Assembly (NCBI RefSeq): GCF_009177065.1 | Contig: NZ_WEZF01000001.1 | Coordinates: 186,001 to 250,000, forward strand | DNA: 64,000 nucleotides | Source of the DNA: Tautonia marina | Lineage (GTDB): Bacteria > Planctomycetota > Planctomycetia > Isosphaerales > Isosphaeraceae | Direction of reading: 5' to 3' | Shown: piece by piece, positions 1 to 64,000 of the stretch | How the letters are laid out: every line of letters begins with the position of its first letter | Numbering within the stretch: position 1 is the first letter of the stretch | Made by a program: the position numbers and the translations under genes | Notes under the pieces: model-generated | What the model saw: the letters and a program-made list of their open reading frames with translations, nothing else | Told to the model about the DNA's origin: nothing | Database searches by the model: none

Positions 1-2108
1 CGGGGCAGGTCGGCTCGGGTCAGATCCTTGAGCACCGGGCGAGACTCGGCCGAGCAGAGGATCACCGGCGGCACTCCGCCGGCCACGGCCGCGGCCACCC
101 CATCGGCCACCGCCCGCACCACTCCTCGGGCGGCATCGTCGCCCAGGGCCTCGGCGGGCCGGTCGTTCTCCCGGGCGGCGTGAGACAGCCGAGCATCGAG
201 TGCCGAATCCACCGTCACCACTCGCAAGCGGCCGTCGAGGCCAAGATACTGCTGCGTGATCCGTCGCCCCAATGCGCGGCGGACGCACTCGGTCAACTCG
301 TCGATGTCTCGGGTTCGGCCGGCGTGTTCGGCCAGGGCTTCGAGAATCGTTTCCAGGTCGCGCACACTCACCCGTTCTCGCAAGAGATTTTGCAAGACAC
401 GCTGCACCTCTCCGGCGCGGAGCATGCCCGGCACAACTTCGATCACCAGCGCGGGCGACGTCTCCCGGGCGCGGTCGAGCAGTCGGCCAACCTGTTCGTG
501 GGTCATCAGCTCATCGGCGTGTCGGGTCACGATCTCGCCGAAGTGCTCGGCAATCGAGGCCGAAGGTTCGATGATCCGGCATCCGGAGCGTTCGGCGGCG
601 TCTCGGCCGTCGCTATGAATCCAGACGGCCGGGCGCCCGGTGGCGGGGTCGATCCCGTCTCGGCCGTGAACCTGGGGGCCGGTCAAGCCAGCGGGAGGCA
701 CGGCAAGCAATCGCCCGACGAAGGCCGATCCTTGCCCCACCACAACCCCTCGAATCTTGATCCGATAATCGTTTGGCGTCAGGCCCATCTCGTCCCGGAT
801 GCGGACCTGCGGAACGATCAGGCCGAGTTCCCGGGCCACGCGATGCCGCACATGCCGGATACGGTCGAGCAGGTCGCCCCCTCGGGTCGGATCGGCCAGG
901 GCGATCAGGCGGAACCCGATCTCCAGCTCCAGCGGATCGACATGAAGGAGGTCCTCCATCCGTTCCCCCTGGCCTTCGACCACCGTGGCGGCCCCTTCGC
1001 TCCCCCTCGCCGGCATCGGCTCGGATCGGGGCAAGGGTTCGGCCGGTCGGGATTCGGAGAAGGACGATCGGGACGGACTCGGACTCGGGGCCGCGTCTTC
1101 GGTCGGGTGATCGTCCTCAATTCGGGATCGAGACACCACGAACGCACCGCCCCCCAGAGCGGCGGCGATCGTCAGCAGCGGCACCATCGGCAGCTCGGTG
1201 AAGGCCAGCAAGGCGAGCGATCCGGCCGAGATGGTCAGCACCTCCGGCCGTCCCAGCAACTGACCGACCACGTCCTGACCCAGATCCGTTTCGCCCGACG
1301 ACCGGGTCACGATCAACCCCGCGGCCAGGGCCGTCAGGAAGGCCGGAATCTGCGCGACCAGACCGTCGCCGATGGTCAATTTCGTGAAAACGTCCACCGC
1401 ATCCAGCGGCGCCATCCCCGATCGGGCCACGCCGATCACCAGGCCGCCCAGGATGTTGATGACCGTGATCACCAGCGCCGCGACGGCGTCTCCGCGAACG
1501 AACTTGCCCGCACCGTCCATGCTGGCGAAGAAGTCGGCCTGACGCTGCACTTCCACCCGGCGGTGGGCGGCCTCTGAGGCGTCGATCACCCCGGCGTGCA
1601 AGTCGGCGTCAATTGCCATCTGCTTGCCGGGCATCCCGTCGAGCATGAACCGCGCGGCCACCTCGCCAATCCGCCCGGCCCCTTTCGTAATCACGAGGAA
1701 CTGGATGGCGACGAGGATCAGGAAAATCACCGCGCCGACAATCACCTCGTCTCCGGCGACGAATCGCCCGAACGCCCGAATCACCCCGCCGGCGGCGTCG
1801 AGCCCATGCTCGCCCCCTCGGGTCAGAATCAACCGGGTCGTCGCCACGTTCAGCACAAGCCGAGACAGGGCGGTCGTCAGCAGGATCGTCGGAAAGGCGC
1901 TGAATTCGAGCGGCGACCGCACCGACAGCGTCGTCAGCAAGACCAGCACCGCCAGCGCGATATTCCCGGCCAGCAGCAGGTCGAGCACTCCCGGCGGCAA
2001 GGGCACGATCAGCACGAAGATCGCCCCGACGATCGCCACCGGCAAGGCCGCGTCGGTCAGGGCCGATCGGCCGATCGAGGTCTTGCGAAGCGGGGCGGAC
2101 GCCGACAT
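1..2108 (-). CDS. flhA: Flagellar/type III export channel protein FlhA (3' end beyond window)
   Basis: Inner-membrane export gate subunit of the flagellar (or related type III) secretion apparatus. The reading frame is open from the ATG at 2108 to the left edge, 702 codons. FlhA is normally about 690-700 residues, so only the last few residues are probably missing. The N-terminal third has several hydrophobic helices. Residues about 146-169 match the FHIPEP family signature (RIGEVAARF, then DGMPGKQMAIDAD). A charged linker around residues 310-350 precedes a soluble C-terminal domain. The start is set by GGAG six bases upstream of ATG. No other flagellar gene is visible in the window, so any flagellar operon must lie to the left. 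Virulence-type SctV is an alternative, but the overall layout favours FlhA. Confidence 0.93.
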   Translation of the reverse strand, partial: MSASAPLRKTSIGRSALTDAALPVAIVGAIFVLIVPLPPGVLDLLLAGNIALAVLVLLTTLSVRSPLEFSAFPTILLTTALSRLVLNVATTRLILTRGGEHGLDAAGGVIRAFGRFVAGDEVIVGAVIFLILVAIQFLVITKGAGRIGEVAARFMLDGMPGKQMAIDADLHAGVIDASEAAHRRVEVQRQADFFASMDGAGKFVRGDAVAALVITVINILGGLVIGVARSGMAPLDAVDVFTKLTIGDGLVAQIPAFLTALAAGLIVTRSSGETDLGQDVVGQLLGRPEVLTISAGSLALLAFTELPMVPLLTIAAALGGGAFVVSRSRIEDDHPTEDAAPSPSPSRSSFSESRPAEPLPRSEPMPARGSEGAATVVEGQGERMEDLLHVDPLELEIGFRLIALADPTRGGDLLDRIRHVRHRVARELGLIVPQVRIRDEMGLTPNDYRIKIRGVVVGQGSAFVGRLLAVPPAGLTGPQVHGRDGIDPATGRPAVWIHSDGRDAAERSGCRIIEPSASIAEHFGEIVTRHADELMTHEQVGRLLDRARETSPALVIEVVPGMLRAGEVQRVLQNLLRERVSVRDLETILEALAEHAGRTRDIDELTECVRRALGRRITQQYLGLDGRLRVVTVDSALDARLSHAARENDRPAEALGDDAARGVVRAVADGVAAAVAGGVPPVILCSAESRPVLKDLTRADLP

Positions 2109-2932
2109 CCGAATCTCCGTACCGAATCCGTTCGTTCGGGAACCGAACTGAGTCAACCATCGCGGCTCAATCGGGCCTTCCGTGCCTCTCGATCCTCCGC
2201 GCGAACCACGAACGCCCCGCGTTGCGCCCCTCGGATCGGTCGCAAGACGCGACCTCCGAAGGCGGGCGGCGGGCCGTCTCGGTGGCGAAGACTCCTGGGG
2301 GCGGGTGGCCTGGCCGGATGTGTGCGGGGACGATACATCGGCCGGGCCATGCTGTCCAGTCGGATCCCGAGGCTCGTTCAACCGCCGGCTCCGGAATCCC
2401 GAGGGATCTGAAGCGGGACTGTCTCGCCTCTGCTCTGGGAAGGTCTTTTGGAAGGAGGAACGCCGAGAGAGCTGCTCTCGTCGTACCGCTTCCACTCTCA
2501 AATGATGCGTCGCCGCGTTGTCCTGGGTGGCCCCGGTTGCTCGCCAACCGGGGCGGCGCAGCCGCGAGAGGCGACGGGTGGCCGCACCGAGACCGCTCGT
2601 CGCTCCGCGACCCCGGTTGACGAGCAACCGGGGCCACCCAGGAACCCCCCCACCATTTGTGAGTGGAAGAGGTACGACAAATAAAGCTGGGCCCGGTCGA
2701 GTTGCCGTCCCGGTCGAATCCCCCTCACGGCCGGGTGCCGGTCATCGGATCGGGGAACGACGTCCGCACGGAGCGATTATGTCGGCTATGCTTGGGAGAT
2801 CGCCTGGAGCGATTCCCGAGGTGGCGAAAACCAGGTGAGTTACGAAAGATCCGGCGTCTTGCGGCGAAGATCCTTCCCAAGTCACCATTCACGAAGGAAC
2901 TGATGACCCCGGCGTTCTGAGGGAGAAGGACG
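2109..2932. other. Divergent intergenic region between flhA and the NfeD/flotillin pair
   Basis: 824 bp with no convincing gene. It holds repeat R1 copy A and must contain promoters firing in both directions. I could not pick out a convincing -10/-35 pair. Frames that are open here lack ribosome binding sites and show no family resemblance. Confidence 0.6.
2480..2678. repeat. MITE-like palindromic element, family R1 copy A
   Basis: A 199-bp element bounded by 25-bp inverted repeats (2480-2504 and 2654-2678) that match at 23 of 25 positions. Inside are two nested hairpins of the form CCCCGGTTG-5 nt-CAACCGGGG. Each is flanked by GGGTGG or its complement, so the arms at about 2521-2553 and 2611-2642 are also inverted repeats of each other. 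There is no open reading frame of interest and no clear target-site duplication. It lies in the divergent gap between flhA and the NfeD-like gene. Related copies occur at 5510-5632, 40955-41071 and 53206-53402, with a fragment at 44728-44812. Confidence 0.85.
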
Positions 2933-3550
2933 ATGAGCACCTTTTTTATGTTTTGCGCGATCCTGGGCGGCACGATTCTCGCGCTGCAACTCGGGCTGAC
3001 GCTGCTGGGAATTGGCGGCGACCTCGGCGGCGAGGGGCTCGACCTGCCCGACCTGCCCGATGGCGACGGCGCCGACTCGACCGTCGGGCACGATTCGGGC
3101 GGCTTCTCCGACCTGGCCAAGCGCATCACCTTCCAGGGCGTCGTGTCGTTCATCACCTTCTTCGGCGTCGGCGGTCTGGCGGCGCAGGGCTCGGGCGTCT
3201 CGGCGCCGGGCAGCCTGCTGGCGGCGGCGCTCGTCGGATCGCTGGCGACGGCGGTCCTGGCCTTTGCCTTCGCCGGGGTCCGGAAGCTCCAGGGCAGCGG
3301 CTCGATCCACATGGACAACGCCGTGGGAGAAGTCGGCCGGGTCTACCTGCGGGTGCCGGGCGGCAACGGCGGCGTCGGCAAGGTGATCGTCCCCGTCCAG
3401 GGACGATCCGAGGAGGTCCGCGCCGTCACCTCCGGCCCCGAGCTTCGCCCGGGAGAGGCGGTCGTGGTGGTCCATGCCATCGACGACCGCACGCTCGAAG
3501 TCGTGGCTCAATCGGCCTATGTGGCCAAAACCGCCTCCCTTGCGGAGTAG
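2933..3550 (+). CDS. NfeD-like/OB-fold membrane protein, partner of flotillin
   Basis: A 205-residue membrane protein. Hydrophobic segments lie at about residues 5-27, 66-88 and 93-116. An acidic, Gly/Asp-rich loop separates the first two. The C-terminal part (about 130-195) is a small beta-rich domain (VGEVGRVYLRVPG, then GEAVVVVHAIDDRTLEVV), as in NfeD/YqiJ OB-fold domains. Genes of this type are commonly found next to flotillins and are thought to act with them in membrane microdomains. The flotillin gene follows 135 bp downstream on the same strand, supporting the assignment. GGGAGAAGG lies just ahead of the ATG. Assignment to NfeD rather than another OB-fold membrane family is by context and pattern. 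Confidence 0.75.
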   Translation: MSTFFMFCAILGGTILALQLGLTLLGIGGDLGGEGLDLPDLPDGDGADSTVGHDSGGFSDLAKRITFQGVVSFITFFGVGGLAAQGSGVSAPGSLLAAALVGSLATAVLAFAFAGVRKLQGSGSIHMDNAVGEVGRVYLRVPGGNGGVGKVIVPVQGRSEEVRAVTSGPELRPGEAVVVVHAIDDRTLEVVAQSAYVAKTASLAE

Positions 3551-3685
3551 GTCGCCCGATCGGTGGCCGAGGGCCGGCATCGGCCGCTCGACTCCGACCC
3601 GCTCGCTCCCGGTCGTTTCGGAATCGGCCTGATGACACCCAATTGAACCTTCCGACTGGCAATTTTGACCCGGGGACTTGAGATC

Positions 3686-5428
3686 ATGACGCTGCTGACT
3701 TCGTTCCTCATCGCTCAGGGCACCGACCTGGCGGTGAACAACTGGTGGGTGATCGGTGTTGTTCTGTTTGCGATCGCTCTGTTTAGCATCGTGACGACGG
3801 CGCTCCGCTGCTACAAGCGGTGCCCGTCGAACAAGATCCTGGTGAAGTGGGGCGCCGGCTCGGGCAAGCAGGCCGCCAAGTGCGTGCAAGGCGGCGGCGA
3901 GCTGGTCTTCCCGATCTTCCAGGATTACGACTACCTGAGCCTCGAACCGATCCAGATCGAGATCCCGCTCCGCGGCGCCCTGTCGTTCGAGAACATCCGG
4001 GTCAACGTGCCGAGCGTCTTCACCGTGGCCATCGGCTCCGACCCTCAGGTGCAGCAAAACGCCGCCATCCGCCTGCTCGGCCTCAGCCGAGAGCAGGTCA
4101 GCAGCCAGGCCAGCGACATCATCTTCGGCCAGCTTCGCCAGGTCATCGCCTCGATGACGATCGAGGACATCAACCGCGACCGCGAAAAATTCCTCGAAAA
4201 CATCCAGCTCTCGCTCGAACCCGAACTGAACAAGATCGGCCTGGTGCTGATCAACGTCAACATCACCGACCTGACCGATGACTCCGGCTACATCGAGGCC
4301 ATCGGCCGCAAGGCCGCCAGCACAGCGGTCAACCAGGCCGAGATCGACGTGGCCGAGCAGCAGAAGAAAGGCTCGATCGGCGTGGCCCGCGCCGAGCAAG
4401 AGCAGGCCGTCGAGGTCGCCAATGCTCAGAAGTTCCGCGAAATCGGTACCAAGACCGCCGAACGCGACCGCACCCTCGAAGTTGCCGAGCTGAACCGAAC
4501 CCAGCAGGTCGGCGTCGAAACCGCCCGATTCCAGCAGGAAGCCAGCGTCAAGCAGGCCGAGCGCGACATGCGCATCCAGCTTGCCGACGCCGACGCTCAG
4601 GCCATCTCCGGCGAAAACTCGGCCAAGGCCAAGGTCGCCGCCAGCAACGCCGAGCTGAACGTCAAGCAGGCCGAAGCCTACCAGATTGGCGAAACCCGCA
4701 AGCGAGAAGCCGAGGCCGCCGTCGCCGAGGCCCAGTACCGCGCCCAGGCCAAGGCGGCGCTGGCCGAGGCCGAAAAGGTCGAGGCCGAACAGCGCGCCAA
4801 GCTCGAAGCCCAGGCCAAGGCCGAAAAGGCCCGGATCATCGTCGACGCCGAGGCCGCCGCCGAACGCCGACGCCTCGAAGCCCGAGCCGAGGCCGACGCC
4901 ATCTTCGCCCAACTCGAAGCCGAGGCCCGCGGCCAGTACGAACAGCTCGCCAAGAAGGCCGAAGGCCTCAAGGCCATCGTCGACGCCTGCGGAGGCCCGC
5001 AAGCCGCCTTCCAGATGCTCATGCTTGAACACCTCGACAAACTCTCCGAAACCGCTGCCCAGGCCATCTCGAACATCAAGTTCGACAAGGTCGTCGTCTG
5101 GGATTCCGGCGCCAACGGCCACAACGGCGACGGCTCCGGCACCGGCGCCACCGCCGGATTCCTTCGCAACATGGCCCACACCCTGCCCCCGATGCTCCAG
5201 ATCATGCAGGAAATCGGCGGCGTGAAGATGCCCGACTACTTCGGCCAGGTCGTCAACAGCGACTCCGACCGCCCCGACGAGGCCGGAGCCGCCAACGGCA
5301 CCGCTCCCGAACCCGCCGGCGCCTCGGCCGGCTCCCCTTCCTCCTCGTCCTCCGGAACCGAGGCCCGCGGTAACCGCTCCGGCTCCGGCTCAAAAGGCTC
5401 TGGAGGCAACCGCCCCCAGAAGGGATAG
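3686..5428 (+). CDS. Flotillin (SPFH/band 7 family)
   Basis: A 580-residue protein anchored by an N-terminal hydrophobic segment (about residues 13-35, VIGVVLFAIALFSIV), followed by an SPFH/band 7 domain to about residue 200. A very long Ala/Glu/Lys/Gln-rich coiled coil spans roughly 205-420, with many AEA/AQA repeats typical of flotillins. The tail is Gly/Ser/Pro-rich and low complexity. Flotillins scaffold membrane microdomains. The ATG at 3686 is preferred over the in-frame TTG at 3665, because the hydrophobic anchor starts soon after it. The gene follows the NfeD-like gene, a common bacterial pairing. Length is close to YuaG/FloT-type flotillins with an extra low-complexity tail. Confidence 0.92.
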   Translation: MTLLTSFLIAQGTDLAVNNWWVIGVVLFAIALFSIVTTALRCYKRCPSNKILVKWGAGSGKQAAKCVQGGGELVFPIFQDYDYLSLEPIQIEIPLRGALSFENIRVNVPSVFTVAIGSDPQVQQNAAIRLLGLSREQVSSQASDIIFGQLRQVIASMTIEDINRDREKFLENIQLSLEPELNKIGLVLINVNITDLTDDSGYIEAIGRKAASTAVNQAEIDVAEQQKKGSIGVARAEQEQAVEVANAQKFREIGTKTAERDRTLEVAELNRTQQVGVETARFQQEASVKQAERDMRIQLADADAQAISGENSAKAKVAASNAELNVKQAEAYQIGETRKREAEAAVAEAQYRAQAKAALAEAEKVEAEQRAKLEAQAKAEKARIIVDAEAAAERRRLEARAEADAIFAQLEAEARGQYEQLAKKAEGLKAIVDACGGPQAAFQMLMLEHLDKLSETAAQAISNIKFDKVVVWDSGANGHNGDGSGTGATAGFLRNMAHTLPPMLQIMQEIGGVKMPDYFGQVVNSDSDRPDEAGAANGTAPEPAGASAGSPSSSSSGTEARGNRSGSGSKGSGGNRPQKG

Positions 5429-5509
5429 GATCAGCTCCTCCATCCCCCGACGCTCGCAACACCCTTTGGGGGGCATCCAGGAACACGGTCCGAGCTTCGA
5501 CCGAGGCCC

Positions 5510-5632
5510 CTGGGTGGCCCCCATTGCTCGCCAATCGGTGCGGCGCAGCCGCAAGAGGCTTTCCGGAGGCGACACGGGCACCGCGCATCGCTGCACGACC
5601 CCGGTTGACGAGTGAGCAACCGAGGTCACCCC
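5510..5632. repeat. Repeat family R1, diverged copy B
   Basis: This copy shares the R1 core: GGGTGGCCCC, TTGCTCGCCAA, GGCGCAGCCGCAAGAGGC, then ACCCCGGTTGACGAG and GAGCAACCGAGGTCACCC. Several substitutions and a short insertion spoil the inner hairpins relative to copy A. The outer 25-bp terminal repeats are not recognisable here. It lies 82 bp after the flotillin stop. Confidence 0.7.
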
Positions 5633-5662
5633 AAATCGGGGACGTTGTTTCTGAAGGCGCCT

Positions 5663-5729
5663 GACTGGGTTCAAAACCGGGGTTTGAGCACATGGTTTCC
5701 TGGGGAAAACCCCAGTTTTGAACCCAGTC
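5663..5729. repeat. Long hairpin (23-bp arms)
   Basis: Inverted repeat with arms 5663-5685 and 5707-5729 (GACTGGGTTCAAAACC and onward) matching at 22 of 23 positions, with a 21-nt loop. It could act as a transcription terminator or be another small mobile palindrome. There is no T-run after the stem on either strand. Confidence 0.7.
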
Positions 5730-6348
5730 TCCTTTGTGTCCTGCGGCCAGACAAGGGGGCTCTCTCCACGCTTGCCCGGCATGGCATCAAGTCCTCCTTC
5801 GATTCCTGACCCCCCTCCTCCCAATCCTTCCCCTCCCGTCTTCTCCCGCCTGCCTTCTGCTTACCGTCACCACTCTGAGCCGATGGTGACCAGTCCCATC
5901 CCCGGTTCTCCCATCCCTTCCCCTTGGATCCCGCGGCCCCCGCGCTTCCCCCAGAAGCTCCGGGGCTGTGCTGTTGTTGTCGGCGCGAGATTTGCAGTGT
6001 GCTGGAACCCTTGGATCGACGATCTCACACCGATGCGAACGTCATCCACCACAAGACGATCGTAACGTCCCGAAGTGCCCTGTGTTGTCGCCTGCATCAA
6101 GGCTTTGGCGATGCGCCGCGACGTGCTGACGGCTCCGCAATAAACCGTTGCAATCCTCCTGTGGCCGACGGGGTTCCATCGACCAGGTTGCGGCCAGTTT
6201 CATGAAGATTGGGTAATTCTTCTGTGAAGTGACCGTTTTCGTCATCTCTTGCAACGCGGATTGCCGGAACGACCACGGAAGGCATCCCAACAGATTCGTG
6301 AGCACTGGTGCCGCCCCAACTGTTTCCAGAGTATTTCTTTGTGCAATC

Positions 6349-7128
6349 ATGAAAATGCCTCTGTCACCCGGCTCGGCGTTCAAATGGCTCGCGGCGATTG
6401 TGGTCGTGCTGACGGCAATCTCCGGGCTAATCCAGTTCCTCTCCCTCGGCCTGGGTCACAATCGCCTGCTCGGGTTTGCGCGCTTATTTGACGTGGGCCT
6501 CGATGCGAACGTGCCGACCTGGTGGTCCTCGCTGGCGTTGACTCTCTGCGCGGCGCTCATGGTCCTCATCGGCGCCGAGCACCGACGGCGAGGCGATTCT
6601 TCGTCACGCTCCTGGTGGTTCCTGGCCGCGATCGTCTGCTTCCTTTCGATCGACGAAACCGCCGTCATTCACGAGCGCGTGGGCAACTCCGTCAGCGTGA
6701 TGCTCCAGGAACTGCTGACCGGTTCCTCCATCTGGGGCGGGGCCTACTGGATTTATGCCTATCTGATTCCCGGGATCATTCTTTCCATCGTCTATCTTCG
6801 GTTCTACTTCCGCTTGCCGACGCGAACCCGTTGGCTCGTGACCTTGGGGGGCGGTGCCCTCGTGACCGGCGGGGTCGTGTGCGAGGCGCTCGCCCATCAC
6901 CTCCTCCGCCCTTCCCTCGGCGAGGTGGCCTATCAGGTTATGACGATCGTTGAGGAGTTCCTGGAGATGATCGGCGTGGTCATCCTCGTCTCCGGCCTGC
7001 TCGACTACATCCACCTCGCCTTTGGCGGCCTGACCCTGTCCCTCGACATCCGCCACGCCCCTGCCCAACGCGCTGTCGCCGATGCCTCTCATCACGATCG
7101 CCAGGTTGCCACGCTGAACCGGTCCTGA
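6349..7128 (+). CDS. Multi-pass membrane protein of unknown function
   Basis: 259 residues from the ATG at 6349. Hydrophobic segments lie at about 12-33, 60-77, 89-101, 131-150, 163-185 and 206-225, suggesting five or six membrane passes. Two polar/acidic motifs at membrane edges stand out: SIDETAVIHE (about 100-109) and EEFLEMIG (about 202-209). They look conserved in character, and I recall similar FLSxDE..IHE motifs in unnamed membrane proteins, but I cannot name a family. The frame extends upstream to a GTG at 6229, but that extension is polar and lacks a ribosome binding site. No obvious operon partner: the next gene is 399 bp away. Confidence 0.65.
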   Translation: MKMPLSPGSAFKWLAAIVVVLTAISGLIQFLSLGLGHNRLLGFARLFDVGLDANVPTWWSSLALTLCAALMVLIGAEHRRRGDSSSRSWWFLAAIVCFLSIDETAVIHERVGNSVSVMLQELLTGSSIWGGAYWIYAYLIPGIILSIVYLRFYFRLPTRTRWLVTLGGGALVTGGVVCEALAHHLLRPSLGEVAYQVMTIVEEFLEMIGVVILVSGLLDYIHLAFGGLTLSLDIRHAPAQRAVADASHHDRQVATLNRS

Positions 7129-7527
7129 TCCTGGCCACCTTTCCCAATCCCCATTCGACCGAGATGGACGAGCCCGCCGTGCCCTCCTCAACCCTCGCCG
7201 CTTGCGGGGGAGAGGGTGGCCGAAGGCCTTGGCCGTCCCCACGGACTCTGTCCACCGATGCGTCGTGAGTCCCCCTCTCGCCAAGACGTCAGGGTACCGA
7301 GACGATCGATCCGGTCCCTCGACAACCACCCTTCCCCTCCCTCCCTCTCCTCTCCCTTCTCCCCTCTCTGCGTCTCTGCGCGCGATCCCTCTCCCTGTTT
7401 CCCTCCTCCCCTTCCCCCCCTCCTCGCGATCCGGTTGCATCCCGGGGTTCCGGTTGGCCATCCTGGGTCGATCCCCACGCCGCCAATCGGGGCCGACCAT
7501 CCCTCGCTTCGCTTCGGAGGACGCACC
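7129..7527. other. Intergenic region with strong polypyrimidine tracts
   Basis: 399 bp without a gene. Two uninterrupted pyrimidine runs lie on the plus strand at 7329-7369 (41 nt) and 7398-7425 (28 nt). A palindromic GC element (CTCGCCGCTTGCGGGGGAG) lies near 7191-7212. The frame of the downstream phosphatase is open through much of this region, but it is Pro/Ser/Arg-rich and not convincing as protein. Confidence 0.55.
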
Positions 7528-8190
7528 GTGCGCTACCCCTCGATCCTCGTCACCGACTTCGATGGCACCCTCACGTCCCAGGACTACTACAGGCTCGTCC
7601 GCGACCGTCTCGTGCCCGACGACACCCCCGACTACTGGTCGCTCTACCGCAACGGCCAGCTCACCCACTTCGAGGCGCTTCGGGCCTACTTCGCCGCCGC
7701 CCGGCCCGACGAGCCGACCCACCTCGCCCTCGTCGACCTCATGGGGCTCGACCCGAACCTGGCCCAATCCGTCGCCGCCCTGAACGAGCAGGGCTGGAAG
7801 GTGGTGGTCGTTTCCAACGGCTGCCAGTGGTACATCGACCGCTTGCTCCGTCAGGCCGGGGTCGATCTGGAGGTACACGCCAACCCCGGCGCCCTCGAAG
7901 GGGGCCGCCTGGCCATGCACTGGCCGACTGACACCCTTTACCCCTCGAAGCAGACCGGCATCGACAAGGCGGCCGTCATCCGGGCCTACCTCGAAGAAGG
8001 CCGCACGGTCGCCTTTGCCGGCGACGGCGCGACCGACGTCGCCCCGGCGCTGCTCGTGCCCCCCAATCGCCGCTTCGCCCGCGCCGACCTGGCCGAAGGG
8101 CTCCGCGAGCAGAACGCCTCGTTCCGCCCCTTCGAACGCTGGTCCGAGGTCGCCAACGCCCTGCTCGAATCCACCGGGGAGGCATCATGA
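7528..8190 (+). CDS. HAD-superfamily phosphatase (MtnX/SerB-like, subfamily IB)
   Basis: A 220-residue soluble hydrolase. HAD motif I is DFDGT at residues 10-14, where D10 would be the nucleophile. Motif II is VVVVSNG. A Lys lies in the SKQTGIDKAAVI stretch (motif III). Motif IV is FAGDGATDVAPA. It resembles MtnX and phosphoserine phosphatase-like enzymes. The GTG at 7528 is chosen because GGAGG sits seven bases upstream and the DxDGT motif then begins at residue 10, as usual in the family; longer upstream frames give a low-complexity extension. Its stop overlaps the start of the glycerol-1-phosphate dehydrogenase gene (ATGA). This suggests translational coupling and a phosphatase acting on a related phosphorylated polyol, but the substrate is inference. 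Confidence 0.85.
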   Translation: MRYPSILVTDFDGTLTSQDYYRLVRDRLVPDDTPDYWSLYRNGQLTHFEALRAYFAAARPDEPTHLALVDLMGLDPNLAQSVAALNEQGWKVVVVSNGCQWYIDRLLRQAGVDLEVHANPGALEGGRLAMHWPTDTLYPSKQTGIDKAAVIRAYLEEGRTVAFAGDGATDVAPALLVPPNRRFARADLAEGLREQNASFRPFERWSEVANALLESTGEAS

Positions 8191-9242
8191 GCGGCTGGCG
8201 CACTCAGGTTGGAATCCCCTCCTTCGTTCGGATCAAGCCCGGAGCGCTCGACCGCCTCGGCCTCTACGCCGCCCGGCACAAGCACCGCCGGATCGCCCTG
8301 ATCGTCAGCGAAGGGCTGCCGGCCGCGATCGTCGCGCGGGCCGAACACGCCCTGAAGGCCGAAGGTGCCTCGGCGGTCGACCGGATCGACTCCGGCGAGG
8401 CCAGTTTCGAGGCCGCCTCGGCCCTCTTTGCCGCCTTGCCCCGAGACGCCGATGCCATCATCGGCCTCGGCGGCGGCAAGGCGCTCGACGTGGCCAAGTA
8501 CGTTGCCTTCCTCGTCGGCAAGCCAAGCTACGCCGTGCCCACCTCCCTCTCCAACGACGGCTTCTGCTCTCCCCAGTCGAGCCTCACCCTGCGCGGCGAT
8601 CGCCGATCGCTGCCCGCGGCCTTGCCGTTCGCGGTGGTCGTCGATACGACCGTCTGCCTCGGCGCTCCGAAGCCCCTCTGGTGGTCCGGCGTCGGCGACC
8701 TCGCCGCCAAGGTCACGGCCGTCAAGGACTGGAAGCTCTCCTACCACGCCACCGGCGAGCCGGTCGACGACTTCGCCGCCTTGCTCTCCGACGCGACCGT
8801 CGCTCAGTTCTTCTCCCGACCGACCCTCGACGACGAAGGGATGCGCCTGCTCGGCACTGCCCTGATGCTCAACGGCATCGCGATGGCCGTCTGCGGTTCC
8901 TCTCGACCCGCCAGCGGCGCCGAGCACCTCATCTCGCACGCCCTCGACGCCCTGTCCGCTCGCCCCCGCTTGCACGGGCTTCAGGTCGGCGTCGCCACCT
9001 ACCTCGTCAGCCATCTGCAAGGGGAAGGGACCGCCCGCATCGCCGATGCCTTCGACCGTACCGGCTTCTGGGATGGCATCCGCGCCGACCCGTTCCTCGC
9101 CTCTGAGTGGATCGACGCCGTTCGCCGCGCCCCGACCATCAACCCCGGCCGCTTCACCATCCTCTCCTCCCGCGACTGCGTCGGCGAGGTCCGCGACCTG
9201 ATCGCCACCGACGATCGCCTGAAAGGATGCTTTCTCCCGTGA
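8187..9242 (+). CDS. sn-Glycerol-1-phosphate dehydrogenase-like protein (Fe-ADH/AraM family)
   Basis: A 351-residue protein of the dehydroquinate synthase/iron-alcohol dehydrogenase fold. The nucleotide-binding motif GLGGGKALDVAKY is at about 93-105. PTSLSNDGFCSPQ is at about 118-130. Likely metal ligands, by alignment with the family pattern, are D171 (GVGDLAAK), H247 (ASGAEHLISH) and H263 (LHGLQVG). Known members make sn-glycerol-1-phosphate from dihydroxyacetone phosphate, for archaeal lipids or, as AraM in Bacillus, for an unusual bacterial lipid. It overlaps the upstream HAD gene by four bases. The role in this bacterium is not shown by the sequence; another polyol-phosphate or aminocyclitol dehydrogenase activity is possible. 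Confidence 0.85.
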   Translation: MSGWRTQVGIPSFVRIKPGALDRLGLYAARHKHRRIALIVSEGLPAAIVARAEHALKAEGASAVDRIDSGEASFEAASALFAALPRDADAIIGLGGGKALDVAKYVAFLVGKPSYAVPTSLSNDGFCSPQSSLTLRGDRRSLPAALPFAVVVDTTVCLGAPKPLWWSGVGDLAAKVTAVKDWKLSYHATGEPVDDFAALLSDATVAQFFSRPTLDDEGMRLLGTALMLNGIAMAVCGSSRPASGAEHLISHALDALSARPRLHGLQVGVATYLVSHLQGEGTARIADAFDRTGFWDGIRADPFLASEWIDAVRRAPTINPGRFTILSSRDCVGEVRDLIATDDRLKGCFLP

Positions 9243-9311
9243 TGGGGCCGATCGTTGTTCTCCTTCCCGTCCCTGATGTCGTAGGACACTCAGCAGAGGC
9301 CGCGCTGTTCG

Positions 9312-12300
9312 TTACCAGTCGAGGTGCAAGGCGGTCAGTTCCGAGCGAAGCGCGAGCAGGTCCCAGACCTCGACCACGCGATCCTCGGGCGATCGGAAGT
9401 CGAGGCTGGCCAGGTGGCGGCCGTCGGGACTGAAGGTCAGGCCGAAGATCGGATCACTCCGCCGAGGGAGCCGCAGCAATCGGTGAGGGACCGGATCGCG
9501 AGGGTTCCCGATGCTCCAGAGATTCAACGCCCCGCCGCCGTCGCCAATCGCCAGCAGGCGGCCGTCGGGGCTGAAGGCCACCGCGAGGGTCCAGCGGGTC
9601 GTGCTCGGGTCGGGCGACGGGAACTCGGCAACGACCGACCACGAGTCGGTGGCGATCAACCGGGCGTCGCCGGCTTCCCCCCCGATCGCCAGCAAGCGGC
9701 CGTCGGGGCTCAGCGCCAGGCTCCGACACGACTCGAATTCCGGGACGTCGAGCGGTTTGGGCGGGGCCCCGGCGTCATCGAGCGACCAGGCGTGCAGGTC
9801 GTTCCGATCGAGGAAGTACAGCGTTCGGCCGTCGGGGCTCAGGGCGGTGGTGGGCTGGAACGGGTCTCGGGGCACGCCCGGCTGGGGCTGGAACCCGCGA
9901 TCCGGCGGTTCCAGCCGGGTCAACGTGCCGGGGCCGTCCGACTCGTCGGCGCGCCAGAGCCAGAACTCGAAGGGGGGGCGCAACGGGCCTCGGAAACGCC
10001 CCGAGTCGGAGCGTTCCCGATCCCCCTCCCGATCGCGTCGTACCGAGTCGTCCGGGCGCAGGTCGAACTCGCGGAGGATCAAGGCGGTGCGGCCATCGAC
10101 CGATTGCGTCATCAGGCGAAGGCCGGCGGAGGGAGGCACCGGAGCCGAGGGGGGATCGGGCCAGGGGGTTAGGTCGATCGGCTCGTCCGCGTCGAGCGAG
10201 GCGAAGCGGGCGAGACCCTCGGGACCGAAGGCGAGCACCCGCCCCTCGGGATCGAAGGCCAGGGCCGCGGTCTGCCCTTCCGGGCGTTCCCAGGGACGGG
10301 CTCGGGTCGGGCAGTGCTCCGGATGCCAGACGCGCGGGGCGTCGTGGTGCAACGGCAGGAGCATCAGGCCCTCGGGGCCGAAGGTGGGCAGGCGGGTCGG
10401 TTCTCCGGCCGGAATCTCGAAGCCGACCCGGCCGATCGGCTCGACGATCGACCAGACCTCGGCCGTCGGGCCCGACGCCACCAGCAGGGTCCGCCCATCG
10501 ACGAAGGTCACATCCTGCACCCAGGTCGCCGTCGGGATCGAGGCGACCGGAGCATTGGCCGCCGGGTCCCAGATCTCGATCCCGGTGTTTCGGCTCGCCG
10601 TGGCCAGCAACCGGCCGCTCGGGCTGAACCGGAGCATCCGGACGAACCCTTCGCTCAGCCCCGGCAACGGCACGGCGGGCGACCCGGAGAAGGCGTCCAC
10701 CTCCCAGAGCTGCACCCGACCGTCGCCGGCCGCGGCGATCAGGCCCCCCGGCCCGACCGTCAAGGCCGTCAGGCCGATCCCCGTGTCGAACCCGGACAGC
10801 CGGCCGCCGTCCTCGGCATCGAAGATCACCAGGCGAGTCTCCGGGGCCGTCCGGCCGACGACCACCGTCTTGCCCTCCGGATCGAACTCGACCAGCGGCC
10901 AGGGAGACAGCCGAAAGCCCGGCTCGAAGGTGATCTCGTCGAGCGTGGCCAGCGGCGCGGGAGAGGCGTCGAAGTCCCAGAGACGCACCCGAACGCCCGC
11001 GGCCGATCCGCGCGACCGGCGGCCCGACCGGCCCGAATCGTCGTCGGCCTCGTCGGATTCCTCACGCTCCTCGGCCGGGGGCCGGGGAATCGCCTCGATC
11101 GTCACGAGCCGGTGCCCTTGCTTTGGAGCGAGCAGGCCGAGCACCTCGGCCCCGTCGAGATCCAGGGGCCGAACCGATCCGCTCTCCGGATCAACCAGTA
11201 AAATGCCCGGAGCGCTCGGGTTCAGCACCGCGATCGACGACCCGAGGACCGCCAGGCTGGGGCCCCAGGCTCCTCGTCGGGGAGGACTCGGGGGCCTGGA
11301 ATCGTCGTTCGTCACCTCCGCATCAGTCCGAACCGTGGGGGGGCGAAGCGGAACGGTCAACAGGGCAACCCGATTGTCGGGGTTCCAGAGGGTGAGGGTT
11401 TCGCCGTCCTCGCTCAGCACGGCCACCCGATTGGGAGCGTCTTCCTCGTCGTCGGTGCGGCCGAGCGAGACGAGGCCGCGCACCCGGCCGGTGGCCAGGC
11501 TCGGCCGGTCCTCGACATCCCGAGCGGCCAGCAGCTCGAGCGCCTCGTCGCGGAGCGCAACCCGCATCGATTCGTCGGGAGACAGCGCGGCGGCCTCGCG
11601 GAGCTTCGCCCGCCCCTCGTCTCGGCGGCGGGGCATGGTCGAGGCGCGCAGGACCGGCAACTGGCTGAGCAGCTCACCGGCCCGCGCCACCTGTTCGGCC
11701 CGCGTTGCGGCCCGTTGTTTTTCCAGGGCCGAGGCCAGCTCGCGCTGAAAGACCAGGGCCCGGTCCCGTTCATCGGCAACCCGGACGTAGGCGACGGTCG
11801 CCGTGATCAGAATGGCCGCGGCGGCGACCGTGGTAATGAGCGACGCCGTCGGGTGCCGCTGAACGAGGCGCCAGGTTCGGCCGATCGGGCTGATCCGCCG
11901 GGCCTGGACCGGCTCCAGGTCGAGGAAGCGGCCGAGGTCGTCGGCCAGCTCGGCGGCCGATTCGTAGCGGTCGCCCGGGCGCTTGCTCATGGCCTTCAGG
12001 ACGATCGTCTCCAGGTCGCGCGGCAGGCGGCGGGCGAAGCGTCGGAGCGGGGGCGGTTCGCGGTCGACGATCTGGCGGACCAGCTCGGCCGAGGTCTGGC
12101 CGTCGAACGGCGGGCGGAGGGTCAACAGTTCGTAGAGGGTTGCCCCCAGGCTGTAAACGTCGGTGGCCGGGCCGATCGGTCGGCCGTCGGCCTGTTCGGG
12201 GCTCATGTAGCGAGGGGTGCCGACCGGGCCGTCTCCTCGGGTCTGGCCGGGGTCTTCCAGGCGGCGGGCCAGGCCGAAATCGGCGACCCAGACAATCCCC

Positions 12301-13190
12301 CGAGCATCGACCAGCAGGTTCGACGGCTTCACGTCGCGGTGGATGATCCCTCGGCGGTGGGCGTAGGCCAGGGCCTCGGCCGCCTGCTTGCCGACGCGAG
12401 CGACCCATCGGTAATACTCCGATCCGGTCGGCGGGACGAAGGCGGGGGGCCGGTCGTCGAGCCGAGCCGCATCGGACGCCAGGCGGACCCGCTTCGTCCA
12501 CGATCCGGGGGTCTCGCCGCCGGCCGTCTGGCCGGGCACCGAGAGCAAGGCGGAGCCGAGGCTGTCGTCTCGGATCGCGGTGGTCGCGTCGCGGTCGGTC
12601 GGCATCGGGCTTCGACCGCTCGGAGAACCGGAGGCGGTCAGCCGATCGCGCCGTAGGACGCGCAAGACCCGGTCGAGCCCGCTCCCTTCGATCCGCTGCA
12701 TCGCGTAGTAGCAAAGCCCGCCGACCTGCCCCACGTCGAAGACCGGCACGATATGCGTATGGTGCAGGCCCGCGGCCGTCTTCGCCTCGTTCAGAAACCG
12801 CCGACGGCCCGACGACCCCGGCGCGGCGTGGCCGCCGAGGATCTTCAGGGCGACCGGGCGATCGAGGTCGACGTGAACCGCCTCGTAGACGACCCCCATG
12901 CCGCCGCGGCCCAGTTCTCGAACGATCCGGTAGCCGGCCACCCGGTAGCCGGCGGCCAGGCGTCTCGACCCGACGCCGCCGGGTCCCGTTCCCGATCCGA
13001 CGAGCCCCTGAACCAGGGCCAGGCCATCGAGCGCCTCGCGCAGTTCGTCGGCCAGTTCCGGGTACGATCGGGCGAAGACGTCAGGCTCGGGAGCTCGGCC
13101 CGATTCGGCCAGCTCCAGATACGCCTCGATCGCCTCGCCGAGGCGTTCGTCCCGGTCACTGGCTTCGGTACCGGCGTGCTGCAGCGCCAT
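9312..13190 (-). CDS. Membrane-anchored Ser/Thr protein kinase with C-terminal WD40 repeats
   Basis: A 1292-residue Hanks-type kinase. The kinase domain is at about 87-425. The Gly loop is GRGGMG (94-99), the ATP Lys is K116 (VALKIL), the catalytic loop is HRDVKPSN (284-291), DFG is at 304-306 and GTPRYMSPEQ follows. A Ser/Thr-rich insert of some 75 residues (about 183-255) sits in the hinge before helix E. A single transmembrane helix at about 449-470 is followed by a short coiled coil, then about 800 residues with WD40-like repeats (LSPDGRLLAIGG, FSPDGRHLASLD). Start: GAGGG ahead of the ATG. It lies 144 bp downstream of an ECF sigma gene on the same strand, a linkage known in planctomycetes. 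The kinase probably receives a periplasmic or protein-bound signal through the propeller. Confidence 0.95.
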   Translation of the reverse strand: MALQHAGTEASDRDERLGEAIEAYLELAESGRAPEPDVFARSYPELADELREALDGLALVQGLVGSGTGPGGVGSRRLAAGYRVAGYRIVRELGRGGMGVVYEAVHVDLDRPVALKILGGHAAPGSSGRRRFLNEAKTAAGLHHTHIVPVFDVGQVGGLCYYAMQRIEGSGLDRVLRVLRRDRLTASGSPSGRSPMPTDRDATTAIRDDSLGSALLSVPGQTAGGETPGSWTKRVRLASDAARLDDRPPAFVPPTGSEYYRWVARVGKQAAEALAYAHRRGIIHRDVKPSNLLVDARGIVWVADFGLARRLEDPGQTRGDGPVGTPRYMSPEQADGRPIGPATDVYSLGATLYELLTLRPPFDGQTSAELVRQIVDREPPPLRRFARRLPRDLETIVLKAMSKRPGDRYESAAELADDLGRFLDLEPVQARRISPIGRTWRLVQRHPTASLITTVAAAAILITATVAYVRVADERDRALVFQRELASALEKQRAATRAEQVARAGELLSQLPVLRASTMPRRRDEGRAKLREAAALSPDESMRVALRDEALELLAARDVEDRPSLATGRVRGLVSLGRTDDEEDAPNRVAVLSEDGETLTLWNPDNRVALLTVPLRPPTVRTDAEVTNDDSRPPSPPRRGAWGPSLAVLGSSIAVLNPSAPGILLVDPESGSVRPLDLDGAEVLGLLAPKQGHRLVTIEAIPRPPAEEREESDEADDDSGRSGRRSRGSAAGVRVRLWDFDASPAPLATLDEITFEPGFRLSPWPLVEFDPEGKTVVVGRTAPETRLVIFDAEDGGRLSGFDTGIGLTALTVGPGGLIAAAGDGRVQLWEVDAFSGSPAVPLPGLSEGFVRMLRFSPSGRLLATASRNTGIEIWDPAANAPVASIPTATWVQDVTFVDGRTLLVASGPTAEVWSIVEPIGRVGFEIPAGEPTRLPTFGPEGLMLLPLHHDAPRVWHPEHCPTRARPWERPEGQTAALAFDPEGRVLAFGPEGLARFASLDADEPIDLTPWPDPPSAPVPPSAGLRLMTQSVDGRTALILREFDLRPDDSVRRDREGDRERSDSGRFRGPLRPPFEFWLWRADESDGPGTLTRLEPPDRGFQPQPGVPRDPFQPTTALSPDGRTLYFLDRNDLHAWSLDDAGAPPKPLDVPEFESCRSLALSPDGRLLAIGGEAGDARLIATDSWSVVAEFPSPDPSTTRWTLAVAFSPDGRLLAIGDGGGALNLWSIGNPRDPVPHRLLRLPRRSDPIFGLTFSPDGRHLASLDFRSPEDRVVEVWDLLALRSELTALHLDW

Positions 13191-13334
13191 GATGGGCCCT
13201 CAAAGGAAGGTCGGACGGGCAACGCGAGGGGGCGACGCGGTTGGGAATTCCGGAGACGTGGCAGCGATGCGAACGGGAAGGGAGAGCAACCCGCTTGCAA
13301 TTCTTCAAGCGTTCTTTGGCGACGGATCGGCCCA

Positions 13335-14000
13335 TCAATCTCCTTCGAACCGCAAGGAACCGCCCGGCGGGCCTTCGAGCGTCTGTTTCAGGCGTTTGAG
13401 GCCCTTGGCCCAGAGGCCGCGGACGACCTTGCGGCCCATGCCCATCTGCTCGCCGATGGCCTCGAACGATTGATTCTCGGCATGATAGCGCCAGAGGACC
13501 TCGGCCTCGGCCTCGGGCAGGTCGGTCAGGGCGTCGGCCAGCAGAACGATCAACTCGCGGCGGCTGGCCTGTTCGCTCGGGCTGGTCTGGCTGAGGGCGA
13601 GCACGTCGAGCAACCGGCCGCCATCACCCCCCCCGCCGGTGGGCAATCCGCCCCCTTCGGCGTCCCAGGGGGCATCGAGCGGCAGGGCTTTCACGTCGCC
13701 GACCCGCTTGGCCCGGCTGTGATAGCGGCCCAGGTCGGCCAGCTTCTGCCCGACCAGCCGACGCAGCCAGCCGACCAGAGCGGCCTCGTTCTGCCCGGTA
13801 AACGAGGGGAACTGGCGGACGACCTCGACCAGGGTTTCCTGAACCACGTCAGACAGCTCGACCCGCTCTCGGAGCCTCGGCCCCATGCCCGAACGGACCA
13901 CCATGCGGAGGTAGTTCCGGTAGAGGTTGCACAGCTCTCCCAGCGCTTCGGTCCGTCCGGATCGGGCCTCGGCCATCAGTTCGGTCGGTCCGGAAGTCAT
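13335..14000 (-). CDS. ECF-type RNA polymerase sigma factor
   Basis: A 221-residue sigma-70 family protein. Region 2 is at about 18-95 (LSDVVQETLVEVVRQFPSFTG, then LVGWLRRLVGQKLADLGRYH), followed by a Gly-rich linker at about 113-130. Region 4 is at about 148-208 (LTDLPEAEAEVLWRYHAENQ, then FEAIGEQMGMGRKVVRGLWAKGLKRL). No anti-sigma factor gene adjoins it. The neighbouring downstream gene is a large Ser/Thr kinase, so control by phosphorylation is plausible and matches kinase-linked ECF groups described in planctomycetes. ATG at 14000 is preferred over 14045, because GGAGG lies nine bases upstream. Confidence 0.92.
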   Translation of the reverse strand: MTSGPTELMAEARSGRTEALGELCNLYRNYLRMVVRSGMGPRLRERVELSDVVQETLVEVVRQFPSFTGQNEAALVGWLRRLVGQKLADLGRYHSRAKRVGDVKALPLDAPWDAEGGGLPTGGGGDGGRLLDVLALSQTSPSEQASRRELIVLLADALTDLPEAEAEVLWRYHAENQSFEAIGEQMGMGRKVVRGLWAKGLKRLKQTLEGPPGGSLRFEGD

Positions 14001-14440
14001 GGGCAACGGCCTCCGCGCGGGGGTCCCGGTCAGGCTCGTGGTCAACCGCGGCGATGGTGGGAGGTTGGGGGGCAGGGGTTGAGCCGGCCCTAGCGCGAGT
14101 CGGGTTCACCCGGCCTTCGGCTCTCCTCGCCCCCGCGTCCCCCGCGAGCGAGCGGGGGCGAGGGTTCAGAGCGGTTGAGCCGGTCAGGCGCCGCGTCTGG
14201 TTCCCTCTGTCCCTTCGGACGGGGGAGGGGCCGGGCTGAGGAGGCTCGCCGTGCAACCGGGGTTTGCTCGAAGCGTCGGGCTGAACACGCGGTCCTCCTG
14301 ACGAATTCGTTCTCTCTAGTCATGATCGGCCCTGAATCGTTCCGCGACAAGCCCAGACGAGCGACCGGGCGGTCGGACGAGGGGCCGATCTGGAGATGGA
14401 ACCCCGGTTGGCGCGTTCCGGATCGCGGGGCGCAACGCAA
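14001..14440. other. Intergenic region upstream of the sigma gene
   Basis: 440 bp without a convincing gene. It contains a GC-rich palindrome at about 14126-14164 (CCTCGCCCCCGC paired with GCGGGGGCGAGG), similar in style to the hairpins at 26.5 kb, and a smaller one near 14208-14232. The sigma gene promoter should lie here but is not recognisable to me. Confidence 0.5.
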
Positions 14441-14475
14441 GACGCCCCTCGCCGGAAAAGCCGGCGAGGGGCGTC
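14441..14475 (-). terminator. Strong hairpin downstream of the PEP-CTERM gene
   Basis: Perfect 15-bp stem (14441-14455 with 14461-14475; GACGCCCCTCGCCGG arms) and a 5-nt loop. It starts 41 bp past the stop of the minus-strand PEP-CTERM gene. No T-run follows, so it is a probable rather than classical intrinsic terminator. Confidence 0.75.
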
Positions 14476-14516
14476 GGTAGGTTGACGTGGTGGAGGCTCG
14501 ACCAGGGTCGAGTGAC

Positions 14517-15308
14517 TCAGGCGTCCTTGCGGGCGAGGGCCCGGCGACGCAGGCCCAGGCCACCGGCCAGGGCGACGAGGAAGACGGCGATCGAGGCCGG
14601 CTCAGGAATCTGCACGGCTTCGATGCGGCCCTGGATGCTCGTCCGGCCACCGTTGGTGGTGAACGGAGCGATGTCGACCGGGTCGAGCTTGGTGATGGTG
14701 ACGATGAAGTCATCGACCTGGAAGGTCGGCAGGTTTTCCGGGTCGAGGTTGAACGTCGCGGTGACGTTCGACTGGGTCTCGCCGGTAACCGTGCCGTTGA
14801 GCAGACCTTCGATGAAGATCGGGGTCTGGTTCAGGTTCGGCACCTGCCCGTTGACCTCGCCCACGGTCATGGCCAGGGTGAACGGGGTGTCTTCGTAGGT
14901 CGTCGAGACATTGGCACCCAGGTCGGGCAGGACCTGGAACTCACCGAAGCTGACATTCGACGGGGTGCGGACGGTCTGCTGAATGATTCCGTTGAAGTTC
15001 AGCAGGTTGCCGCCCGAAATGGTCGAGGTGTCGCCGAACGTGCCCGAGGTGCTGAACCGGAGCAGCGGGTTGGCCGGGGCGGCCTGAACCGGAGCCGCGG
15101 TTTCCGCCGCCGGGGACGTCGGGGCCGAGGTCGTTTCGACGACCGAGTCGTCAACGACGCTGGTGGTGCTGATCAGGTCATCGGCGACCGTGGTGTCGGC
15201 GGCCGTGTCGATCTCGTCAGCCGAGACGACGGGACCCAAACCCAGGAAGCCGAGAGCAAGGGCCATACCCGCCAGTCGCAGCCCGGCCCAGCCTTGAATC
15301 GTGTGCAT
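14517..15308 (-). CDS. Secreted PEP-CTERM anchored protein
   Basis: A 263-residue exported protein. The N-terminal signal peptide (about residues 1-28) has a hydrophobic core LAGMALALGFLGLG. A Thr/Ala/Ser-rich low-complexity stretch runs to about residue 80, followed by a beta-rich domain with many Asn/Thr (GNLLNFNGIIQQTV, FTLAMTVGEVNGQV). At the C-terminus is a PEP-CTERM signal: IPEPASIAVFLVALAG, then GLGLRRRALARK. PEP-CTERM proteins are processed by an exosortase and are usually part of extracellular matrix. The ATG at 15308 is chosen because GGAGGGAAGG directly precedes it; longer upstream frames would bury the signal peptide. The function of the body domain is unknown. Confidence 0.9.
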   Translation of the reverse strand: MHTIQGWAGLRLAGMALALGFLGLGPVVSADEIDTAADTTVADDLISTTSVVDDSVVETTSAPTSPAAETAAPVQAAPANPLLRFSTSGTFGDTSTISGGNLLNFNGIIQQTVRTPSNVSFGEFQVLPDLGANVSTTYEDTPFTLAMTVGEVNGQVPNLNQTPIFIEGLLNGTVTGETQSNVTATFNLDPENLPTFQVDDFIVTITKLDPVDIAPFTTNGGRTSIQGRIEAVQIPEPASIAVFLVALAGGLGLRRRALARKDA

Positions 15309-16878
15309 CCTTCCCTCCTGAATCATCGAAGTTCGACGCCCCTCCGGGGCATCGGGACCGGGCCGCCGCCGAAAATCGGTGACTGCCCCGGCCTCGGAAT
15401 CGTGGCCAGACCTCCGGGACCCCCGGCCCGATCCGCCCCGCAGACGACCGCCATCGCGGCCGCCTCGGCCGGAGCGATCGGGGCAAAACCGTTGGCCCGC
15501 GAACCGGAGCCCCGGGGAAGTCCCCCGAGCCCGGGTCACGTCCTCGCCCCCCAGACCGATGGTCGGTGGGGGAACGATCGGACCAGAGCCTCTCATTGCG
15601 AGCGAAGGCGACCAAGCCGCGCCCGTTGCAACTTCTTGGCGGGTCAATCGAGTGTGACGTGGCTGCAGTCGAGATCGAGCCATCTTCACCGGCCTCCCTG
15701 CCGGCCCGAGTCGATGGATCGTCGAGTCCGTTCGCGACGCTCCGAGAAGGTGGAGTTCCGAAACCGGGGCGGAGAATACTGGAGGCTCCCGAGGCTGTCC
15801 ACCTCAAGTTTTCGAATTCTCGCCGATTCGGCTGAAGTTCTTCCCGGGACTCGCCGAAAGGCGGCGAGACGACCGCAACAGTCCGCATCCTATCTCGAAT
15901 TGCTTCGCGCGTGAGCGACCGTTTTCGATTCGGGAGAAGCCCCTCCCGGGATGGTGAGGGGGTCGAGATCCCTGGTGAAAGCGCGACACCAACCCCTCCC
16001 CGTTCGGAGGAGACTGCGAGCCGCAATGCACTCAATCTGTTTGGCCGACGAGCCCGGCGGGGAAGTCGTTTTTTTTCAACACGTCCGAAATTCAATGGCC
16101 TTCAGACGGCTTTCTTCTCGATTCGTTCACTGCCCCCTTGATTCGGGAGGTTCAAAAGGACTATGACAGATGACCGTTGAGTGTCATCGAGCCCCTTCAT
16201 GCATCTGCATGCAATGCTTCACTCAGCAGAGCGCTTGAACCACGAGCGGCCCCCTCTCCCGACTGCCCGTGGTTGCCCTGGCAGTGAGACGAAACCGATC
16301 CCGTCGCATTGAAGCCGATCATTCACGCAATGCCTCGCGGCAGATTCCTGCCGTGCTGCCACGCGTGGAGGATTCAGCCGGGCTTTGGTGGGAGTGGTTC
16401 GTTTCTTGACGTTCCCGCATCTCATCCTGCTCAACCCGCGTCGGTTGAGTGGGGCACGTTCTCGATGGATGATCTGCCTTGCTCAGAGGCGTCGGATCGG
16501 GCCGGGTGGGGATTGGTCACGCAATCCTTCCCCTTGGTCTGTAAGGCCGAACCTACGCTTCCGAACCGTCGCCCCCGGGTCATTCCTCGTTATTGAGGAT
16601 CAATGGCCCGGCCCCGCCCCGTGCTTGCTGGGCGGTGGTGCTTGCCTGTTCATGTTCACGTTTCACGTGTGGTCGTTTTTCGCCGTGTCGGGGGACCTTG
16701 GGTCTTTCGATCTGGAATGTTCTTCGGATCACACGTCCGTTTCTTGCATTCCGCCCTGATTCAATCTGAAGGGAAGGCATCAGGATCTTCGAAACGAGGG
16801 TCGTTTTCCCGACAGCATTTCCATTTTTTTTTCACAATCCGACCGGCAGTCACGTCTCGATTCTCCCGGAGCTTCTCG
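15309..16878. other. Long intergenic region between the PEP-CTERM and DUF1559 genes
   Basis: 1570 bp between divergently transcribed genes, with no supported gene. Frames that stay open are Arg/Ser/Pro-rich and lack ribosome binding sites. Composition drops in GC toward the right (about 16600-16860), with runs of T near 16070 and 16826. This suggests a long 5' leader or promoter region for the pseudopilin gene. No RNA gene was recognised. Confidence 0.5.
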
Positions 16879-17973
16879 ATGAATCGTCCTCCTCGATCCC
16901 ACTGCGGTTCGCGACGCGGCTTTACGCTGATCGAACTGCTGGTGGTTATTGCCATCATCGGTGTCTTGATCGCCCTGTTGCTTCCGGCCGTGCAGAGTGC
17001 CCGTGAGGCGGCCCGCCGCGCCCAGTGCACCAACAACATGAAGCAGATGGCGCTGGCCGCCCACAACTACGTGGATTCGTGGCAGCGGCTCCCCTCCGGC
17101 CTGCGCTGGGGGTGGGTTCCGGGAATGCCCGGCTATGTGACCTCGTTGCACGGCCCGTTGCCGGCCTTCCTGCCGTACATTGAGCAGACGAACCTGCACA
17201 ACGCGATCAACTACGACCTCAATATGTTCATGGATGCGAACTTGACCATCCACGGCACCACCGTGTCGACCTACGCCTGCCCGAGCGACCCGACAGCCAC
17301 CCAGCTGAGCACCCACAACTCGACCGCCTACCCGCGGATGGCTCACACGAGCTATGCCGGCAACGGTGGTCTGTGGCCGAGCAACACCTACTCGCTGCCG
17401 CCGACCGACGGCTTCCCGAGTGGCCTGGTCCACTCGCAGTACGGCCGGGTCCGGGCCAACTCGTTGGGCGTCTTCTCTGTGCACAGCGAGACGACCTTCG
17501 CCGAGATCAAGGACGGCCTGAGCAACACCATCATGTTCATGGAGCACGCCAACGGCATTTTGGCCGACCGCAACCCCGCCGAGAACGGCGACTGGGGCTG
17601 GTGGACCTCGGGCGCTTACGGCGACACCCAGATCACCGCGATGTACCCGATCAACGCCCACAAGAAGATGCCGCGGTTTGCTCCGGCCAACGCCTGGGCC
17701 GACGCCCACATCATGGCCGCCAGCAGCTTCCACCCCGGCGGCGCGAACTTCGCCATGGCCGACGGCTCGGTGAAGTTCATCAAGGAAACCATCGACACCT
17801 GGCAGATCGACCAGGGGACTCAGCTGCCGGTCGGCCTGACGACCCAGACCAACGGCTCGGCCTTCTGGGCGACCACCTACGAGGTCGGCGACCCAACCGT
17901 CTTCCGGTCGGGCGTCTACCAGGCCCTGGCCACGAAGAACCGCGGCGAGGTCATCAGCGCCGACCAGTACTGA
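16879..17973 (+). CDS. DUF1559 family pseudopilin-like protein
   Basis: A 364-residue protein with a type IV prepilin-like N-terminus. A short basic leader ends in RRG before [20 protein letters not shown] (about residues 15-34), then [17 protein letters not shown]. The DUF1559 (SBP_bac_10) body follows, ending in the family's C-terminal motif [17 protein letters not shown]. Such proteins are hugely expanded in planctomycetes. They are presumed to be cleaved by a prepilin peptidase and to form surface or periplasmic pseudopili, but their function is unproven. The ATG at 16879 has CGGAG eight bases upstream; the frame is open well before it, but that part is not protein-like. A small lipoprotein gene follows. 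Confidence 0.95.
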
Positions 17974-18215
17974 GCCGATCGGGGATGATCGGCCAGGTCG
18001 GCGAGGAACCGGGAACGGCTCCTGAGCGTCTCGGTTCCGACCTGACCCGTCGAGCGTGTGATTGATTCCGCGAAGTCTGTTTCCCGGACGACGAGTTGAT
18101 GCCCCGCTTGGGTTGATCGCATGATCGATCCGGGCGGGGTTCTCTTGCTTGGATCACGTTCTCGCTGCCGAAGCAACGTGTTCGCCTCCCATGACCGAAC
18201 TGAGAGGAGCCTCCC

Positions 18216-18479
18216 TTGTTCTCACGCAACGATCGAAGTCGATCCGCCCTCGAACCACGTCGGACCTTTGCCGGGATGTTCGGAATCCTCGGCATCTCGG
18301 CCTGCCTTCTGGCGGCCGGGTGCTCGGGAGGAGAGAATGCCTCCTCGACCCCGGTGGAGGGGAATGAAGCCGGCCTGGTGGAAATTCCCTCCGATGATGA
18401 AGGGAAGTCGTCTGGACCCGAGATCAACGCCATGACCCCCGGCGGCAAGGGACCAGGAGCCGCCGCCCCAACCCCGTGA
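18216..18479 (+). CDS. Small lipoprotein downstream of DUF1559 gene
   Basis: 87 residues starting from TTG at 18216, with AGGAG six bases upstream. A basic N-region, a hydrophobic core (MFGILGISACLLAAGC) and a lipobox LAAGC indicate a lipid-anchored product. The mature part is short, acidic and Gly/Pro/Ser-rich. Small lipoproteins directly following DUF1559 genes are a common planctomycete arrangement. An ATG at 18276 in the same frame would give a shorter signal peptide without the basic region, so the TTG is preferred. Function unknown. Confidence 0.7.
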   Translation: MFSRNDRSRSALEPRRTFAGMFGILGISACLLAAGCSGGENASSTPVEGNEAGLVEIPSDDEGKSSGPEINAMTPGGKGPGAAAPTP

Positions 18480-18655
18480 TGCTCGGGCTCCGCGGGTTGA
18501 GGGGAGCCGCCTCTTGACGGTGTGCCCGCATCGCCTTCCCGCAGACTCGCCTCCGACTGGACGACCGTTGTGGTCTGTTTCCGAGCGGAGGCGAGAATGC
18601 TACGCTCGATCCTGAATGCCGAGTGCGCCTCCTGGAAGATCGAGAGGATGAGCCG

Positions 18656-19570
18656 ATGATCGGACCGCGCCGATTCGCCCCGTGTGTTGTGATCCTGCTG
18701 GTGGTCCTGGCCGCTTCGGATCGTTCCCGGGTGATGGCCCAGGACACCGACGCCGCGTTACCCGACGGGCTCGCCAGGTCGTTGACCTTCGCGGCGACCT
18801 TCGACCGGGGGTTTGATGCCGACGTGGCCCGGGGAGATTCGACCTTCTTTTCCGCCGCGACGGCCGCCCGAGAGAACCCGGTGGCCGGGACGGCCGGCCC
18901 CGGCGTCGATCGCGTGGCCGAGGGGGGGCGATCGGGCGGAGCCTTGCGATTCTCGCAGGAGAACCAGCGGGTTCACTTCTTCCGGGTCGAGGACAACCTG
19001 CCCTTCGAAGGCCCCGGGAGCGGTGAGGGGTGGTCGGGCACGATCTCTTACTTTCTGAGCCTCGACCCGGAATCGGAGCTGCCGCCGACCTACGTGGACC
19101 CGATTCAGGTGACCCAGAAGGCCTGGAACGATGCGGCCATCTGGAACGACTTCACCCGGGACGACCGCCCCCGAGTCTTCCGGCTCGGCGTGCTGGCGGA
19201 TCTGGCGGTCTGGAATCCCGAGAACAAGGATTTCGACGCCTTGCCCGCCGCCGAAAAGCCGGTGGTCGCCGTCGCCGATGCTCCGTTCGCCTCAGGCCGC
19301 TGGACCCATATCGCCATCACCTTCGATCGCTTCAACACCGGCGAGCCCAATGGCGAGGCCCGGCTCTACCTCGACGGCACGTTGCAAGGAACCGTCTCGG
19401 GCTGGAATCAGCGCTTCTCGTGGGACCCGAGCCAGGCGGTCATCTTCCTCGGGCTCAGCTACGCCGGTTTGCTTGACGACCTGATGATCTTCGACCGCCC
19501 GCTCTCGGCCGACGAGGTCGCACAGCTGACCCAGGCCGCCCGCGACGGCTCGCCGCTGCTGGCCCCTTGA
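18656..19570 (+). CDS. Secreted LamG/concanavalin-A-like protein
   Basis: 304 residues with a signal peptide (about 1-28, CVVILLVVLAASDRSRVMA, then QD). The rest fits a LamG-like jelly roll. An N-terminal strand (SLTFAATFDRGFDAD) resembles the usual opening of planctomycete LamG domains. It is followed by GTISYFLSLDPESE, SGRWTHIAITFDRFN, ARLYLDGTLQG and a final LLDDLMIFDRPLSADEVAQL, a typical LamG ending. It probably binds carbohydrate or protein outside the cytoplasm. Start ATG at 18656, with GAGAGG upstream. It lies between a lipoprotein and a large surface beta-helix gene, all on the plus strand with gaps near 200 bp. Confidence 0.8.
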   Translation: MIGPRRFAPCVVILLVVLAASDRSRVMAQDTDAALPDGLARSLTFAATFDRGFDADVARGDSTFFSAATAARENPVAGTAGPGVDRVAEGGRSGGALRFSQENQRVHFFRVEDNLPFEGPGSGEGWSGTISYFLSLDPESELPPTYVDPIQVTQKAWNDAAIWNDFTRDDRPRVFRLGVLADLAVWNPENKDFDALPAAEKPVVAVADAPFASGRWTHIAITFDRFNTGEPNGEARLYLDGTLQGTVSGWNQRFSWDPSQAVIFLGLSYAGLLDDLMIFDRPLSADEVAQLTQAARDGSPLLAP

Positions 19571-19790
19571 GCCTCCTCGCTTCTCCGGGGCCATCGCCAG
19601 ACACCCCAGGGCGCCCGGATTCCGTGGCTCCCGTCATCGTCGTTGATCGTCAAACCTTGACTCCGGAGATCCGGTGAGTCAGGTTGGAAGACGTTCGGCG
19701 TTCGTTCAGGCGGGTTAGGCCAGAATCGGTCAGGCAGGCGGGTCAACGATCGGGGCCGATCCCCGGAGCCGAGGTCGATGGAGGCCGGTG

Positions 19791-22463
19791 ATGTCCACCC
19801 GATCCGATCGGCGGGGCGCCCGTCGCCGCCGCAACGGCCTCTGTCCTCGCCCCGAGTGGCTGGAGCCCCGGAGCCTGCTAGCCACCTTCACCGTCAGCGT
19901 GCTCGACGACGCCGGCCCCGGCTCGCTTCGCGGGGCAATTGAGCAGGCGAATGGTGATCCCGACCACGATACGATTCGCTTCGAGCCGGGCCTGACCGGC
20001 ACGATCACGCTGAACACGAGCCTACCGGACCTGGAGACGGATCTTGCCCTGGCCGGTCCGGGGGCTGGTTTGCTGACGTTGGCGCGGTCGCAGGACGAGG
20101 CGGCCCCAGCCTTCCGACTCATCACCGTGACCGAGGGGGTGACGGTTTCGCTCTCCGGTCTGACCCTCACCGGAGGTCTGGCGACGACCGGCGGCGGCGT
20201 GGCCAATGCGGGGATGCTGGTTCTCTCCGGCGTCGCGATCCAGGGGAATCGGGCCGGTTTCGCACTGGCCGACGCGACCGGCGGCGGCATTGCGAATATC
20301 GGTGAGATGACGATCGTCGATTCCCTCCTTCGGGAGAACCAGGCCCAGGGGCTGAGCGCCATCGGTGGCGGCGGCAACGGCACCGGGGGGGCGATCTGGA
20401 ACTCGGGGACGATGGCGATCGTCCGCTCGTCGATCGTTGCCAACCGGGCGGCCGGCGGGATGCAGCTCATCGGTTCGCTCAACCCGGGGACCGGCCGGGG
20501 CGGCGGCATCCACAACTCCGGAACGATGACGATCAGCGCCTCGACCCTGGACGGCAATTCGGCGAATGTCGCCGGGGGGATCGACAACGACGCGACGTTG
20601 ACGCTCGACCGCTCGGTCGTGGTCGACAACGTGGCCACAGGGGGCTTGCGGTCGGTCGTGCTCGGGACCGGGGCGCAGGGGGGAGGCATCCTGAACTCGG
20701 GCCTGCTTCGGGTGGTCGATTCCTCGTTCTCGGCCAATGAAGCGCGGTTGTCCGGATTCCTCAGCGTGCCGGCCTCGGGCGGAGCGCTGGTCAACTTCGG
20801 GACGGCGGCGATTCTGGGATCGGCCTTCGAGGACAATCGGGCCGTCTCGCAGGCTTCCGGAGGGCCGACGAGTTCTGCCTCGGCCCAGGGGGGGGCCATC
20901 CGGAATGCCGGGCCGATGACGATCCTCGGTTCCTCCTTCGCCCGGAATCGCGTGGAGGCGACCGAGGGGATTTCGGCCGATGCCCGAGGGGGGGCAGTCT
21001 TCAGTACCGAGCCGCTGTCGATCACGCAATCCGTTTTTGAGGAGAACCGGGCCGACTCCCAGGGCGTTCGGGGCTGCATCGGCCTGGGAGGGGCCATTGC
21101 CAGCAACGGGCCGTTAACCCTCTCGGCCTCAACGCTGAGTGGCAACGTGGTGGAGAGCCAGGGAGGTTTCGGGCCATCGGGAGCCGGTGGGGCATTGGTG
21201 CAGGGGCAGTCGGGCTCGGCGACCGTGGTGAACACGACGATCAGCGGGAATCGCGCTCTGTCCGGAGGCGGCCTTTCGACCGACGGCGACGTGATGCTTG
21301 CCCATGTAACCCTCGCCGACAACGAGGGGGGTGGCGTCGTCGCGTTCACGATTCCACCGCTTGCTCCTCGTCAGCTGACGATCGCGTCGAGCCTGTTTGG
21401 GACCAACCCGGGCGGCTCGCTGGTGACCAACGGCGCGGAGGTGCTTTCGATGGGCGGCAATGTTTTTGCCGACGCGCCGAATCTGCCCCTTGATCCGTCG
21501 GATCGGACCGGCGCCGATCCCCGCCTTGGCCCGCTGGGCGACAATGGCGGACCCACCCCCACCCGAGCCCTCTGGCCCGGCAGCGCCGCCCTCGACGCTG
21601 CGCTGCCGGTCCTGGGCGTGACGACCGACCAGCGAGGAGTTCCCCGACCTTCGGCCTCCGCCCCCGACTCCGGCGCGTTCGAGGCCGAGGCGTCTGCGGA
21701 GATCGTCGCGACTCCGGTCCCCTCGTCGCCCGAGATCGGCCAACCTGTGACCGTCACACTGACCCTGCTTGACGCCGACGGCGTGCCCCTGGCCGGTGTC
21801 CCCGGTGCGGTCCAGGTCGTCTCCGGTCCGAACGCCGGGACTGCCGGGCCGATCGGGTTGACCGACGCCGCCGGCCGCCTCCTGTTTTCCTACGACGGTG
21901 AGGGAGGGCCGGGGGTCGATACGGTGATCGCCTCGGCCACTCTGCCCGGTGGCTCGACCATCGTTTCGAATCCGGCCTCGGTCGTCTGGCCGGCGATCCC
22001 GCCGACGGTCACCAGCCTGCATCGCCTGGGGTTCCACGCCCGGCCCACTCAAATTCTCGTTGCATTCAGTGAGCCGATGGAGCCGGTTCGCGCGGGGGAT
22101 CCGACCCGATACCGCCTCCTCGCCCCCGGCCTCGACCGCCGATTCGGGACCGGGGACGACCGGGCCATCCCGATGGCCTCGGCCACGCTCGACGAGGGCG
22201 GAACGGTGGTTTCCCTGGTGCCGATCCGTCGCCTGCCGCTCCACCGGACCTATCAACTGACTGTCCTCGGGACCCCTCCCGAGGGCCTGACCTCCGCCTC
22301 GGGGGCCTTCCTCGACGGAGCAGGGGCCGGCCAGCCCGGCACCGACTTCACCACGACCTTCGGCCCCGAATCGTTCGTCCGGCCGAGCCGATCGGCTCCG
22401 GACGCCCGGCTCGATGCGATCCGTCGTCTTCGGCTCGTCCGAGAGGCTCGGTCCCTGGGATAA
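19791..22463 (+). CDS. Large surface beta-helix protein with LEPRSLL motif
   Basis: 890 residues. A very basic N-terminus is followed by WLEPRSLLATFTV (about 23-35). This motif recurs at the N-terminus of many giant planctomycete surface proteins (LExRxLL) and probably marks export or anchoring. Repeats of about 25-30 residues (GGGIANIG.MTIVDS, GGGIHNSGTMTISASTLDGN) form a right-handed parallel beta-helix to about 555. A choice-of-anchor Q-type segment follows (PRLGPLGDNGGPTPTRALWP, then DQRGVPRP). Next is an Ig-like domain (about 640-720) and a C-terminal Ig-like region with LVAFSEPMEPV. Start: ATG with GGAGG six bases upstream. Likely cell-surface; ligand unknown. Confidence 0.88.
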   Translation: MSTRSDRRGARRRRNGLCPRPEWLEPRSLLATFTVSVLDDAGPGSLRGAIEQANGDPDHDTIRFEPGLTGTITLNTSLPDLETDLALAGPGAGLLTLARSQDEAAPAFRLITVTEGVTVSLSGLTLTGGLATTGGGVANAGMLVLSGVAIQGNRAGFALADATGGGIANIGEMTIVDSLLRENQAQGLSAIGGGGNGTGGAIWNSGTMAIVRSSIVANRAAGGMQLIGSLNPGTGRGGGIHNSGTMTISASTLDGNSANVAGGIDNDATLTLDRSVVVDNVATGGLRSVVLGTGAQGGGILNSGLLRVVDSSFSANEARLSGFLSVPASGGALVNFGTAAILGSAFEDNRAVSQASGGPTSSASAQGGAIRNAGPMTILGSSFARNRVEATEGISADARGGAVFSTEPLSITQSVFEENRADSQGVRGCIGLGGAIASNGPLTLSASTLSGNVVESQGGFGPSGAGGALVQGQSGSATVVNTTISGNRALSGGGLSTDGDVMLAHVTLADNEGGGVVAFTIPPLAPRQLTIASSLFGTNPGGSLVTNGAEVLSMGGNVFADAPNLPLDPSDRTGADPRLGPLGDNGGPTPTRALWPGSAALDAALPVLGVTTDQRGVPRPSASAPDSGAFEAEASAEIVATPVPSSPEIGQPVTVTLTLLDADGVPLAGVPGAVQVVSGPNAGTAGPIGLTDAAGRLLFSYDGEGGPGVDTVIASATLPGGSTIVSNPASVVWPAIPPTVTSLHRLGFHARPTQILVAFSEPMEPVRAGDPTRYRLLAPGLDRRFGTGDDRAIPMASATLDEGGTVVSLVPIRRLPLHRTYQLTVLGTPPEGLTSASGAFLDGAGAGQPGTDFTTTFGPESFVRPSRSAPDARLDAIRRLRLVREARSLG

Positions 22464-22639
22464 CGGGGAGCGTTGCGTCCGGCTCGGAGTGTTGGGCGCG
22501 GCTTCACAGGAAGAGGAGATCGCCGGCAGACCTCGACTTCGAGCGGCTTCCGAAGCGCCGGCATTGCCCGCCGATGGTGTGATCGTTACAATTGGCGATT
22601 CGCAATCCCCCAAAGTGGCGATCACGGTACGCCTTTGCC

Positions 22640-24142
22640 ATGTTTGACGATATCCAGCACCGCCTGTCAGACGCCCTCGGCCGGTTCAAGGTCCGTGGCA
22701 AGCTGACCGAGGCCAACATGCAGGAGGGCCTGCGGGCCGTCCGCACCGCCTTGCTGGAGGCCGACGTCAACTACGAGGTCGTTCAGCGCTTCATGAAGCG
22801 CGTGACCGAGAAAGCCGCCGGCCAGGAGCTGATCAAGAGCGTCCGCCCCGACCAGCAGATCATCAAGATCGTCCACGACGAGCTGATCGAGTTGATGGGC
22901 GAGGGCGACCCTCACATCCGCTTCGAGAAAACTGGGCCGACGGTGTTGATGCTTTGCGGCCTGCAAGGCTCGGGCAAAACGACCACCTGCGGCAAGCTCG
23001 CCCGCCGGATGCTCGGCCTCGGGCGCAAGCCCTTGCTCGTCGCCGCCGACCTGCAACGCCCGGCGGCCATCGAGCAATTGAAGGTCCTCGGCCAGCAGCT
23101 CGACGTTCCTGTCTACACCGAAGACCCGTCGAAGGCCGACCCCGTCGAGGTCTGCCGCAAAGGGGTGGCCGAGGCCGATCGTCTGGGCCGCGACACGGTG
23201 ATCCTCGACACCGCCGGCCGATTGCACGTCGATGACGAGCTGATGGGCCAGCTCAAGCGGATCGAGAAGAAGGTTCGCCCGCATCAGGTCTACTTCGTCT
23301 GCGATGCCCTGACCGGGCAAGACGCCGTGGCATCGGCCGGATCGTTCAACGAGGCGCTCGAACTCGACGGCGTGATCCTGACGAAGCTCGACGGCGACGC
23401 CCGAGGCGGTGCCGCCCTATCGGTCCGGCAGGTCACCGGCGTACCGATCAAGTTCGTCGGCATGGGGGAGAAGCTCGAACGGCTCGACGTCTTCGACCCC
23501 GAGCGGATCGTCGGCCAGATGCTCGGCATGGGCGACATCGTTGGCCTCGTCGAAGCCGCCAAGGACGCCGTCGACGAGGAAGAAGCCAAGCGCCAGCAAG
23601 AGCGGATGGCCAAGGGGAAGTTCGACCTCGACGACTTCCGCAAGCAAATCGTCACGATGAAGAAGATGGGGTCGGTCAAGGACCTCATGGGCAAGATCCC
23701 CGGCATGAACCAGATGGGTTCGATGCTCGAAGGGGTCGATGCCGACGCCGAGGTCAAGCGCATCCAGGGGATCATCGACAGCATGACCCCGGCCGAACGC
23801 CGCGACCCGGACACGATCGACATCAGCCGACGCCGCCGGATCGCCGCCGGGGCCGGTTGTGAGCCGCAAGACGTCTCGGGCCTGGTCAAGCAGTTCGACG
23901 CCATGGCGGCGATGGTCAAGCAGATGTCGCAGATGTCGATGCTCGACCGCGTGAAGACCCTCTCGGGCCTCGGCAAGGCCGGCGCCTTCAACCCCGGCGC
24001 GATGCTCAAAACGACCAAGCAAAGCACCGGCAAGCGCCTCTCCGCCAAGGAACGCGAGAAGCAGAAGAAACTCCGCGAGAAGGAAGCCCGCCGCCTGCAG
24101 CGCGAGCTTCGTGAGAAACGCAAAGGGGGACCGAACCCCTAA
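22640..24142 (+). CDS. ffh: Signal recognition particle protein Ffh
   Basis: A 500-residue SRP GTPase that binds 4.5S RNA and signal sequences of nascent membrane proteins. N domain is at about 1-95. The G domain carries the P-loop GLQGSGKT (107-114), DTAGR, and the TKLDGDARGGAALS motif. A methionine-rich M domain is at about 300-460 (MKKMGSVKDLMGKIPGMNQM, SRRRRIAAGAG). A Lys/Arg-rich tail lies beyond it. The ATG at 22640 begins the standard MFDDIQHRLSDAL N-terminus. It leads the translation/secretion cluster ffh-rpsP-trmD-rplS. Confidence 0.98.
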   Translation: MFDDIQHRLSDALGRFKVRGKLTEANMQEGLRAVRTALLEADVNYEVVQRFMKRVTEKAAGQELIKSVRPDQQIIKIVHDELIELMGEGDPHIRFEKTGPTVLMLCGLQGSGKTTTCGKLARRMLGLGRKPLLVAADLQRPAAIEQLKVLGQQLDVPVYTEDPSKADPVEVCRKGVAEADRLGRDTVILDTAGRLHVDDELMGQLKRIEKKVRPHQVYFVCDALTGQDAVASAGSFNEALELDGVILTKLDGDARGGAALSVRQVTGVPIKFVGMGEKLERLDVFDPERIVGQMLGMGDIVGLVEAAKDAVDEEEAKRQQERMAKGKFDLDDFRKQIVTMKKMGSVKDLMGKIPGMNQMGSMLEGVDADAEVKRIQGIIDSMTPAERRDPDTIDISRRRRIAAGAGCEPQDVSGLVKQFDAMAAMVKQMSQMSMLDRVKTLSGLGKAGAFNPGAMLKTTKQSTGKRLSAKEREKQKKLREKEARRLQRELREKRKGGPNP

Positions 24143-24529
24143 GTCCGCGACACGACGCGACACGACCTGTGCCGCAACGCGACGCGACGCGACGAGTGCC
24201 CCGAGCGGGAGGGCACCCTCGAACCAACGGCCCGGCCCTCTTTCGCCCACGGCGAGACGACGAAAAAAAAGGGCCCGGCCGCTGTTCTGACCGGAAGGAT
24301 GGAACGTCTCGCCAATCCGATTCGCCGAATGAGAGGGTATGAGCCGGCCTTTGATCCGACCGCCACGGTCGGGTCGATCCGCCGGCCGCGGGGCCGCCGA
24401 TGGCTCGGGAACCGGCCCCGTCTCTCTCCCTTGCTTTTCCGCGAGGGCAGGGGGGTGCCCGACACGTTTGGAACCCAAAGAACATGCGTCCGAGCCGCGC
24501 TTCCGATTGCCTGGGAGTGATCGTTCGAG
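24143..24529. other. Gap between ffh and rpsP with a degenerate GACGC-type tandem repeat
   Basis: 387 bp without a gene. At 24149-24199 a degenerate pentamer-like repeat (CGACACGACGCGACACGAC and GCGACGCGACGCGACG) follows the ffh stop. At about 24227-24296, GGCCCGGCCCTCTTTC and an A8 run plus GGGCCCGGCC form an imperfect inverted repeat that may attenuate or terminate transcription. A promoter for rpsP may lie further right. Confidence 0.5.
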
Positions 24530-24979
24530 ATGGTCAAGATTCGCATGAAGTCGTTCGGCCGACGGCACCGCCCGTTCTACCGGATTTGCGTGATGGACGC
24601 CCGCACCCCGCGTGACGGCCGCGCCATCGAGGAACTCGGCTGGTACGATCCGCTCGTCCGCAACGAGTCGGCCCGCGAGTGGTTCAACACCCCTCGGGTC
24701 CGCTACTGGCTCTCCGTCGGCGCCCAGCCGACCGAGAAGGTCGCCGCGATGCTCAAGCGGCACGGCATCACCAAGCCGGCCAACGGCGAAGCCTGGGATA
24801 ACGTCCCGGCCGAGGAGCGCCCCGCCCCCGGCGCCAAGACGACTCACCTGACCGGCGGACCCGCCCCCAAGCCGAAGGCCGCCCCGCCGGCCCCCGAGCC
24901 TGAGGCCCCCGCCGCCGAGGCTCCGGCCGCCGACGCCACCCCGGCCGAGGAGCCGAAGGCCGAGGAATCGCAGGCCTGA
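24530..24979 (+). CDS. rpsP: 30S ribosomal protein S16 with C-terminal extension
   Basis: 149 residues. The first about 85 residues are canonical S16 ([19 protein letters not shown], then [15 protein letters not shown] and [20 protein letters not shown]). S16 helps assemble the 30S subunit. The remaining 60 or so residues are Ala/Pro/Glu/Lys-rich, low complexity and acidic toward the end. Such tails are common on ribosomal proteins in high-GC planctomycetes. The ATG matches the conserved N-terminus. rimM, which usually follows rpsP, is absent: only 158 bp separate this gene from trmD. Confidence 0.98.
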
Positions 24980-25137
24980 CCGGCCCGGCCGCCAAGGACC
25001 TTGACGGGCTGGGTCGGCCGGCCGGAACCGGACGACGCGATGCGGTACTGTCCGATCCTGTCCTCCGCACGTTCTCGACCGCCTGACCCACGCCCTTTCC
25101 GGCCCCGGCCGGCCGACGCCCAGCGGGCCCTCCGACG

Positions 25138-25800
25138 ATGCGATGTGACGTCCTGACGCTCTTCCCCGGCCTGTTCGAGGGGTTTCTGTCCGAGAGCATC
25201 CTGAAGCGGGCGATCCGCCGCGGCTTGATCTCGGTCAACCTCTGGGACATTCGCCGGTGGGCCCTCGACCGGCACCGGAGCGTCGACGACACCCCGTACG
25301 GCGGCGGTCCCGGCATGCTGATGATGGCCCCCCCGGTCGTCTCGGCCGTCGAGACCGTGCAAGCCTGCTTCGGCGACCGACCCGGACGCCTGATCGCCCT
25401 GACCCCTTCCGGAAGACGCCTCGATCAACCGTTCGTCGCGGAATTGGCCAAGGAACCTCGAATCACCCTGCTCTGCGGGCGTTATGAAGGGTTCGACCAG
25501 CGAATTCTCGACGTGTTGAAACCCGAGACCCTCTCGATCGGCGACTACGTCCTTTCCGGAGGAGAAGTTCCGGCCATGGTGGTCATCGACGCGGTCATGC
25601 GGCTGGTTCCCGGCGTGCTGGGCGATGAGCGGAGCGCGATCGACGAATCGTTCGGACCCGACGGCGGCCTCGAATATCCACACTACACCCGACCCCGCTC
25701 GTACCGCGGCCTGACCGTGCCCGACGTCTTGCTCAGTGGCGACCACGCCGCCATCGACCGCTGGCGACGCCAGCAACGACGCGAAGTCGGCACGAGCTAA
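25138..25800 (+). CDS. trmD: tRNA (guanine-37-N1)-methyltransferase
   Basis: 220 residues, a SPOUT-fold methyltransferase using S-adenosylmethionine to make m1G37 in tRNAs, which prevents +1 frameshifting. N-terminus MRCDVLTLFPGLFEGFL. The knot region has ITLLCGRYEGFDQRIL and LSIGDYVLSGGEVPAMVVID. Near the C-terminus EYPHYTRPRSYRG matches the TrmD catalytic/tRNA-binding stretch. Length is slightly shorter than the usual 240-250. It lies 158 bp after rpsP and 96 bp before rplS, all on one strand. Confidence 0.97.
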   Translation: MRCDVLTLFPGLFEGFLSESILKRAIRRGLISVNLWDIRRWALDRHRSVDDTPYGGGPGMLMMAPPVVSAVETVQACFGDRPGRLIALTPSGRRLDQPFVAELAKEPRITLLCGRYEGFDQRILDVLKPETLSIGDYVLSGGEVPAMVVIDAVMRLVPGVLGDERSAIDESFGPDGGLEYPHYTRPRSYRGLTVPDVLLSGDHAAIDRWRRQQRREVGTS

Positions 25801-25896
25801 CCCCAGGCCAACGATCGTCTGCGAGCGCTTCGGACGTTCAAGATACCTTCCTCCTTGATTCAACCCGATCCAAGCCATACACAAAGGACCCCTCCC

Positions 25897-26424
25897 ATGC
25901 AGAACGCCCTGATGGAACTGGTCGAGAAGACCGGTTTGCGCGAGAAGGTCCCTCACTTCGAGATCGGCGACACGGTCGACGTGCACGTCCGGATTCTTGA
26001 AGGGGACAAGGAACGCATCCAGATCTTCAACGGCGTCGTCATTTCCCGATCCGGGGCCGGCGTCCGCGAGATGTTCATCGTTCGCCGGATCGTCGCCGGC
26101 GAAGGGGTCGAGCGGGCCTTCCCGGTCCACTCCCCCCGCATTGCCGACGTCGTCGTCAAGCGCTCGGGTAAGGTCCGCCGGGCCAAGCTGTACTTCCTCC
26201 GCGACCGCATCGGCAAGGCCGTCCGCCTCAAGGAGCGCATTCGGGGCAAGGCCAACGAGGCCGAAGCCGCCGCCGTCCGCACCCAGAAGCGCGAGGCCCG
26301 CAAGGCCAAGAAGGCCGCCAAGGCCGAAGCCCGCGCCCAGCGCGCCAACGAGCCGAAGGTCAAGGCCCCGGCGACCGACGCGGCCTCCGAAGGGGATGCC
26401 GCTCCCGCCGAAGGGGCCGAGTAA
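25897..26424 (+). CDS. rplS: 50S ribosomal protein L19 with C-terminal extension
   Basis: 175 residues. The first about 115 are canonical L19 (FEIGDTVDVHVRILEGDKER, IQIFNGVVISRSGAGVREMF, VRRIVAGEGVERAFPVHSP, VRRAKLYFLRDRIGKAVRL). L19 sits at the 30S-50S interface. The C-terminal tail is Lys/Ala/Arg-rich and then acidic, echoing the tailed S16 of the same cluster. The ATG at 25897 has AAGGA about ten bases upstream; an in-frame TTG at 25855 would add a non-conserved leader. A hairpin at 26494-26519 may terminate the operon. Confidence 0.97.
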   Translation: MQNALMELVEKTGLREKVPHFEIGDTVDVHVRILEGDKERIQIFNGVVISRSGAGVREMFIVRRIVAGEGVERAFPVHSPRIADVVVKRSGKVRRAKLYFLRDRIGKAVRLKERIRGKANEAEAAAVRTQKREARKAKKAAKAEARAQRANEPKVKAPATDAASEGDAAPAEGAE

Positions 26425-26493
26425 TCACTCGGCAGTCGGCAGAAGGGATAAGGACGCTCCGGCGCCATCGGTGGCAAGGGCCGAATTCCGCCT

Positions 26494-26519
26494 CCCTCTC
26501 CCCGCTCGTGGGGAGAGGG
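26494..26519 (+). terminator. Perfect hairpin after rplS
   Basis: CCCTCTCCCC/GGGGAGAGGG, a perfect 10-bp stem (26494-26503 with 26510-26519) and 6-nt loop, 69 bp after the rplS stop. No T-run follows. It is also the first of several related palindromes. Confidence 0.5.
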
Positions 26520-26756
26520 CCGGGGTGAGGGGTCCGGGGCCGGAGCGCCAGGCCTGGCGTCTTCGCCATCAGCCCCCTCACCCCGGCCTGCGGCCACCCT
26601 CTCCCCCGCGAGCGGGAGCGAGGGTCGGTTTCTGGCTCCCTCTCCCCACTCGCGGGGTGAGGGTCTTGGTGCCGCAGAACAACACGCTGCGTCCAGGCAC
26701 CTGGCCAGCGTTCGCGTGACGGCCACCCTCTCCCCCGAGGGCGGGGCGAGGGTGGC
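26494..26756. repeat. Cluster of CTCTCCCC/GGGGAGAG palindromes (family R3)
   Basis: Four related GC palindromes lie in tandem between rplS and the convergent PDZ gene: 26494-26519, about 26573-26624, about 26634-26664 and about 26722-26756. Each combines CCCTC(T/A)CCCC-type arms with AGGG counterparts, in alternating orientation. Similar units occur near 7191-7212 and 14126-14232. They look like a REP-type dispersed repeat, here marking the junction of two convergent genes. Confidence 0.6.
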
Positions 26757-26762
26757 TTTGCC

Positions 26763-27668
26763 TCAGGGCATGGGAATGGGATTGGGCACGGGTAGCGTCG
26801 TCGGAGCCTGAGAGGGAACCGGCGCCGGGCTGGCGTAAACCTGGCCTCCCGAGGCATCGAGCACGACATACACGGGCACATCGACACCGGGGTTGCGTAC
26901 ATCGCGGACGATCAGGTTCAGCGCTCCTCCCGAGCTGGCGATCACCCGTCTCAGGGCGTTCGAGTCGCTCATCGGGATGCCGTTGGCCGACATGATCGTG
27001 TCGCCAATCTCAATGCCTGACCGCTGCGCGGCTCCGCCGGGAACCACCTGGGTCACGCGCAGGCCATAAATCGGCCGCAGCGCCAGCCGAGGCGCCGGCT
27101 GGCCCGGCACCGGAGCGGCATAGACCTGGTTATTGTTCGCCACCGCCGTCAACTGGGTGGCCACGCCGAGCGTGTAGGGCAACGGACCCGGACCCGGCGG
27201 GAACGGAGGCGGGGCCGGCTGCGGAAACGGAGGCGGCACCGGGCCAGGACCGACCGTGGGGATGAACACCCAGTTCAGTTGCGGCTGGCCGGTGCGGATG
27301 TTGATGAACTGCACCGATGTCTGCGCCGTGTGGTTCAGAAGGTCGTTCGGCCCGTAGATCGGCTGGCCGTCGAGCGCGGTGATCATGTCGCCCGGTTCCA
27401 GCTGGATCTGGCTGGCCGGCGATCCGGCGACCGGATATTGGGTCAAGCGGGCTCCTTGCGAGTTCCCGTAAGGCTCAAGCCGGTAGTAGATTCCCAGGTT
27501 TGAGGCATACAGGTTCGTCGGAGTCGGTGCGTAATACGGCGCCTGGACAGGCGCCCGAGCGGCTTCTTGCGCGTGGACCTCAGTGTTCCCGATCGGCGCC
27601 AGGCTCGTGGCGAGGATCAGCCCCGCGACTCCGAGCATCCATCCCGATTGGTGATGTTGTGTCCTCAT
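26763..27668 (-). CDS. Secreted protein with two PDZ-like domains
   Basis: 301 residues with a signal peptide (about 1-33, hydrophobic MLGVAGLILATSLAPIG, ending VHAQE). The first PDZ-like segment is at about 55-135 (IQLEPGDMITALDGQPIYGP). A Pro/Gly-rich linker is at about 139-165. A clearer PDZ domain is at about 200-275 (GLRVTQVVPGGAAQRSGIEI, then GDTIMSANGIPM). The tail is Pro-rich. No protease domain is present, so it is likely a periplasmic scaffold or peptide-binding protein. The ATG at 27668 has GGAAGG eight bases upstream. It is convergent with rplS. Confidence 0.85.
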   Translation of the reverse strand: MRTQHHQSGWMLGVAGLILATSLAPIGNTEVHAQEAARAPVQAPYYAPTPTNLYASNLGIYYRLEPYGNSQGARLTQYPVAGSPASQIQLEPGDMITALDGQPIYGPNDLLNHTAQTSVQFINIRTGQPQLNWVFIPTVGPGPVPPPFPQPAPPPFPPGPGPLPYTLGVATQLTAVANNNQVYAAPVPGQPAPRLALRPIYGLRVTQVVPGGAAQRSGIEIGDTIMSANGIPMSDSNALRRVIASSGGALNLIVRDVRNPGVDVPVYVVLDASGGQVYASPAPVPSQAPTTLPVPNPIPMP

Positions 27669-28044
27669 TGTTGCACCTTCCGTTCTCAAAAAGCTGCATC
27701 GCACGCGGCGACGATCATCCGGTCCTGAGGTTTCCGTGAGGACACGGATGCCAACGCATCAGATGGCATGGAGTGGAACGATTCTTTGCAAAGCTCGGGC
27801 GCTGATTGGCTCAGGATCGGTTCCACCCGCTGCCCGATGCACGACGACGCCGTTAGCATAGGTCATTCGTGGGCCGGTCGTGTCACACTACTTCCGACTC
27901 GTTCTCCTATCGTATCGCATCCGGGTGAATGAATCCGACACAATTCTCGGTTTCTCAAAGGTTCGTCGCGTGGCCACGAGACGAATGGCCCGGATCGTCG
28001 GATTTTGCCCTGAGTTTTCTTTGTTGATTCCGGAGTCGTGCCCA
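27669..28044. other. Divergent promoter region, PDZ gene/hydrolase gene
   Basis: 376 bp between divergent genes. The stretch 27880-28030 is noticeably richer in A+T than its surroundings and probably contains the hydrolase promoter. I could not assign specific boxes. No gene seen. Confidence 0.5.
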
Positions 28045-29103
28045 ATGCGCGATCGAGGCTCCCCTCCCTCGTGGCTTCCTCAGGTCCAGACGCCTCCCGA
28101 CGTGATCCCATCCGAGGCCGATCGGCCCGCCCCGTTACTGTTCGATGCCGAGCATCGGCCGATCACGACGCTCGAAGCCTGGACCAACCGGCGGGCCGAG
28201 CTGATGGAACGCTGGCGATCCTTCCTCGGCGTGATTCCGAGGCCGCGCAACGTGCCGGCGATCCGGGTGCTGGAACAGGATCAGGTCGAGCCCGAGGTCA
28301 GCGGCCAGCGCGCGGTCGATCGCCTGCTCATTGCCTACGATCCCGAGCCGGGCCGGACGGTCGAGGCGTACCTGCTGCGTCCGTCCGATCCGGCCCCGAC
28401 CCGAGGCAGGCCGGGGGCGGTCGTCCTGCACTCGACGACCGACGCCACCATCCGACAGCCGGCCGGGCTCGATGGGCCGAGCGACAAGTTCATCGGCCTG
28501 CACCTGGCCCGCCGGGGGTATGTGGCGATCTGCCCGCCGTGCTTCCTCTGGGACGGACCGGACGAGCTCGACCGCTATACGAAGGCCGTCGCCCGCCAGC
28601 GGGCAAGGCATCCCGGAGCGACCGGCACGGCCGCGATGCTCTACGATGCGCAGCGGGCGCTCGATCTGCTCGAAGCGCAAACCGATGTCGATGCCGGGCG
28701 GATCGCCAGTATCGGCCACTCGCTCGGGGCGAAGGAGGTGCTGTTCCTGGCGGCGTTTGACCCGAGGGTTCGGGCGACCGTGTCGAGCGAGGGGGGAATC
28801 GGCATCGGTTACTCGAACTGGGACGCCCCCTGGTATCACGGCGAGGAGGCGAGTCGGCCCGATTTTCCGCTCGATCATTCCCAGGTGCTTGCCCTGGTCG
28901 CGCCGCGGTCGTTTTTGCTGATCGGCGGCGACTCGGCCGACGGCGATCAGAGCTGGCCGTACATCGAAGCATGCTTGCCCGTCTGGAAATTGCTGCGGGC
29001 GGGAGATTCGCTCGGCCTGTTCAACCACGGCGAGGGGCACGCGTACCCACCCATTGCGCAGCAGCGGGCGTATGAGTGGCTCGACTGGTCGCTCGGCCTC
29101 TGA
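28045..29103 (+). CDS. Alpha/beta hydrolase (dienelactone hydrolase/acetyl xylan esterase type)
   Basis: 352 residues with no signal peptide. The nucleophile elbow is GHSLGA with Ser226. An acid residue probably lies in GGDSADGD (about 294-301), and the catalytic His is H332 in NHGEGHAYP. Upstream, VVLHSTTDATIRQPAG and KFIGLHLARRGYVAICPPCF resemble the esterase subgroup that processes sugar esters. Many planctomycete relatives are annotated as acetyl xylan esterase or dienelactone hydrolase family. ATG at 28045 has CGGAG nine bases upstream; in-frame upstream codons are not protein-like. The real substrate is unknown. Confidence 0.85.
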   Translation: MRDRGSPPSWLPQVQTPPDVIPSEADRPAPLLFDAEHRPITTLEAWTNRRAELMERWRSFLGVIPRPRNVPAIRVLEQDQVEPEVSGQRAVDRLLIAYDPEPGRTVEAYLLRPSDPAPTRGRPGAVVLHSTTDATIRQPAGLDGPSDKFIGLHLARRGYVAICPPCFLWDGPDELDRYTKAVARQRARHPGATGTAAMLYDAQRALDLLEAQTDVDAGRIASIGHSLGAKEVLFLAAFDPRVRATVSSEGGIGIGYSNWDAPWYHGEEASRPDFPLDHSQVLALVAPRSFLLIGGDSADGDQSWPYIEACLPVWKLLRAGDSLGLFNHGEGHAYPPIAQQRAYEWLDWSLGL

Positions 29104-29221
29104 ACCCCCGGCAGGGGCTTGCGATCGGCGAGGGTTCGGCTACGCTACGCCGATCTGTCATCCCCTTTGGTCCAGGCGATTCCCTCGCGGAATTGCGGAT
29201 CCACTGACCCCCGGTGCGACT

Positions 29222-29584
29222 GTGCCTCCGATTCACGACCGATCGACCGCCGGCACGCGTGGCGGTCCTCCCGCGCATGATGTTGACGAGCCGCCGGCCC
29301 TGACGATCGCCTACGCGAAGGTCGGCCTCTGGCTCTTTGTCATCTACCTGGCCCTCTATGCGGCATTCGTGGGAGTCAATGCGTTCGCTCCCGACGTGAT
29401 GGCGAAACGGCCCACCGGGGGCCTGAATCTGGCGGTTTCAACCGGCCTGGGCCTGATCGTTGCGGCGATTATCCTGTCTCTGGTCTATATGGCGATCTGT
29501 AAGCGCGTTGCCGACCGGCACTGGGCCGCCTCGGGAACGCGGCCGGGGGGTGACGGGGATCAGGAGCGAGGGGCCGGGCGATGA
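29222..29584 (+). CDS. DUF485-type small membrane protein
   Basis: About 120 residues from a GTG at 29222 (start uncertain). Two transmembrane segments (YAKVGLWLFVIYLALYAAFV and LGLIVAAIILSLVYMAI) end in a cytoplasmic C-terminus CKRVADRH. This is the DUF485/YjcH pattern. In many bacteria the DUF485 gene directly precedes an acetate-type sodium:solute symporter, and here its stop overlaps the symporter start (ATGA). It probably assists or modulates the transporter. No strong ribosome binding site marks the start. Confidence 0.8.
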   Translation: MPPIHDRSTAGTRGGPPAHDVDEPPALTIAYAKVGLWLFVIYLALYAAFVGVNAFAPDVMAKRPTGGLNLAVSTGLGLIVAAIILSLVYMAICKRVADRHWAASGTRPGGDGDQERGAGR

Positions 29585-31497
29585 TTTACGAACCCTCGAC
29601 GATCGCCGTGGCGGTCTTCGCCGCCTTTGTCGGCACGGTCCTCGGCCTGAGCTTCTACCTGGGTCGGAAAGCTCGGGAGCCCGGCGGTTACTTCGCGGCG
29701 CACGGGCAAATTCACTGGTTTGTGAATGGAATCGCCTTCGCGGGCGATTACCTGTCGGCCGCGTCGTTCCTGGGCATCTGCGGGATGATCGCGTTCGCCG
29801 GGTACGACGGGTTCCTCTACTCAATCGGCTACCTGGCCGGCTGGGTGGTTGCGCTGTTCGTGGTGGCCGAACCGCTGAAACGACTCGGTAAATTTACGTT
29901 TGCCGATGCCTTGAATAGCCAGTTCGATTCGAGAGGAATCACCCTGGCGGCGGCGGCCAGTACGCTGGTGGTGAGCATCTTCTACCTGATTCCCCAGATG
30001 GTCGGCGCGGGGACGCTCGTCCGGCCGTTGCTTGGCCTGCCACACGAGGCCGGGGTGATCACGGTAGGTGCGGTGGTGGTCCTCATCGTGGTGACGGCGG
30101 GCATGGTGTCCACCTCGTATGTGCAATTCATCAAGGGGGCCTTGCTGGTCCTGTTCTGCGCGGTGCTGGCCGTGTTCATTCTCCGTCGCGGTCTGACGAC
30201 CGAGCCGGAGGTGCCCGACGGGCGGTTCCAACCGTTCGAGACCACGACCGTCGATGACCTGGGCGACGATCCAGGCCTCCGCATCCTTCCCGAAACCGAG
30301 AGCTGGCGCGACGAGCCGTTCGTCAGGGCCGAGGACCGAGACACCGGGATCGTCACCGTCTGGCATCGCCTTGACCCGGACGGGGATCAACTGGCCCGAG
30401 GGCAGACGCTCACCGTCTTGCCCGATGGAACCCGGCTGGCCAACGGCTTGCCCCAGGGCAAAGGGGAAGGGCAGGGGGACTTGAAGGCGGTGGGGCAGGT
30501 CATTCGCTTACCCGACGATCAAACCGAAACCGGCCAGCTTGGCCCGATCGAGTTCCTCACCACCGTGCAGGACAGCACCATCGCCGCCTGGACCAACCGG
30601 ATCATCCGAGAGGCCGACGGCACGGTGACGACCGTCTATTATCCCGTGCCGACCGAGGGGAACGACCTGATGGTTCCCGGAGGCAGCTCGACCTTCAAGG
30701 GGATTCGGAGCGGTCGGCTGGTCGATAAGCTTGACTTCATTTCGTTGATGCTTGCCCTGTTCGGCGGGACAGCGTCGTTGCCTCACATCTTGATCCGTTA
30801 CTACACGGTAAAGGACCAGAAGGCGGCGCGGCGGAGCACGGTCGTCGGCATTGCGGCGATCGGCGCGTTTTATGTGTTGACGCTTTACCTCGGCCTCGGT
30901 GCGATGACCGGCGGGGTCCTCGACCCGACGAACTCGAACATGGCCGCGCCCCTCCTGGCCCGGAGCTTCGGCGAGCTGCCGTTCGCGGTCATCTCAGCCG
31001 TGGCGTTTACGACCGTGCTGGGGACGGTGTCGGGCCTCATCATGGCTGCCAGCGGGGCGATCGCGCACGACCTGATCGAGAACGTCCTGCGCTGGCCGAT
31101 GAGCGACCTGCGGAAGGTCCGGATCGCCAAGGGGTCTGCCGTGGTGATTGGGGTGGTGGCCATGGCGCTGGGGATCGCCTTTGAGAAGCTCAATGTGAGC
31201 TTTCTGGTCGGCTGGGCGTTCAACGTAGCGGCCTCGGCAAACCTGCCGGCCTTGGTGATGCTCCTGTTCTGGCGGAAGACGACCAAGTGGGGCATCACGG
31301 CGGCGATCTTTGTGGGCATGATCACGTCGTTGACCTGGATCTTGTTGAGTGCCCAGGCCTATCGAGACGTGTATGGGTTGCCTGCCGAGCAATCGATCAT
31401 CCCGTTCAGCCAGCCGGGCCTGGTGACGATCCCGCTCGGGTTCCTGGTCCTGGTGGTTGTTTCGCTGATGACCCAGCCGAAGCAACGGCCGGAGTAA
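29581..31497 (+). CDS. Sodium:solute symporter (ActP-like) with large extra-membrane insert
   Basis: A 638-residue SSF-family transporter. The N-terminal half has GGYFAAHGQIHWFVNGIAFA (about 35-54), then DYLSAASFLGICGMIAFAGY (56-75), as in ActP cation/acetate symporters. VSIFYLIPQMVGAGTLVRPL (131-150) also fits. A polar insert of about 180 residues (205-385) separates the helices FIKGALLVLFCAVLAVFI and DFISLMLALFGGTASLPHIL. A smaller insert is known in some family members; this one is unusually long and rich in Asp/Thr/Pro. The C-terminal half continues with ordinary SSF helices. It is coupled to the upstream DUF485 gene. The substrate is probably a small carboxylate, by family. Confidence 0.93.
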   Translation: MIYEPSTIAVAVFAAFVGTVLGLSFYLGRKAREPGGYFAAHGQIHWFVNGIAFAGDYLSAASFLGICGMIAFAGYDGFLYSIGYLAGWVVALFVVAEPLKRLGKFTFADALNSQFDSRGITLAAAASTLVVSIFYLIPQMVGAGTLVRPLLGLPHEAGVITVGAVVVLIVVTAGMVSTSYVQFIKGALLVLFCAVLAVFILRRGLTTEPEVPDGRFQPFETTTVDDLGDDPGLRILPETESWRDEPFVRAEDRDTGIVTVWHRLDPDGDQLARGQTLTVLPDGTRLANGLPQGKGEGQGDLKAVGQVIRLPDDQTETGQLGPIEFLTTVQDSTIAAWTNRIIREADGTVTTVYYPVPTEGNDLMVPGGSSTFKGIRSGRLVDKLDFISLMLALFGGTASLPHILIRYYTVKDQKAARRSTVVGIAAIGAFYVLTLYLGLGAMTGGVLDPTNSNMAAPLLARSFGELPFAVISAVAFTTVLGTVSGLIMAASGAIAHDLIENVLRWPMSDLRKVRIAKGSAVVIGVVAMALGIAFEKLNVSFLVGWAFNVAASANLPALVMLLFWRKTTKWGITAAIFVGMITSLTWILLSAQAYRDVYGLPAEQSIIPFSQPGLVTIPLGFLVLVVVSLMTQPKQRPE

Positions 31498-31503
31498 GGC
31501 TTG

Positions 31504-31542
31504 AGGGCCGAGGGCCGAGCTCCATGCTCAGCCTTCGGCCCT
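31504..31542. terminator. Bidirectional hairpin between convergent genes
   Basis: AGGGCCGAGGGC (31504-31515) pairs with GCCTTCGGCCCT (31531-31542), 12 bp with one G.T pair and a 15-nt loop. It lies 6 bp after the symporter stop and 34 bp from the convergent lipoprotein stop. No T-run is present. Confidence 0.55.
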
Positions 31543-31575
31543 GTTCGAGGTGTCGCAGGGAGCCGAGCCGAGGGC

Positions 31576-32286
31576 TCAGAAGCTCGTATCCTGGATCATG
31601 TCGCCGGAGCTTCGGGGAATGAACTGCCAGGCGAGTTCGGCGATGACGATTTCCAGGAACTTCTTGCGGAAGGCGGAGCGGTTGACCGTCGCGCTGATGG
31701 GCATGGCCCCCTGGGTGCGGGGGAAGGAGGTTTCGACGATCTCGTCGTGCGAGACGACGATCTCACGATCTCGCCCGGGAATCGGCTTGCCCTTGTCGTC
31801 GGTCGGTTCGATCAGGTCAAAGACCTTGACATGAATGCGTGATGCTCCCTGGAACAGGCCGGGGCTGCGGTAGTCTTCGAGCTGGATGGCCTCGACTTCG
31901 AGGAAGATGACGCTGTCGGCCTCGAAGTCGCGGCCGGCGTCGGACGGATCGGTGTAGCCGGGGTGGCCGTCGACCCAGACCTTGACCTTCTGGTGCGGCA
32001 CGAGCTCGAGTTTCTTGACCGAGCCGGCCAGAGAACGGCCGAGCCCCTTGGCCAGGTCGTCTTCCAGGTCGGGAAAGTCCGACATGGTGCCGGTGGTCGC
32101 GTGGCAAAGGATCACGACCTTTTTGCCTTTAAGCGACGGGCCGGGCGCGTCGATCGTGGGCTCGAACGGCTGGAGGAAATAGGCCAGGGCGCGGGGGTCG
32201 CACCCGGCGGCCAGGGCGAGTGTCCCCAAGCCCAGCGTCCCGAGCACCAGGGACCGCCGTGTTCGATCGAATGGCCGAAGGGTCAT
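31576..32286 (-). CDS. Lipoprotein of unknown function
   Basis: 236 residues. A twin-Arg-containing basic N-region (RTRRSLVLG) leads into a hydrophobic core and lipobox LALAAGC with Cys29. The mature part has alternating beta/alpha character (KGKKVVILCHATTGTM, then VKVWVDGHPGYTDP and VIFLEVEAIQLEDYRSPGLF). DREIVVSHDEIVETSFPRT and a final helix FRKKFLEIVIAELAWQFIP follow. I recognise the general look of an unnamed planctomycete lipoprotein family, but no function. The region just ahead of the start (CAAGGGAGGGGACACGG) is a good ribosome binding site. Confidence 0.75.
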   Translation of the reverse strand: MTLRPFDRTRRSLVLGTLGLGTLALAAGCDPRALAYFLQPFEPTIDAPGPSLKGKKVVILCHATTGTMSDFPDLEDDLAKGLGRSLAGSVKKLELVPHQKVKVWVDGHPGYTDPSDAGRDFEADSVIFLEVEAIQLEDYRSPGLFQGASRIHVKVFDLIEPTDDKGKPIPGRDREIVVSHDEIVETSFPRTQGAMPISATVNRSAFRKKFLEIVIAELAWQFIPRSSGDMIQDTSF

Positions 32287-32746
32287 CCGTGTCCCCTCCC
32301 TTGAGTACCTGCCGAGAGTGGTCCGTATCGTAACGAACGCCGTCCGTTTCCCCGCGTCGGCGGAGCACCAGAGCGAAGCTCGGTCCCCGGGTGCCGTTCG
32401 CCTGCGATCGCGGGGGCTGGTTCAATCGGGTGGGGAATCGGACCCCCTCGCTCCGAGGATAACCCGGGGCGAGGGAAGCGATGGACGACGGCCCGAGTCC
32501 GGACGTTCCGTTCCGGTCCCTGGCGTGGAGGGTCGGCGATGTGGGGCGTTACCCTAGTCCAGATCGATCCGGTCGGCAAGGCCAACTCGGCACAGTTCGG
32601 CTGTGAAGGACGTTCGGACGGTTCGGGAGAAGCGAGAGGCCTGGGAATGTCCGGCTCCCCCCCCCCCCCCGACCTCTCCCAGAGCCAGAGGCCGGGGCGT
32701 TCTCATAAAGTTCGAGACCGAAGTTCGAGACCGGGCCCCTGCGCGA
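32287..32746. other. Intergenic region with a 14-nt poly-C run
   Basis: 460 bp between two minus-strand genes, without a supported gene. A homopolymer of 14 C lies at 32657-32670, downstream of the ankyrin/beta-helix gene stop. The part near 32300 should hold the lipoprotein promoter. Confidence 0.55.
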
Positions 32747-35365
32747 TCAGGGCTCGGGCTCGGGCTCGGGGTCCGCGACGGCTCCGGGGGCCGGGTTGGC
32801 GTCGTCCTGATGGGTAACCGCTTCGTCATCGGCAACGGCGACGAGCCGGAGCAGGCGAGCCCCTTCAGCAAGCGAATGGTCGCCGCCCGGCTGGTTTTCG
32901 AAGGAGCACCCCCGCGAGGCGACGGTGGCGTCGGACGCGAGTTCAAGGCCGAAGCGGGCGTTGCTCGACAGCTCGCAGTCGACCAGATCGACCCGGCCCG
33001 ACTCGACCGAGACGCCCGATCCACCATTCGAGGTCAAGCGGCACGCGACCAACTGCCCCAGGGCGGCGCTGTGCGCGAAGACGCCGGATTGGGTGTTCTC
33101 GGTGATCGTACAGTCGAGGAAGGTCGCACCGCTGGAGCCGGACAGCTCGGCCCCGGCATAGGCGTTCGATCGGATCACGCAGCGATCGAGTAGCGCGGGA
33201 GATTGCTCCTCGATGAGTAGTCCGGCCTGTTCGTTCTCCGCGATCAGGCTATCCACCAGCACCGTGCGGGTCGCGCTCTGGATCCGAAGGCCGGTCTGGC
33301 CGTTCTTGGAGAAGGTGCAGGCGGTGAAGGTCCCTCGGCTGTTGGAGGCCAGCCAGGCACCGTCCTCGCCAGCCTGCGAGAAGATGCAGTCGCGGAAGAC
33401 GCCGAGGCTGGAGTCGGTCAGGCGAAGGTTGTCGACACCGTTGTTCAGGAGCCCCAGAAGTTCCCCCTGAACACGGGCCTCGTCTCGGACGAGTAATCCG
33501 ACCTCGGCGTTCTCGGAGAGTTCCGAGCTTCGGAGGGTCAACCGGGACTCATCGGCGGCGACGATGCCGGAGGATTCGTGGTCCTGGATCGTGCATCGAT
33601 CGAGGGTGGCCGTGCTGTCCTCGATCAGCATGACCCCGGAGAACGGGCCGCCGTGGATGTCCGAGGTTCGGAGAACCGGATCGGCCGTCCCCCGGATGAC
33701 CAGGCCGTTCGATCGAGCGGTGTCGAAGACGCAGTCCTCAAGAATCTGGCGGCCCTCGGTGATCTCGACCAGGGGAGCCGGGTCGTCGCTGGCGACGTCG
33801 TCGGCGCGTCGGACGGTCAGGTTGCCCAGGAAAACGCCCGAGGAGTTGATGAGCAGCGGGGTGTCGTCGGGCAGTTCGAGGACGACCTCGGAGGGGTCGT
33901 CGCCGATGCCGATGAGGATGATCGGCTGATCGATCTGGAGCGACTCTCGGTAGACGCCGCCCATGACGAACAGGATCATGCCCTCGCTCTGTTGCAGACC
34001 TTCGGCAATGGTGCGGGCATCTCCCCGGCCCTCGGCATCGACGAGGGTGACCATCATGTCCTTGAACTGCTGCAATCGAGATGGCTCGGGGGTGTCGGGG
34101 GTCTCGATTCCGGGGCCGGGATTGAGCAGCCAGACGCCACGGAAGAAGGCGCGGGCCAGGTCGTCGTCGAGCTTGCCCTGGCGGGCATTGACGGCCATCA
34201 GGTAGCCGGTCGAGCCGTCCCGGAAGACCTCGATCCAGGTGTCGAAGGTCTTGCGTTCGCTCTGCGATCGGTAGCGGACCGATCGGCCGGGCAAAGGGCC
34301 GTAGCGGATGCGATCGGCCGGCTGGACGAGCTCGTGACGCCCTTCGAACAGGCTGTCGGTCAGGAACTGGGCGAAGAAGGCGTCGTCGTCGAGCCTCAGG
34401 GCCTCGTCGGGGTAGGTGGTGCGGCCGACGGAGTAACTCATCCCGTCCTGATCAACGAAGGCGGAGGCATCTTCGGCCGGGCCGAGCTGGGTGTCGAGGG
34501 TCTCAAGGGCCAGCTCGGGAGGAGCGGGCAGGGCCATCCGGATCTGCAAGGCGGGGGATCGATGCACGACCCAGCCCTCGGGAGCCTCCTCGGTGCGGTC
34601 GGCCAGGCGGTCGGGGAGGTCGTCGCGCGGGGGCTCGGAGCGGAAGGGGGGAGGGCCGATCGCCGGATCGGGTCGGGCCGGAGCGTCCCGGATCATCGCC
34701 ACCAGGTCCGGATGCCCGCTGAGCCAGGCGACGTCGGCCGCGGTGTTTCCCTCGTCGTCGCGGAGCGTCGGGTCGGCACCGGCGTCGAGCAGGACCCGGA
34801 CGACCTCGGCGTTGCCCTTCGAGGCGGCCCACATCAAGGGAGAAATCCCCATCGGGTCCTGGTCGTCGACCTCGGCCCCCGCCTCGATCAGGCGGGAGAC
34901 GACCTCGGGGTTGCCGGCGGTGATGGCCATCAGCAGCGCATTGGAGCCCTCGGCATCGACCGGATCGACCTTGGCTCCCCAGTCGATCAGGCTGTCGACC
35001 ATCGCCAGGTTGCCGCGTCCGGCAGCGATCATCAAGGCCGTGACCCCGGTCTGAGTGCTGAGGTTCGCGTCGGCTTGGTTGAACAGGAGGATGTCCAGGG
35101 TTTCCGCCGACTCGTACCAGGCGGCGATCATCAGGGCGGTCATGCCGGTCCGGGGGGCCTTGGCGTTTCGGTCGGCCCCCTGGTCGATCAGGAGCAGCGC
35201 GGCCTTCCAGTCGTCCTGTTGGGCGGCCTTCATGAGCGGGGTCCAGTCGGAATCGTCGAGATCCCGCTTCTGGGCGGAGAGGGTTGCAGGCAGAACCAGC
35301 AGCAAGGCGAGGCCGCCGGGCAGTCCACCACGCAAAGCCAGCCGCATCCAGCAATAGCGTTTCAT
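32747..35365 (-). CDS. Exported ankyrin-repeat/parallel beta-helix fusion protein
   Basis: 872 residues with a signal peptide (about 1-31, GGLALLLVLPATLSAQ). Ankyrin repeats span about 40-225 (DWTPLMKAAQQDDWKAALLL, GMTALMIAAWYESAETLDIL, GVTALMIAAGRGNLAMVDSL, GISPLMWAASKGNAEVVRVL). A middle globular region is at about 255-425. A right-handed beta-helix of NosD/CASH type runs from about 470 to 850, with repeats such as SSGIVAADESRLTLRSSELS and QAGLLIEEQSPALLDRCVIR. The tail is acidic and Pro/Glu-rich. The ATG at 35365 is chosen because GGAGG sits seven bases upstream. Likely periplasmic or surface; the combination of ankyrin and beta-helix modules is uncommon. Confidence 0.9.
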   Translation of the reverse strand: MKRYCWMRLALRGGLPGGLALLLVLPATLSAQKRDLDDSDWTPLMKAAQQDDWKAALLLIDQGADRNAKAPRTGMTALMIAAWYESAETLDILLFNQADANLSTQTGVTALMIAAGRGNLAMVDSLIDWGAKVDPVDAEGSNALLMAITAGNPEVVSRLIEAGAEVDDQDPMGISPLMWAASKGNAEVVRVLLDAGADPTLRDDEGNTAADVAWLSGHPDLVAMIRDAPARPDPAIGPPPFRSEPPRDDLPDRLADRTEEAPEGWVVHRSPALQIRMALPAPPELALETLDTQLGPAEDASAFVDQDGMSYSVGRTTYPDEALRLDDDAFFAQFLTDSLFEGRHELVQPADRIRYGPLPGRSVRYRSQSERKTFDTWIEVFRDGSTGYLMAVNARQGKLDDDLARAFFRGVWLLNPGPGIETPDTPEPSRLQQFKDMMVTLVDAEGRGDARTIAEGLQQSEGMILFVMGGVYRESLQIDQPIILIGIGDDPSEVVLELPDDTPLLINSSGVFLGNLTVRRADDVASDDPAPLVEITEGRQILEDCVFDTARSNGLVIRGTADPVLRTSDIHGGPFSGVMLIEDSTATLDRCTIQDHESSGIVAADESRLTLRSSELSENAEVGLLVRDEARVQGELLGLLNNGVDNLRLTDSSLGVFRDCIFSQAGEDGAWLASNSRGTFTACTFSKNGQTGLRIQSATRTVLVDSLIAENEQAGLLIEEQSPALLDRCVIRSNAYAGAELSGSSGATFLDCTITENTQSGVFAHSAALGQLVACRLTSNGGSGVSVESGRVDLVDCELSSNARFGLELASDATVASRGCSFENQPGGDHSLAEGARLLRLVAVADDEAVTHQDDANPAPGAVADPEPEPEP

Positions 35366-35972
35366 TAGACCCTCCTTCGCCAATGCGTTGCGATGGGCGA
35401 TCCGGGTCAGGTCGCCCTCGGCCGCCAGACTCCAGAACGAAAGACAGCCCCACCCCGCGACCGTTGCTTCGGAACGGTTTGCGAGGAGGGGCCGTCATGG
35501 CAAGACTCGCCGACCCGACATGAGTCGATGCTTCGATTCTCCCGCGCTGGTCGAGCGCGGGTCAATCGGGTGTTCGTTGCGGGTCATGGCGATGATGCGG
35601 GACGGCATCGTCGTCTGAGAACGGGGCGGTGGCTGCTTTGGAACGCAGCGGAGGTTGACCATTCGGATCGACGGACGGAGGCCAGGAAAACCGTTGGAAT
35701 TGGGCTGGTCGTTGGTTTCATTCCGATCTCTTGCGCATTTAGAATTGTCGAAAGCAAGTCGAGCATGGCGCACGTCGGGTGGTCAGCCTGATGGCGTCGG
35801 CGTTCACCCGGCGGGTTCCCGAAGATCAAAGCCGGTAGGGGGAACGAACCGATCTTGAACGAGTCGGAACGGTCGAGAGCGGTTCTCCCTGGCATCGATT
35901 GGTTTTCGGACCGTGGGGAGTCTTCTCGGTCGATCGGCTCGATCAGTCCAGACGCGAGTGGAGGTACGTGAG
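35366..35972. other. Divergent intergenic region upstream of the ATPase gene
   Basis: 607 bp between divergent genes, no supported gene. A small perfect hairpin CCCGCGCT-GGTCG-AGCGCGGG lies at 35541-35561. Nothing else recognisable. Confidence 0.5.
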
Positions 35973-37457
35973 ATGGCCGACAACGTGGCGACGGGGTCTG
36001 GGCCGGAACTCGACGACGAGACACTCGCCCGGGCGCTTGCGGAGGCTCAGGTTCTGTCGGCCGAGCGGCTTCTGGTCGCCCAGCGGCATGCTCAGGAGCA
36101 AGAGATTGCCTTGCTGCGAGCGATCCAGGAACTCCAAATGGTCACGCCCGAGGATCTGGAACGGGCCGTTGCCGAGCGAGAAGCTCGGCAAGACGATGCC
36201 GACTCCTTGCCGGCGGTGGCTCAGCCGTCGGCGTCACCCGCCGTTGACAACGAGCGGACCGAGCGTGACCTGAGGGCCGAGCTGCACGCGATCGCCGAGA
36301 CGGCCGTCCCCTCTGACCTGATCGAGCAGGTCATGATCCGGGCCATCAAGGCCCGAGCGACCGACATTCACCTCGACCCTCAAGAAGATCGCTACCTCAT
36401 CCGTTTCCGGATCGACGGCCAGTTGCATCCGATGGTCGGGCTCGACGCCGAGATTGGCCAGGCGGTGGTGCGGGGAATCAAGATCCTCTCGGACATGAAT
36501 CTGGTCGAATCGCGGCACCCGCAGGACGGGGCCTTGACCGTGATGGATCAAGGGAGGTCGTACAACCTCCGGTCCTCGACCCTGCCGACGACCCGAGGGG
36601 AGAAGGTCGTGCTTCGGGTCCTCGAACCGCCCGATGTACAGTTCGACCTGAACCGCCTGGGCCTGGAGCCGCATCAGGCGGCCCGGATCTCGAACCTGCT
36701 GGCCCGGCCGTACGGGGCCGTGCTCGTTGGCGGGCCGGTCGGGGCGGGGAAGACGACGACCTTGTATAGCTGCCTGCACCGGGTTTCGCACCCGAACCGG
36801 AACGTCCTGACGATTGAGGACCCGGTCGAGTATCGCTTTAGTGGGGTCAACCAGGTCGAGATCAACACCCAGATCGGTCTCGGCTTCGCCCAGGGGTTGC
36901 GGGCGATCCTCCGCCAGGACCCGGACGTCCTGATGATCGGCGAGATCCGGGATGAGGAGACCGCCGGGATCGGCATTCGGGCGGCCCTGACCGGCGTGCT
37001 CGTGTTCAGCACGATCCACGCTTCCGACGCCGCCGGGACGATCGCCTCCCTGTTCAACTACGGGATACCCGGCTACACTCTGTCGGGGGCCTTGCAGGGG
37101 GTGGTCAGTCAGCGGCTCGTTCGGGCGATCTGCCCGGAATGCCGGGTGGGCTACACGCCCGACGCGACGGTCTTGAAGGCGCTCAAGCTCGATCCCGAGG
37201 AACACCGCGGCCTGACCCTCCATCGGGGCGAAGGCTGCCCAAGCTGCTTCCACACCGGGTATCATGGCCGGGTCGGCATCTTCGAGGTCCTGGAGGTCTC
37301 GGAGCTGATCCGGGAGCTGATTCTCACCCAGACGACCCGAGAGGTGATCAACCAGGTCGCCCGGGATGAAGGGATGAAGACCCTCCGCGAGGCCGCCATC
37401 TCCAAGGTCATCGAAGGGGTGACGACCGTCGAGGAGATGTACCGGGTGACGATCTGA
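35973..37457 (+). CDS. GspE/PilB-type secretion ATPase
   Basis: A 494-residue hexameric ATPase of the type II secretion/type IV pilus family, which powers pseudopilus assembly from the cytoplasm. The N-terminal domain is at about 15-90 and the N2 domain at 105-220 ([20 protein letters not shown]). The Walker A motif is GPVGAGKT (254-261). The Asp box is [11 protein letters not shown], Walker B is [13 protein letters not shown] (318-330) and the His box is STIHASDA. A zinc-binding loop has Cys387, Cys390, Cys422 and Cys425. GGAGG lies about eight bases upstream of the ATG. No other Gsp/Pil genes adjoin it here, as is common for scattered planctomycete secretion genes; the 16.9-kb pseudopilin could be one of its substrates. 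Confidence 0.95.
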
Positions 37458-37518
37458 TCGAATCGGATCGGCTCCGGATCGCCTGACCGAATCCCCCCCC
37501 TTCGCTCGCGATTCCCGA

Positions 37519-37543
37519 GGAGCGAGCCCGAAGGCTTCGCTCC
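37519..37543 (+). terminator. Hairpin downstream of the ATPase gene
   Basis: GGAGCGAGCC (37519-37528) pairs with GGCTTCGCTCC (37533-37543) with one bulged base and a 4-nt loop, 62 bp after the ATPase stop and before purB. No T-run. Confidence 0.45.
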
Positions 37544-37596
37544 CCTACCGTACCCGCCCCGCCTCATCTTCCCTCATTGCGCAGAGCCTGTCCGTC

Positions 37597-39027
37597 ATGG
37601 ATCGCCATCAGACGTATGAAAATCCCTTGATTTCCCGCTACGCGACACGTCCGATGGCGGAGCTGTGGTCGTCGGATCGGAAGTTCTCGACCTGGCGGCG
37701 GCTCTGGGTGGCATTGGCGAGGGCCGAGCAAGGGCTGGGGCTGCCGATCACCGATGCTCAGATCGCCGCGATGGAGGCGAAGGTCGATCAGATCGACTTC
37801 GACCTGGCCCGGTCGTACGAGAAGAAGCTCCGCCACGACGTGATGGCCCACGTCCATACCTTCGGTGACGCCGTGCCCGAGGCGAAGGCCATCATTCACC
37901 TGGGGGCGACCAGTTGCTACGTCACCGACAACACCGACGCGATCCTCTTGCGGGACGGCCTGGCGATGGTCCGCGACCGGCTGGTCGGGGCGATCGACGC
38001 GCTGGCGAGCTTCGCGGACCGCTGGAAGGATGAGCCCTGTTTGGGCTACACCCACTTCCAGCCGGCCCAGCTGGTGACCGTCGGCAAGCGGGCGACCTTG
38101 TGGTGCCAGGACCTGTTGATGGACCTGACCGAGGTGGAGCGGCGGATTGCCGACGTCAGGTTCCTGGGGGTGAAGGGGACGACCGGCACGCAGGCCAGCT
38201 TCCTCGACCTGTTCGACGGTGATCATGCGAAGGTGGAGGAGCTGGACCGCCGGGTGGCCGCCGCCTTTGAGTTCGAGGGGTCGTATCCGGTCACGGGGCA
38301 GACGTACCCGAGGAAGCTGGATTCGCTGGTCGTCTCGGCGCTGGTCGCCCTGGCCGAGAGTGCCCACCGGTTCGGCAACGACCTGCGGCTTTTGGCCCAT
38401 GAGAAGGAGCTGGAGGAGCCGTTCGAGGCGAACCAGATCGGCTCCTCGGCGATGGCCTACAAGCGGAACCCGATGCGGGCCGAGCGGATGTGCTCGATCG
38501 CCCGCTTCCTGATGGCCCAGCAGGCGGCCGTCAGCCAGACCGCCGCAACGCAATGGCTGGAACGGACATTGGACGATTCGGCTGTCCGACGCATGACCCT
38601 GCCGCAATCGTTCCTCGCGGCCGATGCCCTGCTGTCGCTCTACCTGAACGTCGTGCCCGGCCTGATCGTCCGGCCGAAGGTGGTGGCCCGGAACGTCGAG
38701 CGGGAGCTGCCATTCATGGCGACCGAGGCCGTCTTGATGGCCGGCGTCCGCGCCGGGGGGGACCGGCAGGATCTCCACGAGCGGGTCCGGGTCCACTCGA
38801 TCGCCGCCGCCGACGCCCTGAAGGACGGGGCCGAGCGGAACGACCTGATCGACCGGATGAAGGCCGACCCCGCCTTCGCCGCGATCGACCTCGACGCCGC
38901 CCTGAACCCCCGCCGGTTCATCGGCCGGTGCCCGGAGCAGGTGACCGCCTTCCTGGCCTCGGAGGTGGCCCCCGTCCGCGATCGCTACCCGAACCTGCTG
39001 GGGCAGAGCGACGAGGTCCACGTCTGA
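37597..39027 (+). CDS. purB: Adenylosuccinate lyase
   Basis: A 476-residue fumarase/aspartase-superfamily enzyme that cleaves SAICAR and adenylosuccinate in purine synthesis. N-terminus [19 protein letters not shown]. Catalytic region 1 is near [20 protein letters not shown], and region 2 is [20 protein letters not shown] with the conserved His. The signature loop is [17 protein letters not shown], carrying the catalytic Ser. Length matches the long eukaryote-like PurB class. Start ATG at 37597, preceded by AGAGCCTG rather than a strong ribosome binding site, but the N-terminal alignment supports it. A repeat tract follows directly. Confidence 0.97.
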
Positions 39028-39047
39028 GCGGTGTGCCGTCTGGGGCG

Positions 39048-39545
39048 CCCCGTGGTGCGCCTTCGGTGCGCTGGCGGCTGGGGTCGATATTGCTGATCCT
39101 GCAACGGGTTGCGACCGTCGGCCCCGGTTCGTTTCGGCAATCGTGATCGCCGGGCCTGGCTTTGTTTCGTCGGGCGAGCCAGGACCGGGGCGGTGGTTCG
39201 ATCGCAGCCTCCCCGGCGGCATCCTTTCGCGGGAGGGTGCGCCCCTGGTGCGCTCCGGTGCGCCTCGCGTCGTTTGACGTTTGCTCCATTAGGAAAAGGG
39301 GTTCCATCGATTGCCCCCGGTTCGTTTCGGCGTTTCGTCCGCCCATCCGACCGGAGTGAGGTGCCTCGGATCGGGGGACGGAGCCGTCTCCGACCAAGGA
39401 GATTCGGCCGTACCCAGGCACCAGGGATCGCGGTGCGCGGCTCGGTGCGCTTGCTGGTGCGCTCCTGATGCGCTGGGGAGACAGGACGGTATCGCTGATC
39501 TGGAAAGGAGTTCCGTTGCTCCTGGGTCGTTCGATTCGGGAATCG
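39048..39545. repeat. Tandem degenerate repeat, units about 193-206 bp
   Basis: Three imperfect units follow purB. Landmarks recur in order. A cluster of GGTGCGC words lies at about 39052-39077, 39245-39268 and 39429-39475. CTGATCCTG-like text lies at 39093-39101 and 39494-39501. CCCCGGTTCGTTTCGG lies at 39122-39137 and 39315-39330, with a diverged version near 39522-39540. Spacing between landmark copies is about 193 and 206 bp. One minus-strand frame stays open through all units (to about 40052). It has no conserved-protein look and runs into purB, so I treat the tract as non-coding. Confidence 0.6.
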
Positions 39546-40142
39546 GTCGCTGTCGACTGGCTTCGTTTCGCGCGGAGCATCGCACACGCCGACCGCATCG
39601 CAACGCCTCCAAGGTTCCCGACGCTTGGGTCGACAATGGGAGGGAACAGGGAATGCCCATGTCGAGTTGCCAAAGAAACGAAGAACACCCAGGGCCCCCG
39701 AACCGGCATCGAGGCCGGTGCAGGAGTCGCGATCGGGCTGCGGGGAATCGGCCGCAATGGCTCCCCATCTCTTGAAATTATCAGGAATTGAGGGAGGGAG
39801 ATTCACACAAACTCGCGAATTGGGAGAAATATCCGCGAAACGTGAGACGAGAATGTTCGGCTCAAGGGTTTGGGTCGCTTCGACGGGGTGGGGTGGGCGG
39901 GACGACCCAACGGACGAGTCCGGTAGGCTTACCGTTTGTCCGACGGGGGTCGAAACGATCTCCGCCGCCACGCCGAATTCGGATGCCGGCCCGTACATGA
40001 TTGCGGTTCGTGAGTGTTCGCGAGGTTCCGAGAATGCGCTAGCAGGACCCAAATCACTTCGGGAAGATTGGACTGTGCGGTGGAACGATGAGGGGCATCA
40101 GTGCCGCCCCGCCGCGCGTGTTCGCCCACTCGGGAGGGTGCC
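39546..40142. other. Intergenic region before the Spy-like gene
   Basis: About 600 bp with no supported gene after the tandem repeat tract. The promoter of the gene at 40143 should be here. I see no RNA or known motif. Confidence 0.45.
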
Positions 40143-40838
40143 ATGTCGAATCACGTGATGCTAGCTTTGATCGTCATCGTGTTGTGCGCCACGTCAGCAG
40201 TCGCGACGGCCACCCACGACGTGAAGTCCGGCACAGAGCCCCCTGAGGGTGCCCGAGAGGAACGAGTGAACATCTCGGGGTCGGAGACAGAGAATTCGCC
40301 AGCGAAGGGCGATTTCGAGTTCTATCACATCCTGCTGTCGCGTCCTGTCCAACGCGAGCTCAGTCTGACCGATGAGCAGAAGGAGGACCTTGACCGGCTT
40401 TTCCGCACTGAGGGCGATCGGTCTCGGACCGTGCTCTTGGAGTACCGGAGCACGTACGACCCCGAGAAGAGGGTCGAAGTCTGGAACCGACTGGTTGCTG
40501 TGAATGACGAGGTCGCCGAGCGCATCCTGTCCGAGTTGCATCCCTGGCAGGCCCGGCGCCTGAAGGAAATTGCGATCCAGTGCGCGGGCCTGCGAGCGTT
40601 GCTGATGCCCAGGGTCGCCGACGCCTTGCACCTGACCGCCGACCAACGGAACGCACTCAAGCAGGTTCTCCCCCCGCTTCACCCGCTCCCAACGATGTTG
40701 CGGACGCATCAGGAGGCGGAAGCGAAGGCGGAACAAGCCCACGCGGAGGTCGAGGCCATTATGACGCAGGAGCAGTGGGAGGAGTTTCAGTGTTTGGGAG
40801 GTGAGCCGTTCGGAATCGACATGACTCCTGGACATTAA
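40143..40838 (+). CDS. Exported Spy/CpxP-like (LTxxQ-type) protein
   Basis: 231 residues with an N-terminal signal peptide (LALIVIVLCATSAVATA). The mature part is mostly helical and charged. Two segments resemble the LTxxQ motifs of Spy/CpxP-type periplasmic proteins: LSLTDEQKEDLDRLF (about 76-90) and LHLTADQRNALKQVL (about 162-176). Such proteins act as chaperones or metal/stress sensors in other bacteria; here that is only a family-level suggestion. ATG at 40143, with GGGAGGG five bases upstream. A perfect 13-bp hairpin follows the stop. Confidence 0.65.
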   Translation: MSNHVMLALIVIVLCATSAVATATHDVKSGTEPPEGAREERVNISGSETENSPAKGDFEFYHILLSRPVQRELSLTDEQKEDLDRLFRTEGDRSRTVLLEYRSTYDPEKRVEVWNRLVAVNDEVAERILSELHPWQARRLKEIAIQCAGLRALLMPRVADALHLTADQRNALKQVLPPLHPLPTMLRTHQEAEAKAEQAHAEVEAIMTQEQWEEFQCLGGEPFGIDMTPGH

Positions 40839-40850
40839 ATGATCGGCGGG

Positions 40851-40880
40851 TGGCTGGGGTCCGTCTGCGGACCCCAGCCA
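40851..40880 (+). terminator. Perfect 13-bp hairpin after the Spy-like gene
   Basis: TGGCTGGGGTCCG (40851-40863) and CGGACCCCAGCCA (40868-40880) form a perfect stem with a TCTG tetraloop, 12 bp after the stop. A terminator role is likely although no T-run follows. Confidence 0.7.
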
Positions 40881-40954
40881 TCTATGAAGGAGCTTCTGTC
40901 AAGCCGCTGCCGGTGCGGAGTGCTGGCCGTGGGTCCCACGCTCATCCCCCTCGC

Positions 40955-41071
40955 GGGTGGCCCCGGTTGCTCGTCAACCGGGGCGGCGCAGCCGCACGAG
41001 GCTTGGGGTGTCTCTCCGTGGCCTCTCGTCGCTCCGCGACCCCGGTTGACAAGCAACCGGGGCCACCCGCG
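40955..41071. repeat. Repeat family R1, copy C
   Basis: Contains both inner hairpins (CCCCGGTTG-CTCGT-CAACCGGGG at about 40960-40982 and a CCCCGGTTG-ACAAG-CAACCGGGG partner at 41040-41062), flanked by GGGTGG and CCACCC. The outer 25-bp terminal repeats seen in copies A and E are not recognisable. It lies 65 bp upstream of the SUKH gene start. Confidence 0.8.
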
Positions 41072-41135
41072 GCTTCGCCGCGCGGACTGCGTGCCGCTGC
41101 CCGGGTCACCCGCAGTGCTGGAAGTTTCGAAGGTG

Positions 41136-41712
41136 ATGACCGCTTTTGCACGACTTTCCGGTGCTGTCCCATCCCCGGCCAGGCCCGTCGAAGCCGGGGC
41201 GATAGAAGGCTTCGCGGCGGTGGAAACGCGCCTAGGCCTCGAACTCCCCGACGACTACAAGCGCCTTGTCCACGCTTATGGATCCGGCTCCTGGATGGGG
41301 TTCCTTTGGGTCCTCAACCCGTTCTCGTCGAACCTGTACCTGAACCTCTTGGAGCAGGCTCAGCGTCAGCTCGCCGCCGAGCGGGTCATCCGCACCAACT
41401 GGCCCGCCGGTCCCGTTCGCCATGTACCCCGAGCGCGGTGGGCTGTTTCCCTGGGGCATGACGGACAACGGAGACCGGCTCTATTGGCTGACGAAGGGCG
41501 ACCCCGCCTGCTGGCCGACCGTCGTTTACGAGTCGCGGGGCTCGCGGTATGATTCTCACCGGTTGGGGTGTTGCGAGTTCCTGCTGCGTTGGGTGGCAGG
41601 CGAACTGCGGGTTTCCGTCTTCCCAGACGATTTCGAGTATGGGTTCACGGATCCGTTCGTGCCTATCGAGGCCGACGGGTGGCCGGGGCAAAGCGAAGCG
41701 TGCCCCGGGTGA
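41136..41712 (+). pseudogene. SUKH (SMI1/KNR4) family immunity-type gene with a frameshift
   Basis: The N-terminal part from ATG 41136 reads ALEGFAAVE-like (AGAIEGFAAVETRLGLELPD, then DYKRLVHAYGSGSWMGFLWV and LNPFSSNLYLNLL), the classic SUKH opening. Its reading frame then becomes Arg/Pro-rich. In another frame, from about 41404, the conserved SUKH continuation appears: PFAMYPERGGLFPWGMTDNG, then DRLYWLTKGDPACWPTVVYE and VSVFPDDFEYGF. The two halves belong together, with a frameshift somewhere near 41380-41415. SUKH proteins neutralise contact-dependent or polymorphic toxins. The gene is probably inactive, or the break is a sequencing error. GAAGG precedes the ATG. Its 3' end lies inside a 30-bp-stem hairpin. 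Confidence 0.75.
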
Positions 41713-41756
41713 GCCAACTCTCAACACCGGGGCACGCTTCGCTTTGCCCCGGCCAC
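41679..41756. repeat. Perfect 30-bp inverted repeat
   Basis: Arms 41679-41708 and 41727-41756 are perfectly complementary (GTGGCCGGGGCAAAGCGAAG and onward), with an 18-nt loop. The left arm encodes the last codons of the SUKH second-frame segment, and its stop lies in the loop. It may be a terminator or a small mobile palindrome that has rewritten the gene's 3' end. Confidence 0.85.
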
Positions 41757-41869
41757 ACAAAACCACTCATTTGATTGGCCGAGCATAGGATGGGCCTAAC
41801 CCACGGTTACAGCGGACCCGCGACTCGGGCCGCTGAACCTCGGCGTGAGGCTGCGGGGGGTTCTGACGG

Positions 41870-42220
41870 TTGGCGGTCTTCACCTGCATCACCGAGGTAC
41901 GCGAGTCGTTCCACCTGTCCCAGCATACCTCGGCCACGCCGGAGGCCGCACTCCGCGACCACATCGCGGCTCTGCCCTACGACGACGGAACTGGGCCGTT
42001 CGACGATGAGTTGGAGTGGTTGCTCAGGGTGAGCGGCGGCACTGAGCCCGTGGAGATGCTGCCGATCGGACACTGCCGAGTTACTTGGCTGTGGAAAGGC
42101 GGCACACTCTACGAGCCAAAATACATCACCTATGTGGTCCGTACCGACGTAGGGGCCGACGCCTCACCACTGGGTGGCCCGGACCACGCCCCGAGGAGTT
42201 CGGGGCTCGAAGCGCTATGA
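41870..42220 (+). CDS. Small protein of unknown function, 3' end within repeat R2
   Basis: 116 residues from a TTG at 41870, with GCGGGGGG about 11 bases upstream. Residues 1-92 look like a compact alpha/beta protein (AVFTCITEVRESFHLSQHTS, then ATPEAALRDHIAALPYDDG and PIGHCRVTWLWKGGTLYEPK). The regular TPEAAL helix and the location beside a SUKH gene recall small immunity-like proteins, but I cannot name a family. The last 15 or so residues (GGPDHAPRSSGLEAL) are encoded by the start of repeat R2, so the native C-terminus may have been replaced. Start codon is uncertain. Confidence 0.5.
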   Translation: MAVFTCITEVRESFHLSQHTSATPEAALRDHIAALPYDDGTGPFDDELEWLLRVSGGTEPVEMLPIGHCRVTWLWKGGTLYEPKYITYVVRTDVGADASPLGGPDHAPRSSGLEAL

Positions 42221-42310
42221 GGTTTTCAGGGGAAGCCGGGCGTGAATGAGAGGCGAGGGTGGGTCTTCGGCCTCGTGCGGCTTCGCCGCCTGGACCGCGT
42301 GCCGCGGTCC
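42171..42310. repeat. Repeat family R2, copy 1
   Basis: About 140 bp beginning TGGGTGGCCCGGACCACG, with shared words TTCAGGGGAAGCC, TGAATGAGAGGCGAGGGT and CCTCGTGCGGCTTCGCCG, and ending in a GGACCGCG-type palindrome. Related copies are at 44602-44727 and 46850-46988. It overlaps the 3' end of the preceding gene. Confidence 0.75.
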
Positions 42311-42618
42311 GAGCTACACGTGGGCCGAGGGGATCGCCGTCCCGCCGGGGCGTGCGGCCCGGCCCGTTCCCGGACGGTCGAGCGGGCGACCGGGCCGGGA
42401 GCCGCGCCGATGTGGGTTCCTGGCCACATGCCGTCCGGCGTCGAGGGGGGGGGCGTAGGGAATGTGATGGGAGAATGCCTGGATTCGCGACGACGGGGAG
42501 GCCTGGGGCTCCCGGGACCGATCCCCGCGCGTCGTGTCGTCAGGTGACGGAGTTGGGTGTCCCGTCATGAGGTGGTTGGGATCGGGTGGCCGATTGGGCG
42601 GATCGGGTCGCGGGGGGG
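42311..42618. other. Intergenic region
   Basis: About 310 bp after repeat R2 copy 1, very GC-rich, with no gene or recognisable site. Confidence 0.4.
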
Positions 42619-43161
42619 ATGGTCATGGGCGGCATGACGAGCGAGCGGAGGAAGTGGCTTCGATATGAGCCGAGGGAGCGCCGCGTGTACCTGGGATGGT
42701 GGCAGGGCGAGACGTTCCGGACCACGACGGCCCGGCTGAGGGACGTGGGCCGGGGAGGGGCCACGGTGGAGGCCGACGGCGTGCTGCCGGAGGACGTGTC
42801 GGCGTGGATCTGCTCGACCCTGAACGACGCCGGGGGCTGGATCGAGACCGCGGTGCGCCCGGTCTTCCGACGCCCGAGGGGGCCGCACCGGCTCCGCCTG
42901 GTTTTCCGGGACACGTCGGCGACCGAGGCCTTTCTGGAGGCGGTCACCCTGCGGTCGGAAAGGCCGACAGACGCCCCAGGGACCGAGGCGATCGAGCTGC
43001 TGGGCCTGAAATGGCCCTGCTCGACGGACGAGGTGCGGCAGGCCTTTCACACGCTCGCCTTGCGCGACCATCCCGATCGGGGCGGAACCACCGAGCGCTT
43101 CGTCCGGCTCAGGGACGCCTATGCGACGGCGATGTCGCGGTGCCGCGACCTCGCCCGATGA
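42619..43161 (+). CDS. PilZ-like/J-domain fusion protein
   Basis: 180 residues. The N-terminal half (about 8-115) looks like a PilZ domain: RRKWLRYEPRERRVYLGW supplies the Arg-rich opening, and ARLRDVGRGGATVEADG stands where PilZ has D/NxSxxG, but Gly replaces Ser. c-di-GMP binding is therefore doubtful. The C-terminal part (about 125-172) is a J domain: IELLGLKWPCSTDEVRQAFH, then the HPD triad at 151-153 and RFVRLRDAYATAM. J domains stimulate DnaK ATPase. Three in-frame ATGs (42619, 42625, 42634) leave the start uncertain. No operon partner is evident. Confidence 0.7.
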   Translation: MVMGGMTSERRKWLRYEPRERRVYLGWWQGETFRTTTARLRDVGRGGATVEADGVLPEDVSAWICSTLNDAGGWIETAVRPVFRRPRGPHRLRLVFRDTSATEAFLEAVTLRSERPTDAPGTEAIELLGLKWPCSTDEVRQAFHTLALRDHPDRGGTTERFVRLRDAYATAMSRCRDLAR

Positions 43162-43274
43162 CCAAGGACCGAAGCAGGGGGCAAGGGCCTCGGCGGTCGC
43201 CCGCTGCCAGAGCTTGCGGGGGAACTGTTCGTTCGTGTTGCAGAGTTTAAACCCTTGCGAGTGTTGAAATTCGA

Positions 43275-43715
43275 ATGCCACTTCCCCGAGTCTCGTTGCG
43301 TGCCTCCCTGGTCGGGATCGCTGTGGTCACCTTCGGCCTGTTCGGGATCCTCGTCCTGTTGCCGATCCTCTGGCTTCTGGGCATGGGGGATGGGACCTAC
43401 CATGGCCCGAACACCGACATTCTGGAACCGGGCCGGGCCGTGGTGCTGGCCGCCGAGTTTCGAGCGGCACCCTCGCGTCGGGTGATCAAGCCGACCGGCC
43501 GCACCGATTTCAAGGAAGTCATGTTTGATTGGCCCGGCACCACGCCGGAAGGCGAACTCGCCATCGCGAAAGGGACGCGGGGGGTCGTCGAGGTCGATCC
43601 GGCGTGGGACGATGATTCCTGCTCTCCCGATCGGCCCATTGCTGTCGAGATCGCTGAGGGCGAGCATCGCGGGAGCGTTGTCGCGCTTCCCCGTCGTCTC
43701 CTTCGCGGGAGATAA
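43275..43715 (+). CDS. Small single-pass membrane protein of unknown function
   Basis: 146 residues. An N-terminal hydrophobic segment (about 11-35, LVGIAVVTFGLFGILVLLPI, then LWLLG) acts as anchor or signal. The rest is soluble and beta-rich, with VVLAAEFRAAPSRRVIKPTG, then GVVEVDPAWDDDSCSPDRP and VEIAEGEHRGSVVALPR. Region 43220-43270 upstream is A+T-richer and may contain its promoter. I recognise no family. No strong ribosome binding site precedes the ATG. Confidence 0.6.
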   Translation: MPLPRVSLRASLVGIAVVTFGLFGILVLLPILWLLGMGDGTYHGPNTDILEPGRAVVLAAEFRAAPSRRVIKPTGRTDFKEVMFDWPGTTPEGELAIAKGTRGVVEVDPAWDDDSCSPDRPIAVEIAEGEHRGSVVALPRRLLRGR

Positions 43716-44042
43716 GCCTTGCCTCACCGCCGGATGGAGCCGCATGGGCCAGCCGACCCCTCGCCCGGGGTCCGCTGGCGCGGAACCCGGGGCACCCGGC
43801 GATCGAGGCCCTTCCTCAAGGCCTCGGGATTGAATGGGAGGGTGGCGAAGGTCGCGTCGGTCGATTCCGAGTCATCGACACAGGTCACACTCTTGAATGT
43901 GCGAAGGTTGATGCCGATGATGATGGCCAGGGTTGTGGGGCTCCTCGGTGCGGTGCCTGGGGAGTCTGTTGGCCACGTCAAGGTGATGCCCGAGGCGGCC
44001 CCACGGCTGACATGGATTCCTAAGGCGGCGGAGGGGCCGACT
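43716..44042. other. Intergenic region
   Basis: 327 bp. The frame of the next gene is open through this stretch, but it is Arg/Pro/Met-rich and lacks a ribosome binding site until 44043. I see no gene here. Confidence 0.45.
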
Positions 44043-44555
44043 GTGGACGCGAAGAAGTACTTCCGGCTTACGCCTGCGGATCTTCTTGAGCATCCGATCT
44101 GGGTGCTCGCGATGGACGTCGCGACATTCAGCGACACCGAGGAGGACGATCTGGACGACGATACGGGCTTGGTCGTCCCGCTGCCGAGCGCCCCGGGCCT
44201 CGTTGAGCAACTGTTCGAGAATTGCATTTGCTACGCTCGAGCACGCTTCGTCGCCGCCAACGGCCGATCGTTCGTCGGCATGATGAAATGCTGGGGTGGT
44301 GAGGGGGTCCAGGGGACCCATCCCACTCTCGTGACAGACGGGGGCCAAGTCGATTTCTATTGGGGAATCGCCAAACCCTCTGCGGAGCAGATCGGGGCCG
44401 TGTATGAACGCCTGGGGGCATCGCCTGGGGATCTCTTCCCAATGACTTATCAGCCGGACGTCCCACTCCCCGACGGCCCATCCGGCGGCGATCTTGAAGG
44501 CTTCTATTACAGAGAATTGCGAGGTGAGGACGACGAGGTCAAGTTCGTTCGTTGA
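44043..44555 (+). CDS. Unknown cytoplasmic protein
   Basis: 170 residues from a GTG at 44043 with GGAGG eight bases upstream. N-terminus VDAKKYFRLTPADLLEHPIW, then an acidic EEDDLDDDTG stretch. AAEP-like regions are absent; beta strands VEQLFENCICYARARFVAAN and GGQVDFYWGIAKPSAEQIG follow. It ends DLEGFYYRELRGEDDEVKFV. The KYFRL.P.DL..HP.W opening suggests a small immunity-like family seen in toxin loci, which fits the SUKH gene 2.5 kb upstream, but this is only an impression. No signal peptide or membrane segment. Confidence 0.6.
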   Translation: MDAKKYFRLTPADLLEHPIWVLAMDVATFSDTEEDDLDDDTGLVVPLPSAPGLVEQLFENCICYARARFVAANGRSFVGMMKCWGGEGVQGTHPTLVTDGGQVDFYWGIAKPSAEQIGAVYERLGASPGDLFPMTYQPDVPLPDGPSGGDLEGFYYRELRGEDDEVKFVR

Positions 44556-44601
44556 GTGGCGACAAAAGCCTCTGCATGTCGGGGCGGAACCGGGCTGATC
44601 G

Positions 44602-44727
44602 CTGGGTGGCCCGGACCACGCCCGGCGTGGTCTGGGTCGCGAAGAGACACGAGGTGTTCAGGGGAAGCCGGGCCTGAATGAGAGGCGAGGGTGCGTCTTC
44701 GGCCTCGTGCGGCTTCGCGGATGGGCT
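44602..44727. repeat. Repeat family R2, copy 2
   Basis: Starts CTGGGTGGCCCGGACCACG and carries TTCAGGGGAAGCC, TGAATGAGAGGCGAGGGTG and CCTCGTGCGGCTTCGCGG. It runs straight into a fragment of repeat R1, so the two families form a composite here. Confidence 0.75.
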
Positions 44728-44812
44728 CGCTTGCTCGTCAACCGGGATGGCGAAGCCGCAAGAGGCTTGGGGGCGTCTCTCCGTGGCCTCTCGTCGCTCG
44801 GCGACCTCGGTT
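44728..44812. repeat. Fragment of repeat family R1, fused to R2 copy 2
   Basis: TTGCTCGTCAACCGGGATGG, then CGAAGCCGCAAGAGGCTTGG and CTCTCCGTGGCCTCTCGTCG match the interior of R1 copy C closely. The outer arms are missing or degraded. It lies about 250 bp upstream of the porin gene. Confidence 0.7.
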
Positions 44813-45062
44813 TGCGTTGGTCTGGGGACGAAGTCGATCGGGGATGAGGTTCGACATCCTGCCAGGAGGTTTTGGAGGCGTGCGAATCGCGTTGGGGAGT
44901 CGGCCCTGCGAAGGGGGCGATCGGGCTTGAGTGGTTCGCGGATCCGGGGTAAAGAGGGCGTCTTCACATTTCCTTCGCACGTCTGGGCCAGGCACCAACG
45001 GATTTGCATCGTCAGCGGAGCGGATGTCGATCGTTCGACGGACGGGGCCCGGACGGAGTCTT

Positions 45063-46751
45063 ATGACGGATTTCCGAAGCAGGCGGAGACGACGCATCGC
45101 CGGGGTGATCGCCGCTGCGCTGCTGGCCTGGCCCGAGGGGGGGATCGGCCAGGAGCCGACGGTTGAGGAGCGTCTGCGCCGCCTGGAGGAGATGAATACG
45201 AGCCTGATGGAGCAGAATCGGCTGCTGCTGGAACGGCTCGATACGCTCTCGACGAAGTACGACGAGGTGATGCGGGTGGTCGGCCCGAGCCTGGATCCTG
45301 CCGTCGAGCCGGCGCAGGAGCCAGGGTTGCCGCCGATCCCTGGGCCGAGTCCGATCGGCCCGATGGGGGAGCCGGCGACCCCCGTCTCGCCGGAGGAGGC
45401 CCCCGAGGCAGGGGGGACGCCGGCCCTGCCGATGCCCGCGCCGGCCGGGGTCGGCGGCGGGGCGTTTCGCGCCTATCAGACCGAGATCCTTGGCCCTCGG
45501 GGGGAGCCGGCCACCCAGACCGACACCCGGGACGCGCCGATCGAGCCGCCCGAGGAGGGGGGGAAGTTCCCGCTGGAGGCGTTTTACGACGAGGGGTTCG
45601 TCCTCGGTTCGGACGACGAGAAGGTCCCTTATCTGCTGAAGACGAACATCCGGATGCAGTTTCGGCACACGGGATTCCGCCGGTCGCGGCTGTTCTGGAT
45701 CGACTCGGCCGGGATTGTGCGGCCGATCCGGAATCGCCAGGACTTTGAGATCGAGCGGGGTCGGCTGTCGTTCGAGGGGTTCTTCTATGATCCGGACTTG
45801 CAGTATTACCTGAACCTCGATTTTGACACCGATGACCAGCACGTGGCGATCGCGCACGACTTCTGGATCAACTACCGGTTCAACCGAGCGCTGGATGTTT
45901 ATATTGGCAAGGCGTTCGTGCCGGGGAGCCGGTCGTGGCTGGAGGGCTCGACGCGGACCCAGTTCGCTGATCGATCGATGGCCACGACCTTCTTCCGCCC
46001 TGATCGAAGCGTGGGGATCTGGGCGCTCGGCGAGCCGGTGGAGAAGGTCTTCTACCGGGTGATGCTCGCCAACGGGTTCAACACGACCGACCTGACGTTC
46101 GAGGAGATCAATGAGCAGCCGGCGTACTCCGGGTCGCTGTGGTCGGAGGTCATCGGCGACTTCGGCCGGGGCTTCTCGGACCTGGAATGGCACGAGCGGC
46201 TCGCCCTCCGGCTGGGCAACAGCCTGACGTACGCGCCCGGGTCGCAGGCCGGGATTCTGTTCGAGCCGGTCAGCGAGCAGAACTTCGTCCGCCTGTCGGA
46301 CGGCACCCCCCTGTTCGAGCCCGGGGCGCTCGCGCCGGGGGTGACGGTCAACGATTTCGACATCACCCTGTACGCCATCGACGCGGCCCTGAAGTACCGT
46401 GGCCTGAGCATCAACGCCGAGTACTACCTCCGCTGGCTCGACGACATCCAGGGCAATGGCCCGCTGCCGATCACCCGGCTGTTCGATTACGGCTACTACG
46501 TGCAGGGGGGCTACTTCGTCGTTCGGGAGCGGGTGGAGCTGATCGCGCGGCACTCGCAGGTCAACGGGCGGTTCGGCAACGGAGCGGAATACGCGCTCGG
46601 CCTCAACTGGTTCATCAACCGCACGCACTACGCGAAATTTACGTTCGACGCGACCTGGCTGGATGCGATCCCCGCCCAGAACAGCGGGCCGAACTACCGG
46701 GCGGGTGATTCGGGGATCATGTTCCGCTCTCAGTTGCAACTGGCGTTCTGA
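45063..46751 (+). CDS. Outer-membrane porin (phosphate-selective porin O/P type)
   Basis: 562 residues with a signal peptide (about 1-29) and an N-terminal coiled coil at about 34-70 (VEERLRRLEEMNTSLMEQNR). A Pro-rich linker runs to about 145. The remaining 400 residues have alternating beta strands with aromatic girdles (LKTNIRMQFRHTGFRRSRLF, DLQYYLNLDFDTDD, YAIDAALKYRGLSINAEYYL, HYAKFTFDATWLDAIP). It ends in the outer-membrane signal RSQLQLAF. This is the OprO/P pattern of planctomycete porins, whose coiled coil may tether to the cell wall or scaffold. ATG at 45063, with CGGAG upstream. Substrate unknown. Confidence 0.88.
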   Translation: MTDFRSRRRRRIAGVIAAALLAWPEGGIGQEPTVEERLRRLEEMNTSLMEQNRLLLERLDTLSTKYDEVMRVVGPSLDPAVEPAQEPGLPPIPGPSPIGPMGEPATPVSPEEAPEAGGTPALPMPAPAGVGGGAFRAYQTEILGPRGEPATQTDTRDAPIEPPEEGGKFPLEAFYDEGFVLGSDDEKVPYLLKTNIRMQFRHTGFRRSRLFWIDSAGIVRPIRNRQDFEIERGRLSFEGFFYDPDLQYYLNLDFDTDDQHVAIAHDFWINYRFNRALDVYIGKAFVPGSRSWLEGSTRTQFADRSMATTFFRPDRSVGIWALGEPVEKVFYRVMLANGFNTTDLTFEEINEQPAYSGSLWSEVIGDFGRGFSDLEWHERLALRLGNSLTYAPGSQAGILFEPVSEQNFVRLSDGTPLFEPGALAPGVTVNDFDITLYAIDAALKYRGLSINAEYYLRWLDDIQGNGPLPITRLFDYGYYVQGGYFVVRERVELIARHSQVNGRFGNGAEYALGLNWFINRTHYAKFTFDATWLDAIPAQNSGPNYRAGDSGIMFRSQLQLAF

Positions 46752-46849
46752 TCGGGCGATTGGCGCCGGCGCCTTGCCGAGCGATGCGGCTCGAGGACGC
46801 CGGCTTCATCCGTGGTTGCAGCCGGCCCATTTCGCGGGCCGCTGAATCG

Positions 46850-46988
46850 CTGGGTGGCCTGGACAGCGTCCGCGTGGTCCGAGTCGCGAAGCGACATGAG
46901 GTCTTCAGGGGAAGCCTGGCTTGAATGAGGGGCGAGGGTGCGATATTGGCCTCATGCGGCGTCGCCACCCAGACCGCGGCACGGATCA
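46850..46988. repeat. Repeat family R2, copy 3
   Basis: CTGGGTGGCC, then GTCGCGAAGCGACATGAGGT, TTCAGGGGAAGCC, TTGAATGAGGGGCGAGGGTG and a CTCATGCGGCGTCGCC end match copies 1 and 2 with substitutions. It lies between the porin and the convergent DUF2784 gene and reaches the stop region of the latter. Confidence 0.75.
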
Positions 46989-47357
46989 CGACGTTGAGCG
47001 TCGGCTTCGGTAGAAAATGTATCCATAAATCGCTGTGTTGATGAGGATGACGCCGAGGCCCAGCATGACCTGGACGGTCGGGGTTAATGCGCCGGGATAG
47101 ATAAGGGGGAGAAGGTAGTGCTCGATGAAACCGCCCTCGTAGCCGGCCTCGCCGCTCAGGCGTCGCAGGGATTTCTCCAGGGGAGTGAGCGGGCAGCGCC
47201 AGTCCATGAACTCGATGAGCGCTCCCCAGGTGGCGACCGGGAGGTGGATCCAGGCGACCTTGGGCCAGCGCAGGACGAGCAGGCCGCCGAAGATCACAAG
47301 AAGAATGAAGGCAAGGTGCAGGACGAGGACGGCGTCGGCAAGGATGCGGAAGATCAT
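46986..47357 (-). CDS. DUF2784 family membrane protein
   Basis: 123 residues with three or four membrane segments: ADAVLVLHLAFILLVIFGGL (about 7-26), VAWIHLPVATWGALIEFMDW (34-53) and VQVMLGLGVILINTAIYGYI. The conserved DUF2784 features are the HLAFI start, the WRCPLTPLEK motif (53-62) and EGGFIEHYLLPLIYP. Function unknown; the family is widespread. The 3' end reaches repeat R2 copy 3, which may supply the last residues. Start ATG at 47357. Confidence 0.9.
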   Translation of the reverse strand: MIFRILADAVLVLHLAFILLVIFGGLLVLRWPKVAWIHLPVATWGALIEFMDWRCPLTPLEKSLRRLSGEAGYEGGFIEHYLLPLIYPGALTPTVQVMLGLGVILINTAIYGYIFYRSRRSTS

Positions 47358-47482
47358 GATCCGGCCCTCGATCCGGGAGAAGACGGCTCAAGGATGGGCG
47401 ACTTGCTTTCGGTGTGGGATGCGGATCCTGACCGGGGGAACCGGAGGGCGCGCCGAGGGGAGGGGCCCAATCATGGGAAGCG

Positions 47483-48001
47483 TCAGCCTTCGATGGCCTG
47501 GTCGGAGGGGACGAGGGGAAGGCGGTCGGAGAGGGCGGAGAGGGAGAGGGCGTGGATCATCTCGTCGACGGTGGTGCAGCAGTCGGGGAGGATGCGGACG
47601 TGGTACTTCTCGGCGGCCCGGGAGAGGGCGGTGTGGGTGACGCAGTTGTGGGTCATCATGCCGCAGACGAGCAGCTCGGTGATGCCGAGCTGCTGGAGGG
47701 TGTCGTCGAGGGTGGTGTCGCGGAAGCTGTCGGCCGATTGCTTGACGACGATCGGGGCGTCGGGGGCGGCGGCCTGGATGCGGGGGTGGAGGGCGGCTCC
47801 TTCGGTCCCCTCGCCGAAGAAGGGGGCCGAGGCGGCCGGGGTGACGACGTGCTGGACGAGGATGACCGGCATGCCGACGGATTTCGCCTTGGCAATGGCG
47901 TGCTCGATCGATTGGAGCGTCGCTTCCGGCTTCCAGAGGGGGAACTTGCCGCCGGAGAAGTAGTCGTTCTGGACGTCGATGACGAGTAATGCGGTCTTCA
48001 T
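47483..48001 (-). CDS. Isochorismatase-family cysteine hydrolase
   Basis: 172 residues. Catalytic triad expected from the family: Asp9 in VIDVQNDYF, Lys in PIVVKQSADSF, Cys in CGMMTHNCV (THNCV loop). These proteins hydrolyse amides such as nicotinamide, N-carbamoyl compounds or related small molecules; the substrate is not evident. N-terminus MKTALLVIDVQNDYFSGG is canonical, which fixes the ATG at 48001. A longer in-frame start at 48133 would add an Arg/Pro-rich leader. It is divergent from the fasciclin gene. Confidence 0.93.
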   Translation of the reverse strand: MKTALLVIDVQNDYFSGGKFPLWKPEATLQSIEHAIAKAKSVGMPVILVQHVVTPAASAPFFGEGTEGAALHPRIQAAAPDAPIVVKQSADSFRDTTLDDTLQQLGITELLVCGMMTHNCVTHTALSRAAEKYHVRILPDCCTTVDEMIHALSLSALSDRLPLVPSDQAIEG

Positions 48002-48372
48002 GGTGCGTACCCTTGACGGTCCTGACGGCGCCGGGTCACCCATGACAGTCCGGCCCGCCAGGACATCGACCCAGGGTATCACACGACGCAGCGTTCCGGA
48101 CATGGCCATGCCCCCAATCACACGCCCCGACAAGACGGACCGCCACCGCGTGGTTGTCAGGCCTAAGAAATGGATTCGTGCATGCTTCGATTGAATGATT
48201 TATGTTGATTTGAAGCGACATTGCTTGCCGGGGCGGTGTGAGTGCCTACGACAGTGGGAACCCGGTGATCGAGGTGCTGCGAAGGCGGACGCCCGATGCA
48301 CTTGGGTTCACCATTCATTACGTGCTGGTATTTTACGATCCAGAATGCTTGCATCAGGAGGTTGAGGTTTCC
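48002..48372. other. Divergent promoter region, isochorismatase/fasciclin genes
   Basis: 371 bp without a gene. The stretch 48170-48225 is richer in A+T (TTGAATGATTTATGTTGATT) and is the most likely place for promoter elements. No reliable box assignment. Confidence 0.45.
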
Positions 48373-48894
48373 ATGCTCGCCCGATTCGTTGCTGCGCCAG
48401 TGGTTCTTGCTGCCCTGTGTGTTCTTCCGATGGGGACCCTTGGCCCGCAGGCCGCGGCTCAGGGGCCGCCCCGGGCCTCGGAACCGACGATTGTGGACAT
48501 CGCTCTGGCGGTGAACGAGGAGACGGGGGAATTCTCGACACTCATCGCCGCCCTGGTCGAGGCCGATCTGGTCGAGGTGCTGGATGGGCGTCGGCAGTTC
48601 ACGGTTTTCGCTCCCACCGACGAGGCCTTTGCAACGCTGGGGCTGAATGCCGGGAACATCGGCACGCTGCCGGTTGAGGCGCTCACGAACATCTTGCTGT
48701 ACCACGTGTCGCCCGGCGAACGCTTTGCCGAGGACGTGATTTCCTCGACGCGCATTCGGACGGTGAGCAAGGGCTTCACCTTCCCGAGCGTGACCGCGGA
48801 TGGCGTGTTCATCAATCAGAGCAAGATTCTTGCGGTGGATATTGATGCGAGCAACGGCGTGATCCACATCATCGATACGGTCTTACTCCCCTGA
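48373..48894 (+). CDS. Secreted fasciclin (FAS1) domain protein
   Basis: 173 residues. A signal peptide at about 1-30 (FVAAPVVLAALCVLPMGTLG) is followed by one FAS1 domain. Its conserved H1 box is DGRRQFTVFAPTDEAFATL (about 74-92). The LTNILLYHVSPGERFAEDV stretch has the YH pair, and the H2-like end is DIDASNGVIHIIDTVLLP. FAS1 domains mediate adhesion to cells or matrix. ATG at 48373, with AGGAGG upstream. It is convergent with a sulfatase gene 113 bp away. Confidence 0.93.
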   Translation: MLARFVAAPVVLAALCVLPMGTLGPQAAAQGPPRASEPTIVDIALAVNEETGEFSTLIAALVEADLVEVLDGRRQFTVFAPTDEAFATLGLNAGNIGTLPVEALTNILLYHVSPGERFAEDVISSTRIRTVSKGFTFPSVTADGVFINQSKILAVDIDASNGVIHIIDTVLLP

Positions 48895-49007
48895 GTTTCG
48901 ATCACCCCAGGTTGCTGAGCGGACCGGGTCGCCCGACGATTGCGCGATCTGCCGAGAGGCTCCCGTTACATCTGGTCAACGGGGGCCTTATCGGTCTTGA
49001 GGCGAAC

Positions 49008-50414
49008 TTACGGGTTGGTGGGCAAAGGTTGTGGCGCTGGAGTACGGGGACGGTCCATCTCGTCTTGCCAGGCGTTGAGTCGCGCGGAGAGGTGGGAGAC
49101 GCGGGACGGATCGGTAGCCGAGAGGTTGTGCGATTCGGACGGGTCGGCGGCGAGGTGGAACAGGAGGGGGCGGCCGTCGACAGTCAGGAGTTTCCAGGGG
49201 CCGAGGCGGACGGCGGTTGCGGCTCCGTTGCGCCAGAACAACGGGCGCTCCGGCAGCGGTTCGCGGCGGAGGAGGAGCGGGGCGAGCGAGAGGCCGTCGA
49301 GTGGGGGGGCGTCCGCGATCGGGTCGGGCTGGGCGAGGTCGAGGACGGTGGGGAGGAGGTCCATCGTCATCACGGTTTCGGAGGTGACACCGGGGGCAAT
49401 CCGCCCGGGCCACCAGGCGAGGGCCGGGACACGGTGGCCGCCTTCGAACAACTCGCCTTTCTGACCGCGCAAAGGGCCGTTGTCGGAGATCTCGCCGTGG
49501 AAGCGGTCGCCGTAGTGGCGGTAGCCGCCGTTGTCGGAAGTGAAGATCACCAGGGTGGAACGGTCGAGATCGAGTTGTTTCAATGTGTCGATGAGCTGGC
49601 CGACGCTCTGATCGATCGCCTCGACCATCTCCCGGACCACCGGCCCGACGGCGCCGGGAGGGTGAGGGCCGAGCTTGCTGAGGGTGTTGTAATCGTGCCC
49701 TTGCTGACGGTGCGCGGGCTCGTTGGGGCCTTGCCAGGGGAAGTGGATGGCCAGGTGGGAGACGAGCAGGAAAAAGGGTTGATTCCGGTGCCGTTCGATG
49801 AAATCGATGCTGTCTCGCGTGATGAGATCAACACTATAACCCGGTTCGAAGGCCAGGGTTTCGCCGACCCACCAGTCGGGGTCGCCCGATCGGCTGATGT
49901 GCGAGTGATGATCCCCGTCTCCGGTCAGCAGGCCGCGGAACTCGTCGAAGCCTTGCCGGGTGGGGAGGAACGGTGCCTGGTAGCCGAGGTGCCACTTGCC
50001 GAACAGGCCCGAGGCGTAGCCGGCGGGTTTCAGGGCCTCGGCGATGGTGATTTCGTCGAGCGGCAAGCCGATGGCGTGGTCGCGTTCGGCGTCGAGCGCC
50101 CCTTCGAAGGCGCGGCCGAACCGGTTCTGGTAGCGTCCGGTGAGCAAGGCGGCCCGGGTTGCCGAACACATCGGGCCATTGGAATGAAAGTCGGTGAAGC
50201 GAAGCCCTTCGGCGGCGAGGCGGTCGATGTGCGGTGTCTGGTTGGTTTGGTTGCCGAAACAGCCGATGTCGGCATAGCCGAGGTCGTCGATGAGGATGAG
50301 CAGGATGTTAGGAGGGCGGTGGGCGTCGGCAGCCTCCTGGGCCGAGGCGAAGGTGCCTTGCAAGAAAACGGCAGAGTAGAACGCGATTGGAATTGCAGAA
50401 AAATTCGAAATCAT
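49008..50414 (-). CDS. Type I sulfatase (arylsulfatase family), secreted
   Basis: 468 residues with a short signal peptide (IPIAFYSAVFLQGTFASA). Metal site ILLILIDDLGYADIG (about 37-51). The formylglycine motif is C83-S-A-T-R followed by AALLTGR, the CxAxR variant of the usual CxPxR. Further conserved parts are FGKWHLGY, SHLAIHFPWQ and IFTSDNGGYR. Planctomycetes encode many such enzymes for sulfated polysaccharides. A formylglycine-generating enzyme would be required; none is in this window. The start codon lacks a strong ribosome binding site. Confidence 0.93.
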   Translation of the reverse strand: MISNFSAIPIAFYSAVFLQGTFASAQEAADAHRPPNILLILIDDLGYADIGCFGNQTNQTPHIDRLAAEGLRFTDFHSNGPMCSATRAALLTGRYQNRFGRAFEGALDAERDHAIGLPLDEITIAEALKPAGYASGLFGKWHLGYQAPFLPTRQGFDEFRGLLTGDGDHHSHISRSGDPDWWVGETLAFEPGYSVDLITRDSIDFIERHRNQPFFLLVSHLAIHFPWQGPNEPAHRQQGHDYNTLSKLGPHPPGAVGPVVREMVEAIDQSVGQLIDTLKQLDLDRSTLVIFTSDNGGYRHYGDRFHGEISDNGPLRGQKGELFEGGHRVPALAWWPGRIAPGVTSETVMTMDLLPTVLDLAQPDPIADAPPLDGLSLAPLLLRREPLPERPLFWRNGAATAVRLGPWKLLTVDGRPLLFHLAADPSESHNLSATDPSRVSHLSARLNAWQDEMDRPRTPAPQPLPTNP

Positions 50415-50536
50415 GATTCTTCGAATTGTGATTGAGTCGGCTTCGCCTCTTCTTCCGGGCTCGCGTCGAGAGTATCGAGCACACGAGGACCTGGAAGGGG
50501 GAAGGTGTGTCCTCGAAGGCTCGCCGTACAGCGTCG

Positions 50537-50764
50537 TTACGCGGACTCCACCGCAGCATAGACCTTGCCGTGCCTGGCGAGCCAGGCGAGGTCGCCGCGT
50601 TCGGCGTGTTCATGAATGTCGCGGAGGAGTCGGACGGTTTCAGGCTCGTAGCAAGGTTCACTGGGGTCGTCGGCAGGAATGACCATTTGCACATCAACGG
50701 CAAAGACGTACTTGTCTGTCTGAATGAAACGGGTCCGTATGATTCGTTCTCCCGGAATCTTCAT
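50537..50764 (-). CDS. Small unknown protein, coupled to the DUF4258 gene
   Basis: 75 residues. MKIPGERIIRTRFIQTDKY, then VFAVDVQMVIPADDPSEPCY and VRLLRDIHEHAERGDLAWLA. No signal peptide or membrane segment. Its ATG at 50764 overlaps the true stop of the upstream DUF4258 gene by four bases (ATGA), the usual layout for a two-gene unit such as a toxin-antitoxin pair. GAGG lies nearby. I recognise no family; an antitoxin role is speculative. Confidence 0.6.
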   Translation of the reverse strand: MKIPGERIIRTRFIQTDKYVFAVDVQMVIPADDPSEPCYEPETVRLLRDIHEHAERGDLAWLARHGKVYAAVESA

Positions 50765-51057
50765 CTCGGGCCTCGGTCGAAGAAGTGAACACTGACGAGC
50801 TTGGCAATTCCACTCGGGCGGAGGAGTGACCAAACGGCCTAGAACTCGGTGCCATCCGGCAATGCCTCGCGGACCTCGACGGTCGGGTGAGGTGTCGCGT
50901 TGGGGTGTTCGACGATCAACGAGCCGTCATCAAGGCCGGAGACGGCTTGCCACTCCAGGATACCTCGTTCTTCCAGACGTTCGGAAGCGTGGTTTCCCAC
51001 GAGGTAACGGTCTTCCGCAACGAGGCGTCGAATGATTTCGAAGAGTTCCCCCTTCAA
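50761..51057 (-). pseudogene. DUF4258 gene interrupted by an in-frame TAG
   Basis: The frame from ATG 51057 reads LVGNHASERLEERGILEWQA and SLIVEHPNATPHPTVEVREA, the DUF4258 pattern (HA.ER..ERGI). It hits TAG at 50839-50841 after 72 codons. In the same frame beyond it the family's C-terminal sheet continues (AVWSLLRPSGIAKLVSVHFF, then DRGPR) to a TGA at 50761-50763. That TGA overlaps the start of the next gene. Full length would be 98 residues. TAG most simply derives from CAG (Gln). So this looks like a recent nonsense mutation, a sequencing error, or readthrough. DUF4258 proteins resemble RelE-type small toxins. Confidence 0.8.
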
Positions 51058-51103
51058 TGATACCTCTCCGCGTTCTGAAGAACTCTGCTTTGCCCACCTG
51101 GGG

Positions 51104-52468
51104 TCAAATCAGTTCCCGGATGGGCTCGCCGTGGGGGAGGAGGGGGATGGGGCGGCCGGTGAAGTCGGGGAATTCGAGGTGGGGGGGGATGCCGAGGTGG
51201 TGGTAGATCGTGGCGAGGAGATCCTGGGGGGAGAGGGGGCGTTCGGTGGGGTATTCTCCGCGGGAGTTGGTGGAGCCGATGACCTGGCCGGTGGTCAGGC
51301 CGCCGCCGCTGACGAGGGCGGCCATGGCGTCGGGCCAGTGGTCGCGGCCGATGAGGCCGTCGGCCTGGGCGAGTCGGGGGGTGCGGCCGAACTCGCCGCA
51401 GGCGACGATGAGAATTTTGCGGTCGAGGCTGCGGGCGTAAACGTCTTCGATCAGAGCGGAGAGGGCCTGGTCCATGAAGGGGGAGCGGTAGCGGGTGGCG
51501 TCGCCGAGATCCCAGCGGGTTTGGACGTTGATGTGATCATCCCACGAGAAGTAGCGGTCGGAGAGGGTGGGGGCCAGCGCGTCGATGGTGATGACGGTGG
51601 AGCCGGCCTCGGCCAGGCGGCGGGCGAGCAGGCAGGCCTGGCCCCAGAGGTGGCGGCCGTAGCGGTCGCGGAGGCGGGGGTCTTCACGGGAGAGGTCGAA
51701 GGCGGAGGCCACACCAGGATTGGTGAGCATCTGGAGCGCGGCCTCGCGGAAGGGGTCGGCGTCGGCGTCGGGGCGGGCATCGAGGCCGCGGCGGAAGCCG
51801 TCGAACTGGGAGAGGAGGCCGCGGCGGTCGTCGAGGCGCTGGCCGTTAATCCCGCCGACGAGGGCGAGGGCAGGGGGGCGGAAGTCGGGGGCCGAGGGGT
51901 CGCCGGTGGCGAAGGCGGAGTGGGTGACGCCGAGGTAGGTCGGCCGGGTCATGAACGGCTGGCGGGGAATGCCGACGTAGCGCGGGAGGCCATCGGGGCG
52001 AAGGCCGCGGACATGGCTGGCGACCATGCCGAAGTCGGGGTGCTCGGACTTCGAGGTGGAGGTGGGGTCGGGGGGGCTGGGCGTCTTGCCGGTCAACAGC
52101 TCGATCGAGCCGTCGTTATGGGCCGACATGGTGTGGTGGAGCGACCGGACGATCGAGACCTTGTCGCCGAGCTTCGCCTGGAGCGGGAAGACCTCGCAGA
52201 AGTCCATGCCGGGGACATTGGTGGCGATGGGGTTGAAGGGGCCACGGTACTCGGCGGGGGCGTCGGGCTTTGGGTCCCAGGTTTCGAACTGGCTGGGGCC
52301 GCCCCACATCCAGAAGAGGATGACGGAGGTGTCGGGGTCAGAAGGGAGGCCGTTCGCATTGGCCCGGGCGGCGAGTAGGTCGGAGAGGCCCAGGCCGCCC
52401 AGGGCGAGCGAGCCGAGACGGAGGAACTCGCGGCGTCGGAGCGGTCCAAGACAGGCCGGGGCGGGCAT
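51104..52468 (-). CDS. DUF1501 family exported protein
   Basis: 454 residues. The N-terminus RRREFLRLGSLALGGLGLSD is a Tat-like signal (RRREFLR). The DUF1501 body carries SVILFWMWGGPSQFETWDPK, VRSLHHTMSAHNDGSIELLT and LIVACGEFGRTPRLAQADG, then DHWPDAMAALVSGGG. DUF1501 is related to the alkaline-phosphatase superfamily and usually pairs with DUF1549/DUF1553 proteins in planctomycetes, but no such partner adjoins this copy. ATG at 52468, with GGAGG six bases upstream. Function unproven. Confidence 0.95.
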   Translation of the reverse strand: MPAPACLGPLRRREFLRLGSLALGGLGLSDLLAARANANGLPSDPDTSVILFWMWGGPSQFETWDPKPDAPAEYRGPFNPIATNVPGMDFCEVFPLQAKLGDKVSIVRSLHHTMSAHNDGSIELLTGKTPSPPDPTSTSKSEHPDFGMVASHVRGLRPDGLPRYVGIPRQPFMTRPTYLGVTHSAFATGDPSAPDFRPPALALVGGINGQRLDDRRGLLSQFDGFRRGLDARPDADADPFREAALQMLTNPGVASAFDLSREDPRLRDRYGRHLWGQACLLARRLAEAGSTVITIDALAPTLSDRYFSWDDHINVQTRWDLGDATRYRSPFMDQALSALIEDVYARSLDRKILIVACGEFGRTPRLAQADGLIGRDHWPDAMAALVSGGGLTTGQVIGSTNSRGEYPTERPLSPQDLLATIYHHLGIPPHLEFPDFTGRPIPLLPHGEPIRELI

Positions 52469-52599
52469 CGCGATCCTCCGTTCGTTGCGCAAGGATGTTT
52501 GACAACGGTTGGAGGATCATACCGCCGAGGGGTCTGGCGGGGCAATGACCGGGTGGGGCGGTTGGGTCGGGAGCGGGGCGGAGCGTGGGGGGACGAGGA

Positions 52600-53028
52600 T
52601 CAGGCCGCCTCGGCTTCCTCGGCTGCTTCCTGGGCCAATCGCTCGTCTTCTTCGAGGCATTCCCAGCGATAAACGGTTCGAGTGCGGAAGTAGTTGAAGT
52701 GGCCCGAAGGTTCCAGGTCGCCGGTGCGTTCGAACTCGCGGTAGCAGCGGGCCATGCGGAAACAGTCGACGAACCAGCCGGGAGACATGCCTTCCAGGTT
52801 GCAGCCCTGGCGCACCTCGCCGTCGAGCGTGTTGGGGCCTTCCATCGAGGCGATCAACTGGCCGGACGCGTCGGTGACGGTGACGAGGAGTTGGTCGGAT
52901 CGGGTCGCCCGGCAGGAGACGGTCCAGCCTCCCATCTCCTGGACGAGGAAGCTCACCTGGACGTTCGACCAACGCTTCGGCCAGTAATCGCGGATCAGTT
53001 TGAAGGCTTCGAGGAGCGTTCCGAGCAT
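52600..53028 (-). CDS. Unknown protein
   Basis: 142 residues from ATG 53028 with GAGG upstream (53079 is an alternative start). No signal peptide or membrane segment. The core looks beta-rich (SNVQVSFLVQEMGGWTVSCR, QLLVTVTDASGQLIASMEG), followed by helices around WFVDCFRMARCYREFERTG. An acidic Ala/Glu-rich tail ends it. I recognise no family. It lies between a DUF1501 gene and repeat R1 copy E. Confidence 0.65.
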   Translation of the reverse strand: MLGTLLEAFKLIRDYWPKRWSNVQVSFLVQEMGGWTVSCRATRSDQLLVTVTDASGQLIASMEGPNTLDGEVRQGCNLEGMSPGWFVDCFRMARCYREFERTGDLEPSGHFNYFRTRTVYRWECLEEDERLAQEAAEEAEAA

Positions 53029-53205
53029 CGAGTTGGCCTCCGTGCCATTCGAAGCAATCGTGGCGAGCGTGATCGCCACAGGGCGCGATCAGATCCGTGC
53101 GGTTATCGGTTGCTTGCCCCTGAGATCGATAGCGTTTCTCCGAATGTTTGGCATCCGACAGGGGTCGGCACGATCCCGGCTACCCCTGGCAGGACGAAGG
53201 CACCC

Positions 53206-53402
53206 GACTCCCGCTTCCATTCCAAAATGGTGGGTTTTTCCCGGGCGGCCCCGGTTGCTCGTCAACCGGGGTCGCGGAGCGATGAGCGGTCTCAGTGAGG
53301 CGTCCCGGAGCCTCTTGCGGCGACGCCGCCCCGGTTGGCGAGCAACCGGGGCCATCCAGTGCAAAGGGGCGACCCAGCATTGAAGGGTGGAAGCGGTACG
53401 AC
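53206..53402. repeat. MITE-like palindromic element, family R1 copy E
   Basis: 197 bp, inverted relative to copy A. Right end at 53378-53402 matches the copy A terminal repeat at 22 of 25 positions; left end at 53206-53230 is more diverged but keeps CCGCTTCCA. The two CCCCGGTTG/CAACCGGGG hairpins are intact. It fills the gap between two minus-strand genes. Confidence 0.8.
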
Positions 53403-53432
53403 AGCAGAGGCCAATGTCTCTGACGCTACAAC

Positions 53433-54809
53433 TCAGCGGGAGGCCCCGAGCAGGCGGGCGATGGCGTCGAGGAGGACGATCTCGACGGTGGGGGCGACCT
53501 TCGAGGCGCGGGGGCTGGCCTCGTAGCCCCCTTGGTAGTAGGCGGAGGCGGTGCCAATGTAGCCGGGGGCGTAGTCGCCGTAGGCGGCCATGCAGACGAA
53601 CAGGTCGGGACGCATGGCCTGGGCGGCGAGCTGGTACTCGACGAACAGCTCGCCGGGCAGGTGGAGCAGGCGAGCCGGGCCGAGGGTGAGGCAGGAGACG
53701 GGAATCGGGTCGTCGCCGGTCGTACAGCGGCGGAGCCAGACCAGGCCAAGCGCGGCGGAGATGCGGGCTTCGGAATCGGGATCAGCCAGGCTGGCGGTCA
53801 GCGTTTCCTCGTCGAGATGAGGCGCTGCGGGAAGGACGACGGGGACGACCTCCCAGCCGATCGAGGAGGCGGAGACGGCCGATCGGCGGTCGGTTTCGGC
53901 GGCGGTGTCGAAGGCGCGGCGCATGGCGTCGGCAACGCGGTTGGCGAGGACCTGGCGGTTTTCAGGAGCGCCGTCGTTGAACTTGCCCGCGCCGATGTTG
54001 CCGCCGGCGCCGTCGAAGTGGATGTGAGGGACGCCGGTATCGGCCTCGCGGGCCTGGCGGGCGAGGCCGGGGAAGTCGCAACTGGCCAGGCCGGTCCGGT
54101 AGTAGCTCTGGGGGTGGCAGGCGTAGTAGGAGAGGCAGGCGATCGGCTCGTCGCCGTCGAAGAAGGTCAGGAGCTTGAGGTTCGGGTCGATGATCCCTTC
54201 GGGCTCGGCGCGGAGGGCCTCATCGCGGCACGCGGTGTAGCGGGTGGCCCGGACGGTGCCATCGGGGCCGAGAATGCGGCGGTTCGAGGCGACCCCTTCG
54301 ACCAGGGCGTCGGCCGAGCCGATGTGGGTGACGGTTCGGGCGTCGGCCTTGGCCTGGCGGGCGGCGTCGGCGGCTCGGGCGATCACGTCGCGGGCGAAGT
54401 CGAGGTCGAAGAAGGATTCGGAGGGGTCGACGCCGTGCTCGATCAAGAGTTCGGCCGCCGAGAAGTCGCAGCGGGGGGCGTCGTGCTGGTGCAGGGCGTG
54501 GACGGCGACGCGGTCGGGCGAGGTGCCGACGGCCCCGGCGATCGCCTCCTTGAAAGCGGTTTGGCCGCCGTTGCCGATGCCGATCCAGTCAATCGCCAGC
54601 AGGACGATCGGATCCCCCTCGCCGAGCAGGACGACCCCCTTGCAGTGGAGCGGGTCCTGCACGCCGTCGGTCGGGTCGTAGGCCATCGGCACCCCGATGG
54701 GGGGAGAGGCGTCGATGTCGAACGTGCCCAGGCGGAGCGGTTCATCGGCAACCGCAGTGAGGCCGGAGGCGCCAAGCAGCAGTATCAGGGCGAGGAGGGG
54801 GCGGATCAT
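53433..54809 (-). CDS. Secreted neutral/alkaline ceramidase-like protein
   Basis: 458 residues with a signal peptide (LLALILLLGASGLTAVA). The N-terminal motif DIDASPPIGVPMAYDPTDGV and the His-rich AVHALHQHDAPRCD (a probable zinc site) resemble the neutral/alkaline ceramidase family and its many uncharacterised planctomycete relatives. LSYYACHPQSYYRTGLASCD and DGAGGNIGAGKFNDG fit the same fold. Real substrate unknown: it may be a different amide or ester hydrolase. ATG at 54809, with GAGCCC ahead and no strong ribosome binding site. Confidence 0.75.
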   Translation of the reverse strand: MIRPLLALILLLGASGLTAVADEPLRLGTFDIDASPPIGVPMAYDPTDGVQDPLHCKGVVLLGEGDPIVLLAIDWIGIGNGGQTAFKEAIAGAVGTSPDRVAVHALHQHDAPRCDFSAAELLIEHGVDPSESFFDLDFARDVIARAADAARQAKADARTVTHIGSADALVEGVASNRRILGPDGTVRATRYTACRDEALRAEPEGIIDPNLKLLTFFDGDEPIACLSYYACHPQSYYRTGLASCDFPGLARQAREADTGVPHIHFDGAGGNIGAGKFNDGAPENRQVLANRVADAMRRAFDTAAETDRRSAVSASSIGWEVVPVVLPAAPHLDEETLTASLADPDSEARISAALGLVWLRRCTTGDDPIPVSCLTLGPARLLHLPGELFVEYQLAAQAMRPDLFVCMAAYGDYAPGYIGTASAYYQGGYEASPRASKVAPTVEIVLLDAIARLLGASR

Positions 54810-54947
54810 TGAGAAGGGCTCCGGGGCTCGGGGGGGGGGAAGAACCCATTGCCGTTGCTCACAAGCACCGAACGCAGGCAAAGGCCATCGAGCCCTCTTG
54901 CTCTGGCGTCGGCACGGGATGAGAGAAGGCGATGGGTTGCGAAGCGG

Positions 54948-56186
54948 TTAATCGGTGGTGGGGGTCGGTGAGGGGAGCGAGCCGGCGGAAGGGCTCGACC
55001 GGGATTCGACGATCGCGTGTGTGGTCACGATCGGTTCGCTGGCGATCGCGGTTCGAGAGCCGTTGAGCGGGCTCGAAGACGGCCGGGCCGACCGGGTGGA
55101 GACGGTTGATCCCTCGTCTTCTTCGTCCTCATCATCAGAGTCGAACCGGGACGACGACAGGCCGATCGTTCCAAACCAATGGGCCTGGGCTGCGAGCGAT
55201 CCGAAGAGCGCGATGAGGGCCAGCGCGGTGATGCCCAGCCGGGCCAGCAAGTAGCCCTCGCTCCGTAACGGGCCGTAGGCAATGATGACGATCCGGGGTT
55301 CCGGTCCTCGAAGGAACGACAGCGGAACCGAGCTGAGCACCGAGGCCCCGCGCAACAGGCCGGCGTGATAGACCCGGATCGTATCGGTCGGCTTGTAGTC
55401 GGCCACCTGCTGATCCTGAACCACGCGTCCTCGTTTGATCTCGTGTCCCTCGGACAGGGGGAACAGATCCAGAAGGACGGTGGTGAGCCCCTCGGACGCG
55501 TACAGCGCGCCGACCAGGGCCGACTCGACCACGACGAAGACAACGAAGGGCAAGAGCAGCGCGCCGATCATGGCCCCTCGGCGTTTCCAGGCGGTACTCA
55601 GGGCCTGTTCGATTCCGAGCCTGCCCTCCGCGTCGCGGACCACCAGGGCAAAGGCCGTGAGCGGTAAGAGCAGGGCGAAACTCAGCAAGATCACCAGCGG
55701 CCAGGGAGTGGGGAAGATGGGGGGGGAGTACTCCATCTGACGGCTACCGTCGAACAGCCAGATCGGGGTGACGAACGCGCCGACGAGCAGGACGGCCAGA
55801 GTCAGCTTAGCCAGGCCGCCCCGCCAGCTCGACGGACGAGCTTCGGCACTGTACGTCTCTTGCTCCAGTCGGCCGACCTCCTCAATCCGGCGGAGGTAGA
55901 CGATCGCCGCCCAGACCAGCAAGGCCAGGCCCAGCCAGCCGCCAACGACGGGAATGGCCATCATGGCCACCACGGCCAGGGCAAGGAGAATGACACCGGC
56001 CGCCGTCTCGGCCCATGCTTCCTTCAGCGCGCCTCGCAAGCGGGCGATCGGCTGCGGACCATCGGGCGATCGGAAGCGAGGGACCTTCACCTCGGTCTTG
56101 CAGTCCCAGCACCGGACGGTCGTTCGCTCGGAACTCCGCTGGGCCCGGAGCGTGCGGCCACAGGGACATTTGACGAATACGAACAT
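54948..56186 (-). CDS. Membrane protein with N-terminal zinc-ribbon-like motif
   Basis: 412 residues. Residues 1-35 hold a zinc-ribbon-like pattern (KCPCGRTLRAQ, then TTVRCWDCKTEVKVPRF) with four Cys. Six or so hydrophobic segments follow (AAGVILLALAVVAMMAIPVV, WLGLALLVWAAIVYL, LTLAVLLVGAFVTPIWLF, VILLSFALLLPLTAFAL, IGALLLPFVVFVVVESALVG and one near the C-terminal third). The C-terminal 70 residues are Ser/Asp/Glu-rich. Start ATG at 56186 begins the zinc motif; GGAG lies upstream. No named family recognised. A regulated or scaffold membrane protein is possible. Confidence 0.7.
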   Translation of the reverse strand: MFVFVKCPCGRTLRAQRSSERTTVRCWDCKTEVKVPRFRSPDGPQPIARLRGALKEAWAETAAGVILLALAVVAMMAIPVVGGWLGLALLVWAAIVYLRRIEEVGRLEQETYSAEARPSSWRGGLAKLTLAVLLVGAFVTPIWLFDGSRQMEYSPPIFPTPWPLVILLSFALLLPLTAFALVVRDAEGRLGIEQALSTAWKRRGAMIGALLLPFVVFVVVESALVGALYASEGLTTVLLDLFPLSEGHEIKRGRVVQDQQVADYKPTDTIRVYHAGLLRGASVLSSVPLSFLRGPEPRIVIIAYGPLRSEGYLLARLGITALALIALFGSLAAQAHWFGTIGLSSSRFDSDDEDEEDEGSTVSTRSARPSSSPLNGSRTAIASEPIVTTHAIVESRSSPSAGSLPSPTPTTD

Positions 56187-56497
56187 GGTGAATGGCGCTC
56201 CGGGAGGCGGTCGTCGGCTCGGCTCGTGAAGATCGGGCGCACGTTCCAGGGACGTCGAGGTCTTGACATTGAATATCGGCCCCCGGCGCTCAATTCGCAA
56301 GAGCCGATCGACGGAAGTTCTGCCATGTTGAAATGATCTGTTCCAGGTGGTCAGCAAATCGCCAGTCGGACCACGGCTGAAGCGCTTCCCGGCTTCGAAG
56401 GCAATTTGGCTCGGCGCGCGCCGAAGGCCCAGACCCCGAGTCAGCTCGGAGCCGGGCCTTCGACGGAACCGCCTCTGGCGGAAGGAGCGCAGGCCGA
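56187..56497. other. Intergenic region
   Basis: 311 bp between two minus-strand genes, no gene seen. The promoter of the membrane protein gene should lie near 56200-56330, where A+T content rises slightly. Confidence 0.4.
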
Positions 56498-56767
56498 TCA
56501 GTTATCGGCCTTTTCTTCCAGCAGATCACCCTGTTCCTGGATCACCTCGCCGGCGGCCTGAACGTCCTCGGCCTGTTCTTCGGCGATGTCTTCCGACTGC
56601 TCGGGGGTGACCACGCCGTCGGCCATGGCGCCGCCAATGGCCTCGCCGGTTTCCTGACGCTCTTCGGCGAAATCTTCCTGGGCCTCCTGAAGCTGGTCTT
56701 CGGGAGAGCAGCCGACGGTGAACAGACCCAGGCCAAGCAGAGCGACGAGAGAAGCAAGCATCTTCAT
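56498..56767 (-). CDS. Small acidic lipoprotein
   Basis: 89 residues. Signal peptide MKMLASLVALLGLGLFTVGC ends in a lipobox with Cys20. The mature part is entirely acidic and Gln/Glu-rich with heptad-like spacing (EDQLQEAQEDFAEERQE, then EDIAEEQAEDVQAAGEVIQE), suggesting a helical, possibly trimeric, coiled coil. TTTTGGAGACGTG precedes the ATG. Function unknown; likely anchored to the outer face of a membrane. Confidence 0.8.
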   Translation of the reverse strand: MKMLASLVALLGLGLFTVGCSPEDQLQEAQEDFAEERQETGEAIGGAMADGVVTPEQSEDIAEEQAEDVQAAGEVIQEQGDLLEEKADN

Positions 56768-56936
56768 CGAATCACGTCTCCAAAACGATGGTGGTGCGAA
56801 TCTTCGACCCACCCTGAGAATTGCTCAAACGATTTGGCAAGGCCGGGCGGTCGTGCCGGACTCTTGGTGCAAGTTGCGCGCCAAGAATCGTCGCGTTCGT
56901 CATGGCACACCCGGTTCCGCTGCCGATCGAGGTGGC

Positions 56937-58847
56937 TCAGGATCGGGCCTGGTGATCGCGAGGGACGAGACCGATAACGGCCCGAGGGGCTCGGGCGTCG
57001 GGGCGGGGGGTGGCGGTGACCGGAATCACGTCGCCGCTGTCGTCGATGATCAGGAGCGGAACGGCCTTGGGGCCGAACCGATCGGTGAAGGTGGCCGTCG
57101 GCTCGTTCTCGCCGAGGTCGAGCCGCTCGACGGTCGCGCCGGCGTGAAACAGGGATTCGAGGTGTCGGAAGGTCATGCCGGCACCAAAGAGGACGCGCCC
57201 ATGCAACTCCAGCGCGACCGATCGGCCGGCCTCGTGCACGTCGGCCGCCTCGATCTGAGCGGTCAGGGGGACAGCGAGGTCGGGCTCGGGGTCGGCATCG
57301 TGATTCTTCGGCGACCGGGCCGCGCCGTGGGGTTCGGGAGTGAGCTGGAAGACGTTTTGGCGGCCGAAGAGGCTGGTAAAGTGCAAGGCGGCCAGGCTGT
57401 TGACTTCCTCGTTGGGAGTCAGGGCGAGCAATCGGCCGATGCGGCCGGCGTCGATCCGCTCGCGGACAAACGGCGAGAGGATGCTGGCGTTCAGGGTCGG
57501 GATGCCTTCGTGATCGGCCGAGTTGAGGCGGTCGGTTCGGGTATCGACGAGCAAGACGGGAAGATCCTCGGCCCGGAGGGCGCGCGCGATGGCCAGCCCG
57601 AGCGGGTTCGCCCCGGCGATCAGATACCCGACCCGACCGCCGGTCAGCCCGAGCCGACGCGCCAATGGCACCGAGGCCAGGCCGTAGACGACCACCGTGC
57701 CGATGATGACCGTGAAGACGGCCGGAACGAGACGATCGGCCCCTTCAATGCCGCTTTCGCCCAGTCGCAGCGCAAAGACTGACGCCACGGCTGCGGCGAC
57801 GATTCCCCGAGGGGCCATGCCCATCAAAAAGAGCCGATCGGCCCAGCCGAGGCCGGTACCCACCGTCGAGGCCAGGACCGAGAGTGGCCGGGCCACGACG
57901 ATCAGGACGATCGTGAACAGCACGCTTTTCAGCCCGACCGCCGCGATCTGGTCGGACGACAACCGCGCGGCCAGAACCACGAACAGGACCGAGACGAGCA
58001 GGACGGTGAGGCTTTCCTTGAACTCGGCGATGTGCCGGATCGACACCGACCGCTGATTGGCCAGGACCACGCCCAGGACGGTGACGGTCAAGAGGCCCGA
58101 CTCCTCTCGGATCATGTCGGAAAGGGTGAACGTGGCCACGACGACCATCAAGGCCACGGGATTGTGCAGGTAGTCGGGCACCCAGTAGCGCCCGAGAACC
58201 CAGGTGAGGGCCCTCGCTCCGATCAGCCCGAGCAGCAGGCCGACGAGGGCCGTGATCACCCCTCCCCAGATCAGGACCGAAAGGCCCGATCCTGGGCCTT
58301 CGGCCGTGCCGATCACCTCAAAAACAAGCACGGCCAGCACCGCGCCGATCGGGTCGATGACGATCCCTTCCCACATCAGAATCGGCCCCGAACCGCCCGA
58401 CGGCCGGACATGACGGAGTAACGGGCCGATGACCGTCGGCCCGGTCACGACGAGGATTGCCCCGAGCAAGATGGCCAGGGGCCAGGGGACGCCGATCAGA
58501 TACCGCCCGGCCACGGAGGCCACCAGCCAGGTGATTCCCGCTCCGAGCGTGACCAGATTGCGGATCACCGCGCCCGAGGCTCGCAGGTCGGCCAGCTTGA
58601 GCGTTAACCCCCCTTCGAAGAGGATCACCGCGACCGAAAGCGAAACGATGGGCGTGAGCGCGTCGCCCAGCAAGGCGGCAGGATCGATCAGGCGGCCGAG
58701 TTCGAGCCATTCGGCTGCGGGGCCGGCCAGCAGACCGGCGAGCAAGAGCAAGAGAATGGCCGGCAGATTGAGGCGCCAGGCCACCCACTGCGCCCCGATT
58801 CCCAGAACGACAATCGCCGCAAGCTGCAGCAAGACATCTTCGTGCAT
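56937..58847 (-). CDS. Sodium/proton antiporter (CPA1/NhaP-type) with C-terminal regulatory domains
   Basis: 636 residues with 12 or more membrane helices: LQLAAIVVLGIGAQWVAWRL, PAILLLLLAGLLAGPA, LSVAVILFEGGLTLKLADLR (the conserved FEGGL motif), and GIVIDPIGAVLAVLVFEVIG. The last holds the ion-binding DP pair of the family. The C-terminal about 230 residues include a Rossmann-like TrkA-N-style stretch (GYLIAGANPLGLAIARALR, then LPVLLVDTRTDRLNSAD) and a further small domain, so activity may be nucleotide-controlled. ATG at 58847 is chosen because GAGG lies nearby and the helices begin directly; the longer frame start at 59012 is not membrane-like. Confidence 0.9.
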   Translation of the reverse strand: MHEDVLLQLAAIVVLGIGAQWVAWRLNLPAILLLLLAGLLAGPAAEWLELGRLIDPAALLGDALTPIVSLSVAVILFEGGLTLKLADLRASGAVIRNLVTLGAGITWLVASVAGRYLIGVPWPLAILLGAILVVTGPTVIGPLLRHVRPSGGSGPILMWEGIVIDPIGAVLAVLVFEVIGTAEGPGSGLSVLIWGGVITALVGLLLGLIGARALTWVLGRYWVPDYLHNPVALMVVVATFTLSDMIREESGLLTVTVLGVVLANQRSVSIRHIAEFKESLTVLLVSVLFVVLAARLSSDQIAAVGLKSVLFTIVLIVVARPLSVLASTVGTGLGWADRLFLMGMAPRGIVAAAVASVFALRLGESGIEGADRLVPAVFTVIIGTVVVYGLASVPLARRLGLTGGRVGYLIAGANPLGLAIARALRAEDLPVLLVDTRTDRLNSADHEGIPTLNASILSPFVRERIDAGRIGRLLALTPNEEVNSLAALHFTSLFGRQNVFQLTPEPHGAARSPKNHDADPEPDLAVPLTAQIEAADVHEAGRSVALELHGRVLFGAGMTFRHLESLFHAGATVERLDLGENEPTATFTDRFGPKAVPLLIIDDSGDVIPVTATPRPDARAPRAVIGLVPRDHQARS

Positions 58848-59047
58848 CCCGGTCGATCCTCTCGGCCGCGTCTCAGAGGGAATGGCGGAACGGAGGATCG
58901 TAGCGAGCGGCGTGCCGGATCGGAAGCCGAATTCAAGGGAGCCACGGAGGAAGGCGAGACGGATCGCGCGAATCAAAACACCGGGTGCCAGTGCCCACAA
59001 CGCCGTGGGCATGGCACCAGGAAAGGAATCCAGGAGTGAGGGTTTGC

Positions 59048-60490
<1,443 letters not shown>

Positions 60491-60538
60491 GGCGAGGCTC
60501 CTTTCCGAGTCGGGGCAGGGGGCTGGGGTGGGAACGAA

Positions 60539-62743
60539 TCAGTCGATCAGGAGAAATTCATTCGACGCGAGCAACGCCTGAGCATAGACCGCCCAGCGCT
60601 CGGAGTCGTCGCAGGAGTCGGAGCCGAGGAAGGAGAGGGCCAGTTGCGTTTCGGCCTTGCTGGGAGGGCGGGCGTAAAGCAGGCGGTACGCCAGGTCGAT
60701 CCGGGCGTCCGGGTCGTCGCCGGCCTCGCTCGCCAGGCGATCGGCCAGGCGATCGGCGTGGTGGGTGACGAACGGGCTGTTGAGGACAAAGAGCTTCTGA
60801 AGCGGAGTGGTGGTGCGGGCTCGGCCGTCGCTGTGGGCGTTCGGATCGGGGAAGTCGAACCGGGCGAGCATCGGGTGCAGCTCCAGGCGGCTGATCTTGC
60901 TGTAGAGGGTTCGGCGGCCGACTTCGGGATCGCTCGGGTCGATCGACGGGCCGCCGACGGTGCGGTCGAGAGTGCCGGAGGCGGCCAGAATCGAATCGCG
61001 CCAGCTCTCGACCACCAGGCGCTTGCGGCTGGCACGGGCGTAGAGGGTGTTCTCAGGATCGATCGCGCGGTGGGCGTCGGTAATGGTGCTTGACTGGCGA
61101 TAGGTGCTGGAGGTGGCCAGCTCGCGGACGAGGGTCTTGAGCGACCAACCCCACTCGGTGACGAACCGAGCGGCCAGGTCGTCGAGCAGTTCGGGATGCG
61201 AGGCCTTTTCACCCAGGATGCCGAAGTTGCTCGGCGTGCCCACGATCGACTGGCCGAACAGTTGCCCCCAGACGCGGTTGACGAAGACGCGGGCCGTCAG
61301 GGGATTGCTCGGATCGATGATCGCCTCGGCCAGGTCGAGCCGACCGCTGGAGGAGTCGTCTCCCAGGGGGATGGGCTCGCCCTCGGAGAGGACCGAGAGG
61401 AAGTGGCGGCGGGCCACCGGCCCTTTTTGCTCGACGTTGCCGCGGATGAAAACGTTCAAGTCCTTCGGGTCGGAGTCCTTGATGATGTGCATGGCCTCTT
61501 CGGGAGCCTTGGCGCCGCCATCCTTTCCCAGCTCGCACTCGTCGGTGAGCGGCTGGTTGAACATGACGGTGCTGGCGAAGACCCCGGCCAGGGCGTAGTA
61601 GTCTTCGGTCGAAATCGGATCATACTTGTGATCGTGGCAGCGGGCGCAGGCGACCGTCAGGCCGAGCAGACCTCGGGAGACGACATCGACCCGGTCCTCC
61701 CACTCCTCGGCCATGACCTCAGGGGAGTTGCGGCGGTAGTACTTCGGGCCGAGGCCGATGAAGCCGAGCGCGGCCAGTTCGTCGGTGTTGGCCGGTTCGA
61801 TCAGGTCGGCGGCGAGCTGGCGACGGATGAAGGTGTCGTAAGGCATGTCGTCGTTGAGCGCACCGATCAACCAGTCGCGATAGAGGTAGGCGTTGGGATA
61901 GGTCAGCGAGGTGTCGTTGCCGACGATATGGGCCTGGTCCTCGGCATAGCGGGCCAGATCGAGCCAGACGCGCGCCCAGCGCTCGCCGAAGTGAGGGGAA
62001 GCGAGCAGACGATCGACGTACTGGTCGACGGCGTCGGGCGAAGGGTCAGCCACGAACGCCTCGACCTCGGCCGGGTCGGGAGGTAGGCCGACCAGGTCGA
62101 TCGAGAGGCGGCGAGCGAGGGTCCGGCGGTCGGCCTCGGGGTTTGGCGCCAGGCCGGCATCATCAAGGCGAGCAAGAATGAAGGCATCAATCGAAGATTG
62201 GACCCAGGCGGGGTCGGAAACCTCGGGCGGTTCGGAGCGCTTCGGGGCCTGATAGGTCCAGGAGGAGCGGGCGGCGTCCCAGTCGATTCCTTCGGCCGAA
62301 GGTTCGGAGGGGGCGGGGGTGTCGTCGTCGCGGGGGTCGGGGGCTCCCATCTCGACCCACTGTTCGAAGGCGGTGATCACCTCGGGGGCGAGTTTGTTGG
62401 AGGGGGGCATCTGGACATACGAGTCGTAGCGAATGGCCTCGATGAGCAGGCTCAGTTCCGGGTCACCCGGCTCGACGGCCGGACCGCCATCGCCTCCCTG
62501 AAGCATGGCGGCGCGGGTGTCGAGCCGCAGCCCTCCCTTGGCGGCGTCGTGCTCGGCCGAGTGGCAACTGTAGCACTGCTCGATCAGGACCGGTCGAATC
62601 TTTGCCTCGAACAAAGCGAGTCCTTCAGCCTCGTCGGCCGAAGCGCGGACCTGCGGAGCCATTCCCAGCACGATGGCCAGGGCGGCGGCCGTGGTGATTC
62701 CTCGACCGCTCCCGCGATCAACCGACTTGGGGGCAAGGCTCAT
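60539..62743 (-). CDS. Cytochrome C-type PSCyt1/DUF1549/DUF1553 protein
   Basis: 734 residues. Signal peptide at about 1-35. A planctomycete cytochrome C domain carries the heme motif C57-Y-S-C-H61. DUF1549 spans about 185-395 (DAFILARLDDAGLAPNPEAD, then RRLSIDLVGLPPDPAEVEAF). DUF1553 runs from about 470 to the C-terminus (NPLTARVFVNRVWGQLFGQS, HPELLDDLAARFVTEWGWSL, STYRQSS). The ATG at 62743 lies close to a weak GAAAGG site. Paired with the downstream DUF1501 gene, likely co-transcribed. A redox or scaffold role outside the cytoplasm is assumed. Confidence 0.96.
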   Translation of the reverse strand: MSLAPKSVDRGSGRGITTAAALAIVLGMAPQVRASADEAEGLALFEAKIRPVLIEQCYSCHSAEHDAAKGGLRLDTRAAMLQGGDGGPAVEPGDPELSLLIEAIRYDSYVQMPPSNKLAPEVITAFEQWVEMGAPDPRDDDTPAPSEPSAEGIDWDAARSSWTYQAPKRSEPPEVSDPAWVQSSIDAFILARLDDAGLAPNPEADRRTLARRLSIDLVGLPPDPAEVEAFVADPSPDAVDQYVDRLLASPHFGERWARVWLDLARYAEDQAHIVGNDTSLTYPNAYLYRDWLIGALNDDMPYDTFIRRQLAADLIEPANTDELAALGFIGLGPKYYRRNSPEVMAEEWEDRVDVVSRGLLGLTVACARCHDHKYDPISTEDYYALAGVFASTVMFNQPLTDECELGKDGGAKAPEEAMHIIKDSDPKDLNVFIRGNVEQKGPVARRHFLSVLSEGEPIPLGDDSSSGRLDLAEAIIDPSNPLTARVFVNRVWGQLFGQSIVGTPSNFGILGEKASHPELLDDLAARFVTEWGWSLKTLVRELATSSTYRQSSTITDAHRAIDPENTLYARASRKRLVVESWRDSILAASGTLDRTVGGPSIDPSDPEVGRRTLYSKISRLELHPMLARFDFPDPNAHSDGRARTTTPLQKLFVLNSPFVTHHADRLADRLASEAGDDPDARIDLAYRLLYARPPSKAETQLALSFLGSDSCDDSERWAVYAQALLASNEFLLID

Positions 62744-62863
62744 CGGGGCAACCTTTCGCTGCTCAGGACGATCGAAGCCCGGGGGCGTTCCCTTCGGCGC
62801 AATGGCTCAAGTTTATCGAATGTTCAACAGAGAGTCGAGTGGATCAAGGGGCAGTTCCTTGAA

Positions 62864-64000
62864 TCAAAGGCGCAGGTAAATCTTCTGACGGTCCAGAAAG
62901 CGGACGAAGACGAGGGTGATGGCAAAGAAAATCACCAGGCCGACCATCGTCCACCAGAGGGGGGAATCCCTGGGAACAAAGGCATAAACGGTTCGTTCCA
63001 CGATACCGTGGATGATGTAAGCGGCCAGGGGGTTCATGCCGAGCAGGCGGAACAGTTCGAGCGAGGCGCCGAAGCGATCGCAAGCGATCACGAACAGGCC
63101 GTACAGCGCGAGGGCGAAGCCGGTGCTGAACCAGATGAAGGGGATGGTGACGATGCGCTTGTCCATCATCCAGTAGTTCTTGGCCGGGACTTCGGGCTCG
63201 ACCAGAGGGGCGGTGGCGAGCAAGTTGGCCGGGGAGCGGTCGGCGAGGCGGTCGAGGGGGGGGATAACGGGGGAGTTGGCAATGTCGATCGGCTCGCCGT
63301 TTTCCCGAGTGCGGCGGTCGTCGGCGGTGTACAGCGTGCTGAAGCAAGAGAGGGCGTAGGCGACGATCATGATGAGCGTGCCCCAGGCAATCATCCGAGC
63401 GGCGGCCGACCCTCGGGAGCGTCCGGCGGCGTTGATGATGTCGAAGGCGAGGGTGCCGGCGAGCATGGGGACCGACCAGTGCAGGAGGCCGAAGAAGCCG
63501 CCATCCCAGGCGCGGCGGCCGGACGTGCCCCAGAGGTCATCCATCCAGTTCGGCTGGCCGGAGACAAAGTCATAATTGAAGGAGTACGACATGAGGAAGT
63601 GGGCGGCCGAGAATCCGATCATCGTGCCGAATCGGGTCCAGGCCGACCGGGCGACAACAGGCAGGATGAGGAGCTGGCAGACGCCGATGATCGCCAGAAC
63701 TTCCCAGGCGTCGGCCTTGAGCAGCTCGGCCAGCGCGCGGAGAACCCCCTGGCCGGTCATCTCGTCCCACGATTTGAAGCTGAAGCCGACGCCATAAACG
63801 ACCAGCGAGATCAAGACCAGGCCGAGGCTCCTCCAGAGAATTCGGCGGTACGCGAGCGACGGCCCGACCTGATCGAGGCGGCGCAGGAGGCTGAGCCGAT
63901 ACGAGAAGCCGCAGGCGAACAGGAAGCTCGGCATGATCGAATCGGCATAGCTGAAGTACGTGTTATTGTGCTTCAGGACCGAGTGGATGACGGCGAACGC
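62864..64000 (-). CDS. DUF5009/acyltransferase-like membrane protein (5' end beyond window)
   Basis: The frame is open from its stop at 62864 to the right edge, 378 or more codons, so the true start lies outside. Many membrane helices: DSIMPSFLFACGFSYRLSLL, GLVLISLVVYGVGF, MIAWGTLIMIVAYALSCFST and PLWWTMVGLVIFFAITLVFV. The D..MPSFLF motif and the late GMNPLAAYIIHGIVERTVYA resemble the DUF5009/heparan-alpha-glucosaminide N-acetyltransferase-like family. It would transfer an acyl group on a carbohydrate, but that is only a family-level hint. It ends 120 bp before the DUF1549 gene on the same strand. Confidence 0.85.
   Translation of the reverse strand, partial: AFAVIHSVLKHNNTYFSYADSIMPSFLFACGFSYRLSLLRRLDQVGPSLAYRRILWRSLGLVLISLVVYGVGFSFKSWDEMTGQGVLRALAELLKADAWEVLAIIGVCQLLILPVVARSAWTRFGTMIGFSAAHFLMSYSFNYDFVSGQPNWMDDLWGTSGRRAWDGGFFGLLHWSVPMLAGTLAFDIINAAGRSRGSAAARMIAWGTLIMIVAYALSCFSTLYTADDRRTRENGEPIDIANSPVIPPLDRLADRSPANLLATAPLVEPEVPAKNYWMMDKRIVTIPFIWFSTGFALALYGLFVIACDRFGASLELFRLLGMNPLAAYIIHGIVERTVYAFVPRDSPLWWTMVGLVIFFAITLVFVRFLDRQKIYLRL

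Follow-up and report, generated by a model that had tools for sequence, protein, structure and literature searches.

A REP dimer inside a probable ISAs1-type MITE in Tautonia marina

What are the true ends of a strongly palindromic repeat in Tautonia marina, and what moved it? The repeat, here R1, lies in a window of 64,000 nucleotides (contig NZ_WEZF01000001.1, positions 186,001 to 250,000), and a sequence-only reading had taken it for a non-autonomous palindrome with 25-bp terminal inverted repeats, mobilised in trans. Much of that description stands. Copy A (window 2480-2678; G000:C1:188480-188678; 199 nt) carries at both ends GTCGTACC(G/T)CTTCCACTC(T/A)CAAATG, the inverted ends matching at 23/25, and both the nested CCCCGGTTG/CAACCGGGG hairpins inside it and 4 further copies, B to E, are present as claimed. 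As single-stranded DNA, copy A folds at -85.9 kcal/mol, against -41.8 +/- 3.3 for shuffles (z -13.3). R1 is, however, not one simple MITE with 25-bp ends; it has 3 layers, namely a BIME interior, arms, and an outer repeat. We consider it probable that an ISAs1-family MITE with a REP dimer (BIME) at its centre has left R1 as its decayed core, by the history proposed below.

Features of R1 copies within the window
Feature	Position	Strand	Basis
Copy A long arm, left terminus of the sequence-only reading (starts GTCGTACCGCTTCCACTCTCAAATGATGCGTCG)	2480..2524	+	profile match 47 bits; sequence
Copy A first REP of the central dimer (GGGTGGCCCCGGTTGCTCGCCAACCGGGG...)	2525..2571	+	REP profile 48 bits
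Copy A second, inverted REP	2592..2639	-	REP profile 51 bits
Copy A short arm, right terminus of the sequence-only reading	2647..2677	-	profile match 29 bits
Copy B, bare REP dimer without arms	5512..5631	.	profile search
Copy C, bare REP dimer without arms	40955..41068	.	profile search
Copy D, decayed bare REP dimer	44722..44814	.	profile search; G003 comparison
Possible outer inverted repeat relic beside copy E (CAGGACGAAGGCACCCGA, 12/18; weak)	53190..53207	+	8% of random 158-bp pieces score 12
Copy E short arm	53206..53241	+	profile search
Copy E REP	53244..53289	+	profile search
Copy E inverted REP	53311..53356	-	profile search
Copy E long arm	53361..53402	-	profile search

The family is real. 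Searching the T. marina genome (G000) with copy A gives about 45 places (87 hits, both palindrome strands counted), and the closest relative, G003, has about 20 (36 hits), its conserved flanks being 84-93% identical; G002 yields 5 hits, all weak, and G001 yields no hit. The 24-base long-arm pattern, at up to 3 mismatches, occurs at 28 places in G000, at 3 in G003 (each preceded by the outer repeat), and nowhere in 19 other genomes. Thus, at that stringency the arm pattern is confined to 2 of 21 genomes, both of this genus, and REP matches are found in 5 of the 21, other families included. In G015, from another family of the same class, related REPs abound (124 hits) and are often arrayed at regular spacing (L050, L054, L058). 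A literature search for such elements in Isosphaera-like planctomycetes returned nothing relevant.

The part common to all copies is the interior, which in copy A occupies 2525-2639 (GGGTGGCCCCGGTTG...) and consists of 2 inverted REPs, each with the head GGGTGG and a stem CCCCGGTTG..CAACCGGGG. These have the form expected of REPs, that is, imperfect palindromes of 20-50 nt following a GTAG-like tetranucleotide and arranged in inverted pairs, and the head of R1's REP, GTGG, is a REP-head variant already reported (PMC3733652). Moreover, T. marina has a Y1-type transposase gene (G000:C19:97329-97694) that is a REP-associated tyrosine transposase (RAYT), scoring 117.6 bits for NF047646 against a cut-off of 80. 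The gene is bracketed by copies of the same REP: the sequence of copy A's first REP recurs in its flanks, and one adjoining dimer is 98% identical to the interior of copy A. The REPs beside the gene are without arms. RAYTs that are 64-65% identical occur in a Pirellula MAG and a Pirellulales MAG, with REP-profile hits on both sides that are strong in the former (L203) and weak in the latter (L202); the RAYT of G003 (L129) has no adjoining REPs of R1's family.

This bears directly on copies B, C, and D, which had been listed (5510-5632, 40955-41071, and a fragment at 44728-44812) as R1 copies keeping only the interior. They are there and they do lack arms; they represent a second, separately distributed REP/RAYT family. 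Since bare dimers flank the RAYT gene too, an origin of B, C, and D by truncation of R1 was rejected; the bare dimers are therefore part of an ordinary REP/RAYT system, need not be broken copies of A, and were, we infer, moved by the RAYT. Copy D is kept at the same place in G003 (91/93 bases), and the 2.1-kb stretch of G003 that matches the surroundings of copy C has no REP-profile hit.

The 25-bp "termini" turn out to be internal arms of 2 types, long (GTAGTACCGCTTCCACCCTCAAATGATGCGTCGCCCCTTTGCCCT) and short (GTAGTACCGCTTCCACTCAAAAATGGTGGGTTTTTCCT). Armed copies were surveyed by reading about 1 Mb of G000 and 0.3 Mb of G003 in stretches, the remainder of G000 being covered by search. An armed copy has either one long and one short arm or two long arms; two short arms on one element were never seen in the stretches read. 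The arm-REP junction is constant (CCT|GGGTGG), and nearly all arms go with an enclosed REP-like hairpin. The arm pair at C1:310793 surrounds a hairpin that is not a REP, the pair at C1:312097 surrounds a single REP, and a solitary arm in G003 (C8:223k) has no adjoining REP. Armed copies range from about 120 bp, with a single hairpin inside, up to about 220 bp, so that the near-constant length of 197-199 bp read from A and E does not extend to the family. Copy E does have the arms, as had been noted, but their likeness to those of copy A is only loose. The two arms of one element resemble each other no more than arms taken from different elements do (0.591 versus 0.589), and so drift independently. 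No compensatory co-variation between arms was found, and structural selection on them was rejected on that ground.

Nor are the 25-bp repeats the defined ends that had been supposed, as in many copies the conserved sequence runs further outward, and in the best-kept ones it ends in an outer inverted repeat, CAGGACGATTGCAACGTC. The long arm is flanked on its outer side by CAGGACGATTGCAACGTC and a brief variable segment. Beyond the short arm, copies often have a further hairpin or pair of hairpins, GGGTGCGTCGAGTC..GACTCGACGCACCC, and then the outer repeat inverted. An outer-repeat profile reaches 7 bits or more in 5 of 76 armed-element flanks, all excluded from its training, versus 2 of 3000 control pieces, and the repeat is recognisable in only a minority of armed copies. 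The best-kept copy, of 329 bp (G003 C18:100626-100954), has a two-branch fold closed by the outer repeat, whereas beside copy A the repeat is unrecognisable (best match 10/18, the chance level). R1 has the general features of a MITE, having no transposase gene, a size within 70-330 bp, and multiple dispersed copies; terminal inverted repeats are seen in well-kept copies and are unrecognisable in most, A among them.

At the 25-bp arms, where the sequence-only reading would have placed target-site duplications, direct repeats of every length tried, 3 to 10, stay at the level of shuffled pairing, and duplications there were rejected. At the outer repeat, a composite in G000 (C8:4480-4738) is flanked flush by the 10-mers CCTCCGCTCG/CCTCGGCTCG, which agree at 9/10; the G003 C18 composite has a duplication of 7/10 in which all differences are transitions; and for 11 elements chosen at a loose threshold, mean flank identity exceeds that of shuffled pairing (p 0.002). 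Only one duplication among the composites is near-perfect, and the well-ended element in G003 C6 has a 6-bp repeat, not a 10-bp one.

The outer repeat also points to a candidate vehicle. In a sister species, a 1243-bp ISAs1-family IS (G001:C55:12613-13855) has ends CAGGACGATTGCAAAGTC, also written CAGGACGAT(A/T)GCAAAGTC, and an exact 10-bp duplication, AGGTGAGGAG; CAGGACGATTGCAACGTC matches its end at 17/18. The ISAs1 family makes target duplications of 8-10 bp, and a match to the ends of such an IS is what identifies an ISAs1-derived MITE. The transposase of the G001 IS (NF033564; Pfam DDE_Tnp_1_assoc) lies in 2 overlapping frames (L161 2030-3234), the gene being either broken or expressed by programmed frameshifting. 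ISAs1 matches likewise in two parts are seen in G001:C90, G002, G006, and G012, and a related IS in G004, another genus (L193), has the ends CAGAAGGATTGCAAAGTC. Thus, a transposase with matching ends does exist, as had been anticipated, but what it matches is the outer repeat and not the 25-bp repeat; likewise, mobilisation in trans of a non-autonomous palindrome fits the data, but with ends other than those proposed. Right-end IS relics with matching flanks are present in G000 (C7:192113) and G003 (C6:155091). An autonomous IS in the same genome is usual for a MITE, if not strictly required; in G000, no matching intact IS was found beyond the C7 relic, in keeping with old, decayed copies. G001 carries the IS at intact length, yet has no R1 copy. 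Other ISAs1 copies of G000 were examined as a source of R1, and their ends differ.

Comparison with G003 bears on the age of the family. Five copy pairs occupy the same place in both genomes, with interiors 86-99% identical (about 98-99% in two, 86-94% in the others). At one further shared site, the arms agree and G000 has 2 REPs versus 1 in G003; the difference is 80 bp and lies between direct GCCCCGGTTG repeats, so the single-REP state can have come from deletion between them. Empty sites were sought in relatives: copies A and E are missing in G003, and the sister genomes are without the element at the copy-A site, but the exact junctions for A and E in G003 are unalignable, the intergenic flanks being too diverged. 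AAGGACGATTGCAAG is still present in G003 at the place of copy A, so the absence there may reflect loss just as well as a later insertion.

In the most plausible reading, R1 began as an ISAs1-type MITE, took up a RAYT-type REP dimer, spread, and is now in decay. An ancestor of the genus would have carried a MITE bounded by the inverted repeats CAGGACGATTGCAACGTC, with palindromic arms further in, and a REP dimer of the resident RAYT's family would have come between the arms once; the constant junction and the near absence of arms lacking a REP-like hairpin argue for such a single capture. The composite would then have spread when an ISAs1-type transposase acted on its outer repeats in trans, with target duplications of about 10 bp; the end match and 2 duplications are observed. 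In this history, spreading has since stopped, the matching IS has decayed in G000, and ends and arms are now drifting, as the arm comparison and the old copies common to G000 and the sister species show. The bare dimers B, C, and D would have spread separately, with the RAYT/REP system.

The centre of R1 is a REP dimer, a RAYT is present, copies agree best in the interior, and the lack of duplication at the arms is as expected of a RAYT or of single-strand transfer. The RAYT alone might accordingly move everything, the armed form being a long REPIN-like unit and the arms an extension recognised or carried along by the RAYT. We think this unlikely, because the REPs beside the RAYT gene lack arms, many dimers are bare, and the best copies combine duplications with an outer repeat that matches that of a DDE-type IS. 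A two-engine element, in which the ISAs1 transposase moves the whole unit and the REP core is a live RAYT substrate added, lost, or exchanged in resident copies, strikes us as marginally more doubtful; if true, it would be one parasite spreading inside another. Quite improbable, to our minds, is repeated insertion of REP dimers into pre-existing long palindromes serving as hot spots, whether of the host or other repeats, despite a very similar published precedent in Anabaena variabilis and Halothiobacillus neapolitanus (PMC3733652) and the shared site with a dimer in G000 and a single REP in G003 between the same arms. The constant junction agrees with a single capture and later co-amplification, no arm pair was found empty of a hairpin, and the single-REP state is open to the deletion explanation given above.

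The original proposal, a true MITE ending at the 25-bp repeats and moved by an unknown transposase, draws on repeats that stand out in copy A and are seen again in about 35 armed copies. Besides the missing arm duplications and the outward run of conservation, it has against it that conservation is poor over the arm's 9 outermost bases, unlike in transposon tips, and it is in our judgment very improbable. Least credible is the idea that R1 is no decaying mobile element but a structure under selection, for instance a transcription terminator or a structured RNA. The very stable fold and the high interior identity of 2 shared copies between species speak for it; the absence of compensatory arm co-variation and the lower identity of the other shared copies do not, and an Rfam search, which matched no family, disposes of a known RNA family.

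The ISAs1-type MITE with a captured REP dimer has partial parallels in known systems. Like REPtrons (REP/BIME with RAYT; PMC2817692, PMC8266576), R1 has palindromic REPs headed by a tetranucleotide-like GTGG, arranged in inverted pairs, present on either side of a RAYT gene, and dispersed in many copies; unlike in REPtrons, most copies here are enclosed in a larger palindromic element with IS ends. QMITE2 of Coxiella burnetii is a MITE with an internal REP, direct repeats of 7-11 nt, and about 50-60 copies, in full-size and small REP-like versions conserved between strains (PMC5896051). Compared by architecture, R1 resembles it in these traits, with direct repeats in two composites, and differs in that its core is a REP dimer, that G000 has a RAYT with the same REPs adjoining, and that its ends match an ISAs1-family IS. 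In A. variabilis and H. neapolitanus, REP dimers are enclosed in long palindromes never seen without REPs (PMC3733652), much as the R1 dimer is enclosed by complementary arms; R1 has in addition an outer layer, with IS-like ends and duplications, and so a likely vehicle. It shares with ISAs1-family IS and their MITEs its end sequence and, in two composites, duplications of about 10 bp, but has no transposase gene and has lost recognisable ends in most copies. R1 is best filed beside the PMC3733652 palindromes and QMITE2, adding to them the REP/RAYT pairing and the likely vehicle. It offers a clear case of one parasitic DNA lodged within another, both of known kind, and a concrete answer to the small puzzle of some REP dimers being always found inside a longer palindrome, as the palindrome can be a MITE that captures and carries REPs. 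It also puts a planctomycete lineage among those with a REP/RAYT pair and a REP-bearing MITE, with partly decayed and orthologous copies from which the spread could be dated and traced.

Some related sequences lie apart from the composites. A solitary CAGGAGGATTGCAAC in the window (6147-6161, minus strand), with no adjoining arm or REP, is 1 mismatch from the outer repeat. At G000:C8:183452-183516 (L120 13452-13516), a bare outer-repeat pair of 65 bp, CCGGACGATTGCAATGCCC..CCATTGCAATCGTCCTG with flanks TCCCGCACCG/CCCCACTCCG, looks like a minimal MITE with R1's outer ends. A second palindrome, GGTGCGTCGAGTC..GACGCACC, occurs beside the short arm, single or as an inverted pair (L121-L126; G003 C18:100860-100930), and also at G000 C1:290426-290452 and C1:464975-465001, both exact C1 copies adjoining R1 elements.

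Follow-up and report, generated by a model that had tools for sequence, protein, structure and literature searches.

A HAD phosphatase gene coupled to a glycerol-1-phosphate dehydrogenase-like gene in Tautonia marina: a widespread bacterial pair with a proposed role in glycerol formation

Results

Two overlapping genes lie on the plus strand of the window, by which we mean the whole 64,000-nucleotide stretch of the Tautonia marina genome analysed here. The upstream gene (7528–8190, GTG at 7528 to TGA at 8190) encodes a HAD-IB, MtnX-like phosphatase of 220 amino acids (PF12710, TIGR01488), and the downstream gene (8187–9242, ATG at 8187 to TGA at 9242) encodes a dehydrogenase of 351 amino acids that resembles glycerol-1-phosphate dehydrogenases (G1PDHs) and belongs to Fe-ADH_2 (PF13685). 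The stop of the first gene and the start of the second share an ATGA at 8187–8190, and both genes have a GGAGG ribosome-binding site readable on the same strand: at 7516–7520, 7 nt before the GTG, for the HAD gene, and at 8178–8182, within the HAD gene and 4 nt before the ATG, for the dehydrogenase gene. The HAD frame in the ORF finder extends upstream to 7216; the conserved protein starts near 7528. The initial annotation had described these as two coupled genes, which is borne out for both frames and for the overlap, and its names for them, HAD phosphatase and glycerol-1-phosphate (G1P) dehydrogenase, fit the evidence best.

The flanking genes covered by a Pfam scan are one for an SPFH-domain protein, two with no Pfam match and, on the opposite strand, one for a sigma factor; a long frame also runs on the opposite strand at 9312–13190. 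The scanned genes suggest no function for the pair, and there is no glycolytic neighbour among them. Elsewhere in the window, on the minus strand, one protein (32747–35383) carries ankyrin repeats followed by a right-handed beta-helix region, and a planctomycete-type DUF1501 gene adjoins a PSCyt1/PSCyt2/PSD1 gene (59048–62743).

The pair is conserved well beyond the window. Among 59 related genomes, its own included, 12 carry a close dehydrogenase (E below 1e-100); the HAD gene lies immediately upstream of it in 11 and on another contig in the twelfth (G033). The HAD gene is present in all 12 carriers versus 7 of the 47 relatives lacking the dehydrogenase, or 8 with one partial match (Fisher p ~5e-8, uncorrected for relatedness). 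A one-genome-per-species scan, from which the best 80 of 141 relatives were taken and in which distant members are not represented, was pooled with the window and the relatives to give 87 non-redundant loci after 5 duplicates had been removed. All counts out of 87 below include these best 80 of 141. In 68 of the 87 the HAD gene immediately precedes the dehydrogenase gene on the same strand; the start is resolvable in 40 of these 68 pairs, of which 37 have a spacing within 30 nt, the commonest value being −4, a 4-nt overlap (17 of 40). Given 11 of 12 close relatives and 68 of 87 loci with the HAD gene directly upstream, the pairing is more than chance. The loci come from more than 10 phyla, including Planctomycetota, Verrucomicrobiota, Kiritimatiellae, Lentisphaerae, Omnitrophota and Elusimicrobiota, and further Thermodesulfobacteriota, Myxococcota, Acidobacteriota, Actinomycetota, Balneolota and Sumerlaeota. 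Within its own phylum the dehydrogenase is patchy, occurring in 12 of 393 sampled genomes; it is 82% identical in Tautonia sociabilis and 93% identical in another genome of the same genus. The earlier view that such an enzyme is uncommon in bacteria calls for some qualification: the clade is patchy, yet spread over many phyla.

The association is not universal. An adjacent HAD gene is missing from 19 of the 87 loci, 2 of them at contig ends, and these include all seven myxococcal loci. In the 17 genomes that hold 18 of these 19 loci, a HAD homologue elsewhere is strong in 3, weak in 3 and not found in 11. One myxococcal locus with no adjacent HAD homologue (L059) has a HAD-IIA gene that overlaps the dehydrogenase start by 4 nt. 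Conversely, since the HAD gene occurs in relatives that lack the dehydrogenase (the seven, plus the partial match, noted above), twice behind phosphoketolase and acetate kinase genes, it may have another substrate. Individual loci add some variety: a Nitratidesulfovibrio vulgaris DP4 plasmid (L141, 8989–10038) encodes a 60% identical dehydrogenase with no HAD gene beside it; at two loci without a HAD gene (L212 and L213, about 5170–7060) the gene upstream of the dehydrogenase resembles, by eye, a short-chain reductase; and a contig labelled Candidatus Krumholzibacteriia (L043), which may be misbinned, encodes a dehydrogenase 77% identical to that of the window, with a HAD homologue elsewhere in the MAG.

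The phosphatase scores 51.6 bits against PF12710 (Pfam cut-off 27) and 70.2 bits against the HAD-IB model TIGR01488 (cut-off 45). The catalytic residues D10, D12, S96, K147, D166 and D170 are identical in all 68 HAD homologues of the loci set, drawn as above with the best 80 of 141 relatives; the HAD alignment comprised 34 of these 68 sequences, 33 picked by hand together with that of the window. With these residues in place, the protein is an intact HAD-IB enzyme. The structural model (pLDDT 96.5) has as its top solved match MtnX (2fea, Z 23.3), and also aligns with the Dunaliella structure 6iuy (Z 13.9, 191 residues). Against the MtnX model TIGR03333 the protein reaches 39.4 bits, versus a cut-off of 303.2, and acireductone dioxygenase (PF03079) has no match in the window's genome.

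The dehydrogenase scores 130 bits against PF13685 (Pfam cut-off 28) and 217.2 bits against the NCBIfam G1PDH equivalog NF002022, below its cut-off of 413. Other PF13685 matches in the genome reach no more than 39 bits, too weak to suggest a second G1PDH candidate. The model (pLDDT 90.5) is closest among solved chains to 3ce9 (Z 49.2, 35% identity), and matches the G1PDHs 4rgq (with NADPH and DHAP), AraM 9h4x and 5fb3 at Z 39.2, 38.7 and 38.1, versus 32.3 at most for glycerol dehydrogenases. D171, H247 and H263, presumably the Asp/His/His metal ligands, are identical in all 87 homologues, as is S239-R-P-A-S-G244, and the wider SRPASG-EH-LHG signature is invariant or nearly so across the 87 loci. 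The same segments occur, with small differences, in the Methanocaldococcus 4rgq, 5fb3 and AraM 9h4x chains.

In a tree of 52 sequences, built by a quick method and including 39 of the 87 core sequences hand-picked for spread, the window's dehydrogenase belongs to a separate clade (SH-aLRT 98) that adjoins 3ce9 and a Cytobacillus protein (SH-aLRT 93). AraM-like proteins form their own group (SH-aLRT 95), and two archaeal sequences fall nearer the GldA outgroup. Because the tree contains several long branches and partial PDB sequences, we use only the separateness of the clade. Taken together, profile, fold, signature and separate clade favour describing the dehydrogenase as the representative of a third G1PDH clade, alongside archaeal EgsA and AraM. 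The initial annotation had held that placement in a different Fe-ADH or cyclitol dehydrogenase clade, together with the lack of any G1P-using enzyme, would tell against its reading. The evidence goes halfway: the clade does stand apart from EgsA and AraM, but relative to GldA it still falls inside the G1PDH family, and the one G1P-using lipid enzyme looked for is missing.

We found no geranylgeranylglyceryl phosphate synthase (GGGPS, PF01884) above cut-off in any of the 59 genomes, the 12 dehydrogenase carriers included, and no match of any kind in the window's own. The sole sub-threshold match is a partial one in G053 (21.5 bits versus 23.9). A control set of 14 genomes gave a match in 7, with 5 above cut-off; B. 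subtilis is among those that match. The window's genome contains the ordinary glycerol-3-phosphate (G3P) dehydrogenase GpsA, together with two MIP channels and a single glycerol kinase above cut-off. The idea that G1P serves special lipids, raised with the original description of the locus together with a search for GGGPS-like genes elsewhere in the genome, is therefore not supported, that search having returned nothing above cut-off and GpsA being present. An archaeal-type lipid route was rejected because none of the 59 genomes has a GGGPS above cut-off.

Glycogen, glycolysis or phosphoketolase-type neighbours occur at 12 of the 87 loci versus none of 60 random control windows (about 13 kb each, from six chromosomes, planctomycete only), a comparison that is partly circular, as the queries (glycogen phosphorylase, glycogen debranching enzyme, phosphofructokinase, class I aldolase, phosphoglycerate mutase, phosphoketolase, acetate kinase and polyphosphate kinase 2) were picked from the loci themselves after viewing. 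For this reason the test was repeated on 8 loci found after the queries had been fixed: 4 of the 8 (3 of 7 without one duplicate) had a neighbour match, and 5 of the 8 had the HAD gene. Most neighbourhoods of the dehydrogenase are uninformative. The clearest glycogen and glycolysis settings are L060, with phosphofructokinase (PFK), HAD, dehydrogenase and class I aldolase genes and phosphoglycerate mutase further on, and L078, with the order GlgP (glycogen phosphorylase)-GlgX-PFK-HAD-dehydrogenase. L109 reads GlgX-PFK-HAD-dehydrogenase, and in L029 the dehydrogenase gene is divergent from PFK.

Phosphoketolase and acetate kinase genes are neighbours in L061, L067 and L119, and in L133 and L134 (about 6100–10700) phosphoketolase, acetate kinase and the HAD gene stand in a row with no dehydrogenase. 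Among the relatives (G000–G058), however, phosphoketolase is anti-correlated with the dehydrogenase, being found in 1 of 12 carriers versus 28 of 47 others (p 0.002), and it was not found in the window's genome (G000). For these two reasons we rejected phosphoketolase fermentation as the usual context of the pair in the window's own family. At one further locus (L137, G013:C95, 6053–7469) only 14 nt separate a MIP channel gene from the HAD homologue that follows it, and no dehydrogenase gene is close by.

In other planctomycetes, three of five neighbourhoods of AraM-like dehydrogenase genes include a HAD-IIA gene (G011, G028 and G052, but not G017 or G016, the last of which is cut on one side). 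In one planctomycete locus (L041, 5134–8827) an AraM-like dehydrogenase gene, a HAD-IIA gene and a glpD-like gene lie side by side. A survey of plasmids, in which 5 records were inspected from a spread of 40 of 89, gave a similar array on an Agrobacterium plasmid (L144, 4656–8348), where an annotated G1PDH, a different HAD phosphatase and glpD are side by side. These two arrays are perhaps a G1P catabolic set. The HAD-IIA genes beside AraM-like genes and the Agrobacterium plasmid set indicate that phosphatases of at least two HAD subclasses are joined to members of the G1PDH family.

Discussion

On balance, our results favour a model in which the pair encodes consecutive enzymes that lead from DHAP through sn-glycerol-1-phosphate to glycerol. 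We infer that the dehydrogenase would reduce DHAP with NAD(P)H to sn-G1P, and that the HAD protein, in its proposed role as an sn-glycerol-1-phosphate phosphatase, would hydrolyse this product to glycerol and phosphate, a step that would make the route irreversible. The net conversion of DHAP and NAD(P)H to glycerol could serve as an electron sink, or provide a compatible solute, during mobilisation of carbohydrate reserves, and use of the "wrong" enantiomer would insulate this flux from the sn-G3P that GpsA supplies for phospholipids. Of the ideas offered when the locus was first described, release of free glycerol by the phosphatase fits the evidence best. It is supported by the conserved pairing, the intact catalytic residues, the G1PDH fold and signature, the lack of a GGGPS above cut-off in the genomes searched and a glycogen or glycolysis setting at a minority of loci. 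Further support comes from the HAD-IIA pairing, which is a non-homologous repeat of the same design, and from the MIP channel gene ahead of the HAD homologue in L137. Against the glycerol model stand the 19 of 87 loci with no adjacent HAD gene, the anti-correlation with phosphoketolase, the NF002022 score below cut-off and the window's lack of a glycolytic neighbour among the scanned genes. In addition, the glycerol kinase in the window's genome could make the route futile.

The proposed route would be the mirror-image counterpart of the glycerol pathway in yeast and algae. In yeast, Gpd1/2 and Gpp1/2 convert DHAP to glycerol phosphate and then, through a HAD phosphatase, to glycerol, which serves as an electron sink and osmolyte. 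The window's dehydrogenase is not homologous to Gpd1/2, and the proposed intermediate is the opposite enantiomer. The algal counterpart is a bidomain enzyme (PMC7468427) that joins an N-terminal phosphoserine-phosphatase-like HAD domain to a G3P dehydrogenase and makes glycerol directly from DHAP. The window's pair resembles this enzyme (Dunaliella 6iuy) in coupling a phosphoserine-phosphatase-type HAD to what we propose is a DHAP reductase. It differs in being bacterial and in consisting of separate, overlapping frames and not a fusion, and its Fe-ADH-family dehydrogenase would make sn-G1P, whereas the algal enzyme makes sn-G3P.

Archaeal EgsA (4rgq, 5fb3) shares the fold, the presumed metal ligands and, with small differences, the SRPASG-EH-LHG signature, but the window's dehydrogenase falls in a separate clade, has a phosphatase gene attached and comes from an organism in which no GGGPS was found. 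In B. subtilis, AraM (a G1PDH) and AraL (a HAD-IIA protein) are encoded in one operon. The likeness to the window's pair lies in joining a G1PDH-family enzyme of similar fold to a HAD phosphatase; the differences are that AraL belongs to another HAD subclass, that the operon serves arabinose and that B. subtilis has a GGGPS match. AraM is a G1P dehydrogenase (PMC4244643), and AraL is reported to be a sugar phosphatase of weak and broad activity that does not act on glycerol 3-phosphate (PMC3207120). The nearest solved relative, Clostridium acetobutylicum 3ce9, is labelled "glycerol dehydrogenase". A haloarchaeal enzyme annotated as a G1PDH has been assigned as a glycolaldehyde reductase (PMC9700705), and this case is a warning against naming such enzymes by similarity.

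The main rival explanation is that the pair makes another polyol, with the dehydrogenase reducing a different phosphorylated ketose or aldose, such as erythrose 4-phosphate, erythrulose phosphate or a pentulose phosphate, while the HAD protein frees erythritol or a pentitol. Phosphoketolase makes erythrose 4-phosphate from fructose 6-phosphate, and the HAD gene or the pair lies near phosphoketolase in L061, L067, L119, L133, L134 and L216; the dehydrogenase clade is also distinct and below the G1PDH cut-off, and AraM-like relatives have ribulokinase or arabinose genes as neighbours. Even so, most dehydrogenase-bearing relatives lack phosphoketolase, the DHAP-type signature is invariant in all 87 homologues, and the PFK-HAD-dehydrogenase-aldolase run points to a triose phosphate. 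We regard another polyol as unlikely. It is improbable that the pair acts in catabolism or metabolite repair, removing erroneous or lipid-scavenged sn-G1P by oxidation to DHAP and dephosphorylation. AraL has been proposed to detoxify accumulated phosphates (PMC3207120), the Agrobacterium plasmid set includes an FGGY kinase and an ABC transporter besides its annotated G1PDH, HAD and glpD genes, and L041 combines an AraM-like gene with HAD-IIA and glpD-like genes, but all three cases belong to the AraM clade. Among the inspected neighbours of the window's clade there is one GlpT-like transporter, in the HAD-less L068, and the nearby glycogen and glycolysis genes suggest that flux leaves the DHAP pool.

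Supply of sn-G1P by the dehydrogenase to an unusual bacterial lipid or head group, with the HAD protein as a side or quality-control activity, is decidedly improbable. The family membership of the dehydrogenase would be consistent with such a use, and AraM of B. subtilis feeds heptaprenylglyceryl phosphate (PMC4244643). Nonetheless, a phosphatase translated together with the dehydrogenase would destroy G1P, the neighbours scanned include no recognised lipid genes, and the 59 genomes gave no GGGPS above cut-off. We consider it extremely improbable that the HAD protein is a genuine methionine-salvage MtnX whose gene overlaps that of the dehydrogenase by coincidence. MtnX is its nearest solved structure, but its gene stays paired with the dehydrogenase gene across phyla, and methionine salvage was rejected on the TIGR03333 score and the lack of a PF03079 match in the genome.

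Returning to the glycerol model, we tentatively propose, as a possibility at somewhat less than even weight, that a third G1PDH clade and a dedicated HAD phosphatase form a widespread bacterial glycerol route via sn-G1P, stereochemically insulated from phospholipid synthesis. The recruitment of two HAD subclasses would suggest that lipid-free use of G1P is common among the bacterial members of the family. We found no papers on such a dehydrogenase–phosphatase pair among the open-licence literature.

Bacterial G1P dehydrogenases are usually treated as clues to the lipid divide, and it is mainly in that context that they are discussed (PMC6431249, PMC5059525). Should the product of this clade indeed be dephosphorylated to glycerol, finding a G1PDH-like gene in a bacterium would carry no information on archaeal-type membranes, and lipid and non-lipid enzymes would be mixed in trees of the G1PDH family. 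The pair would then represent a concrete, assayable route to glycerol in many phyla, both cultured and uncultured.
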